DNA of 64,000 bases from Cupriavidus malaysiensis. GTDB lineage: Bacteria; Pseudomonadota; Gammaproteobacteria; Burkholderiales; Burkholderiaceae. The position numbers were made by a program, and so were the translations under genes. The notes below the pieces were generated by a model, which searched no databases, was not told the origin of the DNA, and worked only from the letters and a program-made list of their open reading frames with translations. The stretch covers positions 2,604,001 to 2,668,000 of the forward strand of contig NZ_CP017755.1 in assembly GCF_001854325.1 (NCBI RefSeq), written 5' to 3'. Shown here piece after piece: positions 1 to 64,000 of this stretch. Within the stretch, counting starts at the first letter, position 1. Each line of letters begins with the position of its first letter.

Positions 1-314
1 GGCGCGCGCTGGCCCTGCCGATGGCGGAAACGCCCGGCCACTGGATCGTGCTCGGCTTCGGCAAGAATCTCGACGAGGCGCTGACCGCCTGCCTGCGGCA
101 ACTGATCGAATGGGTCAGCGCGGCGGCAGGGATGGATCCGCAGGATGTCTATTCGCTGGCCAGCATCGCCGCCGACTTCCGCATCACCCAGTACTCCAAC
201 CAGACCGCCAGCAACTACACCTCGATTCCGGCCAAGACCGTGCACTGCATGCTGCCCAAGGCCGTGTTCGACGCCGCCATGCTCGACCAGCTGTCGCGCT
301 CGCTGCGCGGCTGA
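1..314 (+). CDS. Acetamidase/formamidase family protein, C-terminal part (5' truncated by window edge)
   Basis: The reading frame is open from the window edge and stops at 312-314; about 104 C-terminal residues are visible. The segment ASIAADFRITQ followed by VHCMLPKAVF is typical of the FmdA/AmdA acetamidase/formamidase family, which hydrolyses formamide or short aliphatic amides to the acid plus ammonia in the cytoplasm. The catalytic core lies outside the window, so substrate cannot be judged. The next gene, an AraC regulator, is convergent and ends 32 bases away. Family assignment is fairly sure; the exact function is not. Confidence 0.8.
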   Translation, partial: RALALPMAETPGHWIVLGFGKNLDEALTACLRQLIEWVSAAAGMDPQDVYSLASIAADFRITQYSNQTASNYTSIPAKTVHCMLPKAVFDAAMLDQLSRSLRG

Positions 315-345
315 CGGGCCCGCCCCTCGGCTGCCGCGCGGTGCC

Positions 346-1197
346 TCAGCCGGCCCGCGCGGCGCCGGTCATGCCGACGCGGCGGAACTCCGAGGGGCTG
401 AGCCCGAGGTGCTGGACGAAGAAGCGCGTGAAGTGTCCCTGCGCGCTGAAGCCGAGCTGGTGCGCCACGTCGCTGATGCTCGCCTGCTGCTCGGCCAGCA
501 GGCGCGTGGCGATGCTGACCCGCACCCAGTCCAGGTACTGCTGCGGCGAGATGCCCATGCAGGCCTTGAACTGGTCGAACAAGCGGCTGCGCGACATGCC
601 CACGGCACCGGCGACCGTTTCCACGCTGGGGTTCTCCCACACATGCGCGCGGATATATTCCGCGGCACGCTTGATGCGGTAGTCGAGCGGCCTCGCGCTG
701 GCCAGGACTTCGGTCATGGAGCGGCGCTGCACGTGGCGCGCGGCCACCTGGCCTACCAGCCCGGCGAGCGCGGCTTCGCAATCCGCCGGGCCGTCGCCGG
801 CGTCATGGGCCAGGCAGCCGGCGAGCGCTGCCAGCGCCGCGGCGGTCGGCGCGTCCATGCGCACGAGCGGCTGCGGAAAACGCAGGCCGACGGCGGGATG
901 GTCGGCCGCGAGCGTATCGCCCAGCCATTGCGGTTCCAGCAGCAAGGCCAGCAGCAAGGAAGGCTCGCCCTCCTGCGGCAGCTTGGCGTGCGTCGCCCAA
1001 GGATTGATCAGCAGCGCGCAGCCGTCGCCCAGCCGGTGCTGCTCGCCGTCGACCTTGAAGCAGGCGTCCGCGCCGCCGAGCTTGAAGATCAGGTGGAATT
1101 CCGCATGCGCATGGGCCACGAGCGGCCCTGCGGTCAGGTGCAGGGTGGCGCGCCCGAAGCTGCCGAGGGCGATGCGTATCTGGCGGTCTCTTGCCAT
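346..1197 (-). CDS. AraC-family transcriptional regulator
   Basis: This 283-residue protein has an N-terminal cupin-like sensing half (about 1-165, with HAHAEFHLIF) and a C-terminal AraC/XylS double helix-turn-helix domain (about 175-278). The second motif, GFSAQGHFTRFF, and the closing GLSPSEFRR are classic. A GGAGA box lies about 10 bases before the ATG. Such proteins usually activate neighbouring catabolic genes when bound to a small effector. Candidates here are the convergent amidase and the minus-strand dehydrogenase/hydrolase group beyond 1571. A perfect 20-bp palindrome lies 144 bases upstream of the start. The effector is unknown. Confidence 0.88.
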   Translation of the reverse strand: MARDRQIRIALGSFGRATLHLTAGPLVAHAHAEFHLIFKLGGADACFKVDGEQHRLGDGCALLINPWATHAKLPQEGEPSLLLALLLEPQWLGDTLAADHPAVGLRFPQPLVRMDAPTAAALAALAGCLAHDAGDGPADCEAALAGLVGQVAARHVQRRSMTEVLASARPLDYRIKRAAEYIRAHVWENPSVETVAGAVGMSRSRLFDQFKACMGISPQQYLDWVRVSIATRLLAEQQASISDVAHQLGFSAQGHFTRFFVQHLGLSPSEFRRVGMTGAARAG

Positions 1198-1340
1198 TCA
1201 GAATGTCTCCGCGTGAACCGCGCCGGCCGGGCTGTCCTGCGGACGGCCCGGCACCGCCGCGCCGCGGGCCCGCGCACAGGCAGGCGTGCGGGGGCGGGCG
1301 CGGACGTTCCGGCTCGGGTGGGATCGAGTCCCTCTCGCTT

Positions 1341-1360
1341 GAATGCAAACGTTTGCATTC
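1341..1360. promoter_or_regulatory. Perfect 20-bp palindrome, LacI/GalR-type operator
   Basis: The sequence GAATGCAAACGTTTGCATTC is a perfect 20-bp palindrome with the central CG and AAACGTTT core typical of LacI/GalR-family operators. It sits in the 373-bp space between the AraC start (1197) and the end of the dehydrogenase gene (1571). No LacI-family gene occurs in the window. I see nothing else in this gap. Confidence 0.6.
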
Positions 1361-1570
1361 CGCCAGCGCATTATCGATGCCGCGCCAGGAGCGTCAAGAG
1401 GCGTATCGCAGACACTGGTCGCACGGACGCCGTGCCCACGCGAGAATCTCCAATGAAGACAAGGAGATAGCGCACGGCATCGGAAATCATCGGAAATACC
1501 CTAGGGTTGCCTGGGCACCACGGCAAGTGCTGCCTGCGGCGCACCAGGAACGCTCCCTGGTCCCGCTCGC

Positions 1571-2638
1571 TCAAGCCCCGCTCCACGGCGGCGGCACCTC
1601 CAGCCCGCGTGCCAGCCCTTCCAGCGCTGTCACGGTGGCGCCCGGCAATGCCACGCCATCCGCGCGGCGCGCCCGCGCTTCGGCATAACCGCGCTCGCCA
1701 GGCAAGCGTGGCGGGCCTTCGGCCGAAGGAGGCAGGCCGCGGATGGCCGCGGCCAGTTCGCTCACCTGCGCGTGGAAGCGGGCCGGCTCCATCAACTGGG
1801 CAATGTCGATGGCGAGGAACCACGCATTCTGCGTGTGGCGCGCTGCCCCCGCGCCCGCCTCCGCGCCGAGCGCCGGGGCAAGGATCGGATGGCCGGCCAG
1901 CAGGCTGCAGGCGATCTCGGCCATCAGGGCCAGGCCGGAGCCCTTGGCCCCGCCCAGCGGCAAGGGAGTCGCCGCCCGCCGCGCGTCCGTGGTCGGCCTG
2001 CCCTCGGCATCGATGGCCCAGCCAGGCGCCAACGGCATGCCGGTGGCGCGCGCCTGCATCAGCTTGCCCAGCGCGACGGCCCCCGAAGCCATGTCGAACA
2101 GGATCGGGTCAGACGGGTCAGACGGCCCCGGGCAGGCCATCGAGAGCGGCGCGGTCGAGACTGCCGCGGCGGCGGCACCGTGGTAAGCCATCAGCGGGCC
2201 GGAGGCCGCCATGGCCATGGCGAACAGCCCGGCCCGGGCGGACCGGGCGGTGTGGAAACCGAGCGCGCCGGTATGCGTGGTCTCGCGCAGCAGCACCAGG
2301 CTGGCCCCGGCGCGCCTGGCCCCGGCTTCGGCCAGTTCGCGTGCCGCGCGCATGCCGACCGCGCCGGCGCAGCGCCCGCCTTCCACCACGGACAGCGCCG
2401 GCAGGCACAGGCCGGGGCGCGGCTGTGCCTGGCCGTCCATCTCGCCGCTGGCCAGCCAGCGCGCATACAGCGGCAGGCGTGCGACACCGTGCCCGTGCGC
2501 GCCGCGCAGGTCGGCCCACACCAGGCTCTCGGCGACCAGCGCGGCATCCGGGGCTTGCAGGCCGGCACAGGCCAGCAGCGAGGCGGCGAAGGCCTGCAGC
2601 CGCGCGGCATCGATGCGCAGGGGAGCCGCTTCGCTCAT
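1571..2638 (-). CDS. Ldh family (malate/L-lactate/ureidoglycolate-type) NAD(P)-dependent oxidoreductase
   Basis: This 355-residue protein belongs to the non-Rossmann malate/L-lactate dehydrogenase family (Ldh_2), whose members reduce or oxidise 2-hydroxy acids and related compounds. Visible signatures are the catalytic-region THTGALGFH, the FDMASGAVALGK segment and GGAKGSGLALMAE. Length is normal for the family. The start overlaps the stop of the upstream alpha/beta hydrolase by four bases (ATGA), so the two are translationally coupled. Pairing with a hydrolase suggests the hydrolase releases the hydroxy acid that this enzyme oxidises; that is inference, and the substrate is unknown. Confidence 0.85.
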   Translation of the reverse strand: MSEAAPLRIDAARLQAFAASLLACAGLQAPDAALVAESLVWADLRGAHGHGVARLPLYARWLASGEMDGQAQPRPGLCLPALSVVEGGRCAGAVGMRAARELAEAGARRAGASLVLLRETTHTGALGFHTARSARAGLFAMAMAASGPLMAYHGAAAAAVSTAPLSMACPGPSDPSDPILFDMASGAVALGKLMQARATGMPLAPGWAIDAEGRPTTDARRAATPLPLGGAKGSGLALMAEIACSLLAGHPILAPALGAEAGAGAARHTQNAWFLAIDIAQLMEPARFHAQVSELAAAIRGLPPSAEGPPRLPGERGYAEARARRADGVALPGATVTALEGLARGLEVPPPWSGA

Positions 2639-3522
2639 GCCGCCTGCTCCCGCTCGCGCCGCACGGGGAAGTACTTGTGCAGCCAGTCCGCGACCAGGTT
2701 CAGGACCATGCGGTTGTCATCGGAGAAGATGAAGTGGTCGACATTCGCCACCAGGTGCAGGTCGGCCGGCATGCCGGCGTGGCGGAACAACTCGATCGAT
2801 TGCTCGGTCGGCGTGACCGAGTCGTCGGCGGGATGCAGCAGCAGCAAGGGCCTGGGCGCGATCTTCGCGACCACCGCATTGGGGCGGAAGCGCAGCATGC
2901 TCTCGACCACCTCGAAGGGAAACTCCAGGAAGGAGCCGGCCGGCAGGTTGCCGCGCAGGCTGGGCGGAATGGGCACGATATCGAAGCGCGACACCGGCAT
3001 CGACACCCCCTGGCTGCGCTGCGCGCGGCCGCGCGCCACCATCTCCTCGAAACGCTGCCAGGCCTGCGCGCCGGCGTGCTGCTGGCGCAGCTTGGCTTCG
3101 CCATCGCCCCAGCCGGCCGAGGCGATGCAGGCGGCGATGCGCGCATCCACGCCGGCCGCGTAGACGGCCACCGCCGCGCCGAAGCTGTGGCCCATCACCG
3201 CCACCCGCGCGGGATCGACCTGCGGCAGGCCCTGCAGGAAGCTGACCGCATGGCGCGTGTCGGCCACCTGGTCTTCGCACAGTACCTTGGCCCGCTCGCC
3301 CTCGCTGTTGCCGCAGCCGCGCATATCGAAGCGCAGCACGACGTAGCCGAGCGACGAGAACAGGCGCGTGGCCAGCTGCACCATGCCGTCGTCCTGGTTG
3401 CTGCCGAAGCCGTGCAGGACCGCGATGGCGGGCCGGCGCTCGCCGGGCTCGGCATCGGCGGGCAGATGGAGCGCTCCCGCCAGCAGGAGGCCGTCGGAGT
3501 CGAATGTCACAGGGGTATGCAC
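2635..3522 (-). CDS. Alpha/beta hydrolase (serine hydrolase, GHSFG)
   Basis: This 295-residue alpha/beta hydrolase shows an oxyanion region HGFGSN (about 37-42), a nucleophile elbow GHSFG (Ser113), an acidic residue in HPADDSVTP and a late histidine in VDHFIF. It resembles cytosolic carboxylester or thioester hydrolases of the 'alpha/beta superfamily hydrolase' type. The best start is GTG at 3522, because no ATG suits the family N-terminus. It overlaps the Ldh gene downstream and follows the GlcG-like gene after about 90 bases, so the three probably form one transcript. Confidence 0.83.
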   Translation of the reverse strand: MHTPVTFDSDGLLLAGALHLPADAEPGERRPAIAVLHGFGSNQDDGMVQLATRLFSSLGYVVLRFDMRGCGNSEGERAKVLCEDQVADTRHAVSFLQGLPQVDPARVAVMGHSFGAAVAVYAAGVDARIAACIASAGWGDGEAKLRQQHAGAQAWQRFEEMVARGRAQRSQGVSMPVSRFDIVPIPPSLRGNLPAGSFLEFPFEVVESMLRFRPNAVVAKIAPRPLLLLHPADDSVTPTEQSIELFRHAGMPADLHLVANVDHFIFSDDNRMVLNLVADWLHKYFPVRREREQAA

Positions 3523-3612
3523 GTTGTGTTTCCAGGGTGGGTTGACAGGAAGTCGTCGGCCCGGGCGAGCGGGCCATGGATACCGCCGGCGCAGCGGCGT
3601 TGTGCGAGCGGC

Positions 3613-4152
3613 TCAGCGGCCGCCGCGCTCCGCCAGCGCGCCGATGGCCCGGATGCCGGCGCGTACCGCATCCTCGTCGGTCTGCGACGAGGCCGCGCTT
3701 GCGCCGGCGGCGCCCACCAGCGTGTCGCCGAAGAAGATGGGCAGGGAGCCCTGGGAGGGGAACATCGGCCCGCCATACGACAGCGCGCTGATCTGGCCGA
3801 ACACGATCGGATTGGCCCGGTAGCGCTCCATCAGTTCGCGCCCGCTGACGCCGCCGGTGGCGACGCTGGCGAGCGCCTTGCCGCGCGCCACGTCGAAGCT
3901 GCCGAACGGCACACCGCTCATGCGGGCAGCGGCCACCACATGCCCGGAGGCATCGACCACAACGATGGAGATACCGGTCTGCTGCGACTTCGCATAGGCC
4001 ACCGCGGCCTGGATCAGCGCTTGCGCCTGGTCGAGGGAAATGTGGGCGGCCGGCACGGTGCCCGCGGGGGCCGCCGGCTGCGCGGACGCGGACGCCGCCG
4101 CGCCGAAGCAGGCGGACAGGACAAGGGAAGCCAGGGCTTTGCTCAGGGTCAT
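3613..4152 (-). CDS. GlcG/HbpS-like exported heme-degrading/binding domain protein
   Basis: The 179-residue product has a signal peptide (about 1-24: basic start, hydrophobic stretch, ASAQ cleavage region) followed by one GlcG/HbpS domain (about 37-175). Recognisable segments are VDASGHVVAAARM, ARGKALASVATG and the final GDTLVGAAGASAASSQTDE. HbpS proteins bind heme extracellularly; GlcG-like proteins are often encoded beside hydroxy-acid or aromatic catabolic genes without a proven role. The frame stays open upstream to 4500, but the ATG at 4152 has a GGAGCT box and begins the signal peptide, so it is chosen. Confidence 0.82.
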   Translation of the reverse strand: MTLSKALASLVLSACFGAAASASAQPAAPAGTVPAAHISLDQAQALIQAAVAYAKSQQTGISIVVVDASGHVVAAARMSGVPFGSFDVARGKALASVATGGVSGRELMERYRANPIVFGQISALSYGGPMFPSQGSLPIFFGDTLVGAAGASAASSQTDEDAVRAGIRAIGALAERGGR

Positions 4153-4670
4153 GGGAGCTCCAGTGGAGTGAAACCTGCGGCCGCGCCGGCAGCGCGGCGG
4201 CGCCTCGCATGACATCGCCGTGCCGCCCCAGGGCCATCGACCATGAGGGTAAAGGCCCACCGTGCCAGCGCAGGCACCCAAGACTCCACTGGCTTGCCCA
4301 ATGGTCCGATTCTGTCCGGCCGGCATCCGTGCACCCTGTCCGGCGCGCCAGGCCGAGGCGGCATGCATCACCGAAGTGCGCAGCAGGGCCGGCTGACGGC
4401 TCGCATTAGAGACATTACGGGCCACCCGGCTGCCAGCGGGCGTGGCCGGACTTCCAAGCCACCGGACGGACGGCAAGGCGGACCCGCAATGTCCCAGCAC
4501 TCACAAGAAGTAGCTCTCAACCCACATTCAGCATGCGCATTGCGCCACGATGACACTCCGCCCGTGCCGAACACGATACAAAGACCGCGCGATGGCGAGC
4601 GAAGCGGAACCAGACCGCGCCTCCGGCACGCGGGTGCCGCCGCCACCGCGCCCCAATGCGGCGCGGAGCC
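4153..4670. other. 518-bp gap without a recognisable gene
   Basis: Short open frames exist on both strands, but none has a family-like sequence or a good ribosome binding site. The gap should carry the promoter of the GlcG/hydrolase/dehydrogenase group and the 3' end of the rtcB-like transcript. No convincing terminator hairpin with a T-run was seen. Confidence 0.5.
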
Positions 4671-5825
4671 TCACCCCCGCTGCCCCGCCCCCCGCATCCG
4701 GTAGGTCAGCACCGGCCGCAGGCGCGCCAGGATGGTCAGCAGGCCTTCATCGCGCAGGGCATGCACCACGCTGTCGATCGGCTTGTAGGCGTCGGGGGCT
4801 TCCTCGTAACGCAGCGCGTGGTCGCCGCAGATGACCAGGCTGCCGAACCGCGTGCGGGCGAGCTGGTCGGGCGTGTAGCGCCGCGCCAGCCGCTCGCGGC
4901 TTTCGCCACGCGACCACTTGCGGCCGGCGCCGTGGGCGAGCGAGAACAGGCTGTGCGCGGCGGGCAGCGGCCGCACCAGGTAGCTGTAGTCGCCGCGCGA
5001 GCCGGGGATCACCACCGGGCCCTGGTCGGCCGGCGCCGCGCCCCGGCGGTGCAGCCAGCCGCGCACGCCGTCCACTTCGGCCGCCGCCACGAGGTTGTGA
5101 TGCCGGTCGAGCAAGGCCTGCCCCGCACCGCCGCCCAGGCGTGCCAGCACACGCCGCGCGAGCAGGGCGCGGTTGGCGCGCGCCAGGCCTAGCGCCTGCG
5201 CATGGCTGGCGAGGTAGGCGGCGGCCTCCGTGCTGCCTTCCGCCAGGCCATCGTGGCCGCAGCGCGCCATGTGCTCGTGCAGGACGGTCTCGCCCAGTCC
5301 GCGCGCGCCACCGTGCACCAGCAGCAGCAGGCGGGCAGGATCGATGCCGAGCGCCGCCACGGCGGCGGCGTCCTCGATACCGTCGACCTGCTGCAGCTCA
5401 GCGAAGGGATTGCCGGCCCCCGGGCCACCCAGGGCGTCGAGCACGGCAGCGTGGCTGCCGTGCGCCGCCGCCAGCCGCGCGGCCTCGTCCTGCCAGGCGG
5501 CATCGGGCGGACCGTCGAGGTCGCCCAGGCTCCGGTCGAGGCGCTCGGGGCTGGCTGCCGCGGCGTCGACGCCGGTCTGCCACAGCGCCATGCCGGCGCC
5601 GATATCGCCGCCGACCAGCGCCGGATAGAGGCGGCCGACGGCGAAGCTGGCGGCGCCCGCCGGATAGGCACGGCCGGGATGCAGGCCGGGCATGGCGACC
5701 AGCCGCCGCATGCCGGGCAGCTCAAAGGTGGAGTGGAGTTGATGGACAGCCTGGCTGTCGATCCAGGTGTCGTCCGAAGCGATCAAGGAGATCCCCTCGG
5801 CAAAATGCACGATGCCGTTGCCCAT
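4671..5825 (-). CDS. RtcB-family RNA ligase homologue (release-factor-H-coupled type), metal ligands altered
   Basis: The 384-residue product aligns with the shorter RtcB family usually encoded beside prfH (RNA ligase joining 3'-phosphate or cyclic phosphate to 5'-OH RNA with GTP and Mn). Conserved pieces are GMRR near the start, GGDIG (72-76), HGGARGLG (His171), HHN (His243), PGSRGDYSYLV and HGAGRKWSR (His298, the guanylylated histidine position). The motif DIGCG reads DIGAG (Ala77) and the usual GNHF reads GNPF (Pro140), so two metal-binding residues appear lost. No prfH is adjacent. The ATG at 5825 is chosen because the MGNGIVHFAEG start matches the family; a GGAAAGG box precedes it. Confidence 0.85.
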   Translation of the reverse strand: MGNGIVHFAEGISLIASDDTWIDSQAVHQLHSTFELPGMRRLVAMPGLHPGRAYPAGAASFAVGRLYPALVGGDIGAGMALWQTGVDAAAASPERLDRSLGDLDGPPDAAWQDEAARLAAAHGSHAAVLDALGGPGAGNPFAELQQVDGIEDAAAVAALGIDPARLLLLVHGGARGLGETVLHEHMARCGHDGLAEGSTEAAAYLASHAQALGLARANRALLARRVLARLGGGAGQALLDRHHNLVAAAEVDGVRGWLHRRGAAPADQGPVVIPGSRGDYSYLVRPLPAAHSLFSLAHGAGRKWSRGESRERLARRYTPDQLARTRFGSLVICGDHALRYEEAPDAYKPIDSVVHALRDEGLLTILARLRPVLTYRMRGAGQRG

Positions 5826-5894
5826 AGGCCTTTCCGGAGAGATTGCGGGAAGCAGGAACCAGAGGTGGCAGGCCGGAGCCGGGCAACGCAAGCC

Positions 5895-5914
5895 TTCCCG
5901 CGCAGGAGCGGGAA
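5895..5914 (-). repeat. 7-bp stem hairpin between leader ORF and rtcB-like gene
   Basis: A perfect inverted repeat (TTCCCGC, six-base loop, GCGGGAA) lies between the end of the 13-codon ORF and the rtcB-like start. It has no T-run on either side, so it is not a simple intrinsic terminator. It could be a regulatory RNA hairpin. Confidence 0.45.
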
Positions 5915-5927
5915 ACGGGGAACAGGG

Positions 5928-5969
5928 TCAGCCGAGGCGCGGTCTGCAAAGAATCAGAACAGTCTTCAT
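5928..5969 (-). CDS. Putative 13-residue leader peptide upstream of the rtcB-like gene
   Basis: The ORF encodes MKTVLILCRPRLG and stops with TGA. A near-ideal Shine-Dalgarno sequence (AAAGGAGA) lies six bases before its ATG, stronger than that of the rtcB-like gene about 100 bases downstream. Its position and a hairpin after it suggest an attenuation or translational-coupling leader, but it may equally be the relic start of a decayed gene. No homologue is known to me. Confidence 0.4.
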   Translation of the reverse strand: MKTVLILCRPRLG

Positions 5970-6211
5970 GTCGATCTCCTTTGCATAGCGGTTGGGTTGA
6001 GGCAAGTTGGCGATGCTAAGCCGGCCAGGTGTGCGCGGCAAGCCCCACGGCCGGGTGGAATGCTTCGCTGTCGCGACGGCACGACAGCGGCCGGCCCGGC
6101 CGCGCCGGCGCCCGCCGCGCCGCGGCGCCTGCTCGCAAACCCGGAGCCCGGGTGCCGGTGGCGCTGTCCGGCCTCCACCGGCGCCGCCTTTTTTCCTTGT
6201 GCATCAAGGCT

Positions 6212-6226
6212 GTGCAACCCTTGCAC
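6212..6226. promoter_or_regulatory. MhpR-type (IclR family) operator palindrome
   Basis: GTGCAACCCTTGCAC is a perfect palindrome around a 3-bp centre. It matches the GTGCA-N5-TGCAC plan of the Escherichia coli MhpR operator as I remember it. It lies upstream of mhpC, and no mhpR-like gene is present in the window. Confidence 0.55.
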
Positions 6227-6241
6227 GTTTTCGAGAATCGT

Positions 6242-6270
6242 TTTACGCGAGGACCGGACCCGCCTAGCAT
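6242..6270 (+). promoter_or_regulatory. Predicted sigma-70 promoter for the mhpC transcript
   Basis: A -35-like TTTACG (6242-6247) and a -10-like TAGCAT (6265-6270) are separated by 17 bp. The predicted start, near 6277, would place the upstream palindrome centre close to -58. Both hexamers deviate from consensus, consistent with an activator-dependent promoter. Confidence 0.4.
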
Positions 6271-6317
6271 GCGCTTACCCCTTCGATCCGGACACGAGAC
6301 CGGCCACAGGAGACAGC

Positions 6318-6356
6318 ATGCGATCGCACCACCACGGCAAGCCGCCGTCCGGCTGA
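6318..6356 (+). CDS. Putative 12-residue leader ORF upstream of mhpC
   Basis: ATG at 6318 follows an ACAGGAGA ribosome site with good spacing and opens a short ORF encoding MRSHHHGKPPSG, then TGA. It lies in the long predicted 5' leader of mhpC. It may be a leader peptide or the relic of a lost mhp gene. There is no further evidence of function. Confidence 0.3.
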   Translation: MRSHHHGKPPSG

Positions 6357-6581
6357 AGCCCCGCTTCCGCTGCCACCGGACAGACCGGTGCAGCGGCAAC
6401 AGGTAACAGGCCAGCCGGCCTGGCCGCCCCGCCAGGCCGCCTATTCCGACGCTTGATGCGCACGCGCGCCCGGTCCCCGCGAGGGCACCGGCCGGCCGCG
6501 CTTGCGCCCGGCGCCACCGCATTGCCGCATTACCGGATGACTTGACCGCCCGCCGCCAGCCGCGGCGGTTCCCCTCTCCGA

Positions 6582-6617
6582 ACGAGATCAACGAGACCAA
6601 CGAGACCAACGAGACCA
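6582..6617 (+). repeat. 9-bp tandem repeat in the mhpC ribosome-binding region
   Basis: Four copies of ACGAGACCA (the first with one mismatch) run to three bases before the mhpC ATG and occupy the place where a Shine-Dalgarno sequence should be. No better GGAG-type site is present. Confidence 0.75.
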
Positions 6618-6620
6618 ACC

Positions 6621-7493
6621 ATGACCCCCTCCTCGCAAGCGATCACCGAAGCCGCCACCAGCCGCTTCGTCACCATCCAGGAAGCCGGCCAGGACCTGCG
6701 CATCCACTACAACGACGTCGGCAGCGGCGCCGAGACCGTCGTCATGCTGCACGGCTCCGGTCCCGGCGCCAGCGGCTGGGCCAACTTCAGCCGCAATATC
6801 GAGCCCTTCGTCGCGGCCGGCTACCGCGTGCTGCTGGTCGACTGCCCAGGCTGGAGCCGGAGCGACACCATCGTCTGCACCGGCTCGCGCTCCGAGCTCA
6901 ATGCGCGCGCGCTGCTGGGCGTGCTCGACGCCATCGACCACCCGGGCCCCGTGCACATCATCGGCAACTCCATGGGCGGCCACAGCGCCGTGGCCTTCGC
7001 GCTGGCCAATCCGGCGCGCGTCGGCAAGCTGGTCCTGATGGGCGGCGGCACCGGCGGCCCGAGCCTGTTCCAGCCGATGCCGCTGGAGGGCATCAAGCTG
7101 CTGCAGGGCGTCTATCGCGAGCCGACCCTGGAGAACCTCAAGAAGATGCTGAACGTCTTCATGTACGACGCCAGCCGCCTGACCGAGGAACTGATCCAGG
7201 CCCGCCTGGACAACACGCTGGCGCGGCGCGACCACCTGGAGAACTTCGTCAAGAGCCTGGCCGCCAACCCGCGCCAGTTCCCCGACGTGGGCCACCGCCT
7301 GGGCGAGATCGCCGCGCCGGCGCTGGTCATCTGGGGCCGCGACGACCGCTTCGTGCCGATGGACGTGGGCCTGCGCCTGGTCTGGGGCATGCAGAACGCC
7401 GAGATGCACATCTTCAACCGCTGCGGCCACTGGGCGCAGTGGGAGCATGCCGAGAAGTTCAACCGCATGGTGCTCGACTTCCTCGCGCACTGA
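6621..7493 (+). CDS. mhpC: 2-hydroxy-6-oxonona-2,4-dienedioate hydrolase (meta-cleavage product hydrolase)
   Basis: This 290-residue enzyme hydrolyses the C-C bond of the ring-fission product in 3-phenylpropionate and 3-(3-hydroxyphenyl)propionate breakdown, giving 2-hydroxypentadienoate plus succinate or fumarate. It matches E. coli MhpC along its whole length: TEAATSRF at the start, [17 protein letters not shown], nucleophile GNSMGG (Ser117), [23 protein letters not shown] (Asp241/242) and CGHWAQWEH (His270). The other pathway genes (mhpA, B, D, F, E, R) are not in the window. It is followed 55 bases later by an aromatic-acid carrier, so import and degradation genes are paired. BphD-type activity is the alternative. 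Confidence 0.92.
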
Positions 7494-7548
7494 GCCGTCC
7501 GTCCAGCGCCCCCCGCCACCACAGAACCACTACGGAAGAGACAACAGC

Positions 7549-8913
7549 ATGGACGTTCGTGAAGCCATCCGCACGCAGCCGATGCGCCGGCTGCAGTGGC
7601 AGACCGTGGCGGTCTGCCTGGTGCTGACCATGATCGACGGGTTCGAGATCCTGGTCATGGCCTTCGTCGCGCCGCACCTGGCCAAGGCCTGGCACCTGAG
7701 CCCGGTGGAGGTCGGCTACCTGCTGAGCGCCGGCGTGCTCGGCACGGCCCTGGGGGCGATCTTCCTGTCGCCCCTGGCCGACCGTATCGGCCGGCGCCCG
7801 CACGCCATCGCCTGCCTGGTCCTGATCACGCTTGGCATGGGCCTGTCCGCGGCCGCGCAGAACGTGCCGCAGCTGGTGGCGTTCCGCGCCTTCGCGGGGT
7901 TGTCGATCGGCGCGCTGGTGGCCACGCTCAACATCACCGCGTCCGAATACAGCTCGCAGCGCCGGCGCGGCGTGGTGATGGGGATCTACGGCATCGGCCT
8001 GCCCGCCGGCGCCGCCCTCGGCGGCGCCCTCAGCGGCCTGCTGATCGCCGCCTATGGCTGGCGCGCGCCCTTCATTTTCGGCGCGCTGATCACCGCGCTG
8101 ATGCTGGTGGTGGTCATCGCCGTCCTGCCCGAGTCGATCGACTACCTGGTGGACAAGCGCCCCCGGCGCGCGCTGGCGCAGTACAACGCGATCGCGCGCC
8201 GGCTCGGCTACGCTGCCGTGGAGCAGCTGCCCGAGGCCGCCGCGCAGGCCCGGCGCGGCGGCGTGCGCCAGGCCATCTTCGGCGGCGTGATGGCGCGGCG
8301 CACCGCCTTCCTGTGGCTGTCCTACGCGCTGCTGACGGCCGCCTTCTACTTCGCCAACACCTGGACCGCCAAGCTGATGGCCGACGCCACCGGCAGCCCC
8401 GAGCTGGGCCTGCGCGCCGGCGTGCTGGTGCCGCTCGGCGGCGTGCTGGGCGCGCTGCTGTTCGCCGCCCTGACCCTGGTGGTGCGTCCGCGCCTGGCGA
8501 CCCTGTTCATCCTGTGCGGCGGCGCCGCCGCCTTCCTCGCCTACGCCAATGCGCTGGGCCACGGCGCGGTCGGCCTGTCGCTGGCGCTCGCGCTGGCGGT
8601 CGGCGTCTTCGCCAATGGGGGCATCGCCGCCTTCTACGCCATCAGCCCCTCGGTCTACCCGGCGGCGGCGCGCGGCGCCGGCGTGGGCTGGATGATCGGC
8701 TTCGGCCGCGTGGTGTCGATCCTGTCGCCGCTCGCCACCGGCTACCTGCTGGCATCCGGCTGGGCGCCGCGGCTGACCTACCAGCTGTTCGCGGGGTGCC
8801 TGCTGCTGGCGGGACTGGCCTGCTGGCTGCTCGACCGCACCTACCGCGGTACTGACGGCGGCACGGAGAGCGCTTCCGGCGCGGCCGGGGCCTCGCCGGA
8901 AGCCGCCGCCTGA
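7549..8913 (+). CDS. MFS transporter, AAHS aromatic acid:H+ symporter family
   Basis: The 454-residue protein has the 12-helix MFS pattern. It begins with a conserved aspartate in helix 1 (MIDGFEILVMAF), then the loop 2-3 motif LADRIGRRP and an LPESIDYLVDKRP segment before the central loop, all as in PcaK/BenK/MhpT-type aromatic acid symporters. It probably imports the phenylpropionate-type substrate whose ring-cleavage product MhpC hydrolyses; that link is inferred from adjacency. The last 73 bases overlap the 3' end of the convergent cobT gene. Confidence 0.86.
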   Translation: MDVREAIRTQPMRRLQWQTVAVCLVLTMIDGFEILVMAFVAPHLAKAWHLSPVEVGYLLSAGVLGTALGAIFLSPLADRIGRRPHAIACLVLITLGMGLSAAAQNVPQLVAFRAFAGLSIGALVATLNITASEYSSQRRRGVVMGIYGIGLPAGAALGGALSGLLIAAYGWRAPFIFGALITALMLVVVIAVLPESIDYLVDKRPRRALAQYNAIARRLGYAAVEQLPEAAAQARRGGVRQAIFGGVMARRTAFLWLSYALLTAAFYFANTWTAKLMADATGSPELGLRAGVLVPLGGVLGALLFAALTLVVRPRLATLFILCGGAAAFLAYANALGHGAVGLSLALALAVGVFANGGIAAFYAISPSVYPAAARGAGVGWMIGFGRVVSILSPLATGYLLASGWAPRLTYQLFAGCLLLAGLACWLLDRTYRGTDGGTESASGAAGASPEAAA

Positions 8914-10796
8914 GTGGACGCGCCGGCGGCGCCGGAGGCCCCGGCGACGCCCGGCGCCGGCCCGGCCTGGTCCGCCGGCAAGGCATGCCCGCGCGTGGCC
9001 AGCCAGCGCACCACGCCGCCCAGCAACGCGGTATCCAGCGGCCGTGCCGGGTCCAGCGCCAGGCTGCGCCGGTAGTAGGGACTCAGGTCGAGCCCCACCC
9101 CCAGGCCCAGCACTTCGATCTCGCCGCGCGCCTCCTCGCGCGCGACCACCTGCTGCAAGTGGCGGTCGAGGTAGTGCGCATCGTTGGCGAGCGCGGTGGC
9201 ACTGTCCATCGGGCTGCCATCCGAGATCACCACCACGATGCGGCGCGCGCCGGGCCCGCCCGCATCGAGCGCGCGCAAGCGCCCGCAGGCCCATTGCAGG
9301 GCCTCGCCGTCGATGCCTTCGCGGAACAGGTCGGACTTGAACAGCGCGGCAATGCCGGCCCGCGAGCGGCGCCAGCCGCGCGCCGCCTCCTGGAACACCA
9401 GGTGGCAGCGCTCGTTGAGCCGGCCGGGACGGGGCGGGCGCCCGCGTGCCAGCCAGTCCTGGCGGGCGCGGCCGCCATGCCAGCCACCAGTGGTGAAGCC
9501 CAGCACCTCGGCCGGCACGCCGGCCAGTTCGAGCGCGCGTGCCAGCGTGTCGACCAGCATCGCCACCAGTTCGACATGCCCCTTCATCGAGCCCGAGCAG
9601 TCGACCAGCAGGCTGACCGCGCAAGCGGCCCGCGGACGCAGGCGCTCCTGCCGGAACACGCGCCGCTCGGCCGGCGAAGCGGCCAGCAGCGCCAGCCTGC
9701 GCCCGTCGATGCGGCCGCTTTCCTCGCCGAAGGACCAGCCCTGCGGACGCGGCTGCGCCAGGGCGGCGGCCAGTTCGCGCGCCAGCCGCGCCAGGTTCAG
9801 CCCGCGCGCGGCGAGCAGGCGGTCGAGCCGCTCGCGGTATTCGCGCAGCAAGGCTGGCCGCACCTGCTGCGCGGCCTGCAGCTCGCGGTCGTAGCGCGTG
9901 GTGAAGACGCGATAGGCATCGGCGCCGTGCACCATGCCGGGCGCGGCCGCCAGCCCGCCGGCGACCGCCATCCAGCCGCCGGCCTCCTCGTCGACCTCGA
10001 GCCAGAGCGCGAAGGCGGCGCGCACCGCCGCCTGCCTGTCCTCGTCCTTGCCGTCCTCCGCCGCGGCCGGCTGCCCGAAGCCCGCCGCCGCCAGCATGGC
10101 GCCGACCTGGCGCGACAAGGCCAGTGCATGCGTGGCATAACCGCGCTGGTCGGCGCGGTGGCGCCTGAGGCCGGCCAGCGCTGCGCCCAGCGCGGGCACG
10201 ATGGCCGCGCGCGTGGCTTCGATCAGGTCTTCGGTATCTTCCAGCACCGGCCGGCCCTGCACGCGCGACCAGGCGATCTGCGCCACCGTGTACAGCAGGA
10301 TGCCCGCGTGGCCGTCGGTGAAGCCCGCCTGGTGGAAGCCGCGCGACCAGTCTTCGAAGCGCGCGCGCAGGTTGGCGGCGACGCCGCGCAGCGCCGGCGG
10401 CACCAGCGCCTCGCAGCGCATCTGTTCCAGCCATTCGAACAGCAGCCGTTCGAGCGGATCGTGCGGACAGAGCGCGCGGTGCACAGCGGCATCGGAGTAC
10501 GCCAGGCGCAGCGCCACGCCGTCGGCCGCGCCGCGCTGTCCGGCCAGGCCGTCGGCGGTGTCGGCGCGCAGATGGGGGGCCTGCAGCGGCAGCGGCCGCA
10601 GGCCGCGTGACAGGCGGCCTGCGCGGTAGTGCAGGCTGGCGTCGCCGCTGAGCGCGCGCGCCGCCGCCGCGCACAGTTCCTGCCGGCGGCGCAACCGGGT
10701 GGCCGCGACGTTTGCCGCCGTGCCGGCGGTGCCGGCGCCACCCCTGCCCTCGTTGCCGTCGTTGCCGTCGTTGCCGTCGTTGCCGTCGCCGCTCAT
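8841..10796 (-). CDS. cobT: Cobaltochelatase CobT-type subunit (C-terminal VWA domain)
   Basis: The 651-residue protein resembles CobT, the integrin-like partner of CobS in the aerobic cobaltochelatase, which inserts Co2+ into hydrogenobyrinate diamide. The N-terminal half (about 35-350) carries the CobT region. A VWA domain follows with MIDAS DCSGS (399-403), [18 protein letters not shown], the basic [18 protein letters not shown] and ISDGSPMD. The N-terminus has a GND tripeptide repeat from a 9-bp tandem repeat. The start overlaps the cobS stop (ATGA). No cobN is nearby, so the pair may serve a distant CobN or act as a stand-alone AAA+/VWA remodelling machine. Confidence 0.85.
10751..10786 (-). 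repeat. 9-bp tandem repeat inside the start of cobT
   Basis: Four perfect copies of CGTTGCCGT (plus-strand reading) encode the Gly-Asn-Asp repeats at the CobT N-terminus. The unit length is a multiple of three, so copy-number change would keep the frame. Confidence 0.85.
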
Positions 10797-11803
10797 GCGG
10801 CCAGCCTCTGCAGCGGTGCGGCGGGTGCCAGCGCCATTTCCAGTTCGCGCCCGAACACGCGCTGGAAGTACTCGGCCACCACCGGCCGCTCGGCTTCGTC
10901 GCACTTGTTGAGGAAGGTCAGGCGGAAGGCCTGGCCGGGGTCGCGGAAGATCAGGCTGTTCTCCGCCCAGTCGATCACGGTGCGCGGCGACATCAGGGTG
11001 GACAGGTCGCCGCTGGCGAAGCCGGCGCGCGTGAGCGCCGCCACCGCCACCATCGCCTCGGCCAGTTCGCGCCCACCCGCTCCACCCGCTCCACCCGCGC
11101 CCGCCAGCCCGGGCACGCACGCCAGCACGATCGCGACCTCCTCCCCGGCCGGCAGGTAGTCCAGCGTGGCCACCACGTTCCAGCGGTCGAGCTGGGCGTG
11201 GTTGAGCGCCTGGGTGCCGTGGTACAGGCCGTTGAGGTCGCCGAGGCCGACGGTGTTGCAGGTGGCGAACAGGCGGAAGGCCGGATGCGGCCGGATCACC
11301 CGGTTCTGGTCGAGCAGCGTGAAGCGGCCGTCGCGCTCCAGGATGCGCTGGATCACGAACATCACATCGGGGCGGCCGGCATCGTATTCGTCGAACACCA
11401 GCGCCACCGGCCGCTGCAGCGCCCACGGCACGATGCCTTCCTGGAACTCGGTGACCTGGCGCCCGTCGCGCAGCACGATGGCGTCCTTGCCGACCAGGTC
11501 GAGGCGGCTGATGTGGCCGTCCAGGTTCACCCGCACGCAGGGCCAGTTCAGGCGCGCGGCCACTTGCTCGACATGGGTCGATTTGCCGGTGCCGTGCCGG
11601 CCCTGCACCATCACGCGCCGCCCGCGCCCGAAGCCGGCCAGGATGGCCAGCGTCGCCTCCGGCTGGAAACGGTAGGCCGGGTCGACCTCCGGCACATGCT
11701 CGTCGCGCTCGCTGAAGGCGGGCACCTGCAGCGGCACATCGATACCGAACACCTCGCGCACCGGAACCATGCGGTCCGGTCCGGCCATCACGCTTTCCGT
11801 CAC
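10793..11803 (-). CDS. cobS: Cobaltochelatase CobS-type AAA+ ATPase subunit
   Basis: The 336-residue MoxR/CobS-type AAA+ protein has Walker [10 protein letters not shown] (68-76), Walker B ALVFDEYD (134-141), sensor region [12 protein letters not shown] and the family signature [12 protein letters not shown]. CobS forms the hexameric ATPase ring that, with the CobT VWA protein, powers cobalt insertion by CobN. The start is GTG at 11803, preceded by GAGGAGG at ideal spacing. The stop overlaps the cobT start. A short Gly/Ala insert (about 235-246) looks like a local repeat expansion. Confidence 0.87.
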
Positions 11804-11891
11804 GGCTTCCTCCTCGTCTGCGTCACATTGCGGCCCGCCACGCGGCGGGCCCGCCTCCCTGGATGATAGTACCGTTTCGTTTTTCTGTACA

Positions 11892-11992
11892 AATCATTCC
11901 GTTTAATGGTTTACAGCATTGACCTTCTCGCAACCAGATCCTAGAGTCACGCTCAAACAAAGATGTTTACGGGACTAATCGTTCCGTTTAAT
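11892..11992. promoter_or_regulatory. Pair of 16-bp direct repeats 85 bp apart upstream of the permease gene
   Basis: AATCATTCCGTTTAAT (11892-11907) and AATCGTTCCGTTTAAT (11977-11992) differ at one base and start 85 bp apart, close to eight helical turns. This is the pattern of paired operator sites for a regulator that loops DNA. Confidence 0.55.
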
Positions 11993-12027
11993 TAACAAGA
12001 AAAGGAAACACGAAAAGGAGATCGACC

Positions 12028-12040
12028 GCATCCCGGATGC
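12028..12040. promoter_or_regulatory. 13-bp palindrome GCATCC-C-GGATGC upstream of the permease
   Basis: A perfect dyad around a single C lies about 200 bases before the permease start. Its GCATCC half also occurs in the direct repeats ahead of the MocR gene at 18096-18138, which hints at a shared regulator; six bases is weak evidence. Confidence 0.35.
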
Positions 12041-12239
12041 CGTGCGCGCCGCCCCCGCGGCCGCATGGCGCCGCCCGGGTGCCGGGCATGCGCCACATGC
12101 CCGCGCATCCGTTTTCCCCGACGCACGCGCTGCCGCCTTTCTGGCACCATGCCGACAGGCGCGCAAGGTAGTACAACAAAGCAAAGCACATGACAGCGCG
12201 GCGTCTTCCAACCCAAAGACGCATTGGAGACAGCAAGCA

Positions 12240-13676
12240 ATGAGCAGTAATCCGCAACAAGGCAACGGGCTGCAGCACGGCCTGAAGCAGAGGCACATGA
12301 CCATGATCGCGCTGGGCGGCGTGATCGGCGCGGGACTCTTCGTCGGCAGCGGCGTGGTGATCCGCTCGGCCGGCCCCGCCGCCGTGATCTCCTTCCTGCT
12401 GACCGGCCTGCTGGTGGTGCTGGTGATGCGCATGCTGGGCGAGATGGCGTGCGCCATGCCCGGCGGAGGCTCCTTCTACGAATACGCGCGCGAGGCCTGG
12501 TGCGACAAGCCGGCGGTGGGCGAGCTGGCCGGCTTCCTCAGCGGCTGGATGTACTGGTACTTCTGGGTCATCGTGGTGGCCCTGGAGGCGGTCGCCGGCG
12601 CCGACCTGATCCGCTTCTGGCTGCCCGGCGTGCCGGCCTGGAGCATCAGCCTGGTGCTGCTGATGCTGCTCACGCTGACCAACCTGATCTCGGTGAAGTC
12701 CTTCGGCGAGTTCGAGTTCTGGTTCGCCTCGATCAAAGTGGCGGCCATCGTCGTCTTCCTGTTCGTGGCCGGCCTCTACGCGCTCGGCATGTGGCCCGGC
12801 GCCAGCGCCGCGGCCAGCGTCGCCACCCTCACCGGGCACGGCGGCTTCGCCCCCCACGGCATCATGCCGGTCCTGACCGGCGCGGTGGCCGCCACCGGCT
12901 TCTACTTCGGCGCCGAGATCGTCACCATCGCCGCCGCCGAGACCAGCGAGCCGCAGAAGGCGGTGGCGCGCGCCACCAGTTCGGTCATCACGCGCGTGCT
13001 GGTCTTCTACGTCGGCTCGGTGCTGCTGGTGGTATGCCTGGTGCCGTGGGACTCGGACGGCATCGCCACGCCCTACGTCAGCGCGCTCAACGCCATGCGC
13101 ATCCCGGCCGCCGCCCAGATCATGAACGCGGTGGTGCTGACGGCGGTGCTGTCGGCGCTGAACTCCGGCCTGTACGCCTCCTCGCGCATGCTGTTCGCGC
13201 TGACCGCGCGCGGCGACGCCCCGCGCGCGCTGGCCAAGGTCAGCCGCAGCGGCGTGCCGGTCAACGCCATCCTGTTCGCCACGCTGTTCGGCTACGGCGC
13301 GGTGGTGATGTCCTACGTCTCGCCGGACAAGGTGTTCGCCTTCCTGGTCAACTCCTACGGCACCGTGGCGATCTTCGTCTACATCCTGATCGCGGTCTCC
13401 CAGCTGCGCCTGCGCGCGCGCATCGAGCGCGAAGCGCCCGAACGCCTGCGCGTGCGCATGTGGGCCTTCCCGTGGCTGACCTACCTCGCCATCCTCGGCA
13501 TGGCCAGCATCGTGGTGGCGATGGCCTTCATCCCCGACCAGCGCACGCCGCTGCTGCTGGGCGTGGCCAGCCTGTGCCTGCTGCTGGGCGCCTTCCTGCT
13601 GCGCCGCCACCTGCGCCGGCACGCCGAGGCCGCCATGCCGGCCGGCGCCTCGCGCCCGCGCCTGCGCAAGCTCTGA
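12240..13676 (+). CDS. Amino acid permease, GABA permease (GabP)-like, APC superfamily
   Basis: The 478-residue protein has about 12 transmembrane helices and strong amino-acid-transporter signatures: LKQRHMTMIALGGVIGAGLF at the start, MRMLGEMA, the AAETSEPQKAV segment and ALNSGLYASSRMLFAL. The best family match is the GabP/AnsP group of proton-driven amino-acid permeases. It is followed by genes for a PuuB-like amine-oxidising flavoprotein and a sulfite dehydrogenase. The substrate may therefore be an omega-amino acid such as GABA, or an amino-sulfonate; that is inference. The ATG at 12240 has TTGGAGA upstream and starts the conserved N-terminus. A 9-bp stem hairpin follows the stop. Confidence 0.86.
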   Translation: MSSNPQQGNGLQHGLKQRHMTMIALGGVIGAGLFVGSGVVIRSAGPAAVISFLLTGLLVVLVMRMLGEMACAMPGGGSFYEYAREAWCDKPAVGELAGFLSGWMYWYFWVIVVALEAVAGADLIRFWLPGVPAWSISLVLLMLLTLTNLISVKSFGEFEFWFASIKVAAIVVFLFVAGLYALGMWPGASAAASVATLTGHGGFAPHGIMPVLTGAVAATGFYFGAEIVTIAAAETSEPQKAVARATSSVITRVLVFYVGSVLLVVCLVPWDSDGIATPYVSALNAMRIPAAAQIMNAVVLTAVLSALNSGLYASSRMLFALTARGDAPRALAKVSRSGVPVNAILFATLFGYGAVVMSYVSPDKVFAFLVNSYGTVAIFVYILIAVSQLRLRARIEREAPERLRVRMWAFPWLTYLAILGMASIVVAMAFIPDQRTPLLLGVASLCLLLGAFLLRRHLRRHAEAAMPAGASRPRLRKL

Positions 13677-13681
13677 CCACG

Positions 13682-13703
13682 GCGGGCCGCCGCCGCGGCC
13701 CGC
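13682..13703 (+). terminator. Terminator-like hairpin after the permease gene
   Basis: GCGGGCCGC, a four-base loop and GCGGCCCGC form a perfect 9-bp stem followed by TCTTCTC. The pyrimidine tail is short on T, so this is a likely but not classic intrinsic terminator. Confidence 0.5.
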
Positions 13704-13785
13704 TCTTCTCCCCCCTACGTCCTTTCCCTCTCCGCGGGCGCGCCGAGCCATGGCGCCCCGCCGTGCCGCCATGCCGCCGGCCCTG

Positions 13786-13814
13786 GTACCAGCCGTACCA
13801 GCGGCCGTACCAGC
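13786..13814. promoter_or_regulatory. Three GTACCAGC direct repeats upstream of the SnoaL/FAD/Sor operon
   Basis: Copies start at 13786, 13795 and 13807. They lie about 150 bases before the first gene of the operon. Ordered direct repeats of this size are the kind of site MocR/GabR-type regulators bind, and a MocR gene ends this gene group. Confidence 0.35.
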
Positions 13815-13960
13815 CGGCGGCGCCGGCCCGCCCCGCTGGCCCAATCGATTCCCGCGCCTGGCCCTACAGCATCGCCGCCGCGCTCTCTATGCTGGTGGCA
13901 TCACCGACGGGGCGGCAGCGCCGGCTCCCCGCACCACCCGAGAGAACGAGGAGAGACAAG

Positions 13961-14362
13961 ATGAGCGACACGCAGGTCACCGTGGCCACGCTGCAGGCCT
14001 TCAACGACGCCTGGAACCGGCACGACATCGACGCGCTGATGGCCTTCATGGCCGACGACTGCGAATTCCACGCGGTGGCCGGCCCCGAACTGACCGGGCG
14101 CGCCTTCCGCGGCCGCGCGGCGGTGCGCGAGGGCTTCCTGCTGGCCTGGCAGACCTTCCCCGACGCGGCCTGGGTCGACGGCGAGCACTTCGTCAGCGGC
14201 CAGCGCGGCGTCAGCGAATCCACCTTCCGCGGCACGCGCGCCGACGGCACCCGCATCGAGGCGCGCATGGTCGATGTGTTCACCTTCCGCGACGGCCGCA
14301 TCGCGGTGAAGAACGCCTACCGCAAGGACCGCCCGCCGGTGGCCGCGCCCGCAGCCAACTAA
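13961..14362 (+). CDS. SnoaL-like / NTF2-fold small protein
   Basis: The 133-residue protein has the SnoaL-like (NTF2-fold) pattern: FNDAWNRHDIDALMAFMADDCEFH at the front, then GRAAVREGF and VDVFTFRDGRI near the end. Members are small isomerases or hydrolases, or ligand-binding partners of uncertain role. A GAGGAGAGA ribosome site precedes the ATG. It begins an operon, with the FAD oxidoreductase 28 bases downstream. Function here is unknown. Confidence 0.8.
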   Translation: MSDTQVTVATLQAFNDAWNRHDIDALMAFMADDCEFHAVAGPELTGRAFRGRAAVREGFLLAWQTFPDAAWVDGEHFVSGQRGVSESTFRGTRADGTRIEARMVDVFTFRDGRIAVKNAYRKDRPPVAAPAAN

Positions 14363-14390
14363 GCCGCCACGCCGGACCAAGGAGACCACC

Positions 14391-15830
14391 ATGGACGCCA
14401 TCGCCACCCGGCTGATCCTGCCCGAGGGATGCAGCACCGCGCCCCAGCGGCCCTACGATCCCGCCTACGATCCGCTGGTCGCGCCCAACCCGGGCGAAGG
14501 CCGCGAGTACGCGCCGACCTACTGGATCGGCACCGCCGGCGAACCGCCGCCGGACGACGGCCCGATCACGCAGGACGTGGACGTCGACGTGGCCATCATC
14601 GGCTCGGGCTTCACCGGGCTGACCTGCGCCATCTTCCTGGCCCAGGAGTACGGCATCAAGGCCACGGTGCTGGAAGCCAACCGCGTCAGCTGGGGCTGCA
14701 GCACCCGCAACGGCGGCCAGGCCCAGTGCGCCTCGGGACGCCTCAAGCGCTCGCAGTGGATCGAGCGCTACGGCCTGGAGACGGCGCTGCGCCTGCACCG
14801 CGAGGTGTGCGACGGCATGCAGACCTTCAAGGACCTGATCCGCGACATCGAGTGCGACCCGCAGCCCGGCGGCCACCTGTACGTCGCGCACCGGCCCCAG
14901 GTGATGCCGGGACTGGAGAAGGAGGCCAAGGTGCTGCGCGAGGTCTTCCACTACGACGCGCGCATCCTCGATGCCGACACGGTGCGGCGCGAGTACGTGG
15001 ACGACAAGGAAACGGCCGGCGCGATGCACGAGCCGGAAGGCATCGGCATACACGCCGGCAAGCTGGCCTTCGGCTACCTGCGCCGCGCGCGCGCGCTGGG
15101 CGCCACCGTGCACCCCGCCAGCCCGGTGCAGGGCTGGACCACGCGCGGCGGCGTGCACTACCTGCGCACCCCGGGCGGCACCGTGCGCGCCCGCGCGGTG
15201 GCGGTGGCGACCGGCGGCTACACCTCGCCCACGCTGCACCCGCAACTGAAGAACCGGCTCTTCCCCATCCTCTCCAATTCCATCGTCACGCGCCCGCTGA
15301 CGGCGGCGGAGATCGAGGCCTGCAACTTCCGCACGCGCCAGGTCATCACCGATACCCGCATCCTGCGCCACTACTACCGGCTGATGCCGGACGGACGCCT
15401 GCAGATCGGCAGCCGCAGCGCCATCAGCGGCAATGATGCGCCGCAGAAGAAGTACGAGCAGAAGCTGATCCAGGACATGGTGCGCAAGTTTCCCGCGCTG
15501 GCGGGCATTGCGCTCGACTACTCCTGGTGGGGCTGGGTCGACGTCAGTCACGACATGATGCCGCGCATCTTCCAGCCGGACCCGGCGCAGAGCATCTACT
15601 ATGCAATGGGCTATGGCGGCAACGGCGTGATGTATTCCGCCCAGGCGGGCAAGCGCATGGCGGCGCTGGTGGCGGGCAAGGGCAAGGAGCTGGACCTGCC
15701 CATCTTCGGCAGCGCGCTGCCTTTCCCCAATGTGCGCGAGATGGTGGAAGCGCAGGCCTTTGCGCCGTTCCGGCGCCTGGGACAGTGGTTCCTGTACCGC
15801 TGGTACCACCTGAAGGACGACGTGCTGTAG
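14391..15830 (+). CDS. FAD-dependent amine oxidoreductase, gamma-glutamylputrescine oxidase (PuuB)-like
   Basis: The 479-residue DAO-family flavoprotein has an N-terminal dinucleotide-binding motif GSGFTG (71-76), the STRNGGQ segment that often carries the covalent-FAD or substrate-face region in this family, and a C-terminal YYAMGYGGNGVMYSAQAGK typical of PuuB/OrdL proteins. Such enzymes oxidise the free amine of gamma-glutamylputrescine or related compounds to an aldehyde, releasing ammonia and H2O2. The preceding GabP-like permease supports an omega-amino compound as substrate. No PuuA, PuuC or PuuD partners are in the window. Confidence 0.82.
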   Translation: MDAIATRLILPEGCSTAPQRPYDPAYDPLVAPNPGEGREYAPTYWIGTAGEPPPDDGPITQDVDVDVAIIGSGFTGLTCAIFLAQEYGIKATVLEANRVSWGCSTRNGGQAQCASGRLKRSQWIERYGLETALRLHREVCDGMQTFKDLIRDIECDPQPGGHLYVAHRPQVMPGLEKEAKVLREVFHYDARILDADTVRREYVDDKETAGAMHEPEGIGIHAGKLAFGYLRRARALGATVHPASPVQGWTTRGGVHYLRTPGGTVRARAVAVATGGYTSPTLHPQLKNRLFPILSNSIVTRPLTAAEIEACNFRTRQVITDTRILRHYYRLMPDGRLQIGSRSAISGNDAPQKKYEQKLIQDMVRKFPALAGIALDYSWWGWVDVSHDMMPRIFQPDPAQSIYYAMGYGGNGVMYSAQAGKRMAALVAGKGKELDLPIFGSALPFPNVREMVEAQAFAPFRRLGQWFLYRWYHLKDDVL

Positions 15831-15908
15831 CCGCCCGCGCCAGGGCGGCGCGGGCCGGAAGCCAGGCCCGCGCCGCCGCATCGAGAACGAGACCAAGAGG
15901 AGACCGGT

Positions 15909-17180
15909 ATGGCAGCAAGACCCCGCAGTGCCCCCTTCCCCGCCCAGGCCGAGCCGCCGCTCCATGGCGGCCGCCGCCAGGCCCTGCGCACGCTCGGCGC
16001 GCTCGGCACGGCAGCGGGCGCGGCCGCCGCGTTGCAGCCGTTCGGCGCCCTCGCCGCCGGCGTCACCATGCCTTTCGCCAACGGCGAGCGCGAGCTGGTG
16101 GCCTTCCCGCAGAAGCGGCCGCTGATCCTGCTGACCAGCCGCCCGCCCCAGCTGGAAACTCCGTTCGAGGTCTTCGACCAAAGCCTGATCACGCCCAACG
16201 ACGCCTTCTTCGTGCGCTACCACTGGAGCGGCATCCCCACCGAGATCGACCCGCAGAGCTACCGGCTGCGCGTGGGCGGCAAGGTCGAGCGTCCGCTCGA
16301 ACTGTCGCTGGCGGAGATCCGGCAACTGGCCGATGCGGTCGAGCTGGTGGCGGTCAACCAGTGCTCCGGCAACAGCCGCGGCTTCTCCGAGCCGCGCGTG
16401 GGCGGCGGCCAGCTCGGCAACGGCGCGATGGGCAATGCGCGCTGGACCGGCGTGCCGCTCAAGGCCCTGTTGCAGAAGGCCGGCGTGCAGGCCGGCGCGG
16501 TACAGGTCAGCTTCAACGGCCTCGACCAGCCGCCGCTGGGCAACGGGCCCGACTTCGTCAAGGCGCTGCCGCTGGACCACGCCATGGACGGCGAGGTGAT
16601 GCTGGCCTGGGGCATGAACGGGCAGGACCTGCCGATGCTGAACGGCTACCCGCTGCGGCTGGTGGTGCCCGGCCATTACGGCACCTACTGGGTCAAGCAC
16701 CTGTCCGACATCCAGGTCCTCGACAAGCCCTTCGACGGCTTCTGGGTCAGCAGCGCCTATCGCATCCCCGACAATCCCTGCGCCTGCGTGCCGCCGGGCA
16801 CGGCCCCCGCGCGCACGGTGCCGATCAACCGCTTCAACGTGCGCTCCTTCATCACCAGCCTGGCCGACGGCGCGCGCGTGGCGGCCGGCCGCGCGGTCAC
16901 GGTGCGCGGCATCGCCTTCGACGGCGGTTACGGCATCGCCGACGTGGCCTTCTCGGCCGACGGCGGCCGCAGCTGGCAGGCTGCCCGGCTCGGGCGCGAC
17001 GACGGGCGCTATGCCTTCCGCGAGTGGACCGCCACCTTCACGCCGCCGCGCCGCGGCAGCTACGTGCTCAAGGTCCGCGCCACCAACCGCATCGGCCAGA
17101 GCCAGCCGATGGAGGCGCTGTGGAACCCGCCCGGCTATATGCGCAACGTGGTCGAGACCACGCGCGTCAGCGCGGTTTGA
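15909..17180 (+). CDS. sorA: Sulfite dehydrogenase/oxidase-like molybdopterin protein (SorA type)
   Basis: The 423-residue protein has a twin-arginine-like leader (GGRRQALRTLG, about 20-30, followed by a hydrophobic stretch). The sulfite-oxidase fold follows: the molybdenum-binding cysteine in NQCSGNSRG (Cys152), GNARWTGVPL, the LVVPGHYGTYWVKHL segment, and a C-terminal Mo-co dimerisation domain (about 300-415). SorA oxidises sulfite to sulfate in the periplasm and passes electrons to the SorB cytochrome c, whose gene starts 11 bases after the stop. YedY-type oxidoreductase is a less likely alternative, because the dimerisation domain and the cytochrome partner fit SorA. Confidence 0.85.
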   Translation: MAARPRSAPFPAQAEPPLHGGRRQALRTLGALGTAAGAAAALQPFGALAAGVTMPFANGERELVAFPQKRPLILLTSRPPQLETPFEVFDQSLITPNDAFFVRYHWSGIPTEIDPQSYRLRVGGKVERPLELSLAEIRQLADAVELVAVNQCSGNSRGFSEPRVGGGQLGNGAMGNARWTGVPLKALLQKAGVQAGAVQVSFNGLDQPPLGNGPDFVKALPLDHAMDGEVMLAWGMNGQDLPMLNGYPLRLVVPGHYGTYWVKHLSDIQVLDKPFDGFWVSSAYRIPDNPCACVPPGTAPARTVPINRFNVRSFITSLADGARVAAGRAVTVRGIAFDGGYGIADVAFSADGGRSWQAARLGRDDGRYAFREWTATFTPPRRGSYVLKVRATNRIGQSQPMEALWNPPGYMRNVVETTRVSAV

Positions 17181-17191
17181 AGGAGGATGCC

Positions 17192-17545
17192 ATGACGATG
17201 CACCATACCCTGCTCGCCGGCACCTTCTGCCTGGGCGCGCTCGCCGCCGGCCCCGCGCCGCACGCGGAGACCATCACGCTGCCGCAGGAAACCGCCACCT
17301 TCCGTGAAAGCACGCTGCCGGGCTACAACCTGGTGCTGCGCAACTGCATGGTCTGCCACTCGGCACAGTACGTGCTGACGCAGCCGCCGACGCTCGGCCG
17401 CGCGTACTGGGAAGCCACCGTGAAGAAGATGAAGGCACCGTTCGGCGCGCCGTTTCCGGAGGAGGACATGCCGGCGATGGTGGACTACCTGGTGAAGACC
17501 TACGGGGCCGAGCGGCCGGCTGGGGCGAAGGCGCCCGAGCGCTGA
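17192..17545 (+). CDS. sorB: Periplasmic cytochrome c subunit of sulfite dehydrogenase (SorB type)
   Basis: The 117-residue protein has a signal peptide (about 1-25) and one heme c site CMVCH (52-56). Candidate axial methionines lie in the second half (KKMKAPF, EEDMPAMVDYL). It is the expected electron acceptor for the molybdenum subunit encoded just upstream. AGGAGG stands six bases before the ATG. Size and arrangement match SorAB of sulfite-oxidising Proteobacteria. Confidence 0.87.
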   Translation: MTMHHTLLAGTFCLGALAAGPAPHAETITLPQETATFRESTLPGYNLVLRNCMVCHSAQYVLTQPPTLGRAYWEATVKKMKAPFGAPFPEEDMPAMVDYLVKTYGAERPAGAKAPER

Positions 17546-17572
17546 ATGCGGCGGGACTTGCGGGGGGATGGC

Positions 17573-17628
17573 GATGGCTGATGGCTGATGGCTGATGGCT
17601 GATGGCTGATGGCTGATGGCTGGTGGCT
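17573..17628. repeat. 7-bp tandem repeat GATGGCT (7 perfect copies + 1 imperfect)
   Basis: Seven exact head-to-tail copies run from 17573 to 17621, with a one-mismatch copy to 17628, directly after sorB. A heptamer would shift frame, which fits an intergenic place. Confidence 0.9.
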
Positions 17629-17684
17629 GATGCCGGTGGGCGGCGGGCGTGATCGTGGCTGCATGCGCCGGCCCTCACCCCCGC

Positions 17685-17711
17685 CCCCTCTCCCACGATG
17701 TGGGAGAGGGG
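17685..17711. repeat. REP-like palindrome, copy 1 (CCCCTCTCCCA core)
   Basis: A 12-bp stem with a three-base loop (CCCCTCTCCCAC / GTGGGAGAGGGG). It belongs to the family of GGGAGAGGG palindromes scattered between genes in many Proteobacteria. Confidence 0.75.
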
Positions 17712-17761
17712 AGCAGACCGTCGCCAGCGCGAAGGTACGCAGGCACGCAGGCACACAGGCA

Positions 17762-17796
17762 CGGAGATACGGCGGAGATACGGAGATACGGAGATA
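17762..17796. repeat. CGGAGATA tandem repeat
   Basis: Four copies of the octamer CGGAGATA: one at 17762 and three in direct tandem at 17773-17796. Irregular GCAGGCAC copies lie just upstream. Part of the 634-bp repeat-filled gap 17546-18179. Confidence 0.8.
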
Positions 17797-17843
17797 CGAC
17801 GGCACGCAGGCGCGAAGGCACAAGCCTCGCCAGCGCCCGGGCT

Positions 17844-17869
17844 CCCCTCTCCCGCTTGCGGGAGAGGGG
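17844..17869. repeat. REP-like palindrome, copy 2 (CCCCTCTCCCGC core)
   Basis: A 12-bp perfect stem around a two-base centre (CCCCTCTCCCGC / GCGGGAGAGGGG), related to copies at 17685 and 18033. Confidence 0.75.
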
Positions 17870-18032
17870 CTGGGGGAGAGGGCGAGCGCTGGCTGCGCCG
17901 CGGTGGCTTGGCATCGCACCGTGGGCTTCGTCCCACGCCTGCTGACTGGACCACGCCGTTGGCTGCGACCCTGCACTCGCGTGCCGGACCACACCGTTGG
18001 CTTCGCTTGAGCGTGGTGCCCTGCTATCCCAC

Positions 18033-18065
18033 CCCTCTCCCTGGCCCTCTCATGAGGGGAGAGGG
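18033..18065. repeat. REP-like palindrome, copy 3 (CCCTCTCCC arms)
   Basis: Nine-bp arms CCCTCTCCC and GGGAGAGGG flank a 15-base centre. It is the third copy in the sorB-MocR gap. Confidence 0.7.
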
Positions 18066-18095
18066 AGAACACCTGTTGGCTCGCCCGGGCCGCCT

Positions 18096-18138
18096 GGGTG
18101 CATCCGGCAGATCCGCCCGATCGACCCGGGTGCATCCG
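18096..18138. promoter_or_regulatory. Two 11-bp direct repeats upstream of the MocR gene (putative autoregulatory site)
   Basis: GGGTGCATCCG occurs at 18096-18106 and 18128-18138, 32 bp start to start (three helical turns). The second copy lies at the -35 position of the predicted MocR promoter. MocR/GabR regulators are known to bind spaced direct repeats. Confidence 0.5.
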
Positions 18139-18158
18139 CAGGCCCGTCCGGCTTCGGC

Positions 18159-18164
18159 CATAAT
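18159..18164 (+). promoter_or_regulatory. -10-like hexamer of the MocR gene; very short leader
   Basis: CATAAT ends 15 bases before the ATG at 18180, so the predicted 5' leader is only about nine bases and no Shine-Dalgarno sequence is seen. No good -35 exists; the direct repeats occupy its place. Confidence 0.4.
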
Positions 18165-18179
18165 CCCTCCAACCGCTCC

Positions 18180-19749
18180 ATGGACACCACCACCCTCAGC
18201 AGACCCGGCATGGCGACCCCCGCGAAGACCGGCACCAATACCTTCTGGAACCGCCTGTTGCAGCTGTCCCCGGATGCCGGCGTCAGCCTGCAGGCGCAGT
18301 TGCGCCAGCAGCTCGTCTCGGCCATCCTCTCGCGCCAGCTTCCCGAGGGCAGCGCGCTGCCCTCGAGCCGCGAGCTGGCGGTGACGCTCGGCATCGCGCG
18401 CAATACGGTGATCCTGGCCTTCCAGCAACTGGTCGAGGAGCACTTCCTGGAGACGCGGCCGCGCCGCGGCTATTTCGTCGTCGAGCAGTTGCCGCGTGCC
18501 GTGCGTCCCGGCGCCGGGACGCCGGCGGCCACCGGTGCCGCGCCCGCGGCCGGCACAGCCGAGCCGCCGCCGGCCGCGGCCGGCCCCGACTGGGGCGCGC
18601 GCCTGCCGGACCTGACCGGCCTGCACGCCATCGCCAAGCCGGCCGAGTGGCAGAACTACCCCTACCCCTTTATCTACGGGCAGTTCGATCCGGCCCTCTT
18701 TCCCACCGCCGAATGGCGCGAATGCTCGCGCATGGCGCTCGCCGTGCTGGAGATCCGCGGCTGGGCCTCCGACCTGATCGACCGCGACGATCCGCTGCTG
18801 ATCGAGCAGCTGCAGAAGCACATCCTGCCGCGCCGCGGCGTGTGGGCCAAGCCGGACGAGATCATGGTCACGCTCGGCGCCCAGCACGCGCTCTACCTGC
18901 TGGCCGACCTGCTGACGCGCGGCGCGCGTGTCGGCCTGGAGGAACCGGGTTACAGCGATGCGCGCCATATCTTCGGCATGCGCGCGCGAGGTGGTGCCGC
19001 TCGCGGTGGACCAGTCGGGCCTGTGCCCGGACGAGGCCTTCGGCCAGTGTGACTATGCCTTCGTCACGCCCAGTTACCAGTGCCCCACCACCGTGACGAT
19101 GCCGCTGGAGCGCCGCGAGGCACTGCTGCGCCAGGCGCGCGAGCACGACGTGGTGCTGATCGAGGACGACTACGACACCGAGAACCCGGCGCTGACGCAG
19201 CCGATCCCGGCCCTCAAGAGCCTGGACCGCGACGGCCGCGTGCTCTATGTGGGCAGCCTGTCCAAGTCCTTCGTGCCCGGGCTGCGCCTCGGCTATATCG
19301 TGGCGCCGGCGGCCGTGATCCGCCAGGCGCGCGCGCTGCGCCGCTACATGCTGCGCCATCCGCCGGCCAACAACCAGCGCGCCACCGCGCTGTTCATCTC
19401 GCTGGGCCACCACGACGCGCTGCTGCGGCGCGTGGCGCCCATCTTCCAGCGCCGCGCCGACATGCTGCGCGAGCTGCTGCCGCGCTACCTGCCGCAGTGC
19501 CGCATCCAGAACTCGCCGGGCGCTTCCTCGTTCTGGATCGAAGGCCCGCCCGGGCTGGATGCGCGCCAGCTCGCCACCACCGCGCTGGCACACGGCGTGA
19601 TCATCGAGCCGGGCGATGTCTTCTTCGCCGCCGGCGCGCCATCGCCGCACTTCCGCCTCGGCTTCACCGCCATCGGAGAGGAACGCATCGAGGAAGGCGT
19701 GCGCCTGCTGTCCCAGCTGATCGCGCACGCGGCGACGCCGCGGCGCTAG
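18180..19749 (+). pseudogene. MocR/GabR-type GntR regulator with aminotransferase domain, frameshifted
   Basis: Residues before the break carry a GntR winged helix (GVSLQAQLRQQLVSAILSRQ, LPSSRELAVTLGIARNTV) and the first part of a fold-type I aminotransferase domain. The remainder continues in another frame from EVVPLAVD, with EDDYDTE, the PLP-lysine region SLSKSFVPGLRLGY and a normal C-terminus. The switch lies at a GCGCGCGCG run (18980-18988). Restoring two bases gives MRAREVV with the spacing usual in the family, so a 2-nt deletion by dinucleotide slippage is likely. It may be a true mutation, a phase-variable state or a sequencing error. The neighbouring GABA-type permease and amine oxidase are plausible targets. 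Confidence 0.8.
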
Positions 19750-19762
19750 CGCCGCCGCCCTC

Positions 19763-19782
19763 CGCCGGGCACCGGCCCGGCG
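19763..19782. terminator. Bidirectional terminator-like hairpin between MocR and chemoreceptor genes
   Basis: CGCCGGGC, a four-base loop and GCCCGGCG form an 8-bp stem in the 40-bp space between two convergent genes. No T-run on either side. Confidence 0.5.
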
Positions 19783-19789
19783 CAGCGCT

Positions 19790-21424
19790 TCAGGCCGCCC
19801 AGGCCCGCGCCGCCCCGGCCCGGTATGCTTCCTGCGCCGCGCCAGCCGGCGCCGCCGTGGCCGCGCCGGCCGCAGCGGGCAGGCGGAACACTTCGACCGC
19901 GCGCAGCATCTCCTGCGCCTGCGCGCGCAGGTTCTCCGCCGCTGCCGCGCACTGCTCCACCAGCGCGGCGTTCTGCTGGGTGGCCTCGTCCATCTGCGTC
20001 ACCGCCTGGCCCACCTGGCCGATGCCGGCGCTCTGCTGCGCGCTGGCCGTGCTGATGCCGGCCATCAGCGCGTTGACCTCGCCGATGGCGCCCACGATCT
20101 CCTCCATGGTGGCGCCGGCGCGGTCGACCAGCGCGGTGCCCTGGTCGACGCGCGCCACGCTGGCATGGATCAGTTCGGCGATCTCCTTGGCAGCCTGCGC
20201 GCTGCGCTGGGCCAATGTACGTACCTCGCCGGCCACCACGGCGAAGCCGCGTCCCTGCTCGCCGGCGCGCGCGGCTTCCACCGCGGCATTGAGCGCCAGG
20301 ATATTGGTCTGGAAGGCGATGCTGTCGATCATGCCGACGATGTCGGCGATCTGGCGCGAGCCCTGGTTGATCTCGCGCATGGTTTCCACCACCTCGCCCA
20401 CCACCGCGCCGCCGCGCGCCGCCACCGACGCGGCGTCGTGCGCCAGTTCGCTGGCCTCGCGCGCGTGCTGCGCGTTCTGGCGCACGGTCACGCCCAGTTG
20501 CTCCATCGCCGCCGCGGTCTGCTCCAGCGCGCTGGCCTGGGCCTCGGTGCGCTGGCTCAGGTCCAGGTTGCCCTGCGCGATCTGGGCGCTGGCCGTGGCC
20601 ACGCCCTCGGCATTGCGGCGCACCCCGGCCACCACGTCGCCCAGGCTCGCCTGCATGACCTTGAGCTGGGCCATCAGGCTGTCTTCGTCGCCGTCGCGCA
20701 GGGCGATGGCCACGCTCAGGTCGCCGGCGGCCACCCGGCGCGCCAGGCTGGCACCGTCGCGCGGCTCCGCACCCAGTTCCCGCGCGATCGCCTGCACGAT
20801 GCGCAGGCCGGCCAGCACGGCCGCGGCCACGCCCAGGCCGATCAGCAGCAGGAAGACCATGCGCAGACGCAGGTAGCGCGCGGTGGCCGCCTCGAACTCG
20901 CGCCGCGCCTCGCTGGCCTGGAGTTGCTGCAGGGCCTGTCCGCCAGCGCGCACCGGCGCGAACAGCGGCCGCAGCTGCTCGACCACCAGGCGCCGGGCCT
21001 CGTCGAGGTCGTTGCCGCGCAGGGCGGCCAGCGCGGGATACAGGCCATCGCGCAGGAAGCGCTGGCGCGCCGTGGCGAAGGCCTCGGCCAGCTTCGTCTC
21101 TTCCTCGGTCAGGGCGGTCTCCTGGTAGGCCTTCCAGGTCGCATCGAGCGCGGCCATATTGGCCTCCACCGCCGCCACGCTGGCGGTGACGGTGGCGGCG
21201 TCAGGTGTCAGCGCGGCCGAGGCCAGCGCGAGCCGGTCCTGCATCAGGCGGTCGTTGATGTCGGCCAGGTAGCGCGTCGGCTGCAAGCGGTCGACGTAGA
21301 CCGACTCCAGGCCGGCCTCGGTGGAATGCACGCCCCACAGGCCCAGCGAGCCGATGGCCGCCAGCAGGACGGACAGCGTGGCGATCAGGACGATCAGGCG
21401 GGTGGAGATCTTCAGATGATTCAT
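19790..21424 (-). CDS. Methyl-accepting chemotaxis protein
   Basis: The 544-residue receptor has an N-terminal membrane helix (about 10-30), a periplasmic four-helix-bundle-type sensing domain (about 31-190; [15 protein letters not shown] and [13 protein letters not shown] resemble Tar/Tsr ligand domains), a second helix (about 190-212), HAMP (about 212-265) and a long signalling coiled coil. The signalling tip is near-perfect ([20 protein letters not shown]). The C-terminus ends in Ala-rich sequence without the NWETF-type CheR/CheB tether. It senses an unknown small molecule and signals through CheA/CheW elsewhere. The start at 21424 begins [10 protein letters not shown], the usual form. Confidence 0.9.
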
Positions 21425-21656
21425 GACAAGTGCCTCGCAATCGATATCGGAAGTGTTGTGGCGATGGGCACGCTCCGGCACGGAACCCGGTGCCGACCCG
21501 GCCGTGCCGGGCGCCGGGCAGCCTGCCGGAGACGCAGGACGGCCGGGCCCCGGCAGCGCTGCCTCCCCCGCGAAGGCATTGCCGCCGGCACCTGGCCTGC
21601 TGGGCCTTACGTCGCCCGCGGGGGTCGCCGCATACTACTTTCGTGGGGGGTCGGAG

Positions 21657-21698
21657 TCCCAGGCGTGCAATTGCGTAGAGCCCGATTTCCGCCTGGGA
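21657..21698. repeat. Inverted repeat with nested palindrome in the chemoreceptor upstream region
   Basis: Nine-bp arms TCCCAGGCG and CGCCTGGGA flank a 24-base centre that itself contains the palindrome GCAATTGC. It lies about 230 bases upstream of the chemoreceptor start. Function unknown; a small structured RNA or regulator site is possible. Confidence 0.5.
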
Positions 21699-22051
21699 TT
21701 GGCCTGTCAGAATTGGCTTAGAAAATCACCGGAAAGGCGGCAGTCACACTTCGGCGGTGCATTCGGCGACGAGCCGGGGGCGCACTCGCCTCCACGCGCA
21801 AGGCGGGACGAAATGAGCAGCATCCGCGCGGCGCCGGACCGATGGCGGATGGCGGGAAGCGGAGGACGCGAAGGGAAAAACGGGAGTGAAAAGCGGGAGG
21901 GGAAAAACGGAGGGAAAGGCGCGCAGCAGACAGCAGACAACGGACAGCGAACGGCTGGGGCCGGCATCCGGCATGGCGGCTCCGGCCCGCAAGCGGGGCC
22001 GGTCCGTGGCGGGCAGGCGCGGCGAAAGCGCGCCGCGGCCCGGGGAGGCAA

Positions 22052-22080
22052 GGCAGCGTGGCCGGAGCGGCAACGCTGCC
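22052..22080 (-). terminator. Hairpin downstream of fpr
   Basis: GGCAGCGT and ACGCTGCC form an 8-bp stem with a 13-base loop, 25 bases past the fpr stop. It lacks a T-run, so terminator activity is uncertain. Confidence 0.4.
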
Positions 22081-22104
22081 ACCCCGTGTGCGCCGCCGGT
22101 GCCG

Positions 22105-22875
22105 TCAGTCGACGAAGGCGCGCTCGATCACGTAGTGGCCCGGCGTGCTGTTCTTGCCTTCGACCAGGCCGGCCGGCTTGAGCAGCGCCACGGTGTCGCG
22201 CAGCATCGCGGTGCTGCCGCACAGCATCACGCGGTCGTGCTCGGGCGAGAAAGGCGCGGTGTCCAGGTCGCTGAACAGCTTGCCCGAGGCGATCAGGTCG
22301 GTGATGCGGCCTTCGTTCTCGAACTCCTCGCGCGTGACGGTCGGGTAGTAGGTGAGCTTGTCCTTGATCACGTCGCCGAGGTACTCGTGGCCCGGCAGGT
22401 CGTGCTTGATGTAATCCATGTACGCCAGCTCGCCCTTGTGGCGGCAGGTGTGGGTCAGGATCACGCGCTCGAAGCGCTCATAGATGTCCGGATCGCGGAT
22501 GATGGACATGAACGGCGCCAGGCCGGTGCCGGTCGACAGCAGCCAGAGGGTCTTGCCGGGCAGCAGGTTGTCGACCAGCAGCGTGCCGGTCGGCTTCTTG
22601 CCGATCAGCACCTCGTCGCCGACCTTCAGGTGCTGCAGGCGCGAGGTGAGCGGGCCGTCCTGCACCTTGATGCTGAAGAATTCCAGGTGCTCTTCGTAGT
22701 TCGGGCTGACGATGCTGTAGGCGCGGGCCAGCGGCCTGCCTTCGACATCCAGGCCGACCATGGTGAATTCGCCATTGTTGAAGCGCAGCCCCGGGTCGCG
22801 CGAGCAGGTGAAGCTGAACAGGGTGTCGGTCCAGTGGTGGACAGATTGGACGGTTGCGATATTGAATTTGCTCAT
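22105..22875 (-). CDS. fpr: Ferredoxin-NADP reductase
   Basis: The 256-residue flavoprotein has the FAD-binding RAYSIVSPN segment, the KKPTGTL loop, the NADP-binding STGTGLAPFMSIIRD segment, a LCGST motif and the bacterial-type C-terminus (HYVIERAFVD). It moves electrons between NADPH and ferredoxin or flavodoxin for redox repair and biosynthesis. Length and motifs match subclass IB bacterial Fpr. The start at 22875 (MSKFNIATV) is chosen over upstream alternatives because it fits the family. Upstream is a 324-bp gap. Confidence 0.93.
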   Translation of the reverse strand: MSKFNIATVQSVHHWTDTLFSFTCSRDPGLRFNNGEFTMVGLDVEGRPLARAYSIVSPNYEEHLEFFSIKVQDGPLTSRLQHLKVGDEVLIGKKPTGTLLVDNLLPGKTLWLLSTGTGLAPFMSIIRDPDIYERFERVILTHTCRHKGELAYMDYIKHDLPGHEYLGDVIKDKLTYYPTVTREEFENEGRITDLIASGKLFSDLDTAPFSPEHDRVMLCGSTAMLRDTVALLKPAGLVEGKNSTPGHYVIERAFVD

Positions 22876-23199
22876 AGTCTTGCGAGTTCCAGTATCCGCC
22901 GGCACGGCAGCGCCAACGGCGGGAACGGCCCCCCAAGGGCGGCTCCCGCTTCAGCGAATGGGACGCGTCAGCAAGCCAAGCGATCACCGCGTCGACCAGC
23001 ACGTCCACTTCGTCGGGCGCTATTGTAAAGCCCAATCGCGGGCAGCACCGGCACTCGGGCATGAATCTTGATAGTCATAATTCACATATGCTTATGCCGC
23101 CCCAGGCCCGGCGGCACGCCGGCCCGGCCCAGCCACGCCATTCCGGGCCATTCCTGGCCATTCCGGGCGCCCCAGACGCCGCCCGCGCGTGCGCCGGCC
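22876..23199. other. 324-bp gap: fpr promoter region and 3' end of the CobW operon
   Basis: An AT-rich stretch at 23058-23097 and a TACAAT-like element read toward fpr may hold its promoter. Otherwise I see no feature. Confidence 0.4.
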
Positions 23200-24216
23200 T
23201 CACCCCGGCACCCGTGCCCCGGTGTCGGCCAGCGCGCCCGCGAAGTGGGAAAACGGGTCGAAAACGTCACCTTTCCGCTCGCCTTGCCGCTCAGCTTGCC
23301 CGTCACCTCTCCCCTTGCGCACCGCGATCAGGACCAGGGTGGAGCGCCCCGCCGCCGCGCCAGGCTCGGGCCGGCCCAGGGACCAGCGCTTGCCGCAGAG
23401 CTGCAGCAGGCGCGGCGCAGCCTCCCCTTCGAGCCATACCATGCCTTTGGCCCGCAGCACCTGCGGCGGCAGCGTATCCAGGGCCTGCGCCAGCGCCGGA
23501 CGCGAGAACGGCACATGGCTGTCGAAGCGGCTGGCGGCGAAGCGGGCCGCATGCGGTGCGTCCGCCTCCGCCTCCATATCAAGCCCTGTGGCCCCGGCGT
23601 CCCCCTCCACCCCGATGCCGAACACCAGGCGCGGATCGACCCTGCCCTGGTGGCAGGCGAGCAGGCGCGCATCCGGCACTTCGGCGGCCAGCCAGCGGCG
23701 CAGGCCGGCAAGCGCGGCCGCGTCGGCCAGGTCGGTCTTGTTGAGCAGCAGCAGGTCGGCGGCGCGCAACTGGGCGCGCACCGTATCGCCCACATAGCGG
23801 TCGTCGGCGAGCCGGCGCACCGCCTCGGCGTCCACCACGGTGATCACGCCGTCGCCGCGGAAGCCGCCGCCGGCGCGGCCGATCTGCGCGATGCGGCCCG
23901 GGTCGCCCACGCCGCTGGCCTCCACCACCACCCGGTCGGGCGGCTCGGGCAGCGCCAGCACCTTGAGGAAGGCCTGCATCAGGTCGCCGCCGACCGCGCA
24001 GCAGGCGCAGCCGTTGGTCAGCTGCAGGATGCCGCTGCTGGCGGAGGCGCCCGCGCCGCGCGCGATCAGCCCGGCATCGACGTTGACGGCGCCGAAGTCA
24101 TTGACCATCACCAGCACGCGCTCGCCGCTGCCGCGCCGCAACAGGTGGTTCAGCAGCGTGGTCTTGCCGGCGCCGAGGAAGCCGCCCAGCACCGTGAGGG
24201 CGATGTCGCGCGCCAT
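23200..24216 (-). CDS. CobW/P47K family G3E GTPase (COG0523, putative metallochaperone)
   Basis: The 338-residue protein shows a P-loop GGFLGAGKT near residue 11, the metal-binding CxCC motif (NGCACCAV), a base-recognition NKTD and a C-terminal CobW_C domain. These GTPases deliver or insert Zn2+, Co2+ or Fe into client enzymes. The start overlaps the stop of the upstream amidohydrolase (TGATG), so production of the two is coupled. This makes the metal-dependent amidohydrolase the most likely client. It is the last gene of the ABC transporter operon. An Ala/Gly/basic tail lies at the C-terminus. Confidence 0.87.
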   Translation of the reverse strand: MARDIALTVLGGFLGAGKTTLLNHLLRRGSGERVLVMVNDFGAVNVDAGLIARGAGASASSGILQLTNGCACCAVGGDLMQAFLKVLALPEPPDRVVVEASGVGDPGRIAQIGRAGGGFRGDGVITVVDAEAVRRLADDRYVGDTVRAQLRAADLLLLNKTDLADAAALAGLRRWLAAEVPDARLLACHQGRVDPRLVFGIGVEGDAGATGLDMEAEADAPHAARFAASRFDSHVPFSRPALAQALDTLPPQVLRAKGMVWLEGEAAPRLLQLCGKRWSLGRPEPGAAAGRSTLVLIAVRKGRGDGQAERQGERKGDVFDPFSHFAGALADTGARVPG

Positions 24217-25877
24217 CAGGACTGCCCCGGCGCCGGGAAGACGCGCCCGCCCAGCACCGTGCCCCACACCGGCACATAGCGCAGGGCCTCGCGCGGGACT
24301 TCGAGCGGGTCCTGCTCCAGCACGGCGAAGTCGGCATACTTGCCCACCTCGATGCTGCCCGCCACGTGGTCCAGCTTGAGCGTGCGCGCCGCGCCCAGCG
24401 TCATCGCCTGCAGCGCGTCGTAGACGGGGATGCGCTCCGACGGGCCCAGGATGCGGCCCGCCGCGGTCTGCCGGTTGACCGCGCACCAGGCGGTGAAGAG
24501 CGGCCCGATCGGCGTGATCGGCGCATCCGAGTGCATCGAGTAGGTCAAGCCGCAGGTGCGCGCGGTATTGGCCGCGTTCATGCGGTTGGCGCGGTCCGGC
24601 CCCACCGTCATCGCATAGTGGGCATCGCCCCAGTAGTAGAGGTGGTTGGCGAACAGGTTGACGCACATGCCGAGCGCGGCCATGCGGCGGAACTGGCTGG
24701 CGTCGGCGAGCTGGCAGTGCTGCAGCGTGTGGCGGTGGTCCCAGCGCGGCTGCTCGCGCAGCACCGCCTCCAGCGCGTCCATGGCGACGTCGGTGGCTTC
24801 GTCGCCGTTGGTGTGGATATGCACGGTCAGGCCGGCGCCGTGGTAGGTGGCCAGCAGTTCCTTGAGCTGCTGCGGCGGCACCAGCCACAGGCCGTTGGGC
24901 GCGCCATTGTAGTAGCCGGGCCAGCGCAGGCGCGCGGTGAAGCCCTGGATGGAACCGTCGATGACCAGCTTGACCAGGCCGAAATGCAGCTTGTCGGTGT
25001 TGTGCGCGCGCGCCTGCCCGACGCGCGCCGCGCCCTTGCCTTCCAGGTCGCGCATCGGCGCGTAGGCCGGCACCAGGCGCAGCGGGTAGTCGGGATCGGC
25101 GGTGACACGGGCCAGGTTTTCGATCGAGTCGTCGCCGAGGTCGTTGACGAGGTCGGTGGCGATGGTCACGCCAGCCTGCTGGGCCACGCGCCCGAAGTTC
25201 CAGATGCCCTCCTCGGTCTGGCCGGCGTCGAAGAAGACGTTGCCGATGGTCTTGAAGACCAGGAACATCGCGGCGAATTCCTGCAGTTCGCCGCTGGGCC
25301 GGCCGTCCTCGTCGCGGGCGATGCCGTCGACCGGCGTCTCGGCGTCGATGCCCGCCCGGCGCAGCATGGCGCTGTTGACGTTCATCAGGTGCACGCTGGC
25401 GTGCAGCACCACCACCGGCCGCTCGCCCGAGACCTGGTCGAGCTCGCGCACGGTCATGCGCGCGCTGCCGAAGTGGATGGGGTCGAAGCCCCAGGCCAGC
25501 AGCGGGCGCGCCGGGTCGTCGAGCGCGGCCTCGGCCTCGCGCAGCCGCGCCACCACGTCCTCCAGCCGGGTCAGGCCGGGCCAGACACGCCCGTCCGGGC
25601 CGCGCCGGTCGTAGTAGCCGACGTAGACGAACTTCCACATGCCCCCTTCCAGCAGGTGCGAATGGCCCTCGATCATGCCGGGCATCAGGATCTTGTCGGC
25701 GAAGGTCTCGTCGATGCGGGCCGGTCCCCAGCCGCGCACCGAGGCGGCGTCGCCGACGGCGAGCACGCGGCCGTCGCGCACCGCCACGTGGGTGGCGCTC
25801 GGCTGCAGCGGATTCATCGTGAGGATCTTGCGGGCGACGAAGACGGTGGTGGATTGCGCCGTGGTCGAGTGGGGCAT
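24216..25877 (-). CDS. Amidohydrolase family protein, YtcJ-like
   Basis: The 553-residue protein is a cytosolic YtcJ-type member of the amidohydrolase superfamily: N-terminal beta-sandwich with RKILTMNP, metal site GHSH, central HIHTNGDEA, late SDAPI and a C-terminal region GSIEVGKYADFAVLE. Members hydrolyse amide or similar bonds in small molecules using one or two divalent metals. Here it follows an oligopeptide-type ABC transporter and precedes a CobW metallochaperone. A coherent reading is import of an amide-containing compound, its hydrolysis, and metal supply for the hydrolase. The ATG at 25877 fits the family N-terminus. Substrate unknown. Confidence 0.85.
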   Translation of the reverse strand: MPHSTTAQSTTVFVARKILTMNPLQPSATHVAVRDGRVLAVGDAASVRGWGPARIDETFADKILMPGMIEGHSHLLEGGMWKFVYVGYYDRRGPDGRVWPGLTRLEDVVARLREAEAALDDPARPLLAWGFDPIHFGSARMTVRELDQVSGERPVVVLHASVHLMNVNSAMLRRAGIDAETPVDGIARDEDGRPSGELQEFAAMFLVFKTIGNVFFDAGQTEEGIWNFGRVAQQAGVTIATDLVNDLGDDSIENLARVTADPDYPLRLVPAYAPMRDLEGKGAARVGQARAHNTDKLHFGLVKLVIDGSIQGFTARLRWPGYYNGAPNGLWLVPPQQLKELLATYHGAGLTVHIHTNGDEATDVAMDALEAVLREQPRWDHRHTLQHCQLADASQFRRMAALGMCVNLFANHLYYWGDAHYAMTVGPDRANRMNAANTARTCGLTYSMHSDAPITPIGPLFTAWCAVNRQTAAGRILGPSERIPVYDALQAMTLGAARTLKLDHVAGSIEVGKYADFAVLEQDPLEVPREALRYVPVWGTVLGGRVFPAPGQS

Positions 25878-25985
25878 GGAAGACTCCGTGTCGGGTCGGG
25901 AGAAGGGTTGGCCGGCCCGCCGGAGCGAGGCCGGGCGAGCACCGGGCGGCAATCGGACGAGCGCCGGGACGCAGCCGGGACGCAA

Positions 25986-27128
25986 TCAGGCAGCGCACGC
26001 CGCCGCGCCGTCCGCCGGCACCCCGGCGGGCGCGGCCCCGGGCGCGAACGGCGGCGGCGGGCAAGCCCGGCCGTCGCGCCACGCCACGCGGTGGCAGGCC
26101 ACATGGTGCCCGCCGTCCAGCTCGCGCAGGGCCGGTGCCTCGCTGCGGCAGCGCGCCTCGGCGGCCGGGCAGCGCGTGTGGAAATGGCAGCCCGCCGGCG
26201 GATCGAGCGGGCTGGGCGGATCGCCCTGCAGCCGGATGCGGCTGTGCCCGTCGCGCCGGGCCGGGTCCTTGACCGGCTCGGCCGACATCAGCGCATGGGT
26301 ATAGGGATGCAGCGGCGTGCCGAACAGCTGCGCGCGGCTGCCGCGCTCGACGATGCGCCCCAGGTACATCACCGCCACCTCGTCGCACAGGTGCTGCACT
26401 ACCGCGAGATCGTGCGAGATGAAGACATAGGTCAGGCCGCGCTCGCGCTGGATGCGCGCCAGCAGGTTGATGACCTGCGCCTGGATGGCGACGTCCAGCG
26501 CCGACACCGGCTCGTCGCAGACCACCAGCGCCGGATCCACCGCCAGCGCGCGGGCGATGCCGATGCGCTGGCGCTGCCCGCCCGAGAACTGGTGGGGAAA
26601 CAGCCGCTTCTGGTCCTGGCGCAGGCCCACCAGGGCCATCAGTTCATCGACGCGCGCGGCGATGGCGGCGGGCGCCAGCGCGGTCAGCTGGCGCATCGGC
26701 TTGGCGATGATGTCCTGCACGCGCTGGCGCGGATCGAGCGAGGAATACGGATCCTGGAAGATCATCTGCACCTTGGCGCGCAGCGCCGCCAGCGCGGCAC
26801 CGCGCGCGCCGAGCAGGTCGGCGCCGTCCAGGCTGGCGCTGCCGCCGCTGGCCTCGACCAGGCGCAGCAGCGCCAGCGCGGTGGTGGACTTGCCGCAGCC
26901 GGACTCGCCGACGATGCCGAAGGCGCTGCCGCGGCGCACGCGGAAGCTGACGCCGTCGACGGCATGCACCGTCGGCGCCGCCGCGAAGGGATGCGGGCGG
27001 CGCAGCGCGTAGTGCACGCGCAGGTCGCGCACGTCGAGCAGGACGTCGTCGCGCGGCACGTCATCGCGCAGCACGTCATCGCGCTGGCCGGAACCATGGG
27101 AGGCGGCGGCAGGCTGGCTGGGAAACAT
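25986..27128 (-). CDS. Oligopeptide/dipeptide ABC transporter ATP-binding protein (DppF/OppF type)
   Basis: The 380-residue ATPase has Walker A GESGCGKST, Q-loop IFQDPYSSLDPR, signature FSGGQRQRIGIARAL, Walker B LVVCDEPVSALD and H-loop FISHD. The C-terminal oligo_HPY-type region carries the cysteine cluster CHFHTRCPAAEARC that often binds an Fe-S cluster in Dpp ATPases. The N-terminus contains three 15-bp repeats encoding RDDV units. It works with the DppD-type ATPase encoded upstream and the two permeases. A 108-bp gap separates it from the amidohydrolase. Confidence 0.92.
   Translation of the reverse strand: MFPSQPAAASHGSGQRDDVLRDDVPRDDVLLDVRDLRVHYALRRPHPFAAAPTVHAVDGVSFRVRRGSAFGIVGESGCGKSTTALALLRLVEASGGSASLDGADLLGARGAALAALRAKVQMIFQDPYSSLDPRQRVQDIIAKPMRQLTALAPAAIAARVDELMALVGLRQDQKRLFPHQFSGGQRQRIGIARALAVDPALVVCDEPVSALDVAIQAQVINLLARIQRERGLTYVFISHDLAVVQHLCDEVAVMYLGRIVERGSRAQLFGTPLHPYTHALMSAEPVKDPARRDGHSRIRLQGDPPSPLDPPAGCHFHTRCPAAEARCRSEAPALRELDGGHHVACHRVAWRDGRACPPPPFAPGAAPAGVPADGAAACAA
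27043..27087 (-). repeat. 15-bp coding repeat at the start of the DppF-type gene
   Basis: Three 15-bp units of the form ACGTCRTCGCGC followed by three variable bases encode repeated RDDV at the protein N-terminus. The unit keeps frame. Confidence 0.7.
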
Positions 27129-27157
27129 GGGCTTGTTCTCCTGCGGGCGGATCGGGA

Positions 27158-28213
27158 TCAGGACAGGATGGACACAGCGGCCGCACCGGCCGCGCCGGAC
27201 ACGGTGGCGCCCTCGTGCGGCGCGGCCGCGCGCTGCCAGCAGGCGGCGGCATGGGCGGCCGGCCCGCCCCCCAGGTCCACCAGCGCGGGCCGCTCCTGCC
27301 GGCAGCGCGGCAGGGCTTCGCGGCAGCGCGGGGCGAAGGCGCAGCCGGGGCCGAGCTGGTCGAGCGCCGGCACCATGCCGGGGATCTCCGGCAGCGTGCC
27401 GGTGCCGGCGCGGGCGGCGGCCGCGCCGGTCTCCAGGTGCAGCACGCATTCGAGCAGGCCGCGCGTGTACGGATGCGCGGGACGCGCCAGCACATCGGCC
27501 ACCGCCCCCTCCTCGATCTTGCGCCCGGCGTACATCACCATGACGCGGTCGGCCAGTTCGGCGATGGCGCCCATATTGTGGGTGATCAGGATGATGGCGG
27601 TGCCGAACTGGCGCCGCACGTCGCGCAGCAGGTCGAACACCTGCGCCTGCACGGTGACGTCGAGCGCGGTGGTCGGCTCGTCGGCGATCAGCAGGCGCGG
27701 CTGGCCGGCCAGCGCCATGGCGATCATGGCGCGCTGGCGCATGCCCCCGGACATCTCGTGCGCATACTGGCCGGCGCGCCGCCGCGGCTCGGGAATCCTG
27801 ACCGCGTCGAGCAGGGCCACCGCCTCCTCGCGCGCGGCGCGCCCGCGCAGGCCGCGGTGGCGCTCGATCACCTCGACGATCTGGCGGCCCACGGTGAAGA
27901 CCGGGTTGAGCGCGGTCATCGGCTCCTGGAAGATCATGGCGATCTCGCCACCGCGCACTTCGCGCATGCGCGCCGGCCCCAGCCCGAGCAGCTCGGTGCC
28001 GTCGAAGCGGATGCTGCCGGCGGCGATGCGGCCGGGCGCGGGCACCAGCTGCAGCAGCGCCAGGCTGGTCATGCTCTTGCCGCAGCCGGACTCACCGACG
28101 ATGCCGAGCACTTCGCCGCGCGCCACGCGCAGGTCCATCCGGTCGATCACGCGCAGGGGGCCGCCGGCACCGGCGAACTCCACGCACAGGCCATCGACTT
28201 CGAGCAGGGACAT
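27158..28213 (-). CDS. Oligopeptide/dipeptide ABC transporter ATP-binding protein (DppD/OppD type)
   Basis: The 351-residue ATPase shows Walker A GESGCGKSM, Q-loop IFQEPMTALNP, signature MSGGMRQRAMIAMAL, Walker B LLIADEPTTALD and H-loop LITHN. These are the DppD/OppD forms (EPMTALNP, GGMRQR). The C-terminal cysteines in GCAFAPRC and RC fit the family. The start at 28213 lies 11 bases after the permease stop. Confidence 0.92.
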   Translation of the reverse strand: MSLLEVDGLCVEFAGAGGPLRVIDRMDLRVARGEVLGIVGESGCGKSMTSLALLQLVPAPGRIAAGSIRFDGTELLGLGPARMREVRGGEIAMIFQEPMTALNPVFTVGRQIVEVIERHRGLRGRAAREEAVALLDAVRIPEPRRRAGQYAHEMSGGMRQRAMIAMALAGQPRLLIADEPTTALDVTVQAQVFDLLRDVRRQFGTAIILITHNMGAIAELADRVMVMYAGRKIEEGAVADVLARPAHPYTRGLLECVLHLETGAAAARAGTGTLPEIPGMVPALDQLGPGCAFAPRCREALPRCRQERPALVDLGGGPAAHAAACWQRAAAPHEGATVSGAAGAAAVSILS

Positions 28214-28224
28214 GCGGGCCTCCT

Positions 28225-29052
28225 TCAGCGCTGCCGCAGCTTGGGGTTGAGAGCGTCGTTCAGGCCATCGCCCACCAGGCAGATGGCCAGCACGGTCAGG
28301 AAGATGGCGGCGCCTGGGAACACCACCGACCACCAGGCCTCGAAGATCTGGTCGCGCGAGCTGCCGATCATGTAGCCCCAGCTGGTGACGTCCGGGTCCG
28401 ACAGGCCGATGAAGGCGAGACCCGACTCGAACAGGATGGCCACCCCCACGTTGAGCGCCAGGGCCACGATCAGCGGCGGCGACGCGTTGGGCAGGATCAC
28501 GCGCAGCATGATGTCGCGCCCGGAGGTGCCGATGGCACGCTCGGCGCGCACGAACTCGCGCTCGCGCAGCTTGAGGAACTCGGCACGCGTGAGCCGCGCC
28601 AGCGGCGGCCAGCTGACCAGCCCGATGGCCAGCACCACATTGCCGATCTTGGGCCCGAACACCGCCACCAGCACCATCGCCAGCAGGATCGGCGGCAGCA
28701 CCTGGAAGAACTCGGTGACGCGCATCAGCACGTTGTCGACGTGGCCGCGGTGGTAGCCCGCCAGCGCGCCGACCAGCACGCCGATCACCAGCGTGGCGGC
28801 GGTGGCCGCGAGGCCGATCGCCAGCGTCACGCCGGCGCCGTGCAGCAGCCCGGCCAGCACGTCGCGGCCGAGGTAGTCGGCCCCCAGCGGCGCATCGGCC
28901 GAGGGCGGCGACAGCGGCGCCGCCACCACGTCCTGCGGATTGACCGCGTACAGCTGCGGCCCGAGCAGGCCCGCCAGCGCGATCAGCAGCAGCACCAGCG
29001 CGCCGAGCACGGCGCCGCGGTTGTGCAGGAACAGCTTCCAGCCCGTGTTCAT
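28225..29052 (-). CDS. Oligopeptide/dipeptide ABC transporter permease (DppC type)
   Basis: The 275-residue membrane protein has about six helices, the DppC N-terminal segment GADYLGRDVL, and the EAA-like loop that docks the ATPase (ERAIGTSGRDIMLRVILPN). GAGGAGA stands before the ATG at 29052. It pairs with the DppB-type permease encoded upstream to form the inner-membrane channel. Confidence 0.92.
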   Translation of the reverse strand: MNTGWKLFLHNRGAVLGALVLLLIALAGLLGPQLYAVNPQDVVAAPLSPPSADAPLGADYLGRDVLAGLLHGAGVTLAIGLAATAATLVIGVLVGALAGYHRGHVDNVLMRVTEFFQVLPPILLAMVLVAVFGPKIGNVVLAIGLVSWPPLARLTRAEFLKLREREFVRAERAIGTSGRDIMLRVILPNASPPLIVALALNVGVAILFESGLAFIGLSDPDVTSWGYMIGSSRDQIFEAWWSVVFPGAAIFLTVLAICLVGDGLNDALNPKLRQR

Positions 29053-29062
29053 CGGCGTCTCC

Positions 29063-30040
29063 TCAGCCCGTGGTGCGGATGCGGGGATCGAGCAGGCTGT
29101 AGAGCCAGTCGGTCAGGATATTGGCCGCAACCACCAACAGGCCGGACATCAGCAGGATGCCGAGCATCAGCGGGTAGTCGCGGTTGAGCACCGCGTCCGA
29201 GGCCAGGCGCCCCAGGCCCGGCCAGTTGAACACCGTCTCCACCAGCACCGCGCCCGCCATCGCATGCGAGAACTGCAGGCCGGCCAGCGTGACGATGGGC
29301 AGCAGCGTGTTCTTCAGCGCGTGGCGGTACACCACCACGCCTTCGCTCATGCCCTTGGCGCGCGCGGTGCGGATGTAGTCGGCGCCCAGCACGTCCAGCA
29401 TGGTGGCGCGCGCCTGGCGGCTGTACTGCGCCAGGTAGATCATCGACAGCGACAGCACCGGCAGCACCAGGTGGTGCAGCACGTCGAGGACCAGGACCCA
29501 GCCCTGGCCGCGCTCGCCCATGGTGTACATGCCCGAGGCCGGGAACAGCGGCAGCCAGTAGGCGAACACGATCAGCAGCATCATGCCGCTCCAGAACACC
29601 GGCGCGGCGAAGCCGGCCAGCGAGATGAAGGTGACCACCGCGCTGAGCGCGCCGCGCGGCCGGTGCGCCGACACCGTGCCCAGCAGCGTGCCGGCCACCA
29701 CCGCCAGCAGCAGCGCCGGCAGCACCAGCATCAGCGTGTTGGGCACGCGTTCCAGGATCAGTTGCAGCGCCGGCTGGTGGAAGAACAGCGAATCTCCCAG
29801 CCGGCCGTGCAGCACGTTGCCGACATAGGCCGCCAGGCGGTGGCCGAGCCCGGCATCCAGGCCGAGCTGGCTGCGCAGCGCCGCCACCTGCTCGGCGGTG
29901 CCCCCGCCCGACTGCGCGGCGATCACGTCGGCCACGTCGCCCGGCGCGGCCGACAGCAGCAGGAAGTTGAGCACGATCACGGCCAGCACCATCACGGCGC
30001 CGGCGCCGAGGCGGCGCCCCAGGTAGAACAGCGTCTGCAT
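29063..30040 (-). CDS. Oligopeptide/dipeptide ABC transporter permease (DppB type)
   Basis: The 325-residue membrane protein begins with the DppB-type segment YLGRRLGAGAVMVLAVIVLNF and has the family's large first periplasmic loop, about six helices, and the ATPase-docking loop (RTARAKGMSEGVVVYRHALKN). It lies 10 bases before the DppC-type gene and 89 bases after the binding-protein gene in one operon. Confidence 0.92.
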   Translation of the reverse strand: MQTLFYLGRRLGAGAVMVLAVIVLNFLLLSAAPGDVADVIAAQSGGGTAEQVAALRSQLGLDAGLGHRLAAYVGNVLHGRLGDSLFFHQPALQLILERVPNTLMLVLPALLLAVVAGTLLGTVSAHRPRGALSAVVTFISLAGFAAPVFWSGMMLLIVFAYWLPLFPASGMYTMGERGQGWVLVLDVLHHLVLPVLSLSMIYLAQYSRQARATMLDVLGADYIRTARAKGMSEGVVVYRHALKNTLLPIVTLAGLQFSHAMAGAVLVETVFNWPGLGRLASDAVLNRDYPLMLGILLMSGLLVVAANILTDWLYSLLDPRIRTTG

Positions 30041-30129
30041 CGAAGCCTCTCGCTATGCGCGCGCGGCGGCGCGGCGCCAGGCGCATGGCCCGGCCCCGCC
30101 GCCATCGCAGGGGATCCTCGTCGGGCCGC

Positions 30130-31755
30130 TCACTTGGCCCAGTACACCTCGTCGAACGGCGCGAACACGCCCCAGATGCCGTCCGGCAGGCCGCGCAGCT
30201 GCTTGCTGGCCACCGTGCTGTACGGCGTGGTATTGAGCCAGGCTACTGGCAGCTCGGTATTGACGATCTGCTGGAAGCGGTCGTAGATGGCTTTGCGCCG
30301 CGCGGGATCGGTCTCGACAGCGCCCTGCGCCAGCAGCTTGTCGACCTCGGCGTTGGCGTAGCCCTGGGTGTTGGACCAGATCACGCCCTTCTTGATATTG
30401 CTCGACATATAGGTGCGCGCCACCCCGATCACCGGGTCGCCCCAGTTGAAGACCGCGTCGGTGGTCATGTCGAAGTCCCAGTTGGCGATGCGCTGCGACC
30501 AGGTGGGGAAGTCCGGCGAGGGCCGCAGCTGCACCTGCACGCCCACCTTGGCGAGCTGGGGACGCAGGTACTCGGCGACCAGTTGCGAGGTGTCGGGCGC
30601 GCCGGGCAGGAAATCGAGCCGCAGCGCGAAGCGCATGCCGTCCGCCTTGCGCGCGAAGCCGGCCTCGTCGAGCAGCTGGTTGGCGCGCGCCAGGTCCAGC
30701 TTGTAGGGATTGAGCGTCTTGTCGTAGAGCGGGCTGGACGGGTGGATCGGGCCCAGCGCCGGCTGCGAGCGGCCGCGCTGCAGCTTCTGCGTGATGAAGT
30801 CGCGGTCGATGGCGTAGGCGATGGCCTGGCGCACCTTCAGGTTGGCCAGCGGTCCCTGGCGTACGTTGAAGGCCAGCCAGTTGAGCGCGCCCACGCCCTC
30901 GTAGCCCGCCTTGCCCACCACCAGCTTGGGGTCGGCGGCGAGGCGGTCGAGGTCGGCGATGCGGAACGGTGCGTAGGCCACATACTGGATATCGCCGCGC
31001 TGCATCGCCAGCGCGGCGGCGGCGCGGTCCGGCACGATGTTGTAGGTGATCTTGTCGAGGTAGGGACGGCCCTTGCGGAAGAAGCCGTCGAAGCGCTCCA
31101 GCACGAGGTATTCGCCGGGCTTGTACTCGCCGAACCTGAACGGGCCCGAGCCGATCGGCGCGTTGTTGTGCGGGTTCTGCCGGATCGGCCCGTCGCCGTA
31201 CACATGCTTGGGCAGGATGGGCATCAGCGACGGCGTGGACAGCGCCAGCAGCAGCGCCGGATCGGGCTGCTTGAGGCGGAACACGGCGGTATGCGGGTCG
31301 GGCGTCTCGACCTTGTCCAGCGCGGCCAGCATGGCCGGGCCGAAGGGATGGTTGGCGCGCACCGCCTCGGCCGAGAAGGCGACGTCGGCCGAGGTGACCG
31401 GCTTGCCGTCATGGAAGCGCGCCTCGGGATTGAGCTTGAAGGTGTAGGACAGGCCGTCCGGCGCCGCGCTCCAGCTATCGGCGAGGTAGGGCTTGAACTG
31501 CCACCTGGCGTCGGCCTGCAGCAGGCTGGCGAACAACTGCGCGGCCGGCACGCCGGTCGCCACGCCGGACTGGATGGCCGGGTTCAGCGAGTTGATGGCG
31601 GTGATCGACAGCACGTTGAGGTTGCCGCCGCGCGCCGGCTGGGCGGGCTGGGCGGCTTGTGCGGCGGCGCTGCCGGAGACGGCGGCGCACCACATGGCCG
31701 CACTGGTGCAAAGCCCCGCCAGCAGGCGGCGCGGGCGCGTAAGACACGTCGACAT
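30130..31755 (-). CDS. ABC transporter substrate-binding protein, peptide/opine/nickel family (SBP_bac_5)
   Basis: The 541-residue protein has an export signal (about 1-33, with a basic start and AAAQA) and the cluster-C binding-protein fold: LNPEARFHDGKPVTSADVAFS, then ANWDFDMTTDAVFNWGDPV late in the chain. It is the periplasmic receptor of the operon and the best guide to its substrate, which is probably a peptide-like or amide compound, given the downstream amidohydrolase. A strong AGGGGAG precedes the ATG at 31755; the frame stays open further upstream but the signal peptide begins here. Confidence 0.9.
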   Translation of the reverse strand: MSTCLTRPRRLLAGLCTSAAMWCAAVSGSAAAQAAQPAQPARGGNLNVLSITAINSLNPAIQSGVATGVPAAQLFASLLQADARWQFKPYLADSWSAAPDGLSYTFKLNPEARFHDGKPVTSADVAFSAEAVRANHPFGPAMLAALDKVETPDPHTAVFRLKQPDPALLLALSTPSLMPILPKHVYGDGPIRQNPHNNAPIGSGPFRFGEYKPGEYLVLERFDGFFRKGRPYLDKITYNIVPDRAAAALAMQRGDIQYVAYAPFRIADLDRLAADPKLVVGKAGYEGVGALNWLAFNVRQGPLANLKVRQAIAYAIDRDFITQKLQRGRSQPALGPIHPSSPLYDKTLNPYKLDLARANQLLDEAGFARKADGMRFALRLDFLPGAPDTSQLVAEYLRPQLAKVGVQVQLRPSPDFPTWSQRIANWDFDMTTDAVFNWGDPVIGVARTYMSSNIKKGVIWSNTQGYANAEVDKLLAQGAVETDPARRKAIYDRFQQIVNTELPVAWLNTTPYSTVASKQLRGLPDGIWGVFAPFDEVYWAK

Positions 31756-32226
31756 CGATGCTCCCCTTTTGCCATGCCGGCCTGGCGGCGGCACGGCAGG
31801 ATCGAAGGCACCCCGCGCCGGCGCGGGCAGGCGGGGGCGGCGTTCTGCATGCTGCGTGTTGCGTGTTGCGTGCTGCGTGCTGCGTGCTGCGTGCTGCGTG
31901 GTGGCTGGCATGCGGCGCGGCATGCAGTCCTGCGGGGAAGCGCCGCGGCATCGCCGCCCAGGCGCGATGCCGGCTTCGCATGGAACCGTCGAGCGGCGGA
32001 GCGGTGGAAGGTCGGACCGCCCCGGGCCGGCTGGCGCACAGGCAACCCCCGTGGCCCCTTTATATGCGAGCCAGGGAAGCTGCCGTTAGGTCCAGTTGGG
32101 ACGTATCGCTTGGGCCAGCAGGATCGGCGCGCGGCGCCCCCCAGCCGGCAGGCGGGGGAGCGGCTCGCGCGCGGTCTGTCAATGGCGGATTTCCTGGGCG
32201 GGCTGGCGGGCGCCGCCCGGCAGCGC
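31756..32226. other. 471-bp gap between two minus-strand operons, with a heptamer repeat
   Basis: The gap must hold the promoter of the ABC operon and the 3' end of the sugar operon. Apart from the tandem repeat at 31852-31900 and GC-rich sequence, nothing gene-like is seen. Confidence 0.5.
31852..31900. repeat. 7-bp tandem repeat (CTGCGTG/TTGCGTG, 7 copies)
   Basis: Seven head-to-tail heptamers, five CTGCGTG and two TTGCGTG, end about 95 bases upstream of the ABC binding-protein start. They fall in its probable promoter or leader region. Confidence 0.9.
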
Positions 32227-33147
32227 TCAGGCGGCGGTCGCAGCCAGCAGGGCCTCCACCTGCGCCAGCGCCGGCGCGTGGGCGCCGGCATGGGTCGCGG
32301 CCACGGCGGCGCTGGCGGCGGCCCAGCGGGCCTGGCGCGCGGGCGCGGCACCGGGCTCGCGCAGCAGGCCGGCCATCCAGCCGCCCATGGCGGCGTCGCC
32401 GCAGCCGACGGTGTCGGCCACGGCCACGGCGAAGGCCGGCTGCTCGTAGCGCTGCGCGCCATCCAGCAGCACCATGCCTTGCGCGCCGCGCGTCAGCAGC
32501 ACGCGCGCGCGCGGCGCCAATGCGCGCAGCGCGGCCAGCGCGCCGGCTTCGTCGTGCCGCGGGTAGAGGCCGCGCAGGTCCTCGTCCGAGACCTTGATGT
32601 AGTCGGCCAGACGTGCCAGGTGGGCGAACACCTCGGCGTAGTCCGGCGCGCGCATCGGCTCGCGGAAGTTGGGATCGAAGGCGATGCGCTTGCCGGCGGC
32701 GCTGGCCAGCGTGGCCTCCTCGCACAGGCGCGCAGCCAGCGGCTGGCGCGCCAGGCTGAGCGAGCCGAAATGCACCACGCGGGCCGCCTGGCGCCAGCCC
32801 TGCGGCAGGCGCGCCGGATCGAAATGGAGGTCGGCGCTGTCGTCGCCGACGAAGAAATAGCGCGGCGGATGCTGGGCACCGACGAAGGCCAGCAAGGGCG
32901 AGCGCGGCACCCGCTGCAGGAAGCGCAGGTCGAGGCCGGCGTCCGCGCTGGCCTCGGCGAGCTGGTCGCCCAGCTGGTCCTCGCTGATGGCGCCGGCAAA
33001 GGCCGTCGGCACGCCCAGGCGCGCGCCGACGCGCGCCACGTTCCAGCACGAGCCGCCCGGCAGGCCCAGCCATTGCTGGCCGCCCTGGTGGACCATGTCG
33101 GTCAGGGCCTCGCCGAACACGACGTAGGCAGGCAGGGTGGCATTCAT
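32227..33147 (-). CDS. frcK: PfkB-family sugar kinase (fructokinase-like)
   Basis: The 306-residue kinase begins with FGEALTDMV, has the sugar-binding GGSCWNVA segment, the KVSDEDL motif and the catalytic DTVGCGDAAMGG signature near the C-terminus. This is the form of bacterial fructokinases/ScrK. It would phosphorylate the imported sugar, making fructose-6-phosphate for Pgi and Zwf encoded just upstream. The start overlaps the pgi stop (ATGA). The exact sugar is inferred from synteny with the Cupriavidus fructose operon, where this gene is also called cscK. Confidence 0.83.
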   Translation of the reverse strand: MNATLPAYVVFGEALTDMVHQGGQQWLGLPGGSCWNVARVGARLGVPTAFAGAISEDQLGDQLAEASADAGLDLRFLQRVPRSPLLAFVGAQHPPRYFFVGDDSADLHFDPARLPQGWRQAARVVHFGSLSLARQPLAARLCEEATLASAAGKRIAFDPNFREPMRAPDYAEVFAHLARLADYIKVSDEDLRGLYPRHDEAGALAALRALAPRARVLLTRGAQGMVLLDGAQRYEQPAFAVAVADTVGCGDAAMGGWMAGLLREPGAAPARQARWAAASAAVAATHAGAHAPALAQVEALLAATAA

Positions 33148-34829
33148 CCGGCGATCTCCTCGGGCAGCGCGGCTGCGCTGGCGGCACTGGCGGCACTGGT
33201 GGCAGCGGCCGCCGTGGCGGCGGCACGCGCGCGGCGGATCAGGGCGGCCGTGGAGGCATCGTGCGCGCACGCCGGCCCGCCCTCCAGCTCGCGCGCGATG
33301 GGCGCGGCGAGCTGCTTGCCCAGCTCCACGCCCCACTGGTCGAAGGAATTGATGTTCCACAGGGCGCCCTGCACGAAGGTGCGGTGCTCGCACAGGGCTA
33401 GCAGCGCGCCGAGATGGCGCGGGTCGAGCCGCTGCAGCAGCAGGGTATTGCTGGGACGGTTGCCTTCGAACACCAGGTGCGGCACCAGTGCCTCGTCGCG
33501 CACGCCCTGCGCACGCACCTCGTCGGCGGTGCGCCCGCGCAGCAGCGCCTCGGACTGGGCGAAGCAGTTGGCCAGCAGCTTGCTGTGATGGCCGGGCACC
33601 GCGTGCACCGGCTCCAGCGCGGCAATGAAGTCCACCGGCACCCAGTGCGAGCCCTGGTGCATCATCTGGAAGTAGGCATGCTGCCCGTTGGTGCCGGTGG
33701 TGCCCCACACCACCGGCGCGGTCCCGCAGGCGGCCGGCGTGCCGTCGAGCTGCACCGACTTGCCGTTGCTCTCCATCTCCAGTTGCTGCAGGAAGGCCGG
33801 CAGCAGTTCCAGCGGCTCGCAGTACGGCGCCACGCAGCGGCTGGCGGCGCCGAGGAAGCTGCGGTTCCACACGTCGAGCAGGCCGAGCACCAGCGGCATA
33901 TTGGCCGCCGCCGGCGCCTCGGCGAAATGCCGGTCCATCTCGCGCGCGCCGTCCAGCAGCGCGCGGAAGGCGTCGAAGCCGAGCGCCAGCGCGATCGGCA
34001 GGCCCACCGCCGACCACAGCGAGAAGCGGCCGCCCACCCAGTCCCAGAAGGGAAACATCTGCTCCGCGCCGATGCCGAAGGCAGCCACCGCCTCGCGGTG
34101 GGTGGAGACCGCGGCGAAATGCCGGGCCAGCTGGTCCTCCGGCACGCCCTGGCGCAGGAACCAGGCGCGCGCGGTATGCGCGTTGGCCATGGTCTCCAGG
34201 GTGGTGAAGGTCTTGGAGCAGACCACCACCAGCGTGGTGGCCGCCTGCACGCGCGCCAGCGCCGCGGCCAGGTCGCTGCCGTCGACATTGGCGACGAAAT
34301 GCAGGCGCGGGCCGCCGCCCAGGTGGCCGAGCGCGCGGCACACCATGCGCGGACCGAGGTCGGAGCCGCCGATGCCGAGGTGGATCACATCGGTGATGGC
34401 GCGGCCGTCCCAGCCGCGCCAGGCGCCCTCGCGCACCGCGCCGGCAAAGCGCGCCATGCGCGCCAGCACGGCTTCCACCTCTGCCGCCACCGGCACGCCG
34501 GCCGCCTGGAAGCCGTCCTCGGGGCGCGCGCGCAAGGCCATGTGCAGGGCCGCGCGCCGCTCGGTGGTGTTGACCGGCTCGCCGCGGAACATGGCGTCGC
34601 GCTTGCACAGCACGCCGGCCTGCTGCGCGAGTTCGTGCAGCAGCGCGATGGCGCCGGCGTCGACGCGGTTCTTGGCGTAGTCCAGCGTCAGGCCGGCCGC
34701 CTCCAGCGTGAAGGCGGTGCTGCGCGCCTCGCCGGCGGCGCCGGCGAACCAGTCGCGCAGGTGGACGTGGCGGATGCTCTCGGCATGGGCCTGCAGGGCC
34801 CGCCAGGCAGGTAGGGAGGACAAGATCAT
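33144..34829 (-). CDS. pgi: Glucose-6-phosphate isomerase
   Basis: The 561-residue enzyme interconverts fructose-6-phosphate and glucose-6-phosphate. Both family signatures are present: DWVGGRFSLWSAVG (about 265-278) and LWNINSFDQWGVELGK near 480. Other landmarks are HLGIGGSDLGPRM, VVCSKTFTTLET and WGTTGTNGQHAYFQ. Length is normal, with an extra Ala-rich tail. Its place between zwf and a sugar kinase makes it the link that feeds fructose into the Entner-Doudoroff or pentose phosphate route. Confidence 0.96.
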   Translation of the reverse strand: MILSSLPAWRALQAHAESIRHVHLRDWFAGAAGEARSTAFTLEAAGLTLDYAKNRVDAGAIALLHELAQQAGVLCKRDAMFRGEPVNTTERRAALHMALRARPEDGFQAAGVPVAAEVEAVLARMARFAGAVREGAWRGWDGRAITDVIHLGIGGSDLGPRMVCRALGHLGGGPRLHFVANVDGSDLAAALARVQAATTLVVVCSKTFTTLETMANAHTARAWFLRQGVPEDQLARHFAAVSTHREAVAAFGIGAEQMFPFWDWVGGRFSLWSAVGLPIALALGFDAFRALLDGAREMDRHFAEAPAAANMPLVLGLLDVWNRSFLGAASRCVAPYCEPLELLPAFLQQLEMESNGKSVQLDGTPAACGTAPVVWGTTGTNGQHAYFQMMHQGSHWVPVDFIAALEPVHAVPGHHSKLLANCFAQSEALLRGRTADEVRAQGVRDEALVPHLVFEGNRPSNTLLLQRLDPRHLGALLALCEHRTFVQGALWNINSFDQWGVELGKQLAAPIARELEGGPACAHDASTAALIRRARAAATAAAATSAASAASAAALPEEIAG

Positions 34830-34964
34830 GTCGGCTCGGGTGTAGTCGTGGGCGGACAGGCTGGGGACGATAGCAGAGACGGGCGCCCGGCGTCCCGCAT
34901 GTCAGCGCGCTTTGTCACGGTCAATTCTTCGCTTGGGCCGGTGCATTCCCGCGGCATGCCGCTC

Positions 34965-36455
<1,491 letters not shown>

Positions 36456-36485
36456 GGTGCGGTCTGTCGAAAGGAGGGGCGCCGG

Positions 36486-37502
36486 TCAGCGGGGGGCCGA
36501 CCAGCCTTGGTATTGGCCGACGTTGGCGCGCGTGACCAGTGTCGGCGGCAGCAGCACGGTGCGGCTGGCCGGCGCCTGGCCGTGCATCAGGCCGATGCCG
36601 ATCTGCACCGCGGCGCGGGCGATGGCCCACGGATCCTGGCTGGCCGAGGCCTGCACCAGGGTGTCGGACTTGAGCGCGGCCTCGATGTCGGGCGCGCCGT
36701 CGACCGAGGCGATCAGGATGCCACGGCGGTTGAGCTGGCGTGCGGCCAGGTCGGCGCCGATGGCCTGCGGGTCATTGATGGTGAAGACAGCGTCGATCTT
36801 CGGGAAGCGCGTCAGGTAGAGCTGCATCACGTTGAGGCCGCCCTCGCGCGAGCCCTTGGCATCCTGGTCGTCGGACAGCAGGTGCAGGCCGGGATGCTCG
36901 GCCAGCACGCGCTTGCAGCCGCGCACGCGGTCCAGCACCGCCGACACCGGCGGGCCGTTCTGGATGATCACGTTGCCGCGGCCGCCCAGGCGCTCGGCGA
37001 GGAAGCCGCAGGCCAGCTCGCCCGCCCGCGTGTTGTCGGTCTGCACCACGGCGTCGGCACCGGCGGCCCCGACGTCCACCGCCACCACCACGATGCCGGC
37101 GCGGCGCGCCTTGCGCACCGCCGGTTCGATGGCGCGCGCGTCGGCGGCGTTGATCAGGATCAGGTCCACCTGCGAGACGATGAAGCTGTCGATCTGCGTG
37201 AACTGCTTGTTGAGGTCGTAGTCGGCCGACAGCACGGTGACCTTGGCCTGCGGGTTGGCGGCCTTGGCCGCGGCCTCCGCGCCGCGCGCCAGCGCGACGA
37301 AGTAGGGGTTGCCCAGCGAGCCCAGCGTGACGCCGACCTTGCGCAAGGGCCGTTCCGCCGCGGCCGCCGGCGGCGCGGCGGCCGGTGCCTGCGCCGCGCT
37401 GCGGCCGCTGCCGGCGGCCAGGGCCGCCAGCAGCGCGACGGCAATGGCGGCGATGATGGCGGCGGCACGCGCCAGCGCTGTGGGGAAGTAGCGTGTCAGC
37501 AC
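36486..37502 (-). CDS. frcB: Sugar ABC transporter periplasmic binding protein (ribose/fructose type)
   Basis: The 338-residue protein has a long export signal (about 1-38) and the periplasmic-binding-protein-like fold of RbsB/FrcB: KVGVTLGSLGNPYFVALARG, SQVDLILINAADA, VVQTDNTRAGELACGF and FTINDPQAIGADLA. The frame is open to an ATG at 37550, but a GTG at 37502 has AGGAGA six bases upstream and begins the signal peptide directly, so GTG is chosen. Order after regulator, ATPase and permease matches frcRACB. Confidence 0.87.
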   Translation of the reverse strand: MLTRYFPTALARAAAIIAAIAVALLAALAAGSGRSAAQAPAAAPPAAAAERPLRKVGVTLGSLGNPYFVALARGAEAAAKAANPQAKVTVLSADYDLNKQFTQIDSFIVSQVDLILINAADARAIEPAVRKARRAGIVVVAVDVGAAGADAVVQTDNTRAGELACGFLAERLGGRGNVIIQNGPPVSAVLDRVRGCKRVLAEHPGLHLLSDDQDAKGSREGGLNVMQLYLTRFPKIDAVFTINDPQAIGADLAARQLNRRGILIASVDGAPDIEAALKSDTLVQASASQDPWAIARAAVQIGIGLMHGQAPASRTVLLPPTLVTRANVGQYQGWSAPR

Positions 37503-37563
37503 GTCGTATCTCCTGCCCGATGCGTCTCGTTCCCGTTTCCCGTGTCCCATGTCCTGTGTCCCG

Positions 37564-38559
37564 TCAGGTGCGCGCCGAATCGCGGCGGCGGTAGCGGTCC
37601 AGCGCCACGGCGCCGATGATCACCAGGCCCTTGACGATGTACTGCCAGATATCGGAGACGCCCAGCAGCACCAGGCCGTTGGACAGCACCGCGATGATCA
37701 GCGCGCCCACCAGGGTGCCGCCGATCGAGCCGGTGCCGCCGACGAAACTGGTGCCGCCCAGGATCACCGCGGCGATGGCGTCGAGTTCGTAGGACTGGCC
37801 GAGCTGCAGCCCGTTGGCGGCATACAGCCGCGCCGCCGACATCACGCCGCCCAGGCCCGACAGCAGGCCGGACATCGCGTAGACGAACAGCAGCACCACC
37901 CACACCTTGATGCCCGACAGGCGCGCGGCCTCCGCATTGCCGCCGACCGCGTAGATCTGCATGCCCAGTACCGTGCGGCGCAGCACGAACCAGCACAGCG
38001 CCACCACCGCGCAGGCGATCACCACCAGCCAGGGCACGCCGAGCAGCTCGCCGTTGCCGAGGAAGGCGAAGCCGATGTCGGGGTTGTAGAGGGTGCTGTC
38101 GTGGCCGGCCAGGCGGGCCAGCCCGCGCACGGCGGTCAGCGTGCCGAGCGTGACGATGAAGGGTGGCAGCTTCATGAAGGCGACCAGCGCGCCGTTGACC
38201 AGGCCGAACGCCAGGCCGCACAGCAGCGCCGCCGGCACGCTGAGCGCGCCGAGCTGCGGCACCAGCGACACCAGCATGGCGGCCACCGCCGAGATCGACA
38301 GGATGGAGCCGACCGAGAGGTCGATGCCGCCGGTCAGGATGACGAAGGTCATGCCGGCCGCCAGCACCAGGTTGATCGAGGCCTGCTGGGCCACGATGGA
38401 GAGGTTCTGCCAGCTGGCGAAATGGTCGGTCAGCACGGCGAAGGCCGCGCACAGCAGCAGCAGGATGGGCAGCATGCCCAGGGCGCGCAGGCGTTCCTGC
38501 GCGGTGGGTCCGGCGCCGGCCAGGGCCGCGCCGGGGGCGTGGGTCAGCGAATCTTGCAT
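37564..38559 (-). CDS. frcC: Sugar ABC transporter permease (RbsC/FrcC type)
   Basis: The 331-residue membrane protein belongs to the RbsC/BPD_transp_2 family: INLVLAAGMTFVILTGGIDL, then AVRGLARL, and AIAAVILGGTSFVGGTGSI near the end, with about eight to ten helices. AGGAGA precedes the ATG at 38559. It forms the homodimeric channel for the FrcA ATPase. Confidence 0.9.
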   Translation of the reverse strand: MQDSLTHAPGAALAGAGPTAQERLRALGMLPILLLLCAAFAVLTDHFASWQNLSIVAQQASINLVLAAGMTFVILTGGIDLSVGSILSISAVAAMLVSLVPQLGALSVPAALLCGLAFGLVNGALVAFMKLPPFIVTLGTLTAVRGLARLAGHDSTLYNPDIGFAFLGNGELLGVPWLVVIACAVVALCWFVLRRTVLGMQIYAVGGNAEAARLSGIKVWVVLLFVYAMSGLLSGLGGVMSAARLYAANGLQLGQSYELDAIAAVILGGTSFVGGTGSIGGTLVGALIIAVLSNGLVLLGVSDIWQYIVKGLVIIGAVALDRYRRRDSART

Positions 38560-38653
38560 GGTCGTCTCCTGCGGGGGCGGGCGTGGCGCCCTTCTGGTCT
38601 GTGGGTTCCGGTCCAGGGTTCCGGTCTGTGGTCCGGGTGTGCGGCCGGCGGCC

Positions 38654-40306
38654 TCAGTGCCGGAGCGGACCGGCGGCGGCAGCGCCCGCTGCCGCGGACA
38701 TGGCCGCCACGGTTGCCGGCATGGCGTCGTCCGGCCCGGCCGCGCCGGTTGCCAGCGCGATGATGCGTTCCTGCATGCGTGCCGCGCTGTCGCCGGGATG
38801 CACCTCGCCGGCGATCTCCCCCGCGCGCATCACCAGCACGCGGTCGCACAGGCCCACCACCTCGGGCAGCTCGCTGGAGATCAGCAGGATGGCCACGCCT
38901 TGCCGGGCCAGGGCATCGATCAGGGCGTAGATCTCCGACTTGGCGCCGATGTCGACGCCGCGCGTGGGCTCGTCCAGGATCAGCACGCGCGGACGGATCT
39001 CCAGCAGGCGCGACAGCATCACCTTCTGCTGGTTGCCGCCCGACAGCGCGCCGACGTTGACGCGCGCGTGCGGCACGCGGATGCCCAGCGCGCGGATGGC
39101 GCGCTCGGTGCGGCCGCTGCCGGCGGCGCGGTCGAGCCGGCCGAAGCGGCGCGCGTCGCGCCCCGCCACGATCAGGTTGATGTTCTCGTGCACGCTGTGG
39201 TCGAGGAACAGCCCCTGCAGCTTGCGGTCCTCGGTCAGGTAGGCGATGCCGGCCTCGATGGCCTGGCGTGGCGTGTCCAGGCGCACCGGCGCGCATGCGC
39301 CGCCGCCCTGCCCCGCCAGCCGCACCTCGCCGCGCAGGCGCGCGTCGGCGCCGAACACCAGCCGCGCCAGTTCGGTGCGCCCCGCTCCCACCAGGCCCGC
39401 CAGTCCCAAGACCTCGCCGGCGCACAGGTCGAAGCTGCAGCCCTTGACGCGGCGCCCGTCCGCCATGTCGCGCACGGACAGCACGGCCCGGCCGGCGCCG
39501 GCCTGCTGGCGCGCGGCGCCGTGGTCCTTGGTATAGAAGCCGGACAGGTCGCGTCCCACCATCATCTTCACCAGTGCCGCCTGCGACAGCTCGGCGCGCG
39601 CCAGCGTGCCGACGAAGCCGCCGTCGCGCAGCACCGTGACGCGGTCGGCCAGTTCGTCGATCTCCGCCATGCGATGGCTGATGTAGAGGATGGCCAGGCC
39701 CTGCCGGCGCAGTTGCCGGATCAGCGCGAACAGCCGCTCCGTTTCATGCGTGGACAACGGCGTGGTGGGTTCGTCCATGACCAGGATGCGCGCCTCGAAA
39801 TGCACCGCGCGCGCGATCTCCACCAGCTGGCGCTGGGCGATCGACAGGCCGGCCACGGCATCGAGCGCGCCGAAGTCGGCGCCCAGGCGCGCCAGCGTGG
39901 CGGCGCAGGCCTGCGCCATGCCGGCGCGGTCGACCAGGCCGTGGCGGCGCAGCGGACGGCCGAGATAGACGTTCTCGGCCACGCTCAGGTTGGGGGCCAG
40001 GCTCAGCTCCTGGTAGATCACCGCCACGCCGAGCGCGCGCGCGGCCTGCGGCCCGTCGATGGCCGCCTCGCGCCCGTCGATGCGGATGCTGGCGCCGGCG
40101 TCGGGCAGGTAGGCGCCTGACAGGATCTTCATCAGCGTGGACTTGCCGGCGCCGTTCTCGCCCATCAGCGCATGGACCTCGCCCGCATAGGCGGTGAGCT
40201 GCACGTCGCGCAGCGCGCGCACGCCGGGGAAGGTCTTGCTGATATGGCGCAGCGCGAGCAGCGGCGCGGTGCGCGCGGCATCGACGGTATGTTCAGGCGA
40301 CGACAT
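38654..40306 (-). CDS. frcA: Sugar ABC transporter ATP-binding protein, two fused ATPase domains (RbsA/FrcA type)
   Basis: The 550-residue protein has two ABC domains. The first has Walker [10 protein letters not shown] and [14 protein letters not shown] with [10 protein letters not shown]. The second is degenerate at its P-loop ([17 protein letters not shown]) but keeps [15 protein letters not shown] and [11 protein letters not shown], exactly the asymmetric pattern of sugar importers. The ATG at 40306 overlaps the last 14 bases of the regulator gene. A C-terminal Ala/Gly tail is poorly conserved. Confidence 0.9.
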
Positions 40307-41552
40307 CGCTGGCCTCCGGGATCCGGGCCGACGCACCCTTGAGCCATTCGGCGCGCGGCGAGAAATTCATGAACAGCGGCAGCGCGGCGGCGCCCACGGC
40401 GCCGGCGTTGGCGCCGAAGCCGCCGCGCACCACGCGCGGCGCCCGCCGCGCCTCCGGCGCCCCCTCGTCGAGCGCCGCCTGCAGGCGCGCGATCAGCGTG
40501 CCGACCAGGCCGGCATCGACGTCGGCATCGAAGACCAGCAGGGGCACGTCGAGCACCGCCAGCGCCGCCTGCATGGCCGGCGCCAGCGCGTCGATGCAGT
40601 CGTCGAGCCACTGCGCCACGGCCGCATGGCCCTGCGCGATGTGCGCCTCCAGGTCGGCGTGGCCGTCCACCTGCGCGCCGTGGTGGCGCAGGTGGCGCGC
40701 CAGCGCGTTGAGCGAGGCGCGCGCCAGCAGGATGTCGCGGGCCCGCCCGGTGCGGGGCGCCGAGTCCAGCGTGCTGGGCGCCACCGGCATCATGCCGATG
40801 TCGCCGGCATTGCCCGACACGCCGCGCACGCAGTCGCCGTCGAGCACCACGCCGCCGCCGATCGCCGGGCCGAGGAAGACATAGAGGAAATCCTGGGCGT
40901 GGTGGCGGCCGTAGAACAGCTCGGCGATGGCGGCCGCGGTGCCATCGTTCTCGCTGAACACCGGCAGCCCGGTGGCGGCGGCCAGCGCCGCGCCGAAATC
41001 GGTGTCGTCCCAGGCATGGAAGCTGTCGCGCAGGGCCGCGTCCTGCAGGTCCAGCTCGCGCAGCCAGGCGCCCAGGTTATAGGGCTGGGCCAGGCCGATG
41101 CCGAGCAGGCGCTTGCGCTCGGCCGGCGCCAGCGCCTCGCATAGCGCATCCAGGTCTTCGCGCACCATGGCCAGGGCCTGCTGCGGATGGGGCAGGACCT
41201 GCTGGCGCGCACGGCTGGCCAGGATGCGGCCGCTGAAGTCGACCAGCACGCACTCGATGCTGGCTCGGTCCAGCCGCACCCCGAGGCCGAAGGCGCCGCG
41301 CGGCTGCAGCCGGATCAGGCTGGCCGGCTGGCCGCGCTGCCCGTCCTGGCGTCGTCCCGCTTCGCACACCAGCCCCTCCTCGGTCAGCGTCTGCACGATG
41401 CTGCCGACCGCGGTGTTGGTCAGCTCGGCCATGCGTGCCAGGTCGGCCTTGGAAGCCTCGCCGGCACGGCGCAAGGCGAGCAGCAGGGCCCGCTCGTTGT
41501 AGAGGCGGAGGCTGGCGGAGTTGACCCCGCGTCCGGCCTTGGAAAGCGACAT
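40293..41552 (-). CDS. frcR: ROK-family transcriptional regulator of the sugar operon
   Basis: The 419-residue protein has an N-terminal winged helix (about 12-75: [35 protein letters not shown]) and a ROK sugar-kinase-like domain ([17 protein letters not shown], then [12 protein letters not shown]). The zinc-finger cysteines seen in Mlc/NagC are not evident. AGGAGA lies five bases before the ATG at 41552. It should repress its own operon and release DNA when the sugar or sugar phosphate binds; a palindrome at 41616-41634 is the likely operator. Confidence 0.87.
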
Positions 41553-41615
41553 GCTGTCTCCTGTCCCGGTCGTGCGCGGCACCGGCTGGTCCGGACCGCG
41601 TCACGCCTCGATTAA

Positions 41616-41634
41616 TTAATTCACGTTGAATTAA
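41616..41634. promoter_or_regulatory. ROK-type operator palindrome upstream of the sugar operon
   Basis: TTAATTC, a five-base spacer and GAATTAA form a 19-bp dyad, 64 bases upstream of the regulator start. It lies in an AT-rich island within GC-rich DNA. It resembles the TTATTTC/GAAATAA half-sites of Mlc/NagC operators, so autoregulation by the ROK protein is likely. The -10 and -35 elements probably overlap it. Confidence 0.65.
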
Positions 41635-41793
41635 AGATTAGGACGGAGACCGGCTCAAGTGGGGACAAACCCGGAGACGACGGTTGGAGAGGGTGCGGCT
41701 ACCCGCTGCGGGAAGCTGAAAATGCAGATTGCGACACTTACGACCGGTCAGCCGCTCGGCCGCCCAGTGGCGCAGGCTGCGCCCGGACCGCGC

Positions 41794-42015
41794 TCAGTCG
41801 GCCTTGGCGGCAGGCGCGCTGGCCGCCACGCCGGCGAGCGGGAGCGGCTCGAAGAGATGGTGGTGGAGATGGCCGCCGGCATAGACCGGCCGCTGCGTGC
41901 GCACGCGCTCGATCACGGCCCGGTCGGAGCCGCTGGCGGCCGAGCGGTACAGCAGCGGCACCGCGGCCAGCGCCAGGGTCACCACACAGGGCAAGGCAAG
42001 GTGCAGCAGTTTCAT
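41794..42015 (-). CDS. Small exported His-rich protein, unknown function
   Basis: The 73-residue product begins with a signal peptide or anchor (MKLLHLALPCVVTLALAAVP) and carries the segment DRAVIERVRTQRP, which resembles DWTVIERARAEKR in the next small gene. The two are thus probably paralogues. A histidine cluster GGHLHHHLF may bind metal. The ATG at 42015 is chosen because it starts the signal sequence. Function unknown. Confidence 0.6.
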   Translation of the reverse strand: MKLLHLALPCVVTLALAAVPLLYRSAASGSDRAVIERVRTQRPVYAGGHLHHHLFEPLPLAGVAASAPAAKAD

Positions 42016-42238
42016 GGCCGGCCGCCGGCGCACGGGAAGTGCGCCCGCAGGCGCTGCAGCGACAGGGGAATCGACGGGGACGGCGGGGGGCATGCAATCG
42101 AACGGCGGTAGAACGCAACGCTACGGCGCAACACTGCAGCGCAGCGCAAAGACCGCGATCCTCGCACAGCGGCGGCCGCATGACCAGAGGCAGACCGGCC
42201 GCGCGGCGTGGCCGCCGCCCGCCAACGGCAGCGCAGGC

Positions 42239-42427
42239 TCAGCCGGCGCGGGCCGGCGTGGGCGCCGTGGCGGCCTGGCCGCAGGAAGCCTGCTGCAGCG
42301 CGGCGCGTTGCGCGGCACGCTTCTCGGCGCGGGCGCGTTCGATCACGGTCCAGTCGGGACCGGCGAGGGCAGGCAGGGCGGCGGCCAGGGTAGCGGCGCC
42401 GGCCAGGGCGAGGATCAGGGTCTTCAT
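42239..42427 (-). CDS. Small exported protein, unknown function
   Basis: The 62-residue product has a clear signal peptide (MKTLILALAGAATLAAALPALA) and then a short basic segment DWTVIERARAEKR shared in part with the adjacent small exported protein. A single cysteine lies in the tail. The unit sits in a row of three small exported genes on the same strand. No known family. Confidence 0.6.
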   Translation of the reverse strand: MKTLILALAGAATLAAALPALAGPDWTVIERARAEKRAAQRAALQQASCGQAATAPTPARAG

Positions 42428-42756
42428 GGCGAGGAGGAGAGGGAGTCGGGGGGGCAAGGCGGGGGAGCGGAGCGGCCGGCAGGCCCGGACAGGCACCGGA
42501 CCTGCCCTGCTGCGCCTGCCGGCGGCGCCCGCCTTCCCCGAACTGGGGGAGGAGGAAGGCGGTCCGCCGCCGGCCCGTGCAGAAAGGCCCGCCGCCCTGC
42601 CCCGCCATGCCGGCGCGCTCTCCTGGAGGACGAGGCGCGGCGGTCATGGCGGCACGCATGCCGGACGGCGGACAAGGCGAAGCCTGGTGTGATGCCTGTG
42701 CTGCGATGCCTGCGGGCAGCGCTTGCTGCCCGAGCCGGCCGTGCCGGCCGGAAACG
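42428..42756. other. 329-bp gap among the small exported protein genes
   Basis: Short frames on the minus strand have no signal sequence or family-like content. Nothing else is seen. Confidence 0.4.
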
Positions 42757-43098
42757 TCAGACGGGTTGAGCGGAAACGCCGGTCAGGTCGCGGCCGGCCA
42801 GGTCCATGCCGCCGGCGCGGTTGCCTTCGCTATAGGGATCGCGCGGCGCGTTGCCGCGTGCGCCTTCGCTGTAGGGATCGCGCTTGCCGAGGTTGGCACC
42901 TTCGGAGTAGGGGTCGCGCTTGCCGAGGTTGGCGCCTTCGGAGTAGGGGTCACGCTTGCCGTTATGCATGGTGTAGCCGTAACGGTCGCCGGCAATGCCG
43001 CTATCCCGCGGACCCGATGCATTGGCCTGAGCGCTGGCCAGGACGCAGGCGCTGAGGGCGGCTGCGGTTGCAAGGGTCTTGAGGAGCTTCGTGTTCAT
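42757..43098 (-). CDS. Exported protein with RDPYSEG repeats
   Basis: The 113-residue product has a signal peptide (about 1-28, cleavage near ANA) and then four copies of an RDPYSEG unit (residues 48-92), two of them in the exact 12-residue form KRDPYSEGANLG. The mature protein is small, hydrophilic and rich in Asp, Tyr, Glu and Gly, with no predicted enzyme fold. Repetitive short exported proteins of this type occur in Burkholderiales; no function is known to me. A calcium- or metal-binding, or cell-envelope, role is only a guess. Confidence 0.7.
   Translation of the reverse strand: MNTKLLKTLATAAALSACVLASAQANASGPRDSGIAGDRYGYTMHNGKRDPYSEGANLGKRDPYSEGANLGKRDPYSEGARGNAPRDPYSEGNRAGGMDLAGRDLTGVSAQPV
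42823..42957 (-). repeat. Coding repeats for RDPYSEG units (36-bp period)
   Basis: Three units follow at a 36-bp period and a fourth, more diverged, comes after. DNA between copies is highly similar, which suggests recent duplication. Confidence 0.8.
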
Positions 43099-43482
43099 GA
43101 TGGTTAAGCAGGTTTGGGGGAGGACGGCACTTCCATTTTCACGGTGCGGGATGGGCGGATCTGCGTCCCGCGCGCCGTCCTGTTCGCCTTTTGAGCTGTG
43201 CATTCGGCAATCGCGTCGTGCACAGGAACCCAGTGTAGCCATGGGTCACTCATTCTAGAAGTGATTTATTTTTCTTTTGTCCAGTCGGTTTTTTCATAGA
43301 GAGAACCGGACAAGCGGGCGGGCAGGCAATCTGCGCTTCAGTCAGATCGGCGGGGACATGCTGGGACTAACGCCGACGGCTTGGCAGGCAAGGCATGGCA
43401 AGGCGCGTTCGCTGCCGGACGCAGCTTGGCGCTTCGCGCTTGCCTCAGGCGCACCTCACGCGAAGGGAAGAAGCCGGGCAGC
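43099..43482. other. 384-bp gap, AT-rich, between exported protein and toxin genes
   Basis: Contains an imperfect dyad around TTCTAGAA (43247-43265) and an interrupted inverted repeat TTGTCC/GGACAA near 43278-43312. These may be the promoter and operator region of the RDPYSEG gene. No gene is supported. Confidence 0.4.
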
Positions 43483-43773
43483 TCAGGTTGCAGGTGGTCC
43501 GGGATAGCGTTGACGCGCGTGGAGCACGGCCAGCGCCGTCACGATCATCTCGTTCTCTTCCAGGATAACGAGATAGTTCTCGTGCGCGACCAGTTCGCGC
43601 GTGCCGGCAACGCGGCCCGGCCTGCGGGGAAACAAGGGGTCGGCCCGTCTAGCCACCTGGTCATCGATGTGGGGCCACAGCGTGGCGCCTGCGCGCGGAT
43701 TGCCCTGCGCAATATAGGCCTCGATTTCATCCAGGTCGTCCCGGTAGCTCTGCGTGCGCAGCACGACCTTCAT
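43483..43773 (-). CDS. ParE/RelE-family toxin of a type II toxin-antitoxin pair
   Basis: The 96-residue protein begins KVVLRTQSYRDDLDEIEAYIAQ, a ParE-type N-terminus, and carries RRPGRVAGTRELVAHENYLVILE, the conserved Arg-rich strand and closing segment of the RelE/ParE fold. ParE toxins act on DNA gyrase; RelE relatives cut mRNA on the ribosome. The ParE-like form is favoured. The start overlaps the stop of the antitoxin gene by four bases, as usual for such pairs. Confidence 0.85.
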   Translation of the reverse strand: MKVVLRTQSYRDDLDEIEAYIAQGNPRAGATLWPHIDDQVARRADPLFPRRPGRVAGTRELVAHENYLVILEENEMIVTALAVLHARQRYPGPPAT

Positions 43774-44222
43774 GGGCTATCGAGCTGACGCCGCTTGGCC
43801 GCCCGGATCGCTTCCCATTGGTCCGGCTCGATGCGCTGGTTGCTGCCGTCGTCGAGGCCGGCACGCGCTGCCTCGACCTTCTGCTGCAGCCATTCGGCAT
43901 GGGACAGTGCCTCATGCGCCGCCTTCATCCGCGCCGCAGCATCCTCGCGCGTCCGCTGGCCCGCGGACACGCTGTAATTGCTGGCGTCGATCCCGTCGAT
44001 CCTGACGATATGCAACTCCCTCCGCAGGTATTCGACACAACTGTCCAGGCTGCGCCAGGTGCGCGGCCTGTCGTCACGTTGGGTCCCCAACGGGGTGTCC
44101 TGCGCGCCGATCCGCAAGGTCACGGACCAGCCACCGGGCTGGCCGACAATGGCGGCACCGGTGATGACCGACGCCTCGACGAGACGACGGGCGTTGGGCG
44201 TGTCTATGGTTCGGGTCCTCAC
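43770..44222 (-). CDS. Antitoxin with N-terminal ParC-like domain fused to a PaaA2/ParD-like tail
   Basis: The 150-residue protein appears to have two parts. The first (about 1-85: RTIDTPNARRLVEASVITGA, GQPGGWSVTLRIG) resembles ParC-type partition-associated proteins found with toxin genes. The second (about 90-145: DAAARMKAAHEALSHAEWLQ and KVEAARAGLDD) resembles the toxin-neutralising helix of PaaA2/ParD antitoxins. GTG at 44222 is chosen because AAGGAGG stands five bases upstream of it; an earlier GTG at 44237 would put that site inside the gene. It should neutralise the toxin and repress the pair. Confidence 0.75.
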   Translation of the reverse strand: MRTRTIDTPNARRLVEASVITGAAIVGQPGGWSVTLRIGAQDTPLGTQRDDRPRTWRSLDSCVEYLRRELHIVRIDGIDASNYSVSAGQRTREDAAARMKAAHEALSHAEWLQQKVEAARAGLDDGSNQRIEPDQWEAIRAAKRRQLDSP

Positions 44223-44259
44223 TCGCACCTCCTTCACACAACAGGAAGCAGTCTGACAA

Positions 44260-44289
44260 ATACTAGATAAAAACTCAATTACCTCACAA
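44260..44289 (-). promoter_or_regulatory. Predicted promoter of the toxin-antitoxin pair
   Basis: Read on the minus strand, TTGTGA (44284-44289) and TAGTAT (44260-44265) are 18 bp apart in AT-rich DNA, giving a start near 44253 and a 30-base leader. Two direct AGTATTTG copies, one overlapping the -10, may be antitoxin binding sites. Confidence 0.5.
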
Positions 44290-44350
44290 AAAATGCAGCA
44301 TCAAATACTTTCAGGAATGGGAAATCCGTCTCGCCGACGACGAATTGCCA

Positions 44351-45829
44351 TCAATCGCGCGCCGTAGCCGGCACTTCCCGCACCGCCGGCGCCTGCTGCC
44401 AGCCCCCGCCCAGCGCCACGAACAGGCCGATCTGGTTGAAGGCGAGCTGGCTGTCCGAGGCGGCCAGGTCCATTTCCGCCGATGCCAGGCTGCGTTCCGC
44501 GTCCAGGCTCGACAGGTAGGGCGTGCGCCCCGCCTGGTAGAGGCGCCGCTGCTGCGCGGCGGCACCGGCGGCCTGGTCGCGCGCGGCGCGCAGCGCGGCA
44601 TTGCGTTCCTGCTCGCGCCCGTAGCGGCTCAGCGCCGTGCGGGTCTCCAGCAGGGCCTTGAGCACCACGCCGTCGAAGCGCGCCAGCGCCGCGTCGGCGC
44701 CGGCTTCCATGCCGTGGATGCGCGGGCGTACACCGTTGGTGGGCAGGTTCCAGGTGATGCCGGGGCCGATGCCCCAATGCGCGGTCGGCCCGGTGCCGAA
44801 GTCCGACAGCATGCCGGTGAGGCCGGCCGAGGCGCCGATGCGGATGGACGGATACAGATCGGCCGTGGCCACGCCGATGCGCGCGGTGGCGGCAGCCAGC
44901 TCGCGCTCGGCCTGGCGCACGTCCGGGCGGCGCTTGAGCAGCGCGGCGCCGTCGCCCACCGGCAGCGGACGGCTCAGGCGCGGCTCCTCCTCGCAGGCGA
45001 AGGCCTCCGGCGCCAGCGAGCCGGGCGGCTGGCCCAGCAGCGCGGCAAGCCGGAAGCCCGCGCCTTCGCGCTCGGCCTCGAAGCGCGGCAGCGCCGCGCG
45101 CAGGGTGTCGGCCTGGGCCTGCGCGCGCATGGCGTCGGCAGGCTGGCCGCGGCCGGCGGCCACCAGCTTGCGTACCAGTTCGGCCTGGTGTTCGGCCAGC
45201 CTGGCCTGCTGCGTGGCCACCTCGTGCTCGTGCGTGGCGGCGCAACCCTGCACATAGGCACGCACCGTCTCGGCGACCACGCCGACGCGCGCCGCGTCGA
45301 GCGCGGCGGCACCGGCTTCGGCGCCGGCCAGCGCGGCTTCGTCGGCGCGCGCGAGCTTGCCGAAGAAGTCGATCAGGTAGGACACCGAGAAGCCCGCATC
45401 GCCGATGCTCAGGGCCGGGATCTTCTCCGTCTTGAGCAGGCTCTCGCCGGACAGCTGGGTGCGCTGCGCGCTGCCCCAGAGCGCGCCCTGCGGCAGGTTC
45501 TCGGCCTCCACCTCGTGGTAGATGGCGATGGCGCGGCGCAGGTTGGCGGCGGCCGCGCGCAGGTCGGTATTGGCGGTCAGCGCCTGCCGCACCAGCTGGT
45601 CGAGCCTGGCATCGTCGTACAGGCGCCACCAGTCGTCGGGCGGCGCGTCGGCCGAGACCCCGGCCGCGGCCCGGGCCCCGTCCGCGCCGTCGCCGGTAAG
45701 CGGGCCATTGGCGGCGGGCGCCTGCACCAGCGCCTGCGCCGGCACGTGGTAATCGGGGCCGACGGTGGTGCAGCCGGCCAGCAGCGTGGCGACCAGCAAC
45801 GGCAGCGCAGCCAGGCGCGGGGTCCTCAT
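44351..45829 (-). CDS. Outer-membrane efflux lipoprotein, NodT/RND-type outer membrane factor
   Basis: The 492-residue protein has a lipoprotein signal (LLVATLLAGC, lipid site Cys20) followed by TVGPDYHVP, then two outer-membrane-efflux (OEP) repeats, with DWWRLYDDARLDQLV and LLKRRPDVRQAERELAAATA as typical NodT-family segments. It forms the trimeric outer-membrane channel for the FUSC/HlyD pump encoded just upstream. The start overlaps the HlyD stop (ATGA). Confidence 0.92.
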   Translation of the reverse strand: MRTPRLAALPLLVATLLAGCTTVGPDYHVPAQALVQAPAANGPLTGDGADGARAAAGVSADAPPDDWWRLYDDARLDQLVRQALTANTDLRAAAANLRRAIAIYHEVEAENLPQGALWGSAQRTQLSGESLLKTEKIPALSIGDAGFSVSYLIDFFGKLARADEAALAGAEAGAAALDAARVGVVAETVRAYVQGCAATHEHEVATQQARLAEHQAELVRKLVAAGRGQPADAMRAQAQADTLRAALPRFEAEREGAGFRLAALLGQPPGSLAPEAFACEEEPRLSRPLPVGDGAALLKRRPDVRQAERELAAATARIGVATADLYPSIRIGASAGLTGMLSDFGTGPTAHWGIGPGITWNLPTNGVRPRIHGMEAGADAALARFDGVVLKALLETRTALSRYGREQERNAALRAARDQAAGAAAQQRRLYQAGRTPYLSSLDAERSLASAEMDLAASDSQLAFNQIGLFVALGGGWQQAPAVREVPATARD

Positions 45830-46725
45830 GAGCGGCTCCCCTGCGGCGCCGCGGCCGCGCCGTCTTCCCGCACCGACACCGTGGCGGTGCGGCCGGACAC
45901 CAGCCGCACGCCGGCCGGCACCGCGTCGAAGACGATGCGCACCGGCACACGCTGCGCCAGCCGCACCCAGTTGAAGGTCGGGTTCACGTTGGGCAGCAGG
46001 GTCGCGCCGTTGCTGCGGTCGCGGTCTTCGATGCCGGCGGCGATGCTCTGCACGTGGCCCCGCAGCGGCTGCGCTTCGCCCATGATGCGGATGTCGACCG
46101 GCGCGCCGACACGGATGCCGTGCAGCTTGGTTTCCTCGAAGTAGCCTTCGACATGGAAGGACTCCACGTCCACCATCGAGAACACCGGCTTGCCGGTGCT
46201 GACATAGTCGCCCAGGCGTGGCAGGCGGTCGTTGACATAGCCCTCCACCGGGCTCAGCACGGTGGTGCGCGCCAGGTTGAGCTGCGCCACCGCCACCGCG
46301 GCCTCGGCCTGGGCCAGCGCCGCCGCGCCCTCCTCCACGCGCGCCCGCCCCTCTTCCACCACCTCGGCCGACACCACGCCGCTCAACGCCACGCTGCGCG
46401 CCGCCTCGCGCCGCGCCTGCGCCAGCACCGCGCGGCGGGCCGCGGCGTTGGCCTGCGCCTGGCGCAGCGCCAGCGCGAAGCGGTCGCGGTCGATCACGAA
46501 CAGCGGCTGGCCGCGGTGCACGCGCTGGTTGTCCTTGACCAGCACCTGCGTGACCAGTCCGGAGACATCGGGCGCCACCTGCACCACCTCGGCACGCACA
46601 TGGCCGTCGCGCGTCCAGGGCGCCACGGTGTAGTACTGCCACAAGTGGAAGGCGACGCAGGCGGCGAGCGCCGCCGCGGCCAGGGTCAGCACGACGGAAA
46701 GAAGGGAACGCGGACGGAAACTCAT
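45826..46725 (-). CDS. HlyD/AaeA-type membrane fusion (periplasmic adaptor) protein
   Basis: The 299-residue protein has one N-terminal membrane helix (about 8-28), a biotinyl-lipoyl-like half motif (TRDGHVRAEVVQVAPDVSG), an alpha-helical hairpin rich in Ala/Glu (about 80-150) and a second half motif (TTVLSPVEGYVNDRLPRLGD). This is the AaeA/EmrA-like form used with FUSC pumps. It joins the inner-membrane pump to the outer-membrane factor. Confidence 0.9.
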   Translation of the reverse strand: MSFRPRSLLSVVLTLAAAALAACVAFHLWQYYTVAPWTRDGHVRAEVVQVAPDVSGLVTQVLVKDNQRVHRGQPLFVIDRDRFALALRQAQANAAARRAVLAQARREAARSVALSGVVSAEVVEEGRARVEEGAAALAQAEAAVAVAQLNLARTTVLSPVEGYVNDRLPRLGDYVSTGKPVFSMVDVESFHVEGYFEETKLHGIRVGAPVDIRIMGEAQPLRGHVQSIAAGIEDRDRSNGATLLPNVNPTFNWVRLAQRVPVRIVFDAVPAGVRLVSGRTATVSVREDGAAAAPQGSRS

Positions 46726-46931
46726 GGGTGCAACCAGCGCGCGGCGGCCACGACGCCACCGAGCAGCAGGGTGTAGAGAGCAAGGTTGAACAGGGAACGG
46801 TGCCAGACCACGCGATAGAAGCCGGCGCGGGCCAGGCCGGCGCGCAGCAGCACCATCAGGACCAGGGCCAGCAGCATCAGCAGCAGCAGCGTCGGCACGA
46901 ACACGCCATAGACGTTGATCTCGCCGCTCAT
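46722..46931 (-). CDS. DUF1656 small membrane protein (AaeX-like)
   Basis: The 69-residue protein starts MSGEINVYGVFVPTLLLLML and has two hydrophobic helices, the normal form of DUF1656/AaeX proteins always found between a FUSC pump and its HlyD partner. GGGAGA precedes the ATG. Its role in the pump is unproven. It overlaps the adaptor gene by four bases. Confidence 0.9.
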   Translation of the reverse strand: MSGEINVYGVFVPTLLLLMLLALVLMVLLRAGLARAGFYRVVWHRSLFNLALYTLLLGGVVAAARWLHP

Positions 46932-46962
46932 CGCATCTCCCGGCGGGCAGTACGGCGGCGCC

Positions 46963-49110
46963 TCATGACGCACGTCCCGGCATGTCGTGGCAGGTCGGAT
47001 AGAGCGTGACCTGCAACACCACCAGCGCCGCGCGGGCCTCGCGCGCGGCCCGGTTGGGCGGCGCGGCGAGCTGGACCAGGGCGGCATCGATGCCGAGCGA
47101 CAGCGTGCTCGGCGCGGGAATGTGCGCGGCATGCAGCCGCCCGCGGAAATGCGCGGCCATGCCGTCCAGCACGCCGGCCACCGCCGCGCGCGCCGCCGGC
47201 GGCAGGGCCGGCAGGCTGCGGTGCAGCGCCAGCGCGCTGAAGCCGGCCTGCAATTCGGCAAAGCCATCGCTGGACAGCGAAGCGTCGCTGGCGGCCAGGC
47301 GCGGCACCAGCTGGCTGAGCCGGTCCAGCATGCGGCCGCCCAGCGCGCCAGGGCCGGCACCCGCGCCGGCGACGCGCGTCACGGCGGCGTCGGCCAGGTC
47401 CTTCCAGCCGGCGCGGATCAGGCGGTGCGCCGCCACGCGGGCGCCGAAAGGCCGCGTCACCATCGACCAGAACGGCGCGAACAGCATGGCGCCGACGCTG
47501 GCCAGCATGGTGTTGAAGATGCCGAGGAAATTGACATCGTAGACGCTGTGGAAATTGGCCAGCGAGGCGGTGTTGACCGACAGCAGCATGGCGATCAGGT
47601 TGAAGCCGGGACGCTGGATCAGCACGCCGATGCCCAGGTAAGGCAGGGCCAGCAGCGCGGCCAGGGTCTCGAAATCGTGAGTGGTGGGCACCACCAGGAA
47701 CAGGTAGAAGCAGGACACCGCCAGGCACATCGCCGACCAGCGCACGAAGGTGCGTGCCACCGGGCGCGGCTCCTCGATGGTGGCGAAGAAGCAGCAGGCG
47801 ATCGCGGCCACCGCCACCGCGCCACCGCCGTCCTCCCAGCCCGAGGCGATCCACAGCAGGCCGGCGCAGAACACCGCCAGGCCGGTCGAGCCGGCGTACC
47901 ACAGCAGCATGCCGTGATCGTGGTGGTGGGCGCGCACCACCGGCTCGCCGCGGTGGCGCAGGCGCGGCCCGCGCAGGCCGCGCAGCCCGGTGCGCCGGCC
48001 CGCCAGGCGCCGCTGCAGCGTGCGGCAGTCCTCGCACAGCGCGGCCAGCGTGCGCAGGTGGTCGGCGGCGGCGGCAACCAGGCTGGCATGCCAGCGGCGA
48101 TGGCCGGCCAGCGTATCGGTGGCGTCACCCGCGGTGGCGTCACCCGCGGTGGCGTCACCCGCGGTGGCGTCACCCGCGGTGCCGTCACCCGCGCCGGCCT
48201 CATCCGCGCCGGCGGCCGCAGGGGCCTGGCCGCTGCCTTCGAGGTCGCCGTCCAGCCGCGGCGCGGGCCCGGCAAAGCCGGCGCGGCACCAGGCGCGCAG
48301 CCGCGCCATGGCGTCCGCCAGCGGCGCCGGGATGCCCTCGGGATGGCGGCGCAGGTCCTGCATCACGCCGGCCAGCGAGGACAGCACCGGCAGCAGCAGG
48401 GTCATGCGCTCGCGCAGCGCCGCCGCCATGCGCAGCACCTGCGCATTCTCGGCATCGTAGGACAGCTGGGCGATCAGCTGGTCCAGCGCCAGGATGTCCG
48501 CCGCCAGCCGGTGGCGGCTGCCGTGGCGCAGTACGCTGGCCTCGGCGTCGGCCGACAGCATGTCGCCGGCCCACAACGCCGCGTCGGCCAGCCAGGCGGC
48601 GGCACGCGCGCCCAGCGCGCTCGCCACGTTGGCCGGAAAGACCACCGAGCCCACCACGCCGGCGCAGACGATGCCGATCACGATCTCCTCGATGCGCGCC
48701 ACCGCGATGTCGAAGATCTGCTCGGGCTGGCCCACCGCGGGCAGCGCCACGATCGGCAGGGTGTAGGCGGCCAGCAGGAAGACGTAGCTGCGCGGGGTGC
48801 GCTGCAGCAGCGACAGGTACAGCAGCAGCGCGGTCCACAGGCTGACCGCCGCCATCAGCAGCACCGGGCCGTTGACCAGCAGCGGCACCGTCACCACCGC
48901 CGCGCTGGCGCCCAGCAGCGTGCCGAGCACGCGGTAGGCCGCCTTCGAGCGGGTCGCGCCGGTCAGCGGATGGGAGACGAAATAGACGGTCGCCATGGCC
49001 CAGTAGGGGCGCGGCAGGTCCATCCACAGCGCGATGTAGAGCGCCAGCATCGCCGCAAGGAAGGCCTTCAGCGAGAACAGCCACTGCCGGGCACTGGGCC
49101 AGCCGGACAT
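46963..49110 (-). CDS. FUSC-family inner-membrane transporter (AaeB-like aromatic acid efflux)
   Basis: The 715-residue protein has the two-block FUSC layout: about six helices near the N-terminus (FLAAMLALYIALWMDLPRPY, then FVSHPLTGATRSKAAYRVLG), a long cytoplasmic region, and about five more helices (WIASGWEDGGGAVAVAAIA, FNLIAMLLSVNTASLANFHS). AaeB relatives export hydroxylated aromatic acids such as p-hydroxybenzoate. The central linker carries a GDATA repeat from a 15-bp tandem DNA repeat. The ATG at 49110 (MSGWPSARQWLFSLKAF) fits the family. Confidence 0.9.
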   Translation of the reverse strand: MSGWPSARQWLFSLKAFLAAMLALYIALWMDLPRPYWAMATVYFVSHPLTGATRSKAAYRVLGTLLGASAAVVTVPLLVNGPVLLMAAVSLWTALLLYLSLLQRTPRSYVFLLAAYTLPIVALPAVGQPEQIFDIAVARIEEIVIGIVCAGVVGSVVFPANVASALGARAAAWLADAALWAGDMLSADAEASVLRHGSRHRLAADILALDQLIAQLSYDAENAQVLRMAAALRERMTLLLPVLSSLAGVMQDLRRHPEGIPAPLADAMARLRAWCRAGFAGPAPRLDGDLEGSGQAPAAAGADEAGAGDGTAGDATAGDATAGDATAGDATDTLAGHRRWHASLVAAAADHLRTLAALCEDCRTLQRRLAGRRTGLRGLRGPRLRHRGEPVVRAHHHDHGMLLWYAGSTGLAVFCAGLLWIASGWEDGGGAVAVAAIACCFFATIEEPRPVARTFVRWSAMCLAVSCFYLFLVVPTTHDFETLAALLALPYLGIGVLIQRPGFNLIAMLLSVNTASLANFHSVYDVNFLGIFNTMLASVGAMLFAPFWSMVTRPFGARVAAHRLIRAGWKDLADAAVTRVAGAGAGPGALGGRMLDRLSQLVPRLAASDASLSSDGFAELQAGFSALALHRSLPALPPAARAAVAGVLDGMAAHFRGRLHAAHIPAPSTLSLGIDAALVQLAAPPNRAAREARAALVVLQVTLYPTCHDMPGRAS
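48121..48195 (-). repeat. 15-bp tandem repeat in the FUSC gene (4 perfect + 1 imperfect copies)
   Basis: GGCGTCACCCGCGGT is repeated four times exactly and once with changes, encoding GDATA units in the cytoplasmic linker of the pump. The unit keeps frame, so linker length may vary between strains. Confidence 0.9.
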
Positions 49111-49229
49111 GGTGACGAACCTGTTGGAATGGAATGGGAATGGATGGGGCGCCGGCACGGCCGCTGCGCTGGCGGCCGCGCCGTGCGGAAGGGGCGGCGC
49201 GCGCCGGGGCGGGCGCCGCGCGATCGTCG

Positions 49230-49463
49230 TCAAGCGATGCCGGCGACCTCGGCCAAGGGCAGGCTGCGGCATGCCGACCGGCCCGCGCGCCGCGTGCCGG
49301 GCCTGCGCGGCGTGTGCGCGCTGGCGCCGTCGAGACGGGCCAGGCCGCCGGACAGCTCACGGGCGCGCGCATTGCCCGCGGGGAAAATGCAACAGCCCGC
49401 CGCGGCCACGATGGCGACGGCCGTCGCGACGGTGGCGGGACGCGCATGCGCACGGATCATCAT
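49230..49463 (-). CDS. Small exported protein upstream of the efflux operon (hypothetical)
   Basis: The frame encodes 77 residues beginning MMIRAHARPATVATAVAIVA, a plausible signal sequence, followed by Arg/Ala/Ser-rich sequence without a known domain. AAGGAAG lies five bases before the ATG. It reads toward the FUSC gene, 119 bases away, in the same direction, so it may be the first gene of the efflux operon. Codon choice is unremarkable; it could also be a spurious frame. Confidence 0.45.
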   Translation of the reverse strand: MMIRAHARPATVATAVAIVAAAGCCIFPAGNARARELSGGLARLDGASAHTPRRPGTRRAGRSACRSLPLAEVAGIA

Positions 49464-49597
49464 CTTGCTTCCTTCATTCTGCGAAAACCGGCGGATGGCC
49501 CGGCCCGCGCCCGCCGAGGCAAGGCGCGCGGTGTGGCGCGGGGGCCACGGGGGCATCCGGGGGCACCGGTGGAAACAAAGTGTAGTCAAATCCCCGG

Positions 49598-49610
49598 CAT
49601 TCTCAGAATG
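49598..49610. promoter_or_regulatory. 13-bp palindrome in the divergent lysR/efflux promoter region
   Basis: CATTCTCAGAATG is a perfect dyad around a C. It lies in AT-rich DNA, 49 bases before the LysR start and upstream of the divergent efflux genes. This is the usual position for a LysR regulator binding site, although the strict T-N11-A form is not met. Confidence 0.5.
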
Positions 49611-49658
49611 ATTTAATATTACACATCGCATTCGCTTTTTTCATACAAGGAGGCCACC

Positions 49659-50552
49659 GTGGCCATGGACATCCGCGCCCTGCGCTATTTCGTCGAAACC
49701 GCGCGGCTGAGGAGCTTCACGCAGGCCGCCGCCTCCCTCTTCGTGACCCAGTCCACCATCAGCAAGATGGTGCGCCAGCTGGAAGAGGAGGTCGGCCAGC
49801 CGCTGCTGATCCGCGAGGGCAAGCAGGTGCGCCTGACCGACGTGGGCCGGGTGGTCTACGAACGCGGCCAGGAAGCGCTCGGCGTGGTCCACCGGCTCCA
49901 GCTCGAGGTGGCCGACCTGTCCTCGCTCGGGCGCGGCCAGCTCACCGTGGGCATCCCGCCGATGGCCAACCTGTTCTTCTCTCCGGCGGTCAGTGCCTTC
50001 CGCCAGCGCTACCCCAACCTGGAACTGCGCCTGGCCGAGCACGGCGGGCACCTGGTCGAGCAGCAGGTGGCCAGCGGCGAACTGGAGGTCGGCGCCACCG
50101 TGCTGCCGGGCGACAGCGGGCTGGCGCTCGCCTCGCGCCAGTTCGCCAGCCATCCGATCTGGGTGGCCGGGCCGCGCAAGGCCAAGTGGGCCAAGGGCAA
50201 GACCGTCACGCTGGCCGCCCTGCGCGACGAACCGCTGGTACTGCTCAACGACGACTTCTCGCTGACGCGCAAGCTGCGCCTGGCCTTCCTCGACGCCCGC
50301 ATCGAACCGCGCATCGTGGCGCAGAGCGGGCACTGGGACTTCCTAGCCTCGATGGCGGCGGCCGGCCTGGGCACGACCTTCCTGCCGCGTCCGCTGCTGG
50401 CCAAGCTGCACATCGAGGACGACCTGGCCGTGGCGCGGCTGGTCGAGCCCGATATGGACTGGGCGCTGGCGCATATCTGGCAGCCCGGCCGCTATCTGTC
50501 GCATGCGGCGCGCGCCTGGCTGGACGTGTGCAGCGAGGTGCTGGGGGCCTGA
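49659..50552 (+). CDS. LysR-family transcriptional regulator (AaeR-like, divergent from the efflux operon)
   Basis: The 297-residue protein begins with the LysR winged helix (MDIRALRYFVETARLRSFTQ, then TQSTISKMVRQLEEEVGQPL) and has a LysR substrate-binding domain (about 90-295). GTG at 49659 is chosen because AAGGAGG stands five bases upstream; the ATG six bases later is the alternative. The divergent position beside FUSC/DUF1656/HlyD genes matches AaeR, which activates efflux when aromatic acids accumulate. Confidence 0.9.
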   Translation: MAMDIRALRYFVETARLRSFTQAAASLFVTQSTISKMVRQLEEEVGQPLLIREGKQVRLTDVGRVVYERGQEALGVVHRLQLEVADLSSLGRGQLTVGIPPMANLFFSPAVSAFRQRYPNLELRLAEHGGHLVEQQVASGELEVGATVLPGDSGLALASRQFASHPIWVAGPRKAKWAKGKTVTLAALRDEPLVLLNDDFSLTRKLRLAFLDARIEPRIVAQSGHWDFLASMAAAGLGTTFLPRPLLAKLHIEDDLAVARLVEPDMDWALAHIWQPGRYLSHAARAWLDVCSEVLGA

Positions 50553-50697
50553 GCGGCACCGGACCGGGCTGGCCGCCTTCAGGACCGGCGCCCGGCTGCC
50601 GTTATCCGTCGCAGGGCAGTCACGACAAGCCGGAGCCTGGAACAGGCACGGCGGCGTGCGCCGGCTCGCCGCTGCCCGCCGAACCACGCTCCGACGC

Positions 50698-52830
50698 ATG
50701 AACACCACAGACTACCGCAGCGACTCGAGGAGCGACGCTTCCCAGCTATACGGCACCGCCTGCGCCGCCCCGCTGCGGGACCTGGGCACAGACCTGCGCC
50801 TCGCCGCGCCCGCCATCGTCGACGAGTTCTACGACCGTCTGGCACGGCTTTCCGGCCGGCAGCCGCTGCTCGAGGCGCTGTCGGCCGCCGAACTGGCCCG
50901 GCTCAAGCAGCTCCAGCAAGGCAACCTGCTCGCGCTCGCCGCAACCGACCTGAACGAGACGGACCACGGCACCATGGCGATGCGGGTCGGCAAGGTGCAT
51001 GCCATGGTCGGCCTGGCCAGCGAGGCCCTGGTCCACAGCGAGGACATCCTGCACACCGCCGTCCACCGGCACCTCGACGCCAGCCGGCACGGCGAAGCCC
51101 TGTCGATCTTGTCGCGCCGGCTGATCCGCGACGTGGCCTGGCAGATCCGCGCCTACGAGGAGATGGAAAGCTCGCGCCACCAGGTACTGCTGGACATCAC
51201 CCGCCTGGCCTGGGCGGCCGGCAGCTATACGGACCTGATCGGCCAGGCCGTCGGGATCCTCGGCCGGCATGGCGAGATCGCCGGCTGCTCGATCGGGCGG
51301 CCGGACCAGCACGGGCGCTTCCGCTTCGAGGCGGCCAGCGGGACGAACATCGAACCCTACCTGACCTATCTGGAGCATTCGCCGGCCAGCGCCATCGAGG
51401 CCGACAGCGGCAGCCGGGGCCGTGGGCCCACCGGCCGCGCCTGGCTGGGCCGGACCATCGAGCGCTGCCTGAACTTCGCCACCGACGCCCGCATGGCACC
51501 GTGGCGCGACGCCGCGGCGCAGGCCGGCTACCGCTCCAGCGCGGCGATCCCGCTGCACCAGCCCGGCTGCGCGCCGACCGCGGTCCTGACACTGTACTGC
51601 GCCTATCCGGGCGGCTTCGCCGGGCCGCACCACGAGGCCTTCCTGACACAGCTGCAGGCCTTGCTGACCTTCGCGCTGGCAAGGTTCGACCTGCGCACGG
51701 GACTCTCGGTGGCGATCCCCTACGTCACGCGCCAGCACTGGGCCGCGCTGCTGAGGTCGGACGCTCTCGAGATGCACTACCAGCCCTTGCTGGACCTGCG
51801 CTCGGGCACCGTCAGCAAGGCCGAGGCGCTGGCCCGGCTGCGCGACGGCGAGCGGCTGCTCGCTCCCGGCACCTTCCTGCCCGCGCTGTCGCCGGAGGAC
51901 TTCCTTGAACTGTATGCCCGCGGCCTGCGCCAGGCGCTGGCGCAGCGACGGCACTGGCTGCGCCACGGCTTCGACCTGGACCTGTCGCTCAACCTGCCGT
52001 TCAGCGGACTCGGCGACCGCCGCTACTTCGAGGCCACCCGGCAATTGCTGAGCGAGCAGGACTGCCCCGGCCACAAGCTGACCCTGGAGATCCTGGAGAC
52101 AGACGACCTTCCGCGCGGCATCGACATCGGCGCAGAGCTGGCCCGCTTCAAGACGCTCGGCGTGCGGCTGGCCGAGGACGACCTCGGCTCCGGGCACAGC
52201 AGCCTGACGCGCCTGCGCAACCTGCCTTTCGATACGATCAAGATCGACCGCAGCCTGGTCGCCGCGCGCGCGGACCAGCCCCCGGGCGACAGCGCCCTGC
52301 ACTTCATCTACCAGCTGACCCGTCTCGGCCATGCCCTGGGCAAGTCGGTCATCGTCGAAGGTGTCGAGGACGAAGACCTGCTGGAAGCCATCGCGATTCT
52401 CGGCGCGGACGCGGTGCAAGGCTATGTGGTGGCCCGCCCGATGTCCTCCGGGCAGCTGCTGGAATGGCTGGCCGGCAGGCAGGCGCGGCTTCCGGCAAGT
52501 CCGCCGGCACCGGGCAGCACGCTGGCCAGGCTGGCCCGGCTGCTGGTGTGGGAGGAGACCCTCCACCTGCTGCTGCGCGAAGCGCCGGAGCGCACCGCCG
52601 ACGGCGGCGCGGACGCACCGCCGCCGGGCGCGGCCGGGGCCGGCCCCCGGCACGCTTCCCTGGCGGGCATGGCCGAACTGCTGCTGGCACCGGCGCCCCC
52701 GCGCGCCAGGAGCCGGCACCTGCATCAACGCATGCATGACCTGCTCCATGCGGCCTGGTCGCACGGGCCGCGCAGCCCGGCCTACGCCGCCGCGCGCGAA
52801 CGCCTGGTCTCGACCCTGTGCGCGGCCTAG
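50698..52830 (+). CDS. Globin-coupled GAF-EAL protein, predicted c-di-GMP phosphodiesterase
   Basis: The 710-residue protein seems to hold a protoglobin sensor (about 25-165) with RVGKVHAMVGL giving the proximal heme ligand His101, a GAF-like domain (about 175-335) and an EAL domain (about 345-590). Catalytic EAL residues are all present: E376 in the EAL motif, N432, E464, D494/D495, K515, E554 and Q574. There is no GGDEF domain. It should hydrolyse c-di-GMP under control of oxygen or another heme gas. About 120 extra C-terminal residues match nothing I know. No Shine-Dalgarno sequence stands before the ATG. It lies 145 bases after lysR. Confidence 0.83.
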   Translation: MNTTDYRSDSRSDASQLYGTACAAPLRDLGTDLRLAAPAIVDEFYDRLARLSGRQPLLEALSAAELARLKQLQQGNLLALAATDLNETDHGTMAMRVGKVHAMVGLASEALVHSEDILHTAVHRHLDASRHGEALSILSRRLIRDVAWQIRAYEEMESSRHQVLLDITRLAWAAGSYTDLIGQAVGILGRHGEIAGCSIGRPDQHGRFRFEAASGTNIEPYLTYLEHSPASAIEADSGSRGRGPTGRAWLGRTIERCLNFATDARMAPWRDAAAQAGYRSSAAIPLHQPGCAPTAVLTLYCAYPGGFAGPHHEAFLTQLQALLTFALARFDLRTGLSVAIPYVTRQHWAALLRSDALEMHYQPLLDLRSGTVSKAEALARLRDGERLLAPGTFLPALSPEDFLELYARGLRQALAQRRHWLRHGFDLDLSLNLPFSGLGDRRYFEATRQLLSEQDCPGHKLTLEILETDDLPRGIDIGAELARFKTLGVRLAEDDLGSGHSSLTRLRNLPFDTIKIDRSLVAARADQPPGDSALHFIYQLTRLGHALGKSVIVEGVEDEDLLEAIAILGADAVQGYVVARPMSSGQLLEWLAGRQARLPASPPAPGSTLARLARLLVWEETLHLLLREAPERTADGGADAPPPGAAGAGPRHASLAGMAELLLAPAPPRARSRHLHQRMHDLLHAAWSHGPRSPAYAAARERLVSTLCAA

Positions 52831-52882
52831 ACCGCTGAATCATGGAAATAGACCAGCAGTGGACTAGTGGACTCGTGCCCCG

Positions 52883-53404
52883 CTACTGCAGGTTGCCCCA
52901 GCGCGGCACCGCCGGCTCGGCGGCAGCCCACTTCCAGCGCCCGCCCTGCTCGCAGGCCGTGGTGAGGAACCAGGCGCGCCGCCGCGCGGCGTCGTCGTCG
53001 ACCGAAAACAGGGCTTCCTTGCAACGCGCCAGCGGCGTGTCGATGACACGGGTGACGCGCAGCCAGCCATGCGCGTTGCCATAGGGCAAGGGGTGGCGGA
53101 TCTCCCAGCGCTCCAGGCGATCGGGCTCGAGGGTGCCGATGACGGCGGCGATGCTGTCCTGCTCGGCTTCGTGCCAATGGCGGAAGAAGGCCTTGCCGGC
53201 GGCGTCGGCCGCCGCACTGACGCCGATCGCCACCCCCGCGCCCAGCGCCGGATTGGCGGTCAGCGCACCGGTGGCGACACCGGCCACCGCACCGGAGATA
53301 TCGCCGAACGAGGAACAGCCGCCCAGCGATGACAGCAGCGCGCCGGCCGCCAGGATGCGCAGCAGGACGCGGCGCGGCGCCTGCGCCCCCGGCACCGCAT
53401 TCAT
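52883..53404 (-). CDS. Lipoprotein, paralogue of the adjacent gene
   Basis: The 173-residue product has a lipobox (LLSSLGGC) with a Cys-Ser-Ser start to the mature protein, a Gly/Ala-rich segment that could be a glycine zipper, and a C-terminal half ending in the WGNLQ pentapeptide. The neighbouring protein shares the ending and the pattern 'CKE-F-V-D ... W-KWA-AEPA', so the two arose by duplication. It overlaps the upstream gene (ATGA). No known function. Confidence 0.72.
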   Translation of the reverse strand: MNAVPGAQAPRRVLLRILAAGALLSSLGGCSSFGDISGAVAGVATGALTANPALGAGVAIGVSAAADAAGKAFFRHWHEAEQDSIAAVIGTLEPDRLERWEIRHPLPYGNAHGWLRVTRVIDTPLARCKEALFSVDDDAARRRAWFLTTACEQGGRWKWAAAEPAVPRWGNLQ

Positions 53405-54039
53405 TGCAGGTTGCCCCAGCGCGCCGTGGCCGGCTCCGCCGAGGCCCATTTCCACTGGTCGCCGTCGCGGCAGATGGCGGCGACATAGAAGGCGCTGCCG
53501 CCCCCCGGCGCCGCCGCCGCGGGCGACGACGCCGGCAACGATGCGGCACCGGCGGGCGCCGGCGGATCGACCGAGAACACGATTTCCTTGCAGCTCAGTT
53601 GCTTGTCGCCGATCAGGCGGCTGACCGTCACGCGGCCGCGCTCTTCCGTCTCCAGCGGCGCCGCGTGGTCGGTGGCCCAGGAGGCCACCGCGCCCACCGC
53701 CAGCGCTCCGGCGGCCTGCGCGATGCGGTCTTGCGCGGCGGCGTGCACCTGGCGCTGGCTGTACTGCAGCGCCGCCTTGGCGCCGGCCTGCACGCCGAGG
53801 CCGATGCCGGTCGCCACCGCGGCATTGTCGGTTACCGCGCCCGCGATCGCGGCACCGGCCACGCCGGCCCCGGCCGCCGTGCCCTCGTTGAGCAGCGAGC
53901 TGCAACCCGTGCCGGCCAGGGCGGCGGCGGCCAGCAGCAACGGCAGCGCGCTGCGCGCGGCCGCGCCGCGCAGGATGGCGACAGGGGAAACGAGGCGGAG
54001 CAGGCAGAGGGAACGGGGAAGGCGGCGGAGGCTGTGCAT
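53401..54039 (-). CDS. Lipoprotein with glycine-zipper-like segment, paralogue of the adjacent gene
   Basis: The 212-residue product has a long signal with lipobox (LAGTGC, then SSLLNEG), a Gly/Ala-rich helix-forming region (about 50-80), and a C-terminal domain with LSCKEIVFSVD and an ending in WGNLQ. The C-terminal half resembles that of the following lipoprotein. A Pro/Ala insert (about 160-180) sets it apart. Role unknown, perhaps in the cell envelope. Confidence 0.72.
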   Translation of the reverse strand: MHSLRRLPRSLCLLRLVSPVAILRGAAARSALPLLLAAAALAGTGCSSLLNEGTAAGAGVAGAAIAGAVTDNAAVATGIGLGVQAGAKAALQYSQRQVHAAAQDRIAQAAGALAVGAVASWATDHAAPLETEERGRVTVSRLIGDKQLSCKEIVFSVDPPAPAGAASLPASSPAAAAPGGGSAFYVAAICRDGDQWKWASAEPATARWGNLQ

Positions 54040-54283
54040 GCGGGACGGTAGGATCGGCAATGGCCGCGCCGCTGCCTCCCGCCGCTGCCCCGCGCACTCG
54101 CGCGAGGCCGGACAGCGCCGGCGCAAGGCGTGCACGGCTGGAATCGGCGCCAGCATACGCGAGGCCACCAAGTGACGAAAGCGCCTTAATGTAAGAAAAT
54201 GCAATACGCCCGGACGCCGGCCCGGCGGCGGGAAAGGATTGCGGCGCCCCATGCCGATGCCGCGCCGGCCCCTGGCTTGCCCC

Positions 54284-54289
54284 TATACT
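54284..54289 (+). promoter_or_regulatory. -10-like TATACT close to the nucleotidase start
   Basis: TATACT ends eight bases before the ATG at 54298 and no ribosome site is present. If used, the transcript would be nearly leaderless. Confidence 0.4.
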
Positions 54290-54297
54290 GCGTCCCC

Positions 54298-55329
54298 ATG
54301 GCCTACGATCTCACCGACAAGCTCGTCATCGGCATCTCCTCGCGCGCCCTGTTCGACCTCGAACAGGCCAATGCCATCTACCAGAGCGAGGGCGTGGCGG
54401 CCTACGCCGAGTTCCAGCGCCGGCACGAAGACGAGGCGCTCTCGCCCGGCACCGCCTTCCCGCTGGTGCGGGCGCTGCTGCAGCTCAACGCCCTGATCCC
54501 CGGCCGCCGCCTGGTGGAAGTGGTGGTGATCTCGCGCAATTCGCCGGACACCGGCCTGCGCGCCTTCAACGCCATCGCCGCGCACAAGCTGGATATCACG
54601 CGCGCGGCCTTCACCGGCGGCGCCCCGATCGCGCCCTACCTGCAGGCCTTCAAGGTCGATCTGTTCCTCTCGCGCGATGCCGAGGACGTGCAGGCCGCCA
54701 TCGACGGCGGCGTCGCCGCGGCGCAGCTCTACGCCGCGCCCGACGGCTTCCGTGCGCGCGACGAGCAGATCCGCATCGCCTTCGACGGCGATGCCGTGCT
54801 GTTCTCGCCCGAGTCCGAGCGCATCTACAAGGAGAAGGGACTGGACGCCTTCGTGCGGCACGAACAGCGCCACCGCCACAAGGCCATGGCCGAGGGCCCC
54901 TTCGCCAAGCTGCTGCTGCGCCTGGCCGAGATCCAGCAGCAGTTCCCGCCCGGGCACGGCCCGGTGCGCATCGCCATCGTCACGGCGCGCAACAGCCCGG
55001 CGCACACGCGCGTGGTACACACGCTGCGCGCCTGGAACGTCAGCATCGACGAAGCTTACTTCCTCGGCGGGCTGCCCAAGGACCGCGTGCTGGCCGCCTT
55101 CGGCGCACACATGTTCTTCGACGACCAGGACGGCCACGTGAGCGCCGCCGCCGCGGTGGTGCCGGCCGGGCGCGTGCCCTACAAGGGGGGCGAGCTGCTG
55201 CCGCCGCGCAAGCGCGCGCGGCGCGCGGCGGCGCCGGACAACGTCCACGGCGATGCGGCAACGGAAACGACAGCGGCAGCGGCGGGCGATGCCTCCCGGT
55301 GCACCGACGGCGCAGAGCCGGCCGCATGA
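54298..55329 (+). CDS. 5'-nucleotidase (cytosolic cN-I-like family)
   Basis: The 343-residue protein matches the bacterial 5'-nucleotidase family (Pfam 5-nucleotidase): [20 protein letters not shown] near the start, [56 protein letters not shown] and FFDDQD near 270. It removes phosphate from nucleoside 5'-monophosphates in the cytoplasm. A basic Arg/Ala-rich tail lies beyond the domain. The stop overlaps the ynfA start (ATGA). Confidence 0.88.
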
Positions 55330-55643
55330 AGACGGTCCTGCTCTACCTGCTGACCGCCTGCGCCGAGATCGTGGGCTGCTACCTGCCCTGGCTGTGGCTG
55401 CGCCAGGGCGCCAGCGCCTGGCTGCTGCTGCCCGGCGCGCTGGCGCTGGCCGCCTTCGCCTGGCTGCTGACGCTGCACCCGGCCGCCTCGGGCCGGGTCT
55501 ACGCGGCCTACGGCGGCATCTATATCGCCACCGCCATCCTCTGGCTGTGGCTGGTGGACGGGGTGCGGCCGAGCCCCTGGGACCTGGCCGGCGCGGCGGT
55601 GGCGGTCGGCGGCATGGCCATCATCGCCTTCCAGCCGCGCTGA
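55326..55643 (+). CDS. ynfA: YnfA/UPF0060 family inner-membrane protein
   Basis: The 105-residue protein has four predicted helices and the family's motifs: [18 protein letters not shown] at the start and [20 protein letters not shown] in the middle, with the helix-4 [11 protein letters not shown] ending. YnfA is a small SMR-like membrane protein, proposed as a drug exporter in some enterics. Translationally coupled to the 5'-nucleotidase by an ATGA overlap. A strong hairpin follows. Confidence 0.9.
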
Positions 55644-55656
55644 GCCGGCACCGCGC

Positions 55657-55684
55657 CCGGCCCCCGGCCACCCCCGGGGGCCGG
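55657..55684 (+). terminator. Strong GC hairpin after ynfA
   Basis: CCGGCCCCCGG, a six-base loop and CCGGGGGCCGG form an 11-bp perfect stem 14 bases past the stop. No T-run, but its strength and place favour termination. Confidence 0.55.
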
Positions 55685-55827
55685 CATTCCAGCCGCCTGT
55701 CCCGCCTCTTTGATCCAGCGCAAGTCCACCCGCACGTGGCATGACATCATCGGCAGGTCCCCGGTGGCGCCGGCGGCCCGCGCCGCCGCGCCCCGGCCTG
55801 TTCCCGTTCATGCTACGAGGAGTCGAC

Positions 55828-56850
55828 ATGCCAGCGACAATGAAAGCCGCCGTGGTGCGCAAGTTCGGTGCGCCGCTCGAGATTGACGAGGTGCCCGTAC
55901 CGGAGCCGGCGCGCGGCCAGGTCCAGGTGAAGATCGAAGCGTCCGGCGTCTGCCACACCGACCTGCACGCCGCCGAAGGCGACTGGCCGGTCAAGCCCAC
56001 GCTACCGTTCATACCGGGCCACGAAGGCGTCGGCTACGTCTCCGCGGTAGGCGCCGGCGTCACACGCGTCAAGGAAGGCGACCGCGTCGGCGTGCCATGG
56101 CTGTACAGCGCCTGCGGCTACTGCGAGCACTGCCTGCAAGGCTGGGAGACGCTGTGCGAGAAGCAGCTCAATACCGGTTATTCGGTCAACGGCGGCTACG
56201 GCGAATACGTGGTGGCCGACCCTGACTACGTGGGCCTGCTGCCCGACAGCGTGGACTTCGTCGAGATCGCCCCCATCCTGTGCGCGGGCGTGACGGTCTA
56301 CAAGGGACTCAAGGTCACCGACACGCGCCCGGGCCAGTGGGTGGCCATCTCCGGCATCGGCGGCCTCGGCCACGTGGCGGTGCAGTATGCTCGCGCCATG
56401 GGCCTGCGCGTGGCGGCCGTCGACATCGACGACGACAAGCTCCGGCTGGCCGAGAAACTGGGCGCCGAGGTCACGGTCAATGCGCGCCACGCGGATCCCG
56501 CAGCCTTCCTGCAGACGGCCATCGGCGGCGCGCACGGCGCGCTGGTGACCGCGGTGTCGCCGCAGGCCTTCTCGCAGGCCATCGGCATGGTCCGGCGCGG
56601 CGGCACCATCGCGCTCAACGGCCTGCCGCCGGGCGACTTTGCCACGCCGATCTTCGATGTGGTGCTCAAGGGCATCACCATCCGCGGCTCCATCGTGGGC
56701 ACGCGCAGCGACCTGCAGGAAGCACTGGATTTCGCCGCGCACGGCGCCGTCAAGGCCACCGTGTCCACGGCGCCGCTGGAGCAGATCAACGACATCTTCC
56801 AGCGCATGCGCGCCGGGCAGATCGAAGGACGGGTGGTGATGAAGATGTAG
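55828..56850 (+). CDS. adhP: Zinc-dependent alcohol dehydrogenase (AdhP/AdhA type)
   Basis: The 340-residue enzyme is a class-III-fold, tetrameric-type zinc alcohol dehydrogenase. Catalytic zinc ligands lie in GVCHTD (Cys42), GHEGVG (His65/Glu66) and near Cys151; structural zinc cysteines are at 96, 99, 102 and 110. The nucleotide-binding motif is [13 protein letters not shown], and the [18 protein letters not shown] ending matches AdhP. It oxidises ethanol and short alcohols with NAD. ACGAGGAG stands before the ATG. A G-rich heptamer array begins 10 bases after the stop. Confidence 0.93.
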
Positions 56851-56860
56851 GCCCGTTCAG

Positions 56861-56902
56861 GGCGGGGGGCGGGGGGCGGGGGGCGGGGGGCGGGGGGCGG
56901 GG
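56861..56902 (+). repeat. 7-bp tandem repeat GGCGGGG (6 copies), G-quadruplex-prone
   Basis: Six exact heptamers give seven runs of G at regular spacing, right after adhP. Such a sequence can form G-quadruplexes in the plus strand or transcript. Confidence 0.9.
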
Positions 56903-57054
56903 GGCGGCGGACGGCCGCGCTGACGCCGCCGCCGTCACAATCGTTTACCGCGGCCCGCCCTGGCCCTGCCACAGAATTCCACCATGCACCCGGCGCCGGA
57001 CGGAACTGCCCGGCGGCCGGTGCGCTGCCGAGCCATGCTTGTGGAGAAGCCGCC

Positions 57055-57177
57055 ATGTCAGACATCCAGGATCCCGATACCCGCCACGCGCGCAACAACC
57101 GCACGCTGCTGTTCGCGACCGTGACGCTGGTGGCGACGCTGGCCGCCGCCAACCTGGCGCGCTATCTGCTGGGCTGA
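57055..57177 (+). CDS. 40-residue single-helix membrane protein
   Basis: The small ORF encodes a polar N-terminus (MSDIQDPDTRHARNNR) followed by one hydrophobic helix (TLLFATVTLVATLAAANLAR). GGAGAAG stands seven bases before the ATG, which supports translation. It lies between adhP and a convergent small gene. No family is recognised. Confidence 0.6.
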   Translation: MSDIQDPDTRHARNNRTLLFATVTLVATLAAANLARYLLG

Positions 57178-57211
57178 AGCGCCGGCCGCAAACGCGGCGC
57201 CGGACGCCGGC

Positions 57212-57454
57212 TCAGCGGTTGCCGTCGAGCAGGTCGTTCAGGATCTCGTCGAACGCCTGCTGCGCGTCCTCCAGTGCCTGCAGGGCCGCGTCGAAGGTCT
57301 GCAGGGCCAGCTTGGACGGCTTGCCGCTGCCGTCCGGCGGGAACTGCGACTGCAGCGCGTTGAATGCCACCTGCACCTGGCGCGTCGCGCTGACCACGCG
57401 CTCCATCGCCTGTGCTTCTTCTGCCCGTGCCTGGGCTGCGTTCTGCTCTTCCAT
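57212..57454 (-). CDS. Small helical hypothetical protein
   Basis: The 80-residue product (start MEEQNAAQARAEEAQAMERV) is rich in Ala, Gln and Glu in a pattern fit for coiled coils or a helical bundle, with an acidic C-terminus (FDEILNDLLDGNR). AAGGGAG precedes the ATG at 57454. Phasin-like or DUF-type cytosolic role cannot be decided. It is convergent to the 40-residue membrane protein gene. Confidence 0.6.
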   Translation of the reverse strand: MEEQNAAQARAEEAQAMERVVSATRQVQVAFNALQSQFPPDGSGKPSKLALQTFDAALQALEDAQQAFDEILNDLLDGNR

Positions 57455-57967
57455 CCCGATCACTCCCTTGCGCGGCCGCTCGCCGCCTTGCTGCGGCGGC
57501 GTGCCGGCGCGCATGCGCTTTCCCTGGCGGAGCCCGGAGGCCTGGAAGCGCCCCCTGTCCGCACCGGGCGCCCTCCGGCGCCGTTGCCCCACATTCTACC
57601 GATCCCCTTGATGGGCAGCACGCCCGCCGCCGCGGAACGGGCGCAGCGTCTCGTCCGCCCTGCCGCAGGACGAGGCGCACGACGACAAGCGGGCCGGGCA
57701 CCACGGCGTGGCAGCGCCTGCTGGTCTGGCGGCTCTCGCTGCTGCCGTTGGAACCCCTGCTGTAGCGGTAGCCGTAGCGACAGCTGCAGCGCAACGGCAC
57801 GGCATGAACCTGTGGCCGGACGCACGGTCCAACCCGCGCTGCCGCCCGACCTGACCTAAGCTCCAACAGGGAGCCGCTGCCGCAAGGGCGGCACGAGCGC
57901 GCACGCAGCGCCTACACTAGTCCACTGCCCCTGCCCCCGCTCCCACCTGCCAGCATCACCATCCGCC
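57455..57967. other. 513-bp gap upstream of the anchored hydrolase
   Basis: No frame in this gap has a family-like sequence. A TACACT element at 57913 could serve as a weak -10 for the hydrolase gene. Confidence 0.4.
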
Positions 57968-58906
57968 ATGACGGCCCCTCTCCGCCCCTTGCCCGTGCTC
58001 GCGCGCACCGCCCTCAAGGCGACGCTGCTCGCTGCCGGCGGCTTCGCCTGCTATTGGACCTACCTGACCGTGAACCAGGGCCGCCTGCTGTTCGATGCGC
58101 GCCGGCGCCCGGCCCAGGAGGTGCTGCCGGATGGCATCTCGCTGTACGCGCACGAGGTGCCCGGCGGCATGCTGAGCGGCTACGTCTACCAGGATGCCGG
58201 CGCCGGCGGCGTGCGCGACCTGCTGTTCTACCTGCCCGGACGGGGCGAAGACGTGCTGCAGACCATGCAGCACCTGAAATGGCTGCCACGCCACATCGGC
58301 TTCGCCAGCTTCGACTACCGCGGCCTCGGCCATTCCGACGGGCGCCCGGGCGAGGCAGCGGCGGTGGCCGACGCCAGCCAGTTCCTGCTGCACCTGCGGC
58401 GCGCCCTCCCGGGCACGCGGGTCCATGTGGTCGGGCGCAGCCTGGGTACCGGCGTGGCGATCCAGCTCGCCGACCTGCAGGATTTCGAGAGCCTGCAGCT
58501 GATCACCCCCTACGATTCCCTGCTCGAACTGGCCAGCAAGCGCTTCCCGCTGGTGCCGATGCGCCAGCTGATGCGCCACCACTTCGACTCCATCTCGCAT
58601 TGCGAAAAGGTCATGCAGCGCACCAAGGTGCTGCTGGCGGAACACGACAACGTGGTGCCGCATGCGTGCTCCGAGCGGCTCATGGCGGCGTGGCCCGGCC
58701 AGGTGGCGCGCCAGACCATGGCCGGCACCGACCACTACACCATCATCGAACAACCGGAGACCTGGCTGGCCCTGAGCGAATTCGCCCTGCAGTCCGACAT
58801 GGGGTGCCAGGCGTCCCAGGCGCCCGCCGCGCCATTGCGGGAGGTCCAGCCGCCCGGCGAGGCGGCCCGGCAAGATGCCTCCGTGTTCGGTGCCGACGCC
58901 GCATGA
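57968..58906 (+). CDS. Membrane-anchored alpha/beta hydrolase
   Basis: The 312-residue protein has an N-terminal helix (about 12-35) and a hydrolase core with nucleophile GRSLGTG (Ser158), preceded by FASFDYRGLGHSDGRPGE and followed by LAEHDNVVP and a late GTDHYTI supplying the acid and base. It resembles the BEM46/ABHD13-type group of serine hydrolases, for which substrates are mostly unknown. The penicillin-binding protein gene follows 85 bases later. Confidence 0.82.
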   Translation: MTAPLRPLPVLARTALKATLLAAGGFACYWTYLTVNQGRLLFDARRRPAQEVLPDGISLYAHEVPGGMLSGYVYQDAGAGGVRDLLFYLPGRGEDVLQTMQHLKWLPRHIGFASFDYRGLGHSDGRPGEAAAVADASQFLLHLRRALPGTRVHVVGRSLGTGVAIQLADLQDFESLQLITPYDSLLELASKRFPLVPMRQLMRHHFDSISHCEKVMQRTKVLLAEHDNVVPHACSERLMAAWPGQVARQTMAGTDHYTIIEQPETWLALSEFALQSDMGCQASQAPAAPLREVQPPGEAARQDASVFGADAA

Positions 58907-58979
58907 TGCGGGCCGGCAGCGGAACCAGGGCCGGGAAAAGTGCCGCCGACACCATACGGCCGCCCGTCGGCCGGCACTG

Positions 58980-58985
58980 TAGAAT
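58980..58985 (+). promoter_or_regulatory. -10-like TAGAAT immediately before the penicillin-binding protein gene
   Basis: TAGAAT ends six bases before the ATG at 58992, so a promoter there would start the transcript at or next to the start codon (leaderless). No Shine-Dalgarno sequence is present. Confidence 0.4.
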
Positions 58986-58991
58986 GCGCGC

Positions 58992-61058
58992 ATGAACAGA
59001 ATTGCAGCAAAAGCCGCCGGCGCCTTCCTGGCGCTGGCCGCAGCCGGTGCCCTGCTGGGCGGATTCGCCACCGTGCTCAGCCTGGAGCAGCTTCCCTCGG
59101 TGGAATCCCTGCGCGACTACCACCCCGACCTGCCGCTGCGCGTCTTCACCAGCGACAACGTGCAGATCGGCGAATTCGGCAACGAACACCGCGAATTCAT
59201 CCCCTTCGAGCGCATGCCCAAGCGCATGACCCAGGCCCTGCTGGCCGCCGAGGACGACCAGTTCTACGAGCATGCCGGCGTCGACTTCTCCGGGCTGGCG
59301 CGGGCGGCGCTGGCCGACATCAGCGAGGGCTATGCCCAGGGCGCTTCCACCATCACCATGCAGGTGGCGCGCAACTTCTACCTGTCGCGCGCAAAGACGC
59401 TGTCGCGCAAGTGGTACGAGATCCTGCTGGCCTGGAAGATCGATCGCACGCTGCCCAAGGACCGCATCCTCGAGCTGTACATGAACCAGGTCTACCTGGG
59501 CGAGCATGCCTACGGCTTCGGCAGCGCGGCGCAGGCCTACTACGGCAAGCCGCTGGCCTCGCTGTCGCTGGCCGAGACGGCCATGCTGGCCGGCCTGCCC
59601 AAGGCGCCCTCGACCATGAACCCGGTGGTCAACTACCCGCGCGCGAAACGCCGCCAGGAGTATGTGCTGGGCCGCATGCTGGCGCTGGGCATGATTTCAC
59701 CCGACGAGTTCAACCAGGCCAAGGCCGAGCGGGTCGCCGTGACCGATGGCGCCGGCGGCCGCTTCGGCTCCCATGCCGAGTACGTGGCGGAACTGGCACG
59801 CCAGCTGGCCTATGAGCGCTTCGGCGACGCGGCCTATACGCGCGGCATCAATGTGTACACAACGGTGTCGTCGGTGCGCCAGACGCTGGCCTACGATGCG
59901 GTGCAGGCCGGGCTGCAGGGCTATGCCCGCCGCCATGGCGGCAAGGGTCCCGCGCCGCAGGCGGCGCTGGTGTCGCTCGATGCGCGCACCGGTGCCATCG
60001 AAGCCATGGTGGGCGGCTCGGACTTCACCGTCAGCCGCTTCAACCACGCCACCCAGGCCCAGCGCCAGCCGGGCTCGACCTTCAAGCCCTTCATCTATTC
60101 GGCGGCGCTGGAACGCGGCGTGTCGCCGGCCACGCTGATCAACGACGCGCCGCTGGATACCGCATCCGGCTGGCAGCCGGGCAATGACGACGGCCGCTTC
60201 CTCGGCCCCATCACGGTGCGCCAGGCGCTGGCGGAATCACGCAACCTGCCGGCGATCCGCACGCTGCAGACCATCGGCATCCCCTACGCGGTCGACTACG
60301 CCGGCAAGTTCGGCTTTTCGCCCACGCGCCTGCCGCGCTACCTGCCGCTCGCGCTCGGCACCGGCGAGACCACGCCGCTGCGGCTGGCCGCCGCCTATGC
60401 GGTGTTCGCCAATACCGGTTTCCGTGTCGAACCTTACCTGATCGCGCGCATCACCGACGGCGACGGCAAGGTCCTGTTCGCCGCCGACCAGGACCAGCCG
60501 GCGCCGCAGCGGGTCATCCCGGCGCGCAACGCCTTCGTGATGGACAGCCTGCTGCACAGCGTGGTCGACAGCGGCACCGGCAACGCGGTGCGCCGCTACC
60601 TGCGGCGCGGCGACGTGGCCGGCAAGACCGGCACCACCAACGACGCCATGGACGGCTGGTTCGCCGGCTATGCGGCCGACATCGCCACGGTGGCATGGAT
60701 GGGGTTCGACGATAACCGCAGCCTGGGCAACCACGAGTTCGGCGCCACCACGGCGCTGCCGATCTGGGCCGCCTACATGGAGGGCCGCCTGGCCGGCCTG
60801 CCGGAATCCGCGCCGCCGGCACCGTCCGACGTGGTGCGCAACGGCGGCGACTGGATCTATGCCGAGAATGCCGACGGCAGCCATGGCGTCGCCGCCATCG
60901 GCCTGCCGCCGCCGCAGCCCGACGCATCCGGCGACGCCGCCGGCGCGGCGGCGGCCGACGCCGAGGCCCAGTCCGCCGGCACGGCCGGGCAGCAGATGAT
61001 GCCGGCGGCCGTGCCCACCGGCGGCGGCCCGCGCGGCGGCAACAGCGCCCCGCTCTAG
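58992..61058 (+). CDS. Class A penicillin-binding protein (PBP1A-like, bifunctional)
   Basis: The 688-residue protein has an N-terminal membrane helix (about 8-30), a glycosyltransferase domain with catalytic EDDQFYEHAGVD (Glu87), GASTITMQ and LELYMNQVYLG, and a transpeptidase domain with STFK (Ser362, Lys365), SRN (416-418) and KTGT (545). It polymerises and cross-links peptidoglycan. It is shorter than the usual PBP1A, with only about 80 residues between the two catalytic domains, so the OB-fold insert of MrcA appears missing. A Pro/Ala-rich tail follows. Probably a second, non-housekeeping class A enzyme. Confidence 0.9.
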   Translation: MNRIAAKAAGAFLALAAAGALLGGFATVLSLEQLPSVESLRDYHPDLPLRVFTSDNVQIGEFGNEHREFIPFERMPKRMTQALLAAEDDQFYEHAGVDFSGLARAALADISEGYAQGASTITMQVARNFYLSRAKTLSRKWYEILLAWKIDRTLPKDRILELYMNQVYLGEHAYGFGSAAQAYYGKPLASLSLAETAMLAGLPKAPSTMNPVVNYPRAKRRQEYVLGRMLALGMISPDEFNQAKAERVAVTDGAGGRFGSHAEYVAELARQLAYERFGDAAYTRGINVYTTVSSVRQTLAYDAVQAGLQGYARRHGGKGPAPQAALVSLDARTGAIEAMVGGSDFTVSRFNHATQAQRQPGSTFKPFIYSAALERGVSPATLINDAPLDTASGWQPGNDDGRFLGPITVRQALAESRNLPAIRTLQTIGIPYAVDYAGKFGFSPTRLPRYLPLALGTGETTPLRLAAAYAVFANTGFRVEPYLIARITDGDGKVLFAADQDQPAPQRVIPARNAFVMDSLLHSVVDSGTGNAVRRYLRRGDVAGKTGTTNDAMDGWFAGYAADIATVAWMGFDDNRSLGNHEFGATTALPIWAAYMEGRLAGLPESAPPAPSDVVRNGGDWIYAENADGSHGVAAIGLPPPQPDASGDAAGAAAADAEAQSAGTAGQQMMPAAVPTGGGPRGGNSAPL

Positions 61059-61148
61059 TCCCAGGCAGAAAGCGGACACCGGTCGGCGGCACGCAGCCGC
61101 CGCCTCACGAACGAGAACAAGAAGCGCGCCGCGCGGCGCGGGCACGAC

Positions 61149-62405
61149 ATGGCCGATTCCTCTTCAAGCATCGCGATGATCTGGGGCGTGGCCGCGCTGG
61201 CCACCGTGGGGGTGCTGCTGCGCCCGTTCCGCCTGCCCGAGGCGTTCTGGGCCACGGCCGGTGCCGCCGTGCTGTGCCTCACCGGCCTGCTGGCGCTGCC
61301 GGCCGCGGCCGCCGCCGTGGCCAGCGGCTGGGATGTCTACCTGTTCCTGGCCGGCATGATGCTGATCGCCGAACTGGCGCGCAAGACCGGCCTGTTCGAC
61401 CACGTCGCGGCACGCGCCGTGTGCCAGGCGCGCGGCTCGGCGCGCCGCCTGTTCCTGCTGGTCTATGGCTTCGGCGCCCTGGTCACCGCCTTCATGTCGA
61501 ACGACGCCACCGCCGTCGTGCTGACGCCCGCCGTGCTGGCGGCGGCGCGCGCCGCGCGCCTGCGCCGGCCGCTGCCCCACCTCTACGCCTGCGCCTTCAT
61601 CGCCAACGCGGCCAGCTTCGTGCTGCCCATTTCCAATCCGGCCAACCTGGTCGTGTTCGGCGAGCGCCTGCCGCCGCTGGCCGGCTGGCTGGCGCGCTTC
61701 GCGCTGCCGTCCGCCGCCGCCATCGCAGCGACGCTGGCGGTGCTGTACTGGACGCAGCGCGAGGCCCTGCGCGAGCCGATCGCCGCCGCGGTGCCGGTGC
61801 CGCCGCTGTCGCGCCAGGCCTGGCTGACCGCGCTGGGCATCGTGCTGACCGGCGTGGCGCTGCTGGCGGCTTCGCGCTTCGGCCTGCCGCTGGGCTGGCC
61901 CACCTTCGCCGCCGGTGCGGCCACGCTGCTGCTGGTGTGCGCCTCGCGCCCGGCGCTGCTGGTGCCCTCGCTGCGCGGGATTTCCTGGAGCGTGCTGCCC
62001 CTGGTGGCGGGCTTGTTCGTGCTGGTGGCCGGACTGCAGCAGACCGGCGCCATCGATGCGCTCGGGCGTGCCGTGTCGGCCGTTGCCGAAGCCGACGGGG
62101 TGGCCAGCCTGTGGGGCATCGGCACGGTGGTGGCGCTGGCCTGCAACCTGGCCAACAACCTGCCTGCCGGCCTGGTCGCGTCATCGGCGCTGGCGGCGGG
62201 ACACGCCTCGCAGACCGTCACCAGCGCCGTGCTGGTCGGCATCGACCTGGGCCCCAACCTGTCGGTGACGGGCTCGCTGGCCACGCTGCTGTGGCTCACC
62301 GCACTGCGGCGCGAAGGCCATGCCGTGGGCACGCTGCAGTTCCTGCGCGTCGGCATGCTGGTGACGCCGCCCGCGCTGCTGGCGGCGCTGGCCGTGCTGG
62401 CTTGA
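61149..62405 (+). CDS. ArsB-type arsenite/ion transporter (IT superfamily)
   Basis: The 418-residue membrane protein has about 11 helices and the ArsB pattern: GWDVYLFLAGMMLIAELARKTGLF, then AFMSNDATAVVLTPAV, FVLPISNPANLVVF, a second NLANNLPAGLVAS, and a LGPNLSVTGSLATLLWL ending close to that of ArsB. It may export arsenite, or be one of the related anion carriers annotated as arsenical pump proteins; no arsR, arsC or arsH stands near. It precedes a phosphate-binding protein gene. Confidence 0.8.
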   Translation: MADSSSSIAMIWGVAALATVGVLLRPFRLPEAFWATAGAAVLCLTGLLALPAAAAAVASGWDVYLFLAGMMLIAELARKTGLFDHVAARAVCQARGSARRLFLLVYGFGALVTAFMSNDATAVVLTPAVLAAARAARLRRPLPHLYACAFIANAASFVLPISNPANLVVFGERLPPLAGWLARFALPSAAAIAATLAVLYWTQREALREPIAAAVPVPPLSRQAWLTALGIVLTGVALLAASRFGLPLGWPTFAAGAATLLLVCASRPALLVPSLRGISWSVLPLVAGLFVLVAGLQQTGAIDALGRAVSAVAEADGVASLWGIGTVVALACNLANNLPAGLVASSALAAGHASQTVTSAVLVGIDLGPNLSVTGSLATLLWLTALRREGHAVGTLQFLRVGMLVTPPALLAALAVLA

Positions 62406-62427
62406 ACCTGCGGGCGGCTGGCGGCAG

Positions 62428-62625
62428 CTAGCGCGGCCGCGCCGGCCCCGGCGCCGAGGGGGAGGCCGATCCGATCGTCACGCGCAGCAGGCGCGCGCCG
62501 CCGGCGCCCTGGGTCGCGTCGGGTCGCTCCAGCACACCGTGCTCGACCATCGCCTGCGGCGGCGGCACGGTTGCAACGGGCAGGAGAAGAAGGCTGCTGC
62601 AGGGAAACGCGATCAATGGATTCAC
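62428..62625 (-). CDS. Possible small exported protein
   Basis: The frame encodes 65 residues with a hydrophobic start (NPLIAFPCSSLLLLPVATV) and a Pro/Ala-rich remainder. GTG is the start, with GAGG eight bases upstream. It lies in the gap between the ArsB-type and PstS-type genes on the opposite strand. Evidence is slight. Confidence 0.35.
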   Translation of the reverse strand: MNPLIAFPCSSLLLLPVATVPPPQAMVEHGVLERPDATQGAGGARLLRVTIGSASPSAPGPARPR

Positions 62626-62757
62626 TTGCCCGTCCTCACAGGTTCGCCGCCTCGGGGCGCAAGCTTGTCGTTGGCGAGATAGGCGTCGTCGGGGCCAGGA
62701 ACGCCCCGGTTGAGCATTATGTCTGCATAACGGTGCCCTTTTGTGGCGGCTTGAGTA

Positions 62758-62777
62758 CTGTCACAAAGAATTCACAA
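62758..62777 (+). promoter_or_regulatory. Pho box upstream of the PstS-type gene
   Basis: CTGTCACAAAGAATTCAC matches the PhoB consensus (two 7-bp half-sites CTGTCAY with a 4-bp spacer). The TCACAA core recurs 11 bases later, the PhoB half-site period. It lies 66 bases before the gene start. PhoB control under phosphate limitation is therefore likely. Confidence 0.65.
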
Positions 62778-62842
62778 GAGCCTGTGCCAAGACGTGCTTT
62801 CCTCTAGGCTTTCGGCGCCAGGCCTGGCGCCGGCTCCATCGC

Positions 62843-63937
62843 ATGCACCGCTCCGCCTTCATGTTCCCGCCCCGCCTTCGCGCCCTCCTTACCACCTTTG
62901 TGCTGCTGGCCTGCTGCGGCGCCGCAGCCCAGGCCCAGATCCGCGGCGCCGGTTCGACCGCCGCCGCCCCCGTCTACCGCGTCTGGGCCGACAGTTTCCG
63001 CGCCGCCTCCGGCAGCGCCGTCGCCTATGACGCCGTGGGGTCGGGCGAAGGCATGCGGCGTATCCGCGCCGGCGAAGTGGATTTCGGCGCCTCGGACGTG
63101 CCGCTGGCCCCGGACGAGGCCCGGCGCCAAGGACTGGTGCTGGTGCCCACGGTGGTGACGGCCGCGGTGCCGGTGGTCAACCTGCCCGGCGTACCCGCCG
63201 GCCAGTTACACCTGAGCGGCGAGGCGCTGGCCGCGATCTACCTCGGGCAGATCGAGTCCTGGGACGCGGCGGAGATCCGCGCGCTCAATCCCGGCCTGGC
63301 GCTGCCGCGCCTGAAGATCCGCCCGGTGGCCCGCACCGACGCTTCGGGCACGACATTCCACTTCACCAGCTACCTGAGCGAGGTCAGCCCCGACTGGAAA
63401 GCGCGTTTCGGCGCGCGCTCGACGGTGGCCTGGCCGGCCGGCTTCCTGCCGGCCAAGGGCAGCGGCGAAGTGGTGCACGCGGTACAGGGCACCAGCGGGG
63501 CCATCGGCTACGTCGACTACAACTATGTGCTGGAGGCCGGCCTGAACGCCGTGCTGCTGCGCAATGCCTCCGGCCAGTTCGTCGCCGCCGGCGTCAACGC
63601 CTTCCGCCAGGCCGTGCTCAACAGCGACTGGAACCGCAAGGGCGATTTCGCCAGTCCCCTGGTCAACCGCGGGGGGCACGATACCTGGCCGATCACCATG
63701 GGCACCTTCATCGCCGTGCCGGCGGTCAGCCGTGACGGCCCGCGCACGCTGGCGGCGCTGCGCTTCCTCGCCTGGGGCTACCTGCACGGCGACGAGCTGG
63801 CGCGCCAGGCCCGCTTCGTGCCGCTGCCCGAGCGGGTGCAGGCGAGCGCCTACCGCGAACTGGCCGGCGTCACCGACCGCGCCGGCAACGCCATCGGCCT
63901 GCAAAGCATGGGCGGGCCGGCGGCCGGCGCGCGCTGA
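62843..63937 (+). CDS. pstS: Phosphate ABC transporter substrate-binding protein (PstS family)
   Basis: The 364-residue protein has a signal peptide (about 7-32, ending AAAQAQ) and PstS landmarks: IRGAGSTAAAPVYRVWADSF, then AYDAVGSGEGMRRI, VDFGASDVPL, RTDASGTTFHFTSYL and a GAIGYVDYNYVLE segment. It binds inorganic phosphate in the periplasm for PstCAB, whose genes are not in the remaining 63 bases. Two ATG codons (62843 and 62861) are possible; neither has a ribosome site. The Pho box upstream supports phosphate control. Confidence 0.88.
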   Translation: MHRSAFMFPPRLRALLTTFVLLACCGAAAQAQIRGAGSTAAAPVYRVWADSFRAASGSAVAYDAVGSGEGMRRIRAGEVDFGASDVPLAPDEARRQGLVLVPTVVTAAVPVVNLPGVPAGQLHLSGEALAAIYLGQIESWDAAEIRALNPGLALPRLKIRPVARTDASGTTFHFTSYLSEVSPDWKARFGARSTVAWPAGFLPAKGSGEVVHAVQGTSGAIGYVDYNYVLEAGLNAVLLRNASGQFVAAGVNAFRQAVLNSDWNRKGDFASPLVNRGGHDTWPITMGTFIAVPAVSRDGPRTLAALRFLAWGYLHGDELARQARFVPLPERVQASAYRELAGVTDRAGNAIGLQSMGGPAAGAR

Positions 63938-64000
63938 AAGCGCCGCCGCGGCGCGCGGACACCGCTTGTCCTCCCTTGCCGCCGCTTGCTTGTCGCCCCC

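Follow-up and report, generated by a model that had tools for sequence, protein, structure and literature searches.

In the RtcB2-PrfH module, as in E. coli ATCC25922, RtcB2 belongs to TIGR03073 ('release factor H-coupled'). In every case observed rtcB lay upstream of RFH, and many prfH genes were pseudogenes (PMC1586002). ArmZ (PA5471) of Pseudomonas aeruginosa, the anti-repressor of MexZ, has the leader PA5471.1 and is of the same family as the protein analysed here. PA5471.1 was proposed to control armZ by transcription attenuation upon ribosome stalling (PMC12057347, PMC13041342), and PMC3575510 names this control translational attenuation. PMC12057347 regards the control of an anti-repressor by a leader as apparently peculiar to MexXY. 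Tobramycin is reported to upregulate prfH, together with arfA and arfB, in biofilms of P. aeruginosa (PMC13159725).

The metal site is taken from canonical RtcB. The reference set in P. horikoshii RtcB consists of the Mn ligands Asp95, Cys98, His203, His234, and His329 and the guanylylated His404. Cys98 is shared by the two Mn ions and His203 serves a single one, and Ala at the equivalents of the ligand Cys (E. coli, human, and P. aerophilum) or at P. aerophilum His205, the equivalent of the ligand His, gave ligase-dead protein (PMC10630183).

The rtcB2 locus and its missing partner

An RtcB-type gene of Cupriavidus malaysiensis was analysed in a window (the whole stretch of DNA under analysis, 64,000 nucleotides). 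The original prediction had placed the gene correctly, and its strand is minus; the plus-strand reading of the same interval is broken by a stop.

4671..5825, minus strand: rtcB2 homologue of 384 amino acids, presumed ligase-dead, with an open frame from ATG (5825) to TGA (4671); TIGR03073, PF01139
4159..4670, minus strand: region downstream of rtcB2 where prfH stands in relatives, in which no prfH remnant was recognised

The protein scored 476.7 bits against TIGR03073, passing the curated cut-off of 271.8, and was also matched by PF01139 in the profile search. It shares with RtcB2 of the RtcB2-PrfH module the scaffold, the MGN start, and the guanylylation His, but differs in having neither prfH nor two of the Mn ligands and in the loss of other near-invariant residues. 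Compared with canonical RtcB (PF01139; P. horikoshii PH1602, human RTCB), it has the same fold, is shorter, and is about 23% identical. The TIGR03073 cut-off was exceeded in 33 of the 398 genomes of the family sample, and among the 32 full-length matches that of C. malaysiensis (476.6 bits) was the weakest (next, 523.8 bits). Within the genus, a match of more than 300 bits to the protein was found in five of 60 genomes (its own, G000, and G052, G006, G003, and G005). Its identity was 62.533% to the protein of Cupriavidus sp. YR651 (L007) and 60.417% to that of C. basilensis (L010), the same values as for G052 and G006, respectively. No second strain or plasmid copy came to light: the DNA of the locus had no match in the plasmid collection, where the protein search returned only relatives below 60% identity.

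An intact canonical RtcB is encoded elsewhere in the same genome. Two relatives have an additional RtcB paralogue, scoring 322-329 bits against PF01139, besides the canonical RtcB and RtcB2 (G006:C574:2876-4063, L133; G003:C1:337309-338499, L134). The window also contains two nine-base tandem repeats, AACGAGACC (4.3 copies, 6581-6619), just before a hydrolase gene, and TGCCGTCGT (4.9 copies, 10745-10788), between CobS- and CobT-like genes.

The absence of an adjacent prfH, which the original prediction had pointed out in a family normally paired with it, was borne out: prfH was directly downstream of rtcB2 in all 84 other loci and absent here alone. The 85 loci comprised the 80 best from the contig search, the C. 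malaysiensis locus, and four genus loci, with at least two loci occurring twice. A TIGR03072 search of the genome gave nothing over the prfH cut-off and two weaker matches, both to long RF-1-type genes. Comparison of the 84 prfH sequences with window positions 1-14000, with composition statistics off, gave scattered weak matches (the best, E 1.5e-4, inside the CobT region; another, E 0.001, at 5016-4555 on the minus strand, overlapping the 3' portion of rtcB2 but in a different frame), which were taken as noise, and a prfH remnant was rejected. The DNA match to genus genome G052 spanned positions 4678-6002 (rtcB2 and leader) and stopped at the 3' end of rtcB2.

Among the relatives, P0013 (583 aa) carries PF01139 and PF00472 on one chain, an rtcB2-prfH fusion. 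The prfH match was in two pieces in P. aeruginosa PA7 (L009, 7125-7390, only part covered) and in a Ralstonia (L030, 7116-7740).

It is quite possible that the gene is decaying: loss of prfH would have left the module useless, and rtcB2 would drift under a GC-rich mutation or conversion bias, its frame staying open only because high GC makes stops rare. The disappearance of prfH from both locus and genome fits this explanation, for which E. coli K-12, a known broken rtcB2-prfH pair, offers a precedent (PMC1586002, PMC9223846).

Metal ligands and predicted fold

The two substitutions at metal ligands on which the original prediction was built are real, and His171, His243, and His298 remain, as it had stated.

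5595..5597, minus strand: codon 77, GCC, Ala replacing the metal-ligand Cys (DIGAG), from translation and alignment
5406..5408, minus strand: codon 140, CCC, Pro replacing the metal-ligand His (GNPF), aligned with His203 of P. horikoshii RtcB

Ala77 aligned with the Cys of DINCG in P. horikoshii RtcB, and Asp74 and Asn139 are kept together with the three His residues. The positions of the full RtcB ligand set therefore read Asp74, Ala77, Pro140, His171, His243, and, at the guanylylation site, His298. In an alignment of 120 rows (the C. malaysiensis protein and P0003-P0121, the homologues being the best 120 of 2068 and the duplicate P0002 being excluded), column 77 was Cys and column 140 was His in 119 rows, with Ala and Pro in C. 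malaysiensis alone; the proposal to look for relatives sharing them thus had a negative outcome. A search aimed at residues 66-146 found no further ligand-less relative, as all 25 new proteins read DIGCG and GNHF. DIGCG was also read in 35 of 35 other TIGR03073 loci of the class and family samples, three of them identical with loci of the prfH survey. GNHF was read in 34 of these by a first-match pattern, which in L181 took an N-terminal GNCF; the alignment row of that locus (L088) reads GNHF. The Ala77/Pro140 change is confined to the C. malaysiensis lineage among the homologues examined.

The chain had been described as otherwise well conserved, but the damage is wider. Nine of 112 near-invariant columns were changed (D47G, G53A, F60S, C77A, H140P, S174A, K261R, C309S, and K376R), compared with a mean of 0.39 and a maximum of 8 among 192 relatives; 193 distinct rows were used of 202 gathered, after removal of P0002 (a duplicate), P0013 (the fusion), and L091 (truncated). 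Besides the two ligands, the changes alter the motifs MPDLHPG, HSGSRG, and HRKGA and the C-terminal Lys, Lys376Arg being aligned with Lys486 of TTHA1785. The maximum of 8 belongs to L082, itself on a long branch; the next-highest relative has 3. L082 (Morganella morganii) is another fast-evolving RtcB2 (end branch 0.73); its 8 changes spare the ligand Cys and His, and prfH is still present there. In C. malaysiensis, none of six windows on active-site stretches was significantly enriched in changes (P 0.15 to 0.74), a result that counts in favour of decay.

A sequencing or assembly artefact is most improbable as the origin of these changes. Nothing beyond the single genome attests to them, but this genome (7.95 Mb) is in 3 contigs with 99.99% completeness, the protein cluster lists 8 member sequences, the change from Cys to GCC takes at least two base changes, and seven further near-invariant columns are changed in a frame that is open.

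An AlphaFold2 model of the protein (41 sequences) had a mean pLDDT of 84.0 and a pTM of 0.88; the control, with the sister P0003 placed first on the same set, had 92.2 and 0.92. Confidence relative to P0003 dropped by 21-27 points in blocks 41-60, 121-140, 301-310, and 341-350 (41-50, 73 vs 95; 51-60, 70 vs 93; 121-130, 55 vs 82; 131-140, 59 vs 84; 301-310, 58 vs 83; 341-350, 68 vs 89), the block numbering of the two proteins being offset by 3 after about residue 125. The N-terminal 30 residues were also lower (68, 75, and 77 vs 82, 90, and 90), and blocks 61-100 and 141-170 stayed at 91 or more. The best PDB match of the model was RtcB 4dwr (E 2.2e-23), and the 16 structure matches with E <= 0.001 were RtcB chains, TTHA1785, and a tRNA ligase complex. 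According to the models, the RtcB fold is kept and the active-site loops lose confidence relative to the sister. The latter agrees with decay; the protein is also less similar to its alignment than P0003, which lowers confidence from that alone.

In summary, RtcB2 of C. malaysiensis is very probably ligase-dead, judging from the changes Cys77Ala and His140Pro at both Mn sites, Lys376Arg, and those in MPDLHPG and HSGSRG. Neither proper binding of Mn or GMP nor RNA ligation is to be expected of it. The inactivity suspected in the original prediction is accordingly probable, given the two lost Mn ligands and the dead Ala mutants (PMC10630183). That the protein is still a ligase with an altered metal site, in which other residues or water replace Cys and His, is very unlikely. 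Asp74, Asn139, His171, His243, His298, and the fold are kept, but the equivalent single Ala mutants were dead in the RtcBs studied (PMC10630183), both Mn sites are affected, Arg replaces the equivalent of Lys486 of TTHA1785, no compensating ligand was apparent by eye, and prfH is missing. The literature search, which was partial, found no paper joining RtcB with 'pseudoenzyme'.

Evolutionary rate and residual constraint

In a tree of 55 rows (quick search), C. malaysiensis RtcB2 grouped with P0003, P0004, P0005, L088, and P0007 (97). Its end branch was 0.61, about five times the median of 0.12, and only that of L082 was longer. The acceleration is as decay would predict. When columns on which the five sisters and three outgroups agree were divided into classes from least to most conserved, the changes in C. 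malaysiensis numbered 5/9, 13/29, 9/38, 6/45, and 9/98. In the five sisters, 0-1 of 98-99 columns was changed in the most conserved class and 0-4 of 29-33 in the second class. The constraint on the protein is thus weakened but graded with conservation; the excess of change is larger at variable than at invariant columns. Uniform neutrality would not give this pattern, which speaks against decay. Part of the gradient may be older than the loss.

The composition has drifted as well, again in the direction that decay would take. The fraction of Gly, Ala, Arg, and Pro was 0.451, compared with 0.336-0.374 in the sisters, and none of 187 relatives outside the clade exceeded 0.398. The lineage showed 17 changes to these residues and 7 from them, and 14 losses and 3 gains of Phe, Tyr, Met, Ile, Asn, and Lys. 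The fraction ranged from 0.32 to 0.51 in neighbouring genes, so only the comparison within the family counts. The canonical RtcB of the same genome was ordinary in both respects (identity 0.744-0.762 to four relatives; fraction 0.322, compared with 0.312-0.327).

The open frame is a further point against decay, though the odds make it a weak one. Only 1.9% of random single changes create a stop, in line with decay. If 9.2% of residues had changed neutrally, a stop would be absent with probability 0.36 and a frameshift with probability 0.12 or 0.01, for indel ratios taken as 0.05 or 0.1; at 4%, the values would be 0.65 and 0.40 or 0.16, and it is these odds that weaken the argument. Taken together, the acceleration and the GC-ward drift appear to speak for relaxed selection, and the signs of residual selection are the gradient with conservation and a frame that has stayed open. 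Of the two fates named in the original prediction, 'repurposed' and 'decaying', each found some support and neither alone was borne out.

The leader ORF and the possible role of the protein

A short ORF precedes rtcB2, as in relatives of the RtcB2-PrfH module.

5928..5969, minus strand: leader ORF of 13 codons, MKTVLILCRPRLG, counterpart of PA5471.1, from upstream homology and the leader finder
5976..5982, minus strand: Shine-Dalgarno sequence AAAGGAG of the leader ORF, from the sequence
5977..5985, minus strand: 5' strand TGCAAAGGA of the predicted helix covering the leader Shine-Dalgarno sequence, from duplex prediction, with strands assigned from the sequence
5945..5953, minus strand: 3' strand TTCTTTGCA of the Shine-Dalgarno helix, within the leader ORF, from duplex prediction
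5867..5880, minus strand: block GGCTCCGGCCTGCC, common to relatives, possible partner of GCAG(G)CC in the leader ORF, with one mismatch in C. malaysiensis

The leader finder required a Shine-Dalgarno sequence followed by ATG and 9-25 codons, ending at least 60 bases before rtcB2. A leader ORF was found in 79 of 81 regions (C. malaysiensis and the 80 best loci), a count reached by loosening the finder stepwise on the same sequences (68/82, then 76 sequences, then 79/81). In the control of the last version on 79 regions, shuffles gave a mean of 1.05 and a maximum of 2; on the reverse strand, 7 of 79 regions had a match. The PA7 leader (L009, MIQFSTLCRLRLA) has 13 codons with Gln3 and Phe4, as PMC13041342 gives for PA5471.1. 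The putative leader is common to the rtcB2-prfH operons of many beta- and gammaproteobacteria, far beyond P. aeruginosa; a partial literature search found no description of it outside that species.

TTTGCAG occurred inside 49 of 79 leader ORFs, and CCTGCC occurred downstream in 64 of 79 leaders, compared with 6.7 in shuffles. The shared stretch is read in differing frames (LCR in some leaders, PFAG in others), which suggests conservation of the RNA and not of the peptide. Pairing of the Shine-Dalgarno sequence with the leader ORF (in C. malaysiensis, a duplex of 9 pairs, -10.8 kcal/mol) was stronger than in shuffled versions of the same strands for 54 of 56 distinct leaders. When strands were exchanged between leader types, each type's own combination came out strongest in four of five rows; the one departure was type AG with RGS strands. 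The second pairing, of the leader ORF with the downstream block, beat shuffles in 45 of 56 leaders; it is the one with the mismatch in C. malaysiensis. An Rfam search for the leader gave six matches at six loci (E up to 1), none near the gathering score; a Yar_3 match (E 0.54) lay beside the leader on the opposite strand. Erosion of the terminator T-tract was dropped as evidence: in C. malaysiensis the anchor fell on a CCTGCT further along, and even P. aeruginosa PA7 has no strong tract.

Identity to nine outgroups was compared between C. malaysiensis and L007, its nearest Cupriavidus relative. It was about 0.54 and 0.57, respectively, for the full leader and 0.63 and 0.64 from the Shine-Dalgarno sequence to the stop, compared with about 0.59 and 0.69 for the protein. 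The two leaders were 0.71 identical in the full alignment and 0.53 when the part from the stop to rtcB2 was aligned alone. The leader therefore seems to lack clear acceleration, which would count against decay; a handful of neutral changes is also compatible with it, and the comparison is suggestive only, being short and alignment-dependent.

ArmZ is the nearest known non-ligase precedent among RtcB2 proteins. P0030 has the ArmZ residues at the numbers given in PMC12057347. The ArmZ relatives examined keep Cys77 and His140 and adjoin prfH, whereas C. malaysiensis RtcB2 has neither the residues nor the neighbour. The six ArmZ residues described as contacting MexZ are all present in C. malaysiensis, but they are hardly informative since they are mostly invariant in the family (four in 193 of 193 rows, one in 190). 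The original prediction had also suggested an RNA-binding role; this found no direct support; ArmZ itself is an anti-repressor of MexZ and not an RNA-binding protein.

The best explanation, with a probability of roughly 0.48, is a ligase-dead RtcB2 without prfH that is under reduced but real constraint and is plausibly an ArmZ-like binding protein. A binding role and decay are nearly even; the lean to residual function comes from excess change that is graded by conservation and from a leader that is not clearly accelerated. On this account, a member of the rtcB2-prfH ribosome-repair family has lost PrfH as its partner and so much of the active site that catalysis should have ceased. Ribosomes stalling on the leader ORF would let transcription or translation run on into rtcB2, as proposed for armZ. 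RtcB2 made without PrfH would then act, if at all, by binding a partner and not by catalysis, in a manner modelled on the binding of the repressor MexZ by ArmZ. A stronger form, a natural separation of function in which RtcB2 shed its ligase chemistry and PrfH and was kept as a ribosome-stress-induced, ArmZ-like regulator or binder, is unlikely; in that case, leaders of the PA5471.1 type would generally control beta- and gammaproteobacterial rtcB2-prfH operons and would not be a peculiarity of MexXY regulation.

ArmZ figures in the literature as an RtcB-like ligase and also as an anti-repressor. A naturally ligase-dead RtcB2 with a leader and without prfH would make it testable whether these roles are separable. 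If the gene is only decaying, it would be a clean case of the loss of a ribosome-repair module once PrfH goes. The shared leader, for its part, suggests that sensing of translational problems in cis is widespread among rtcB2-prfH operons.
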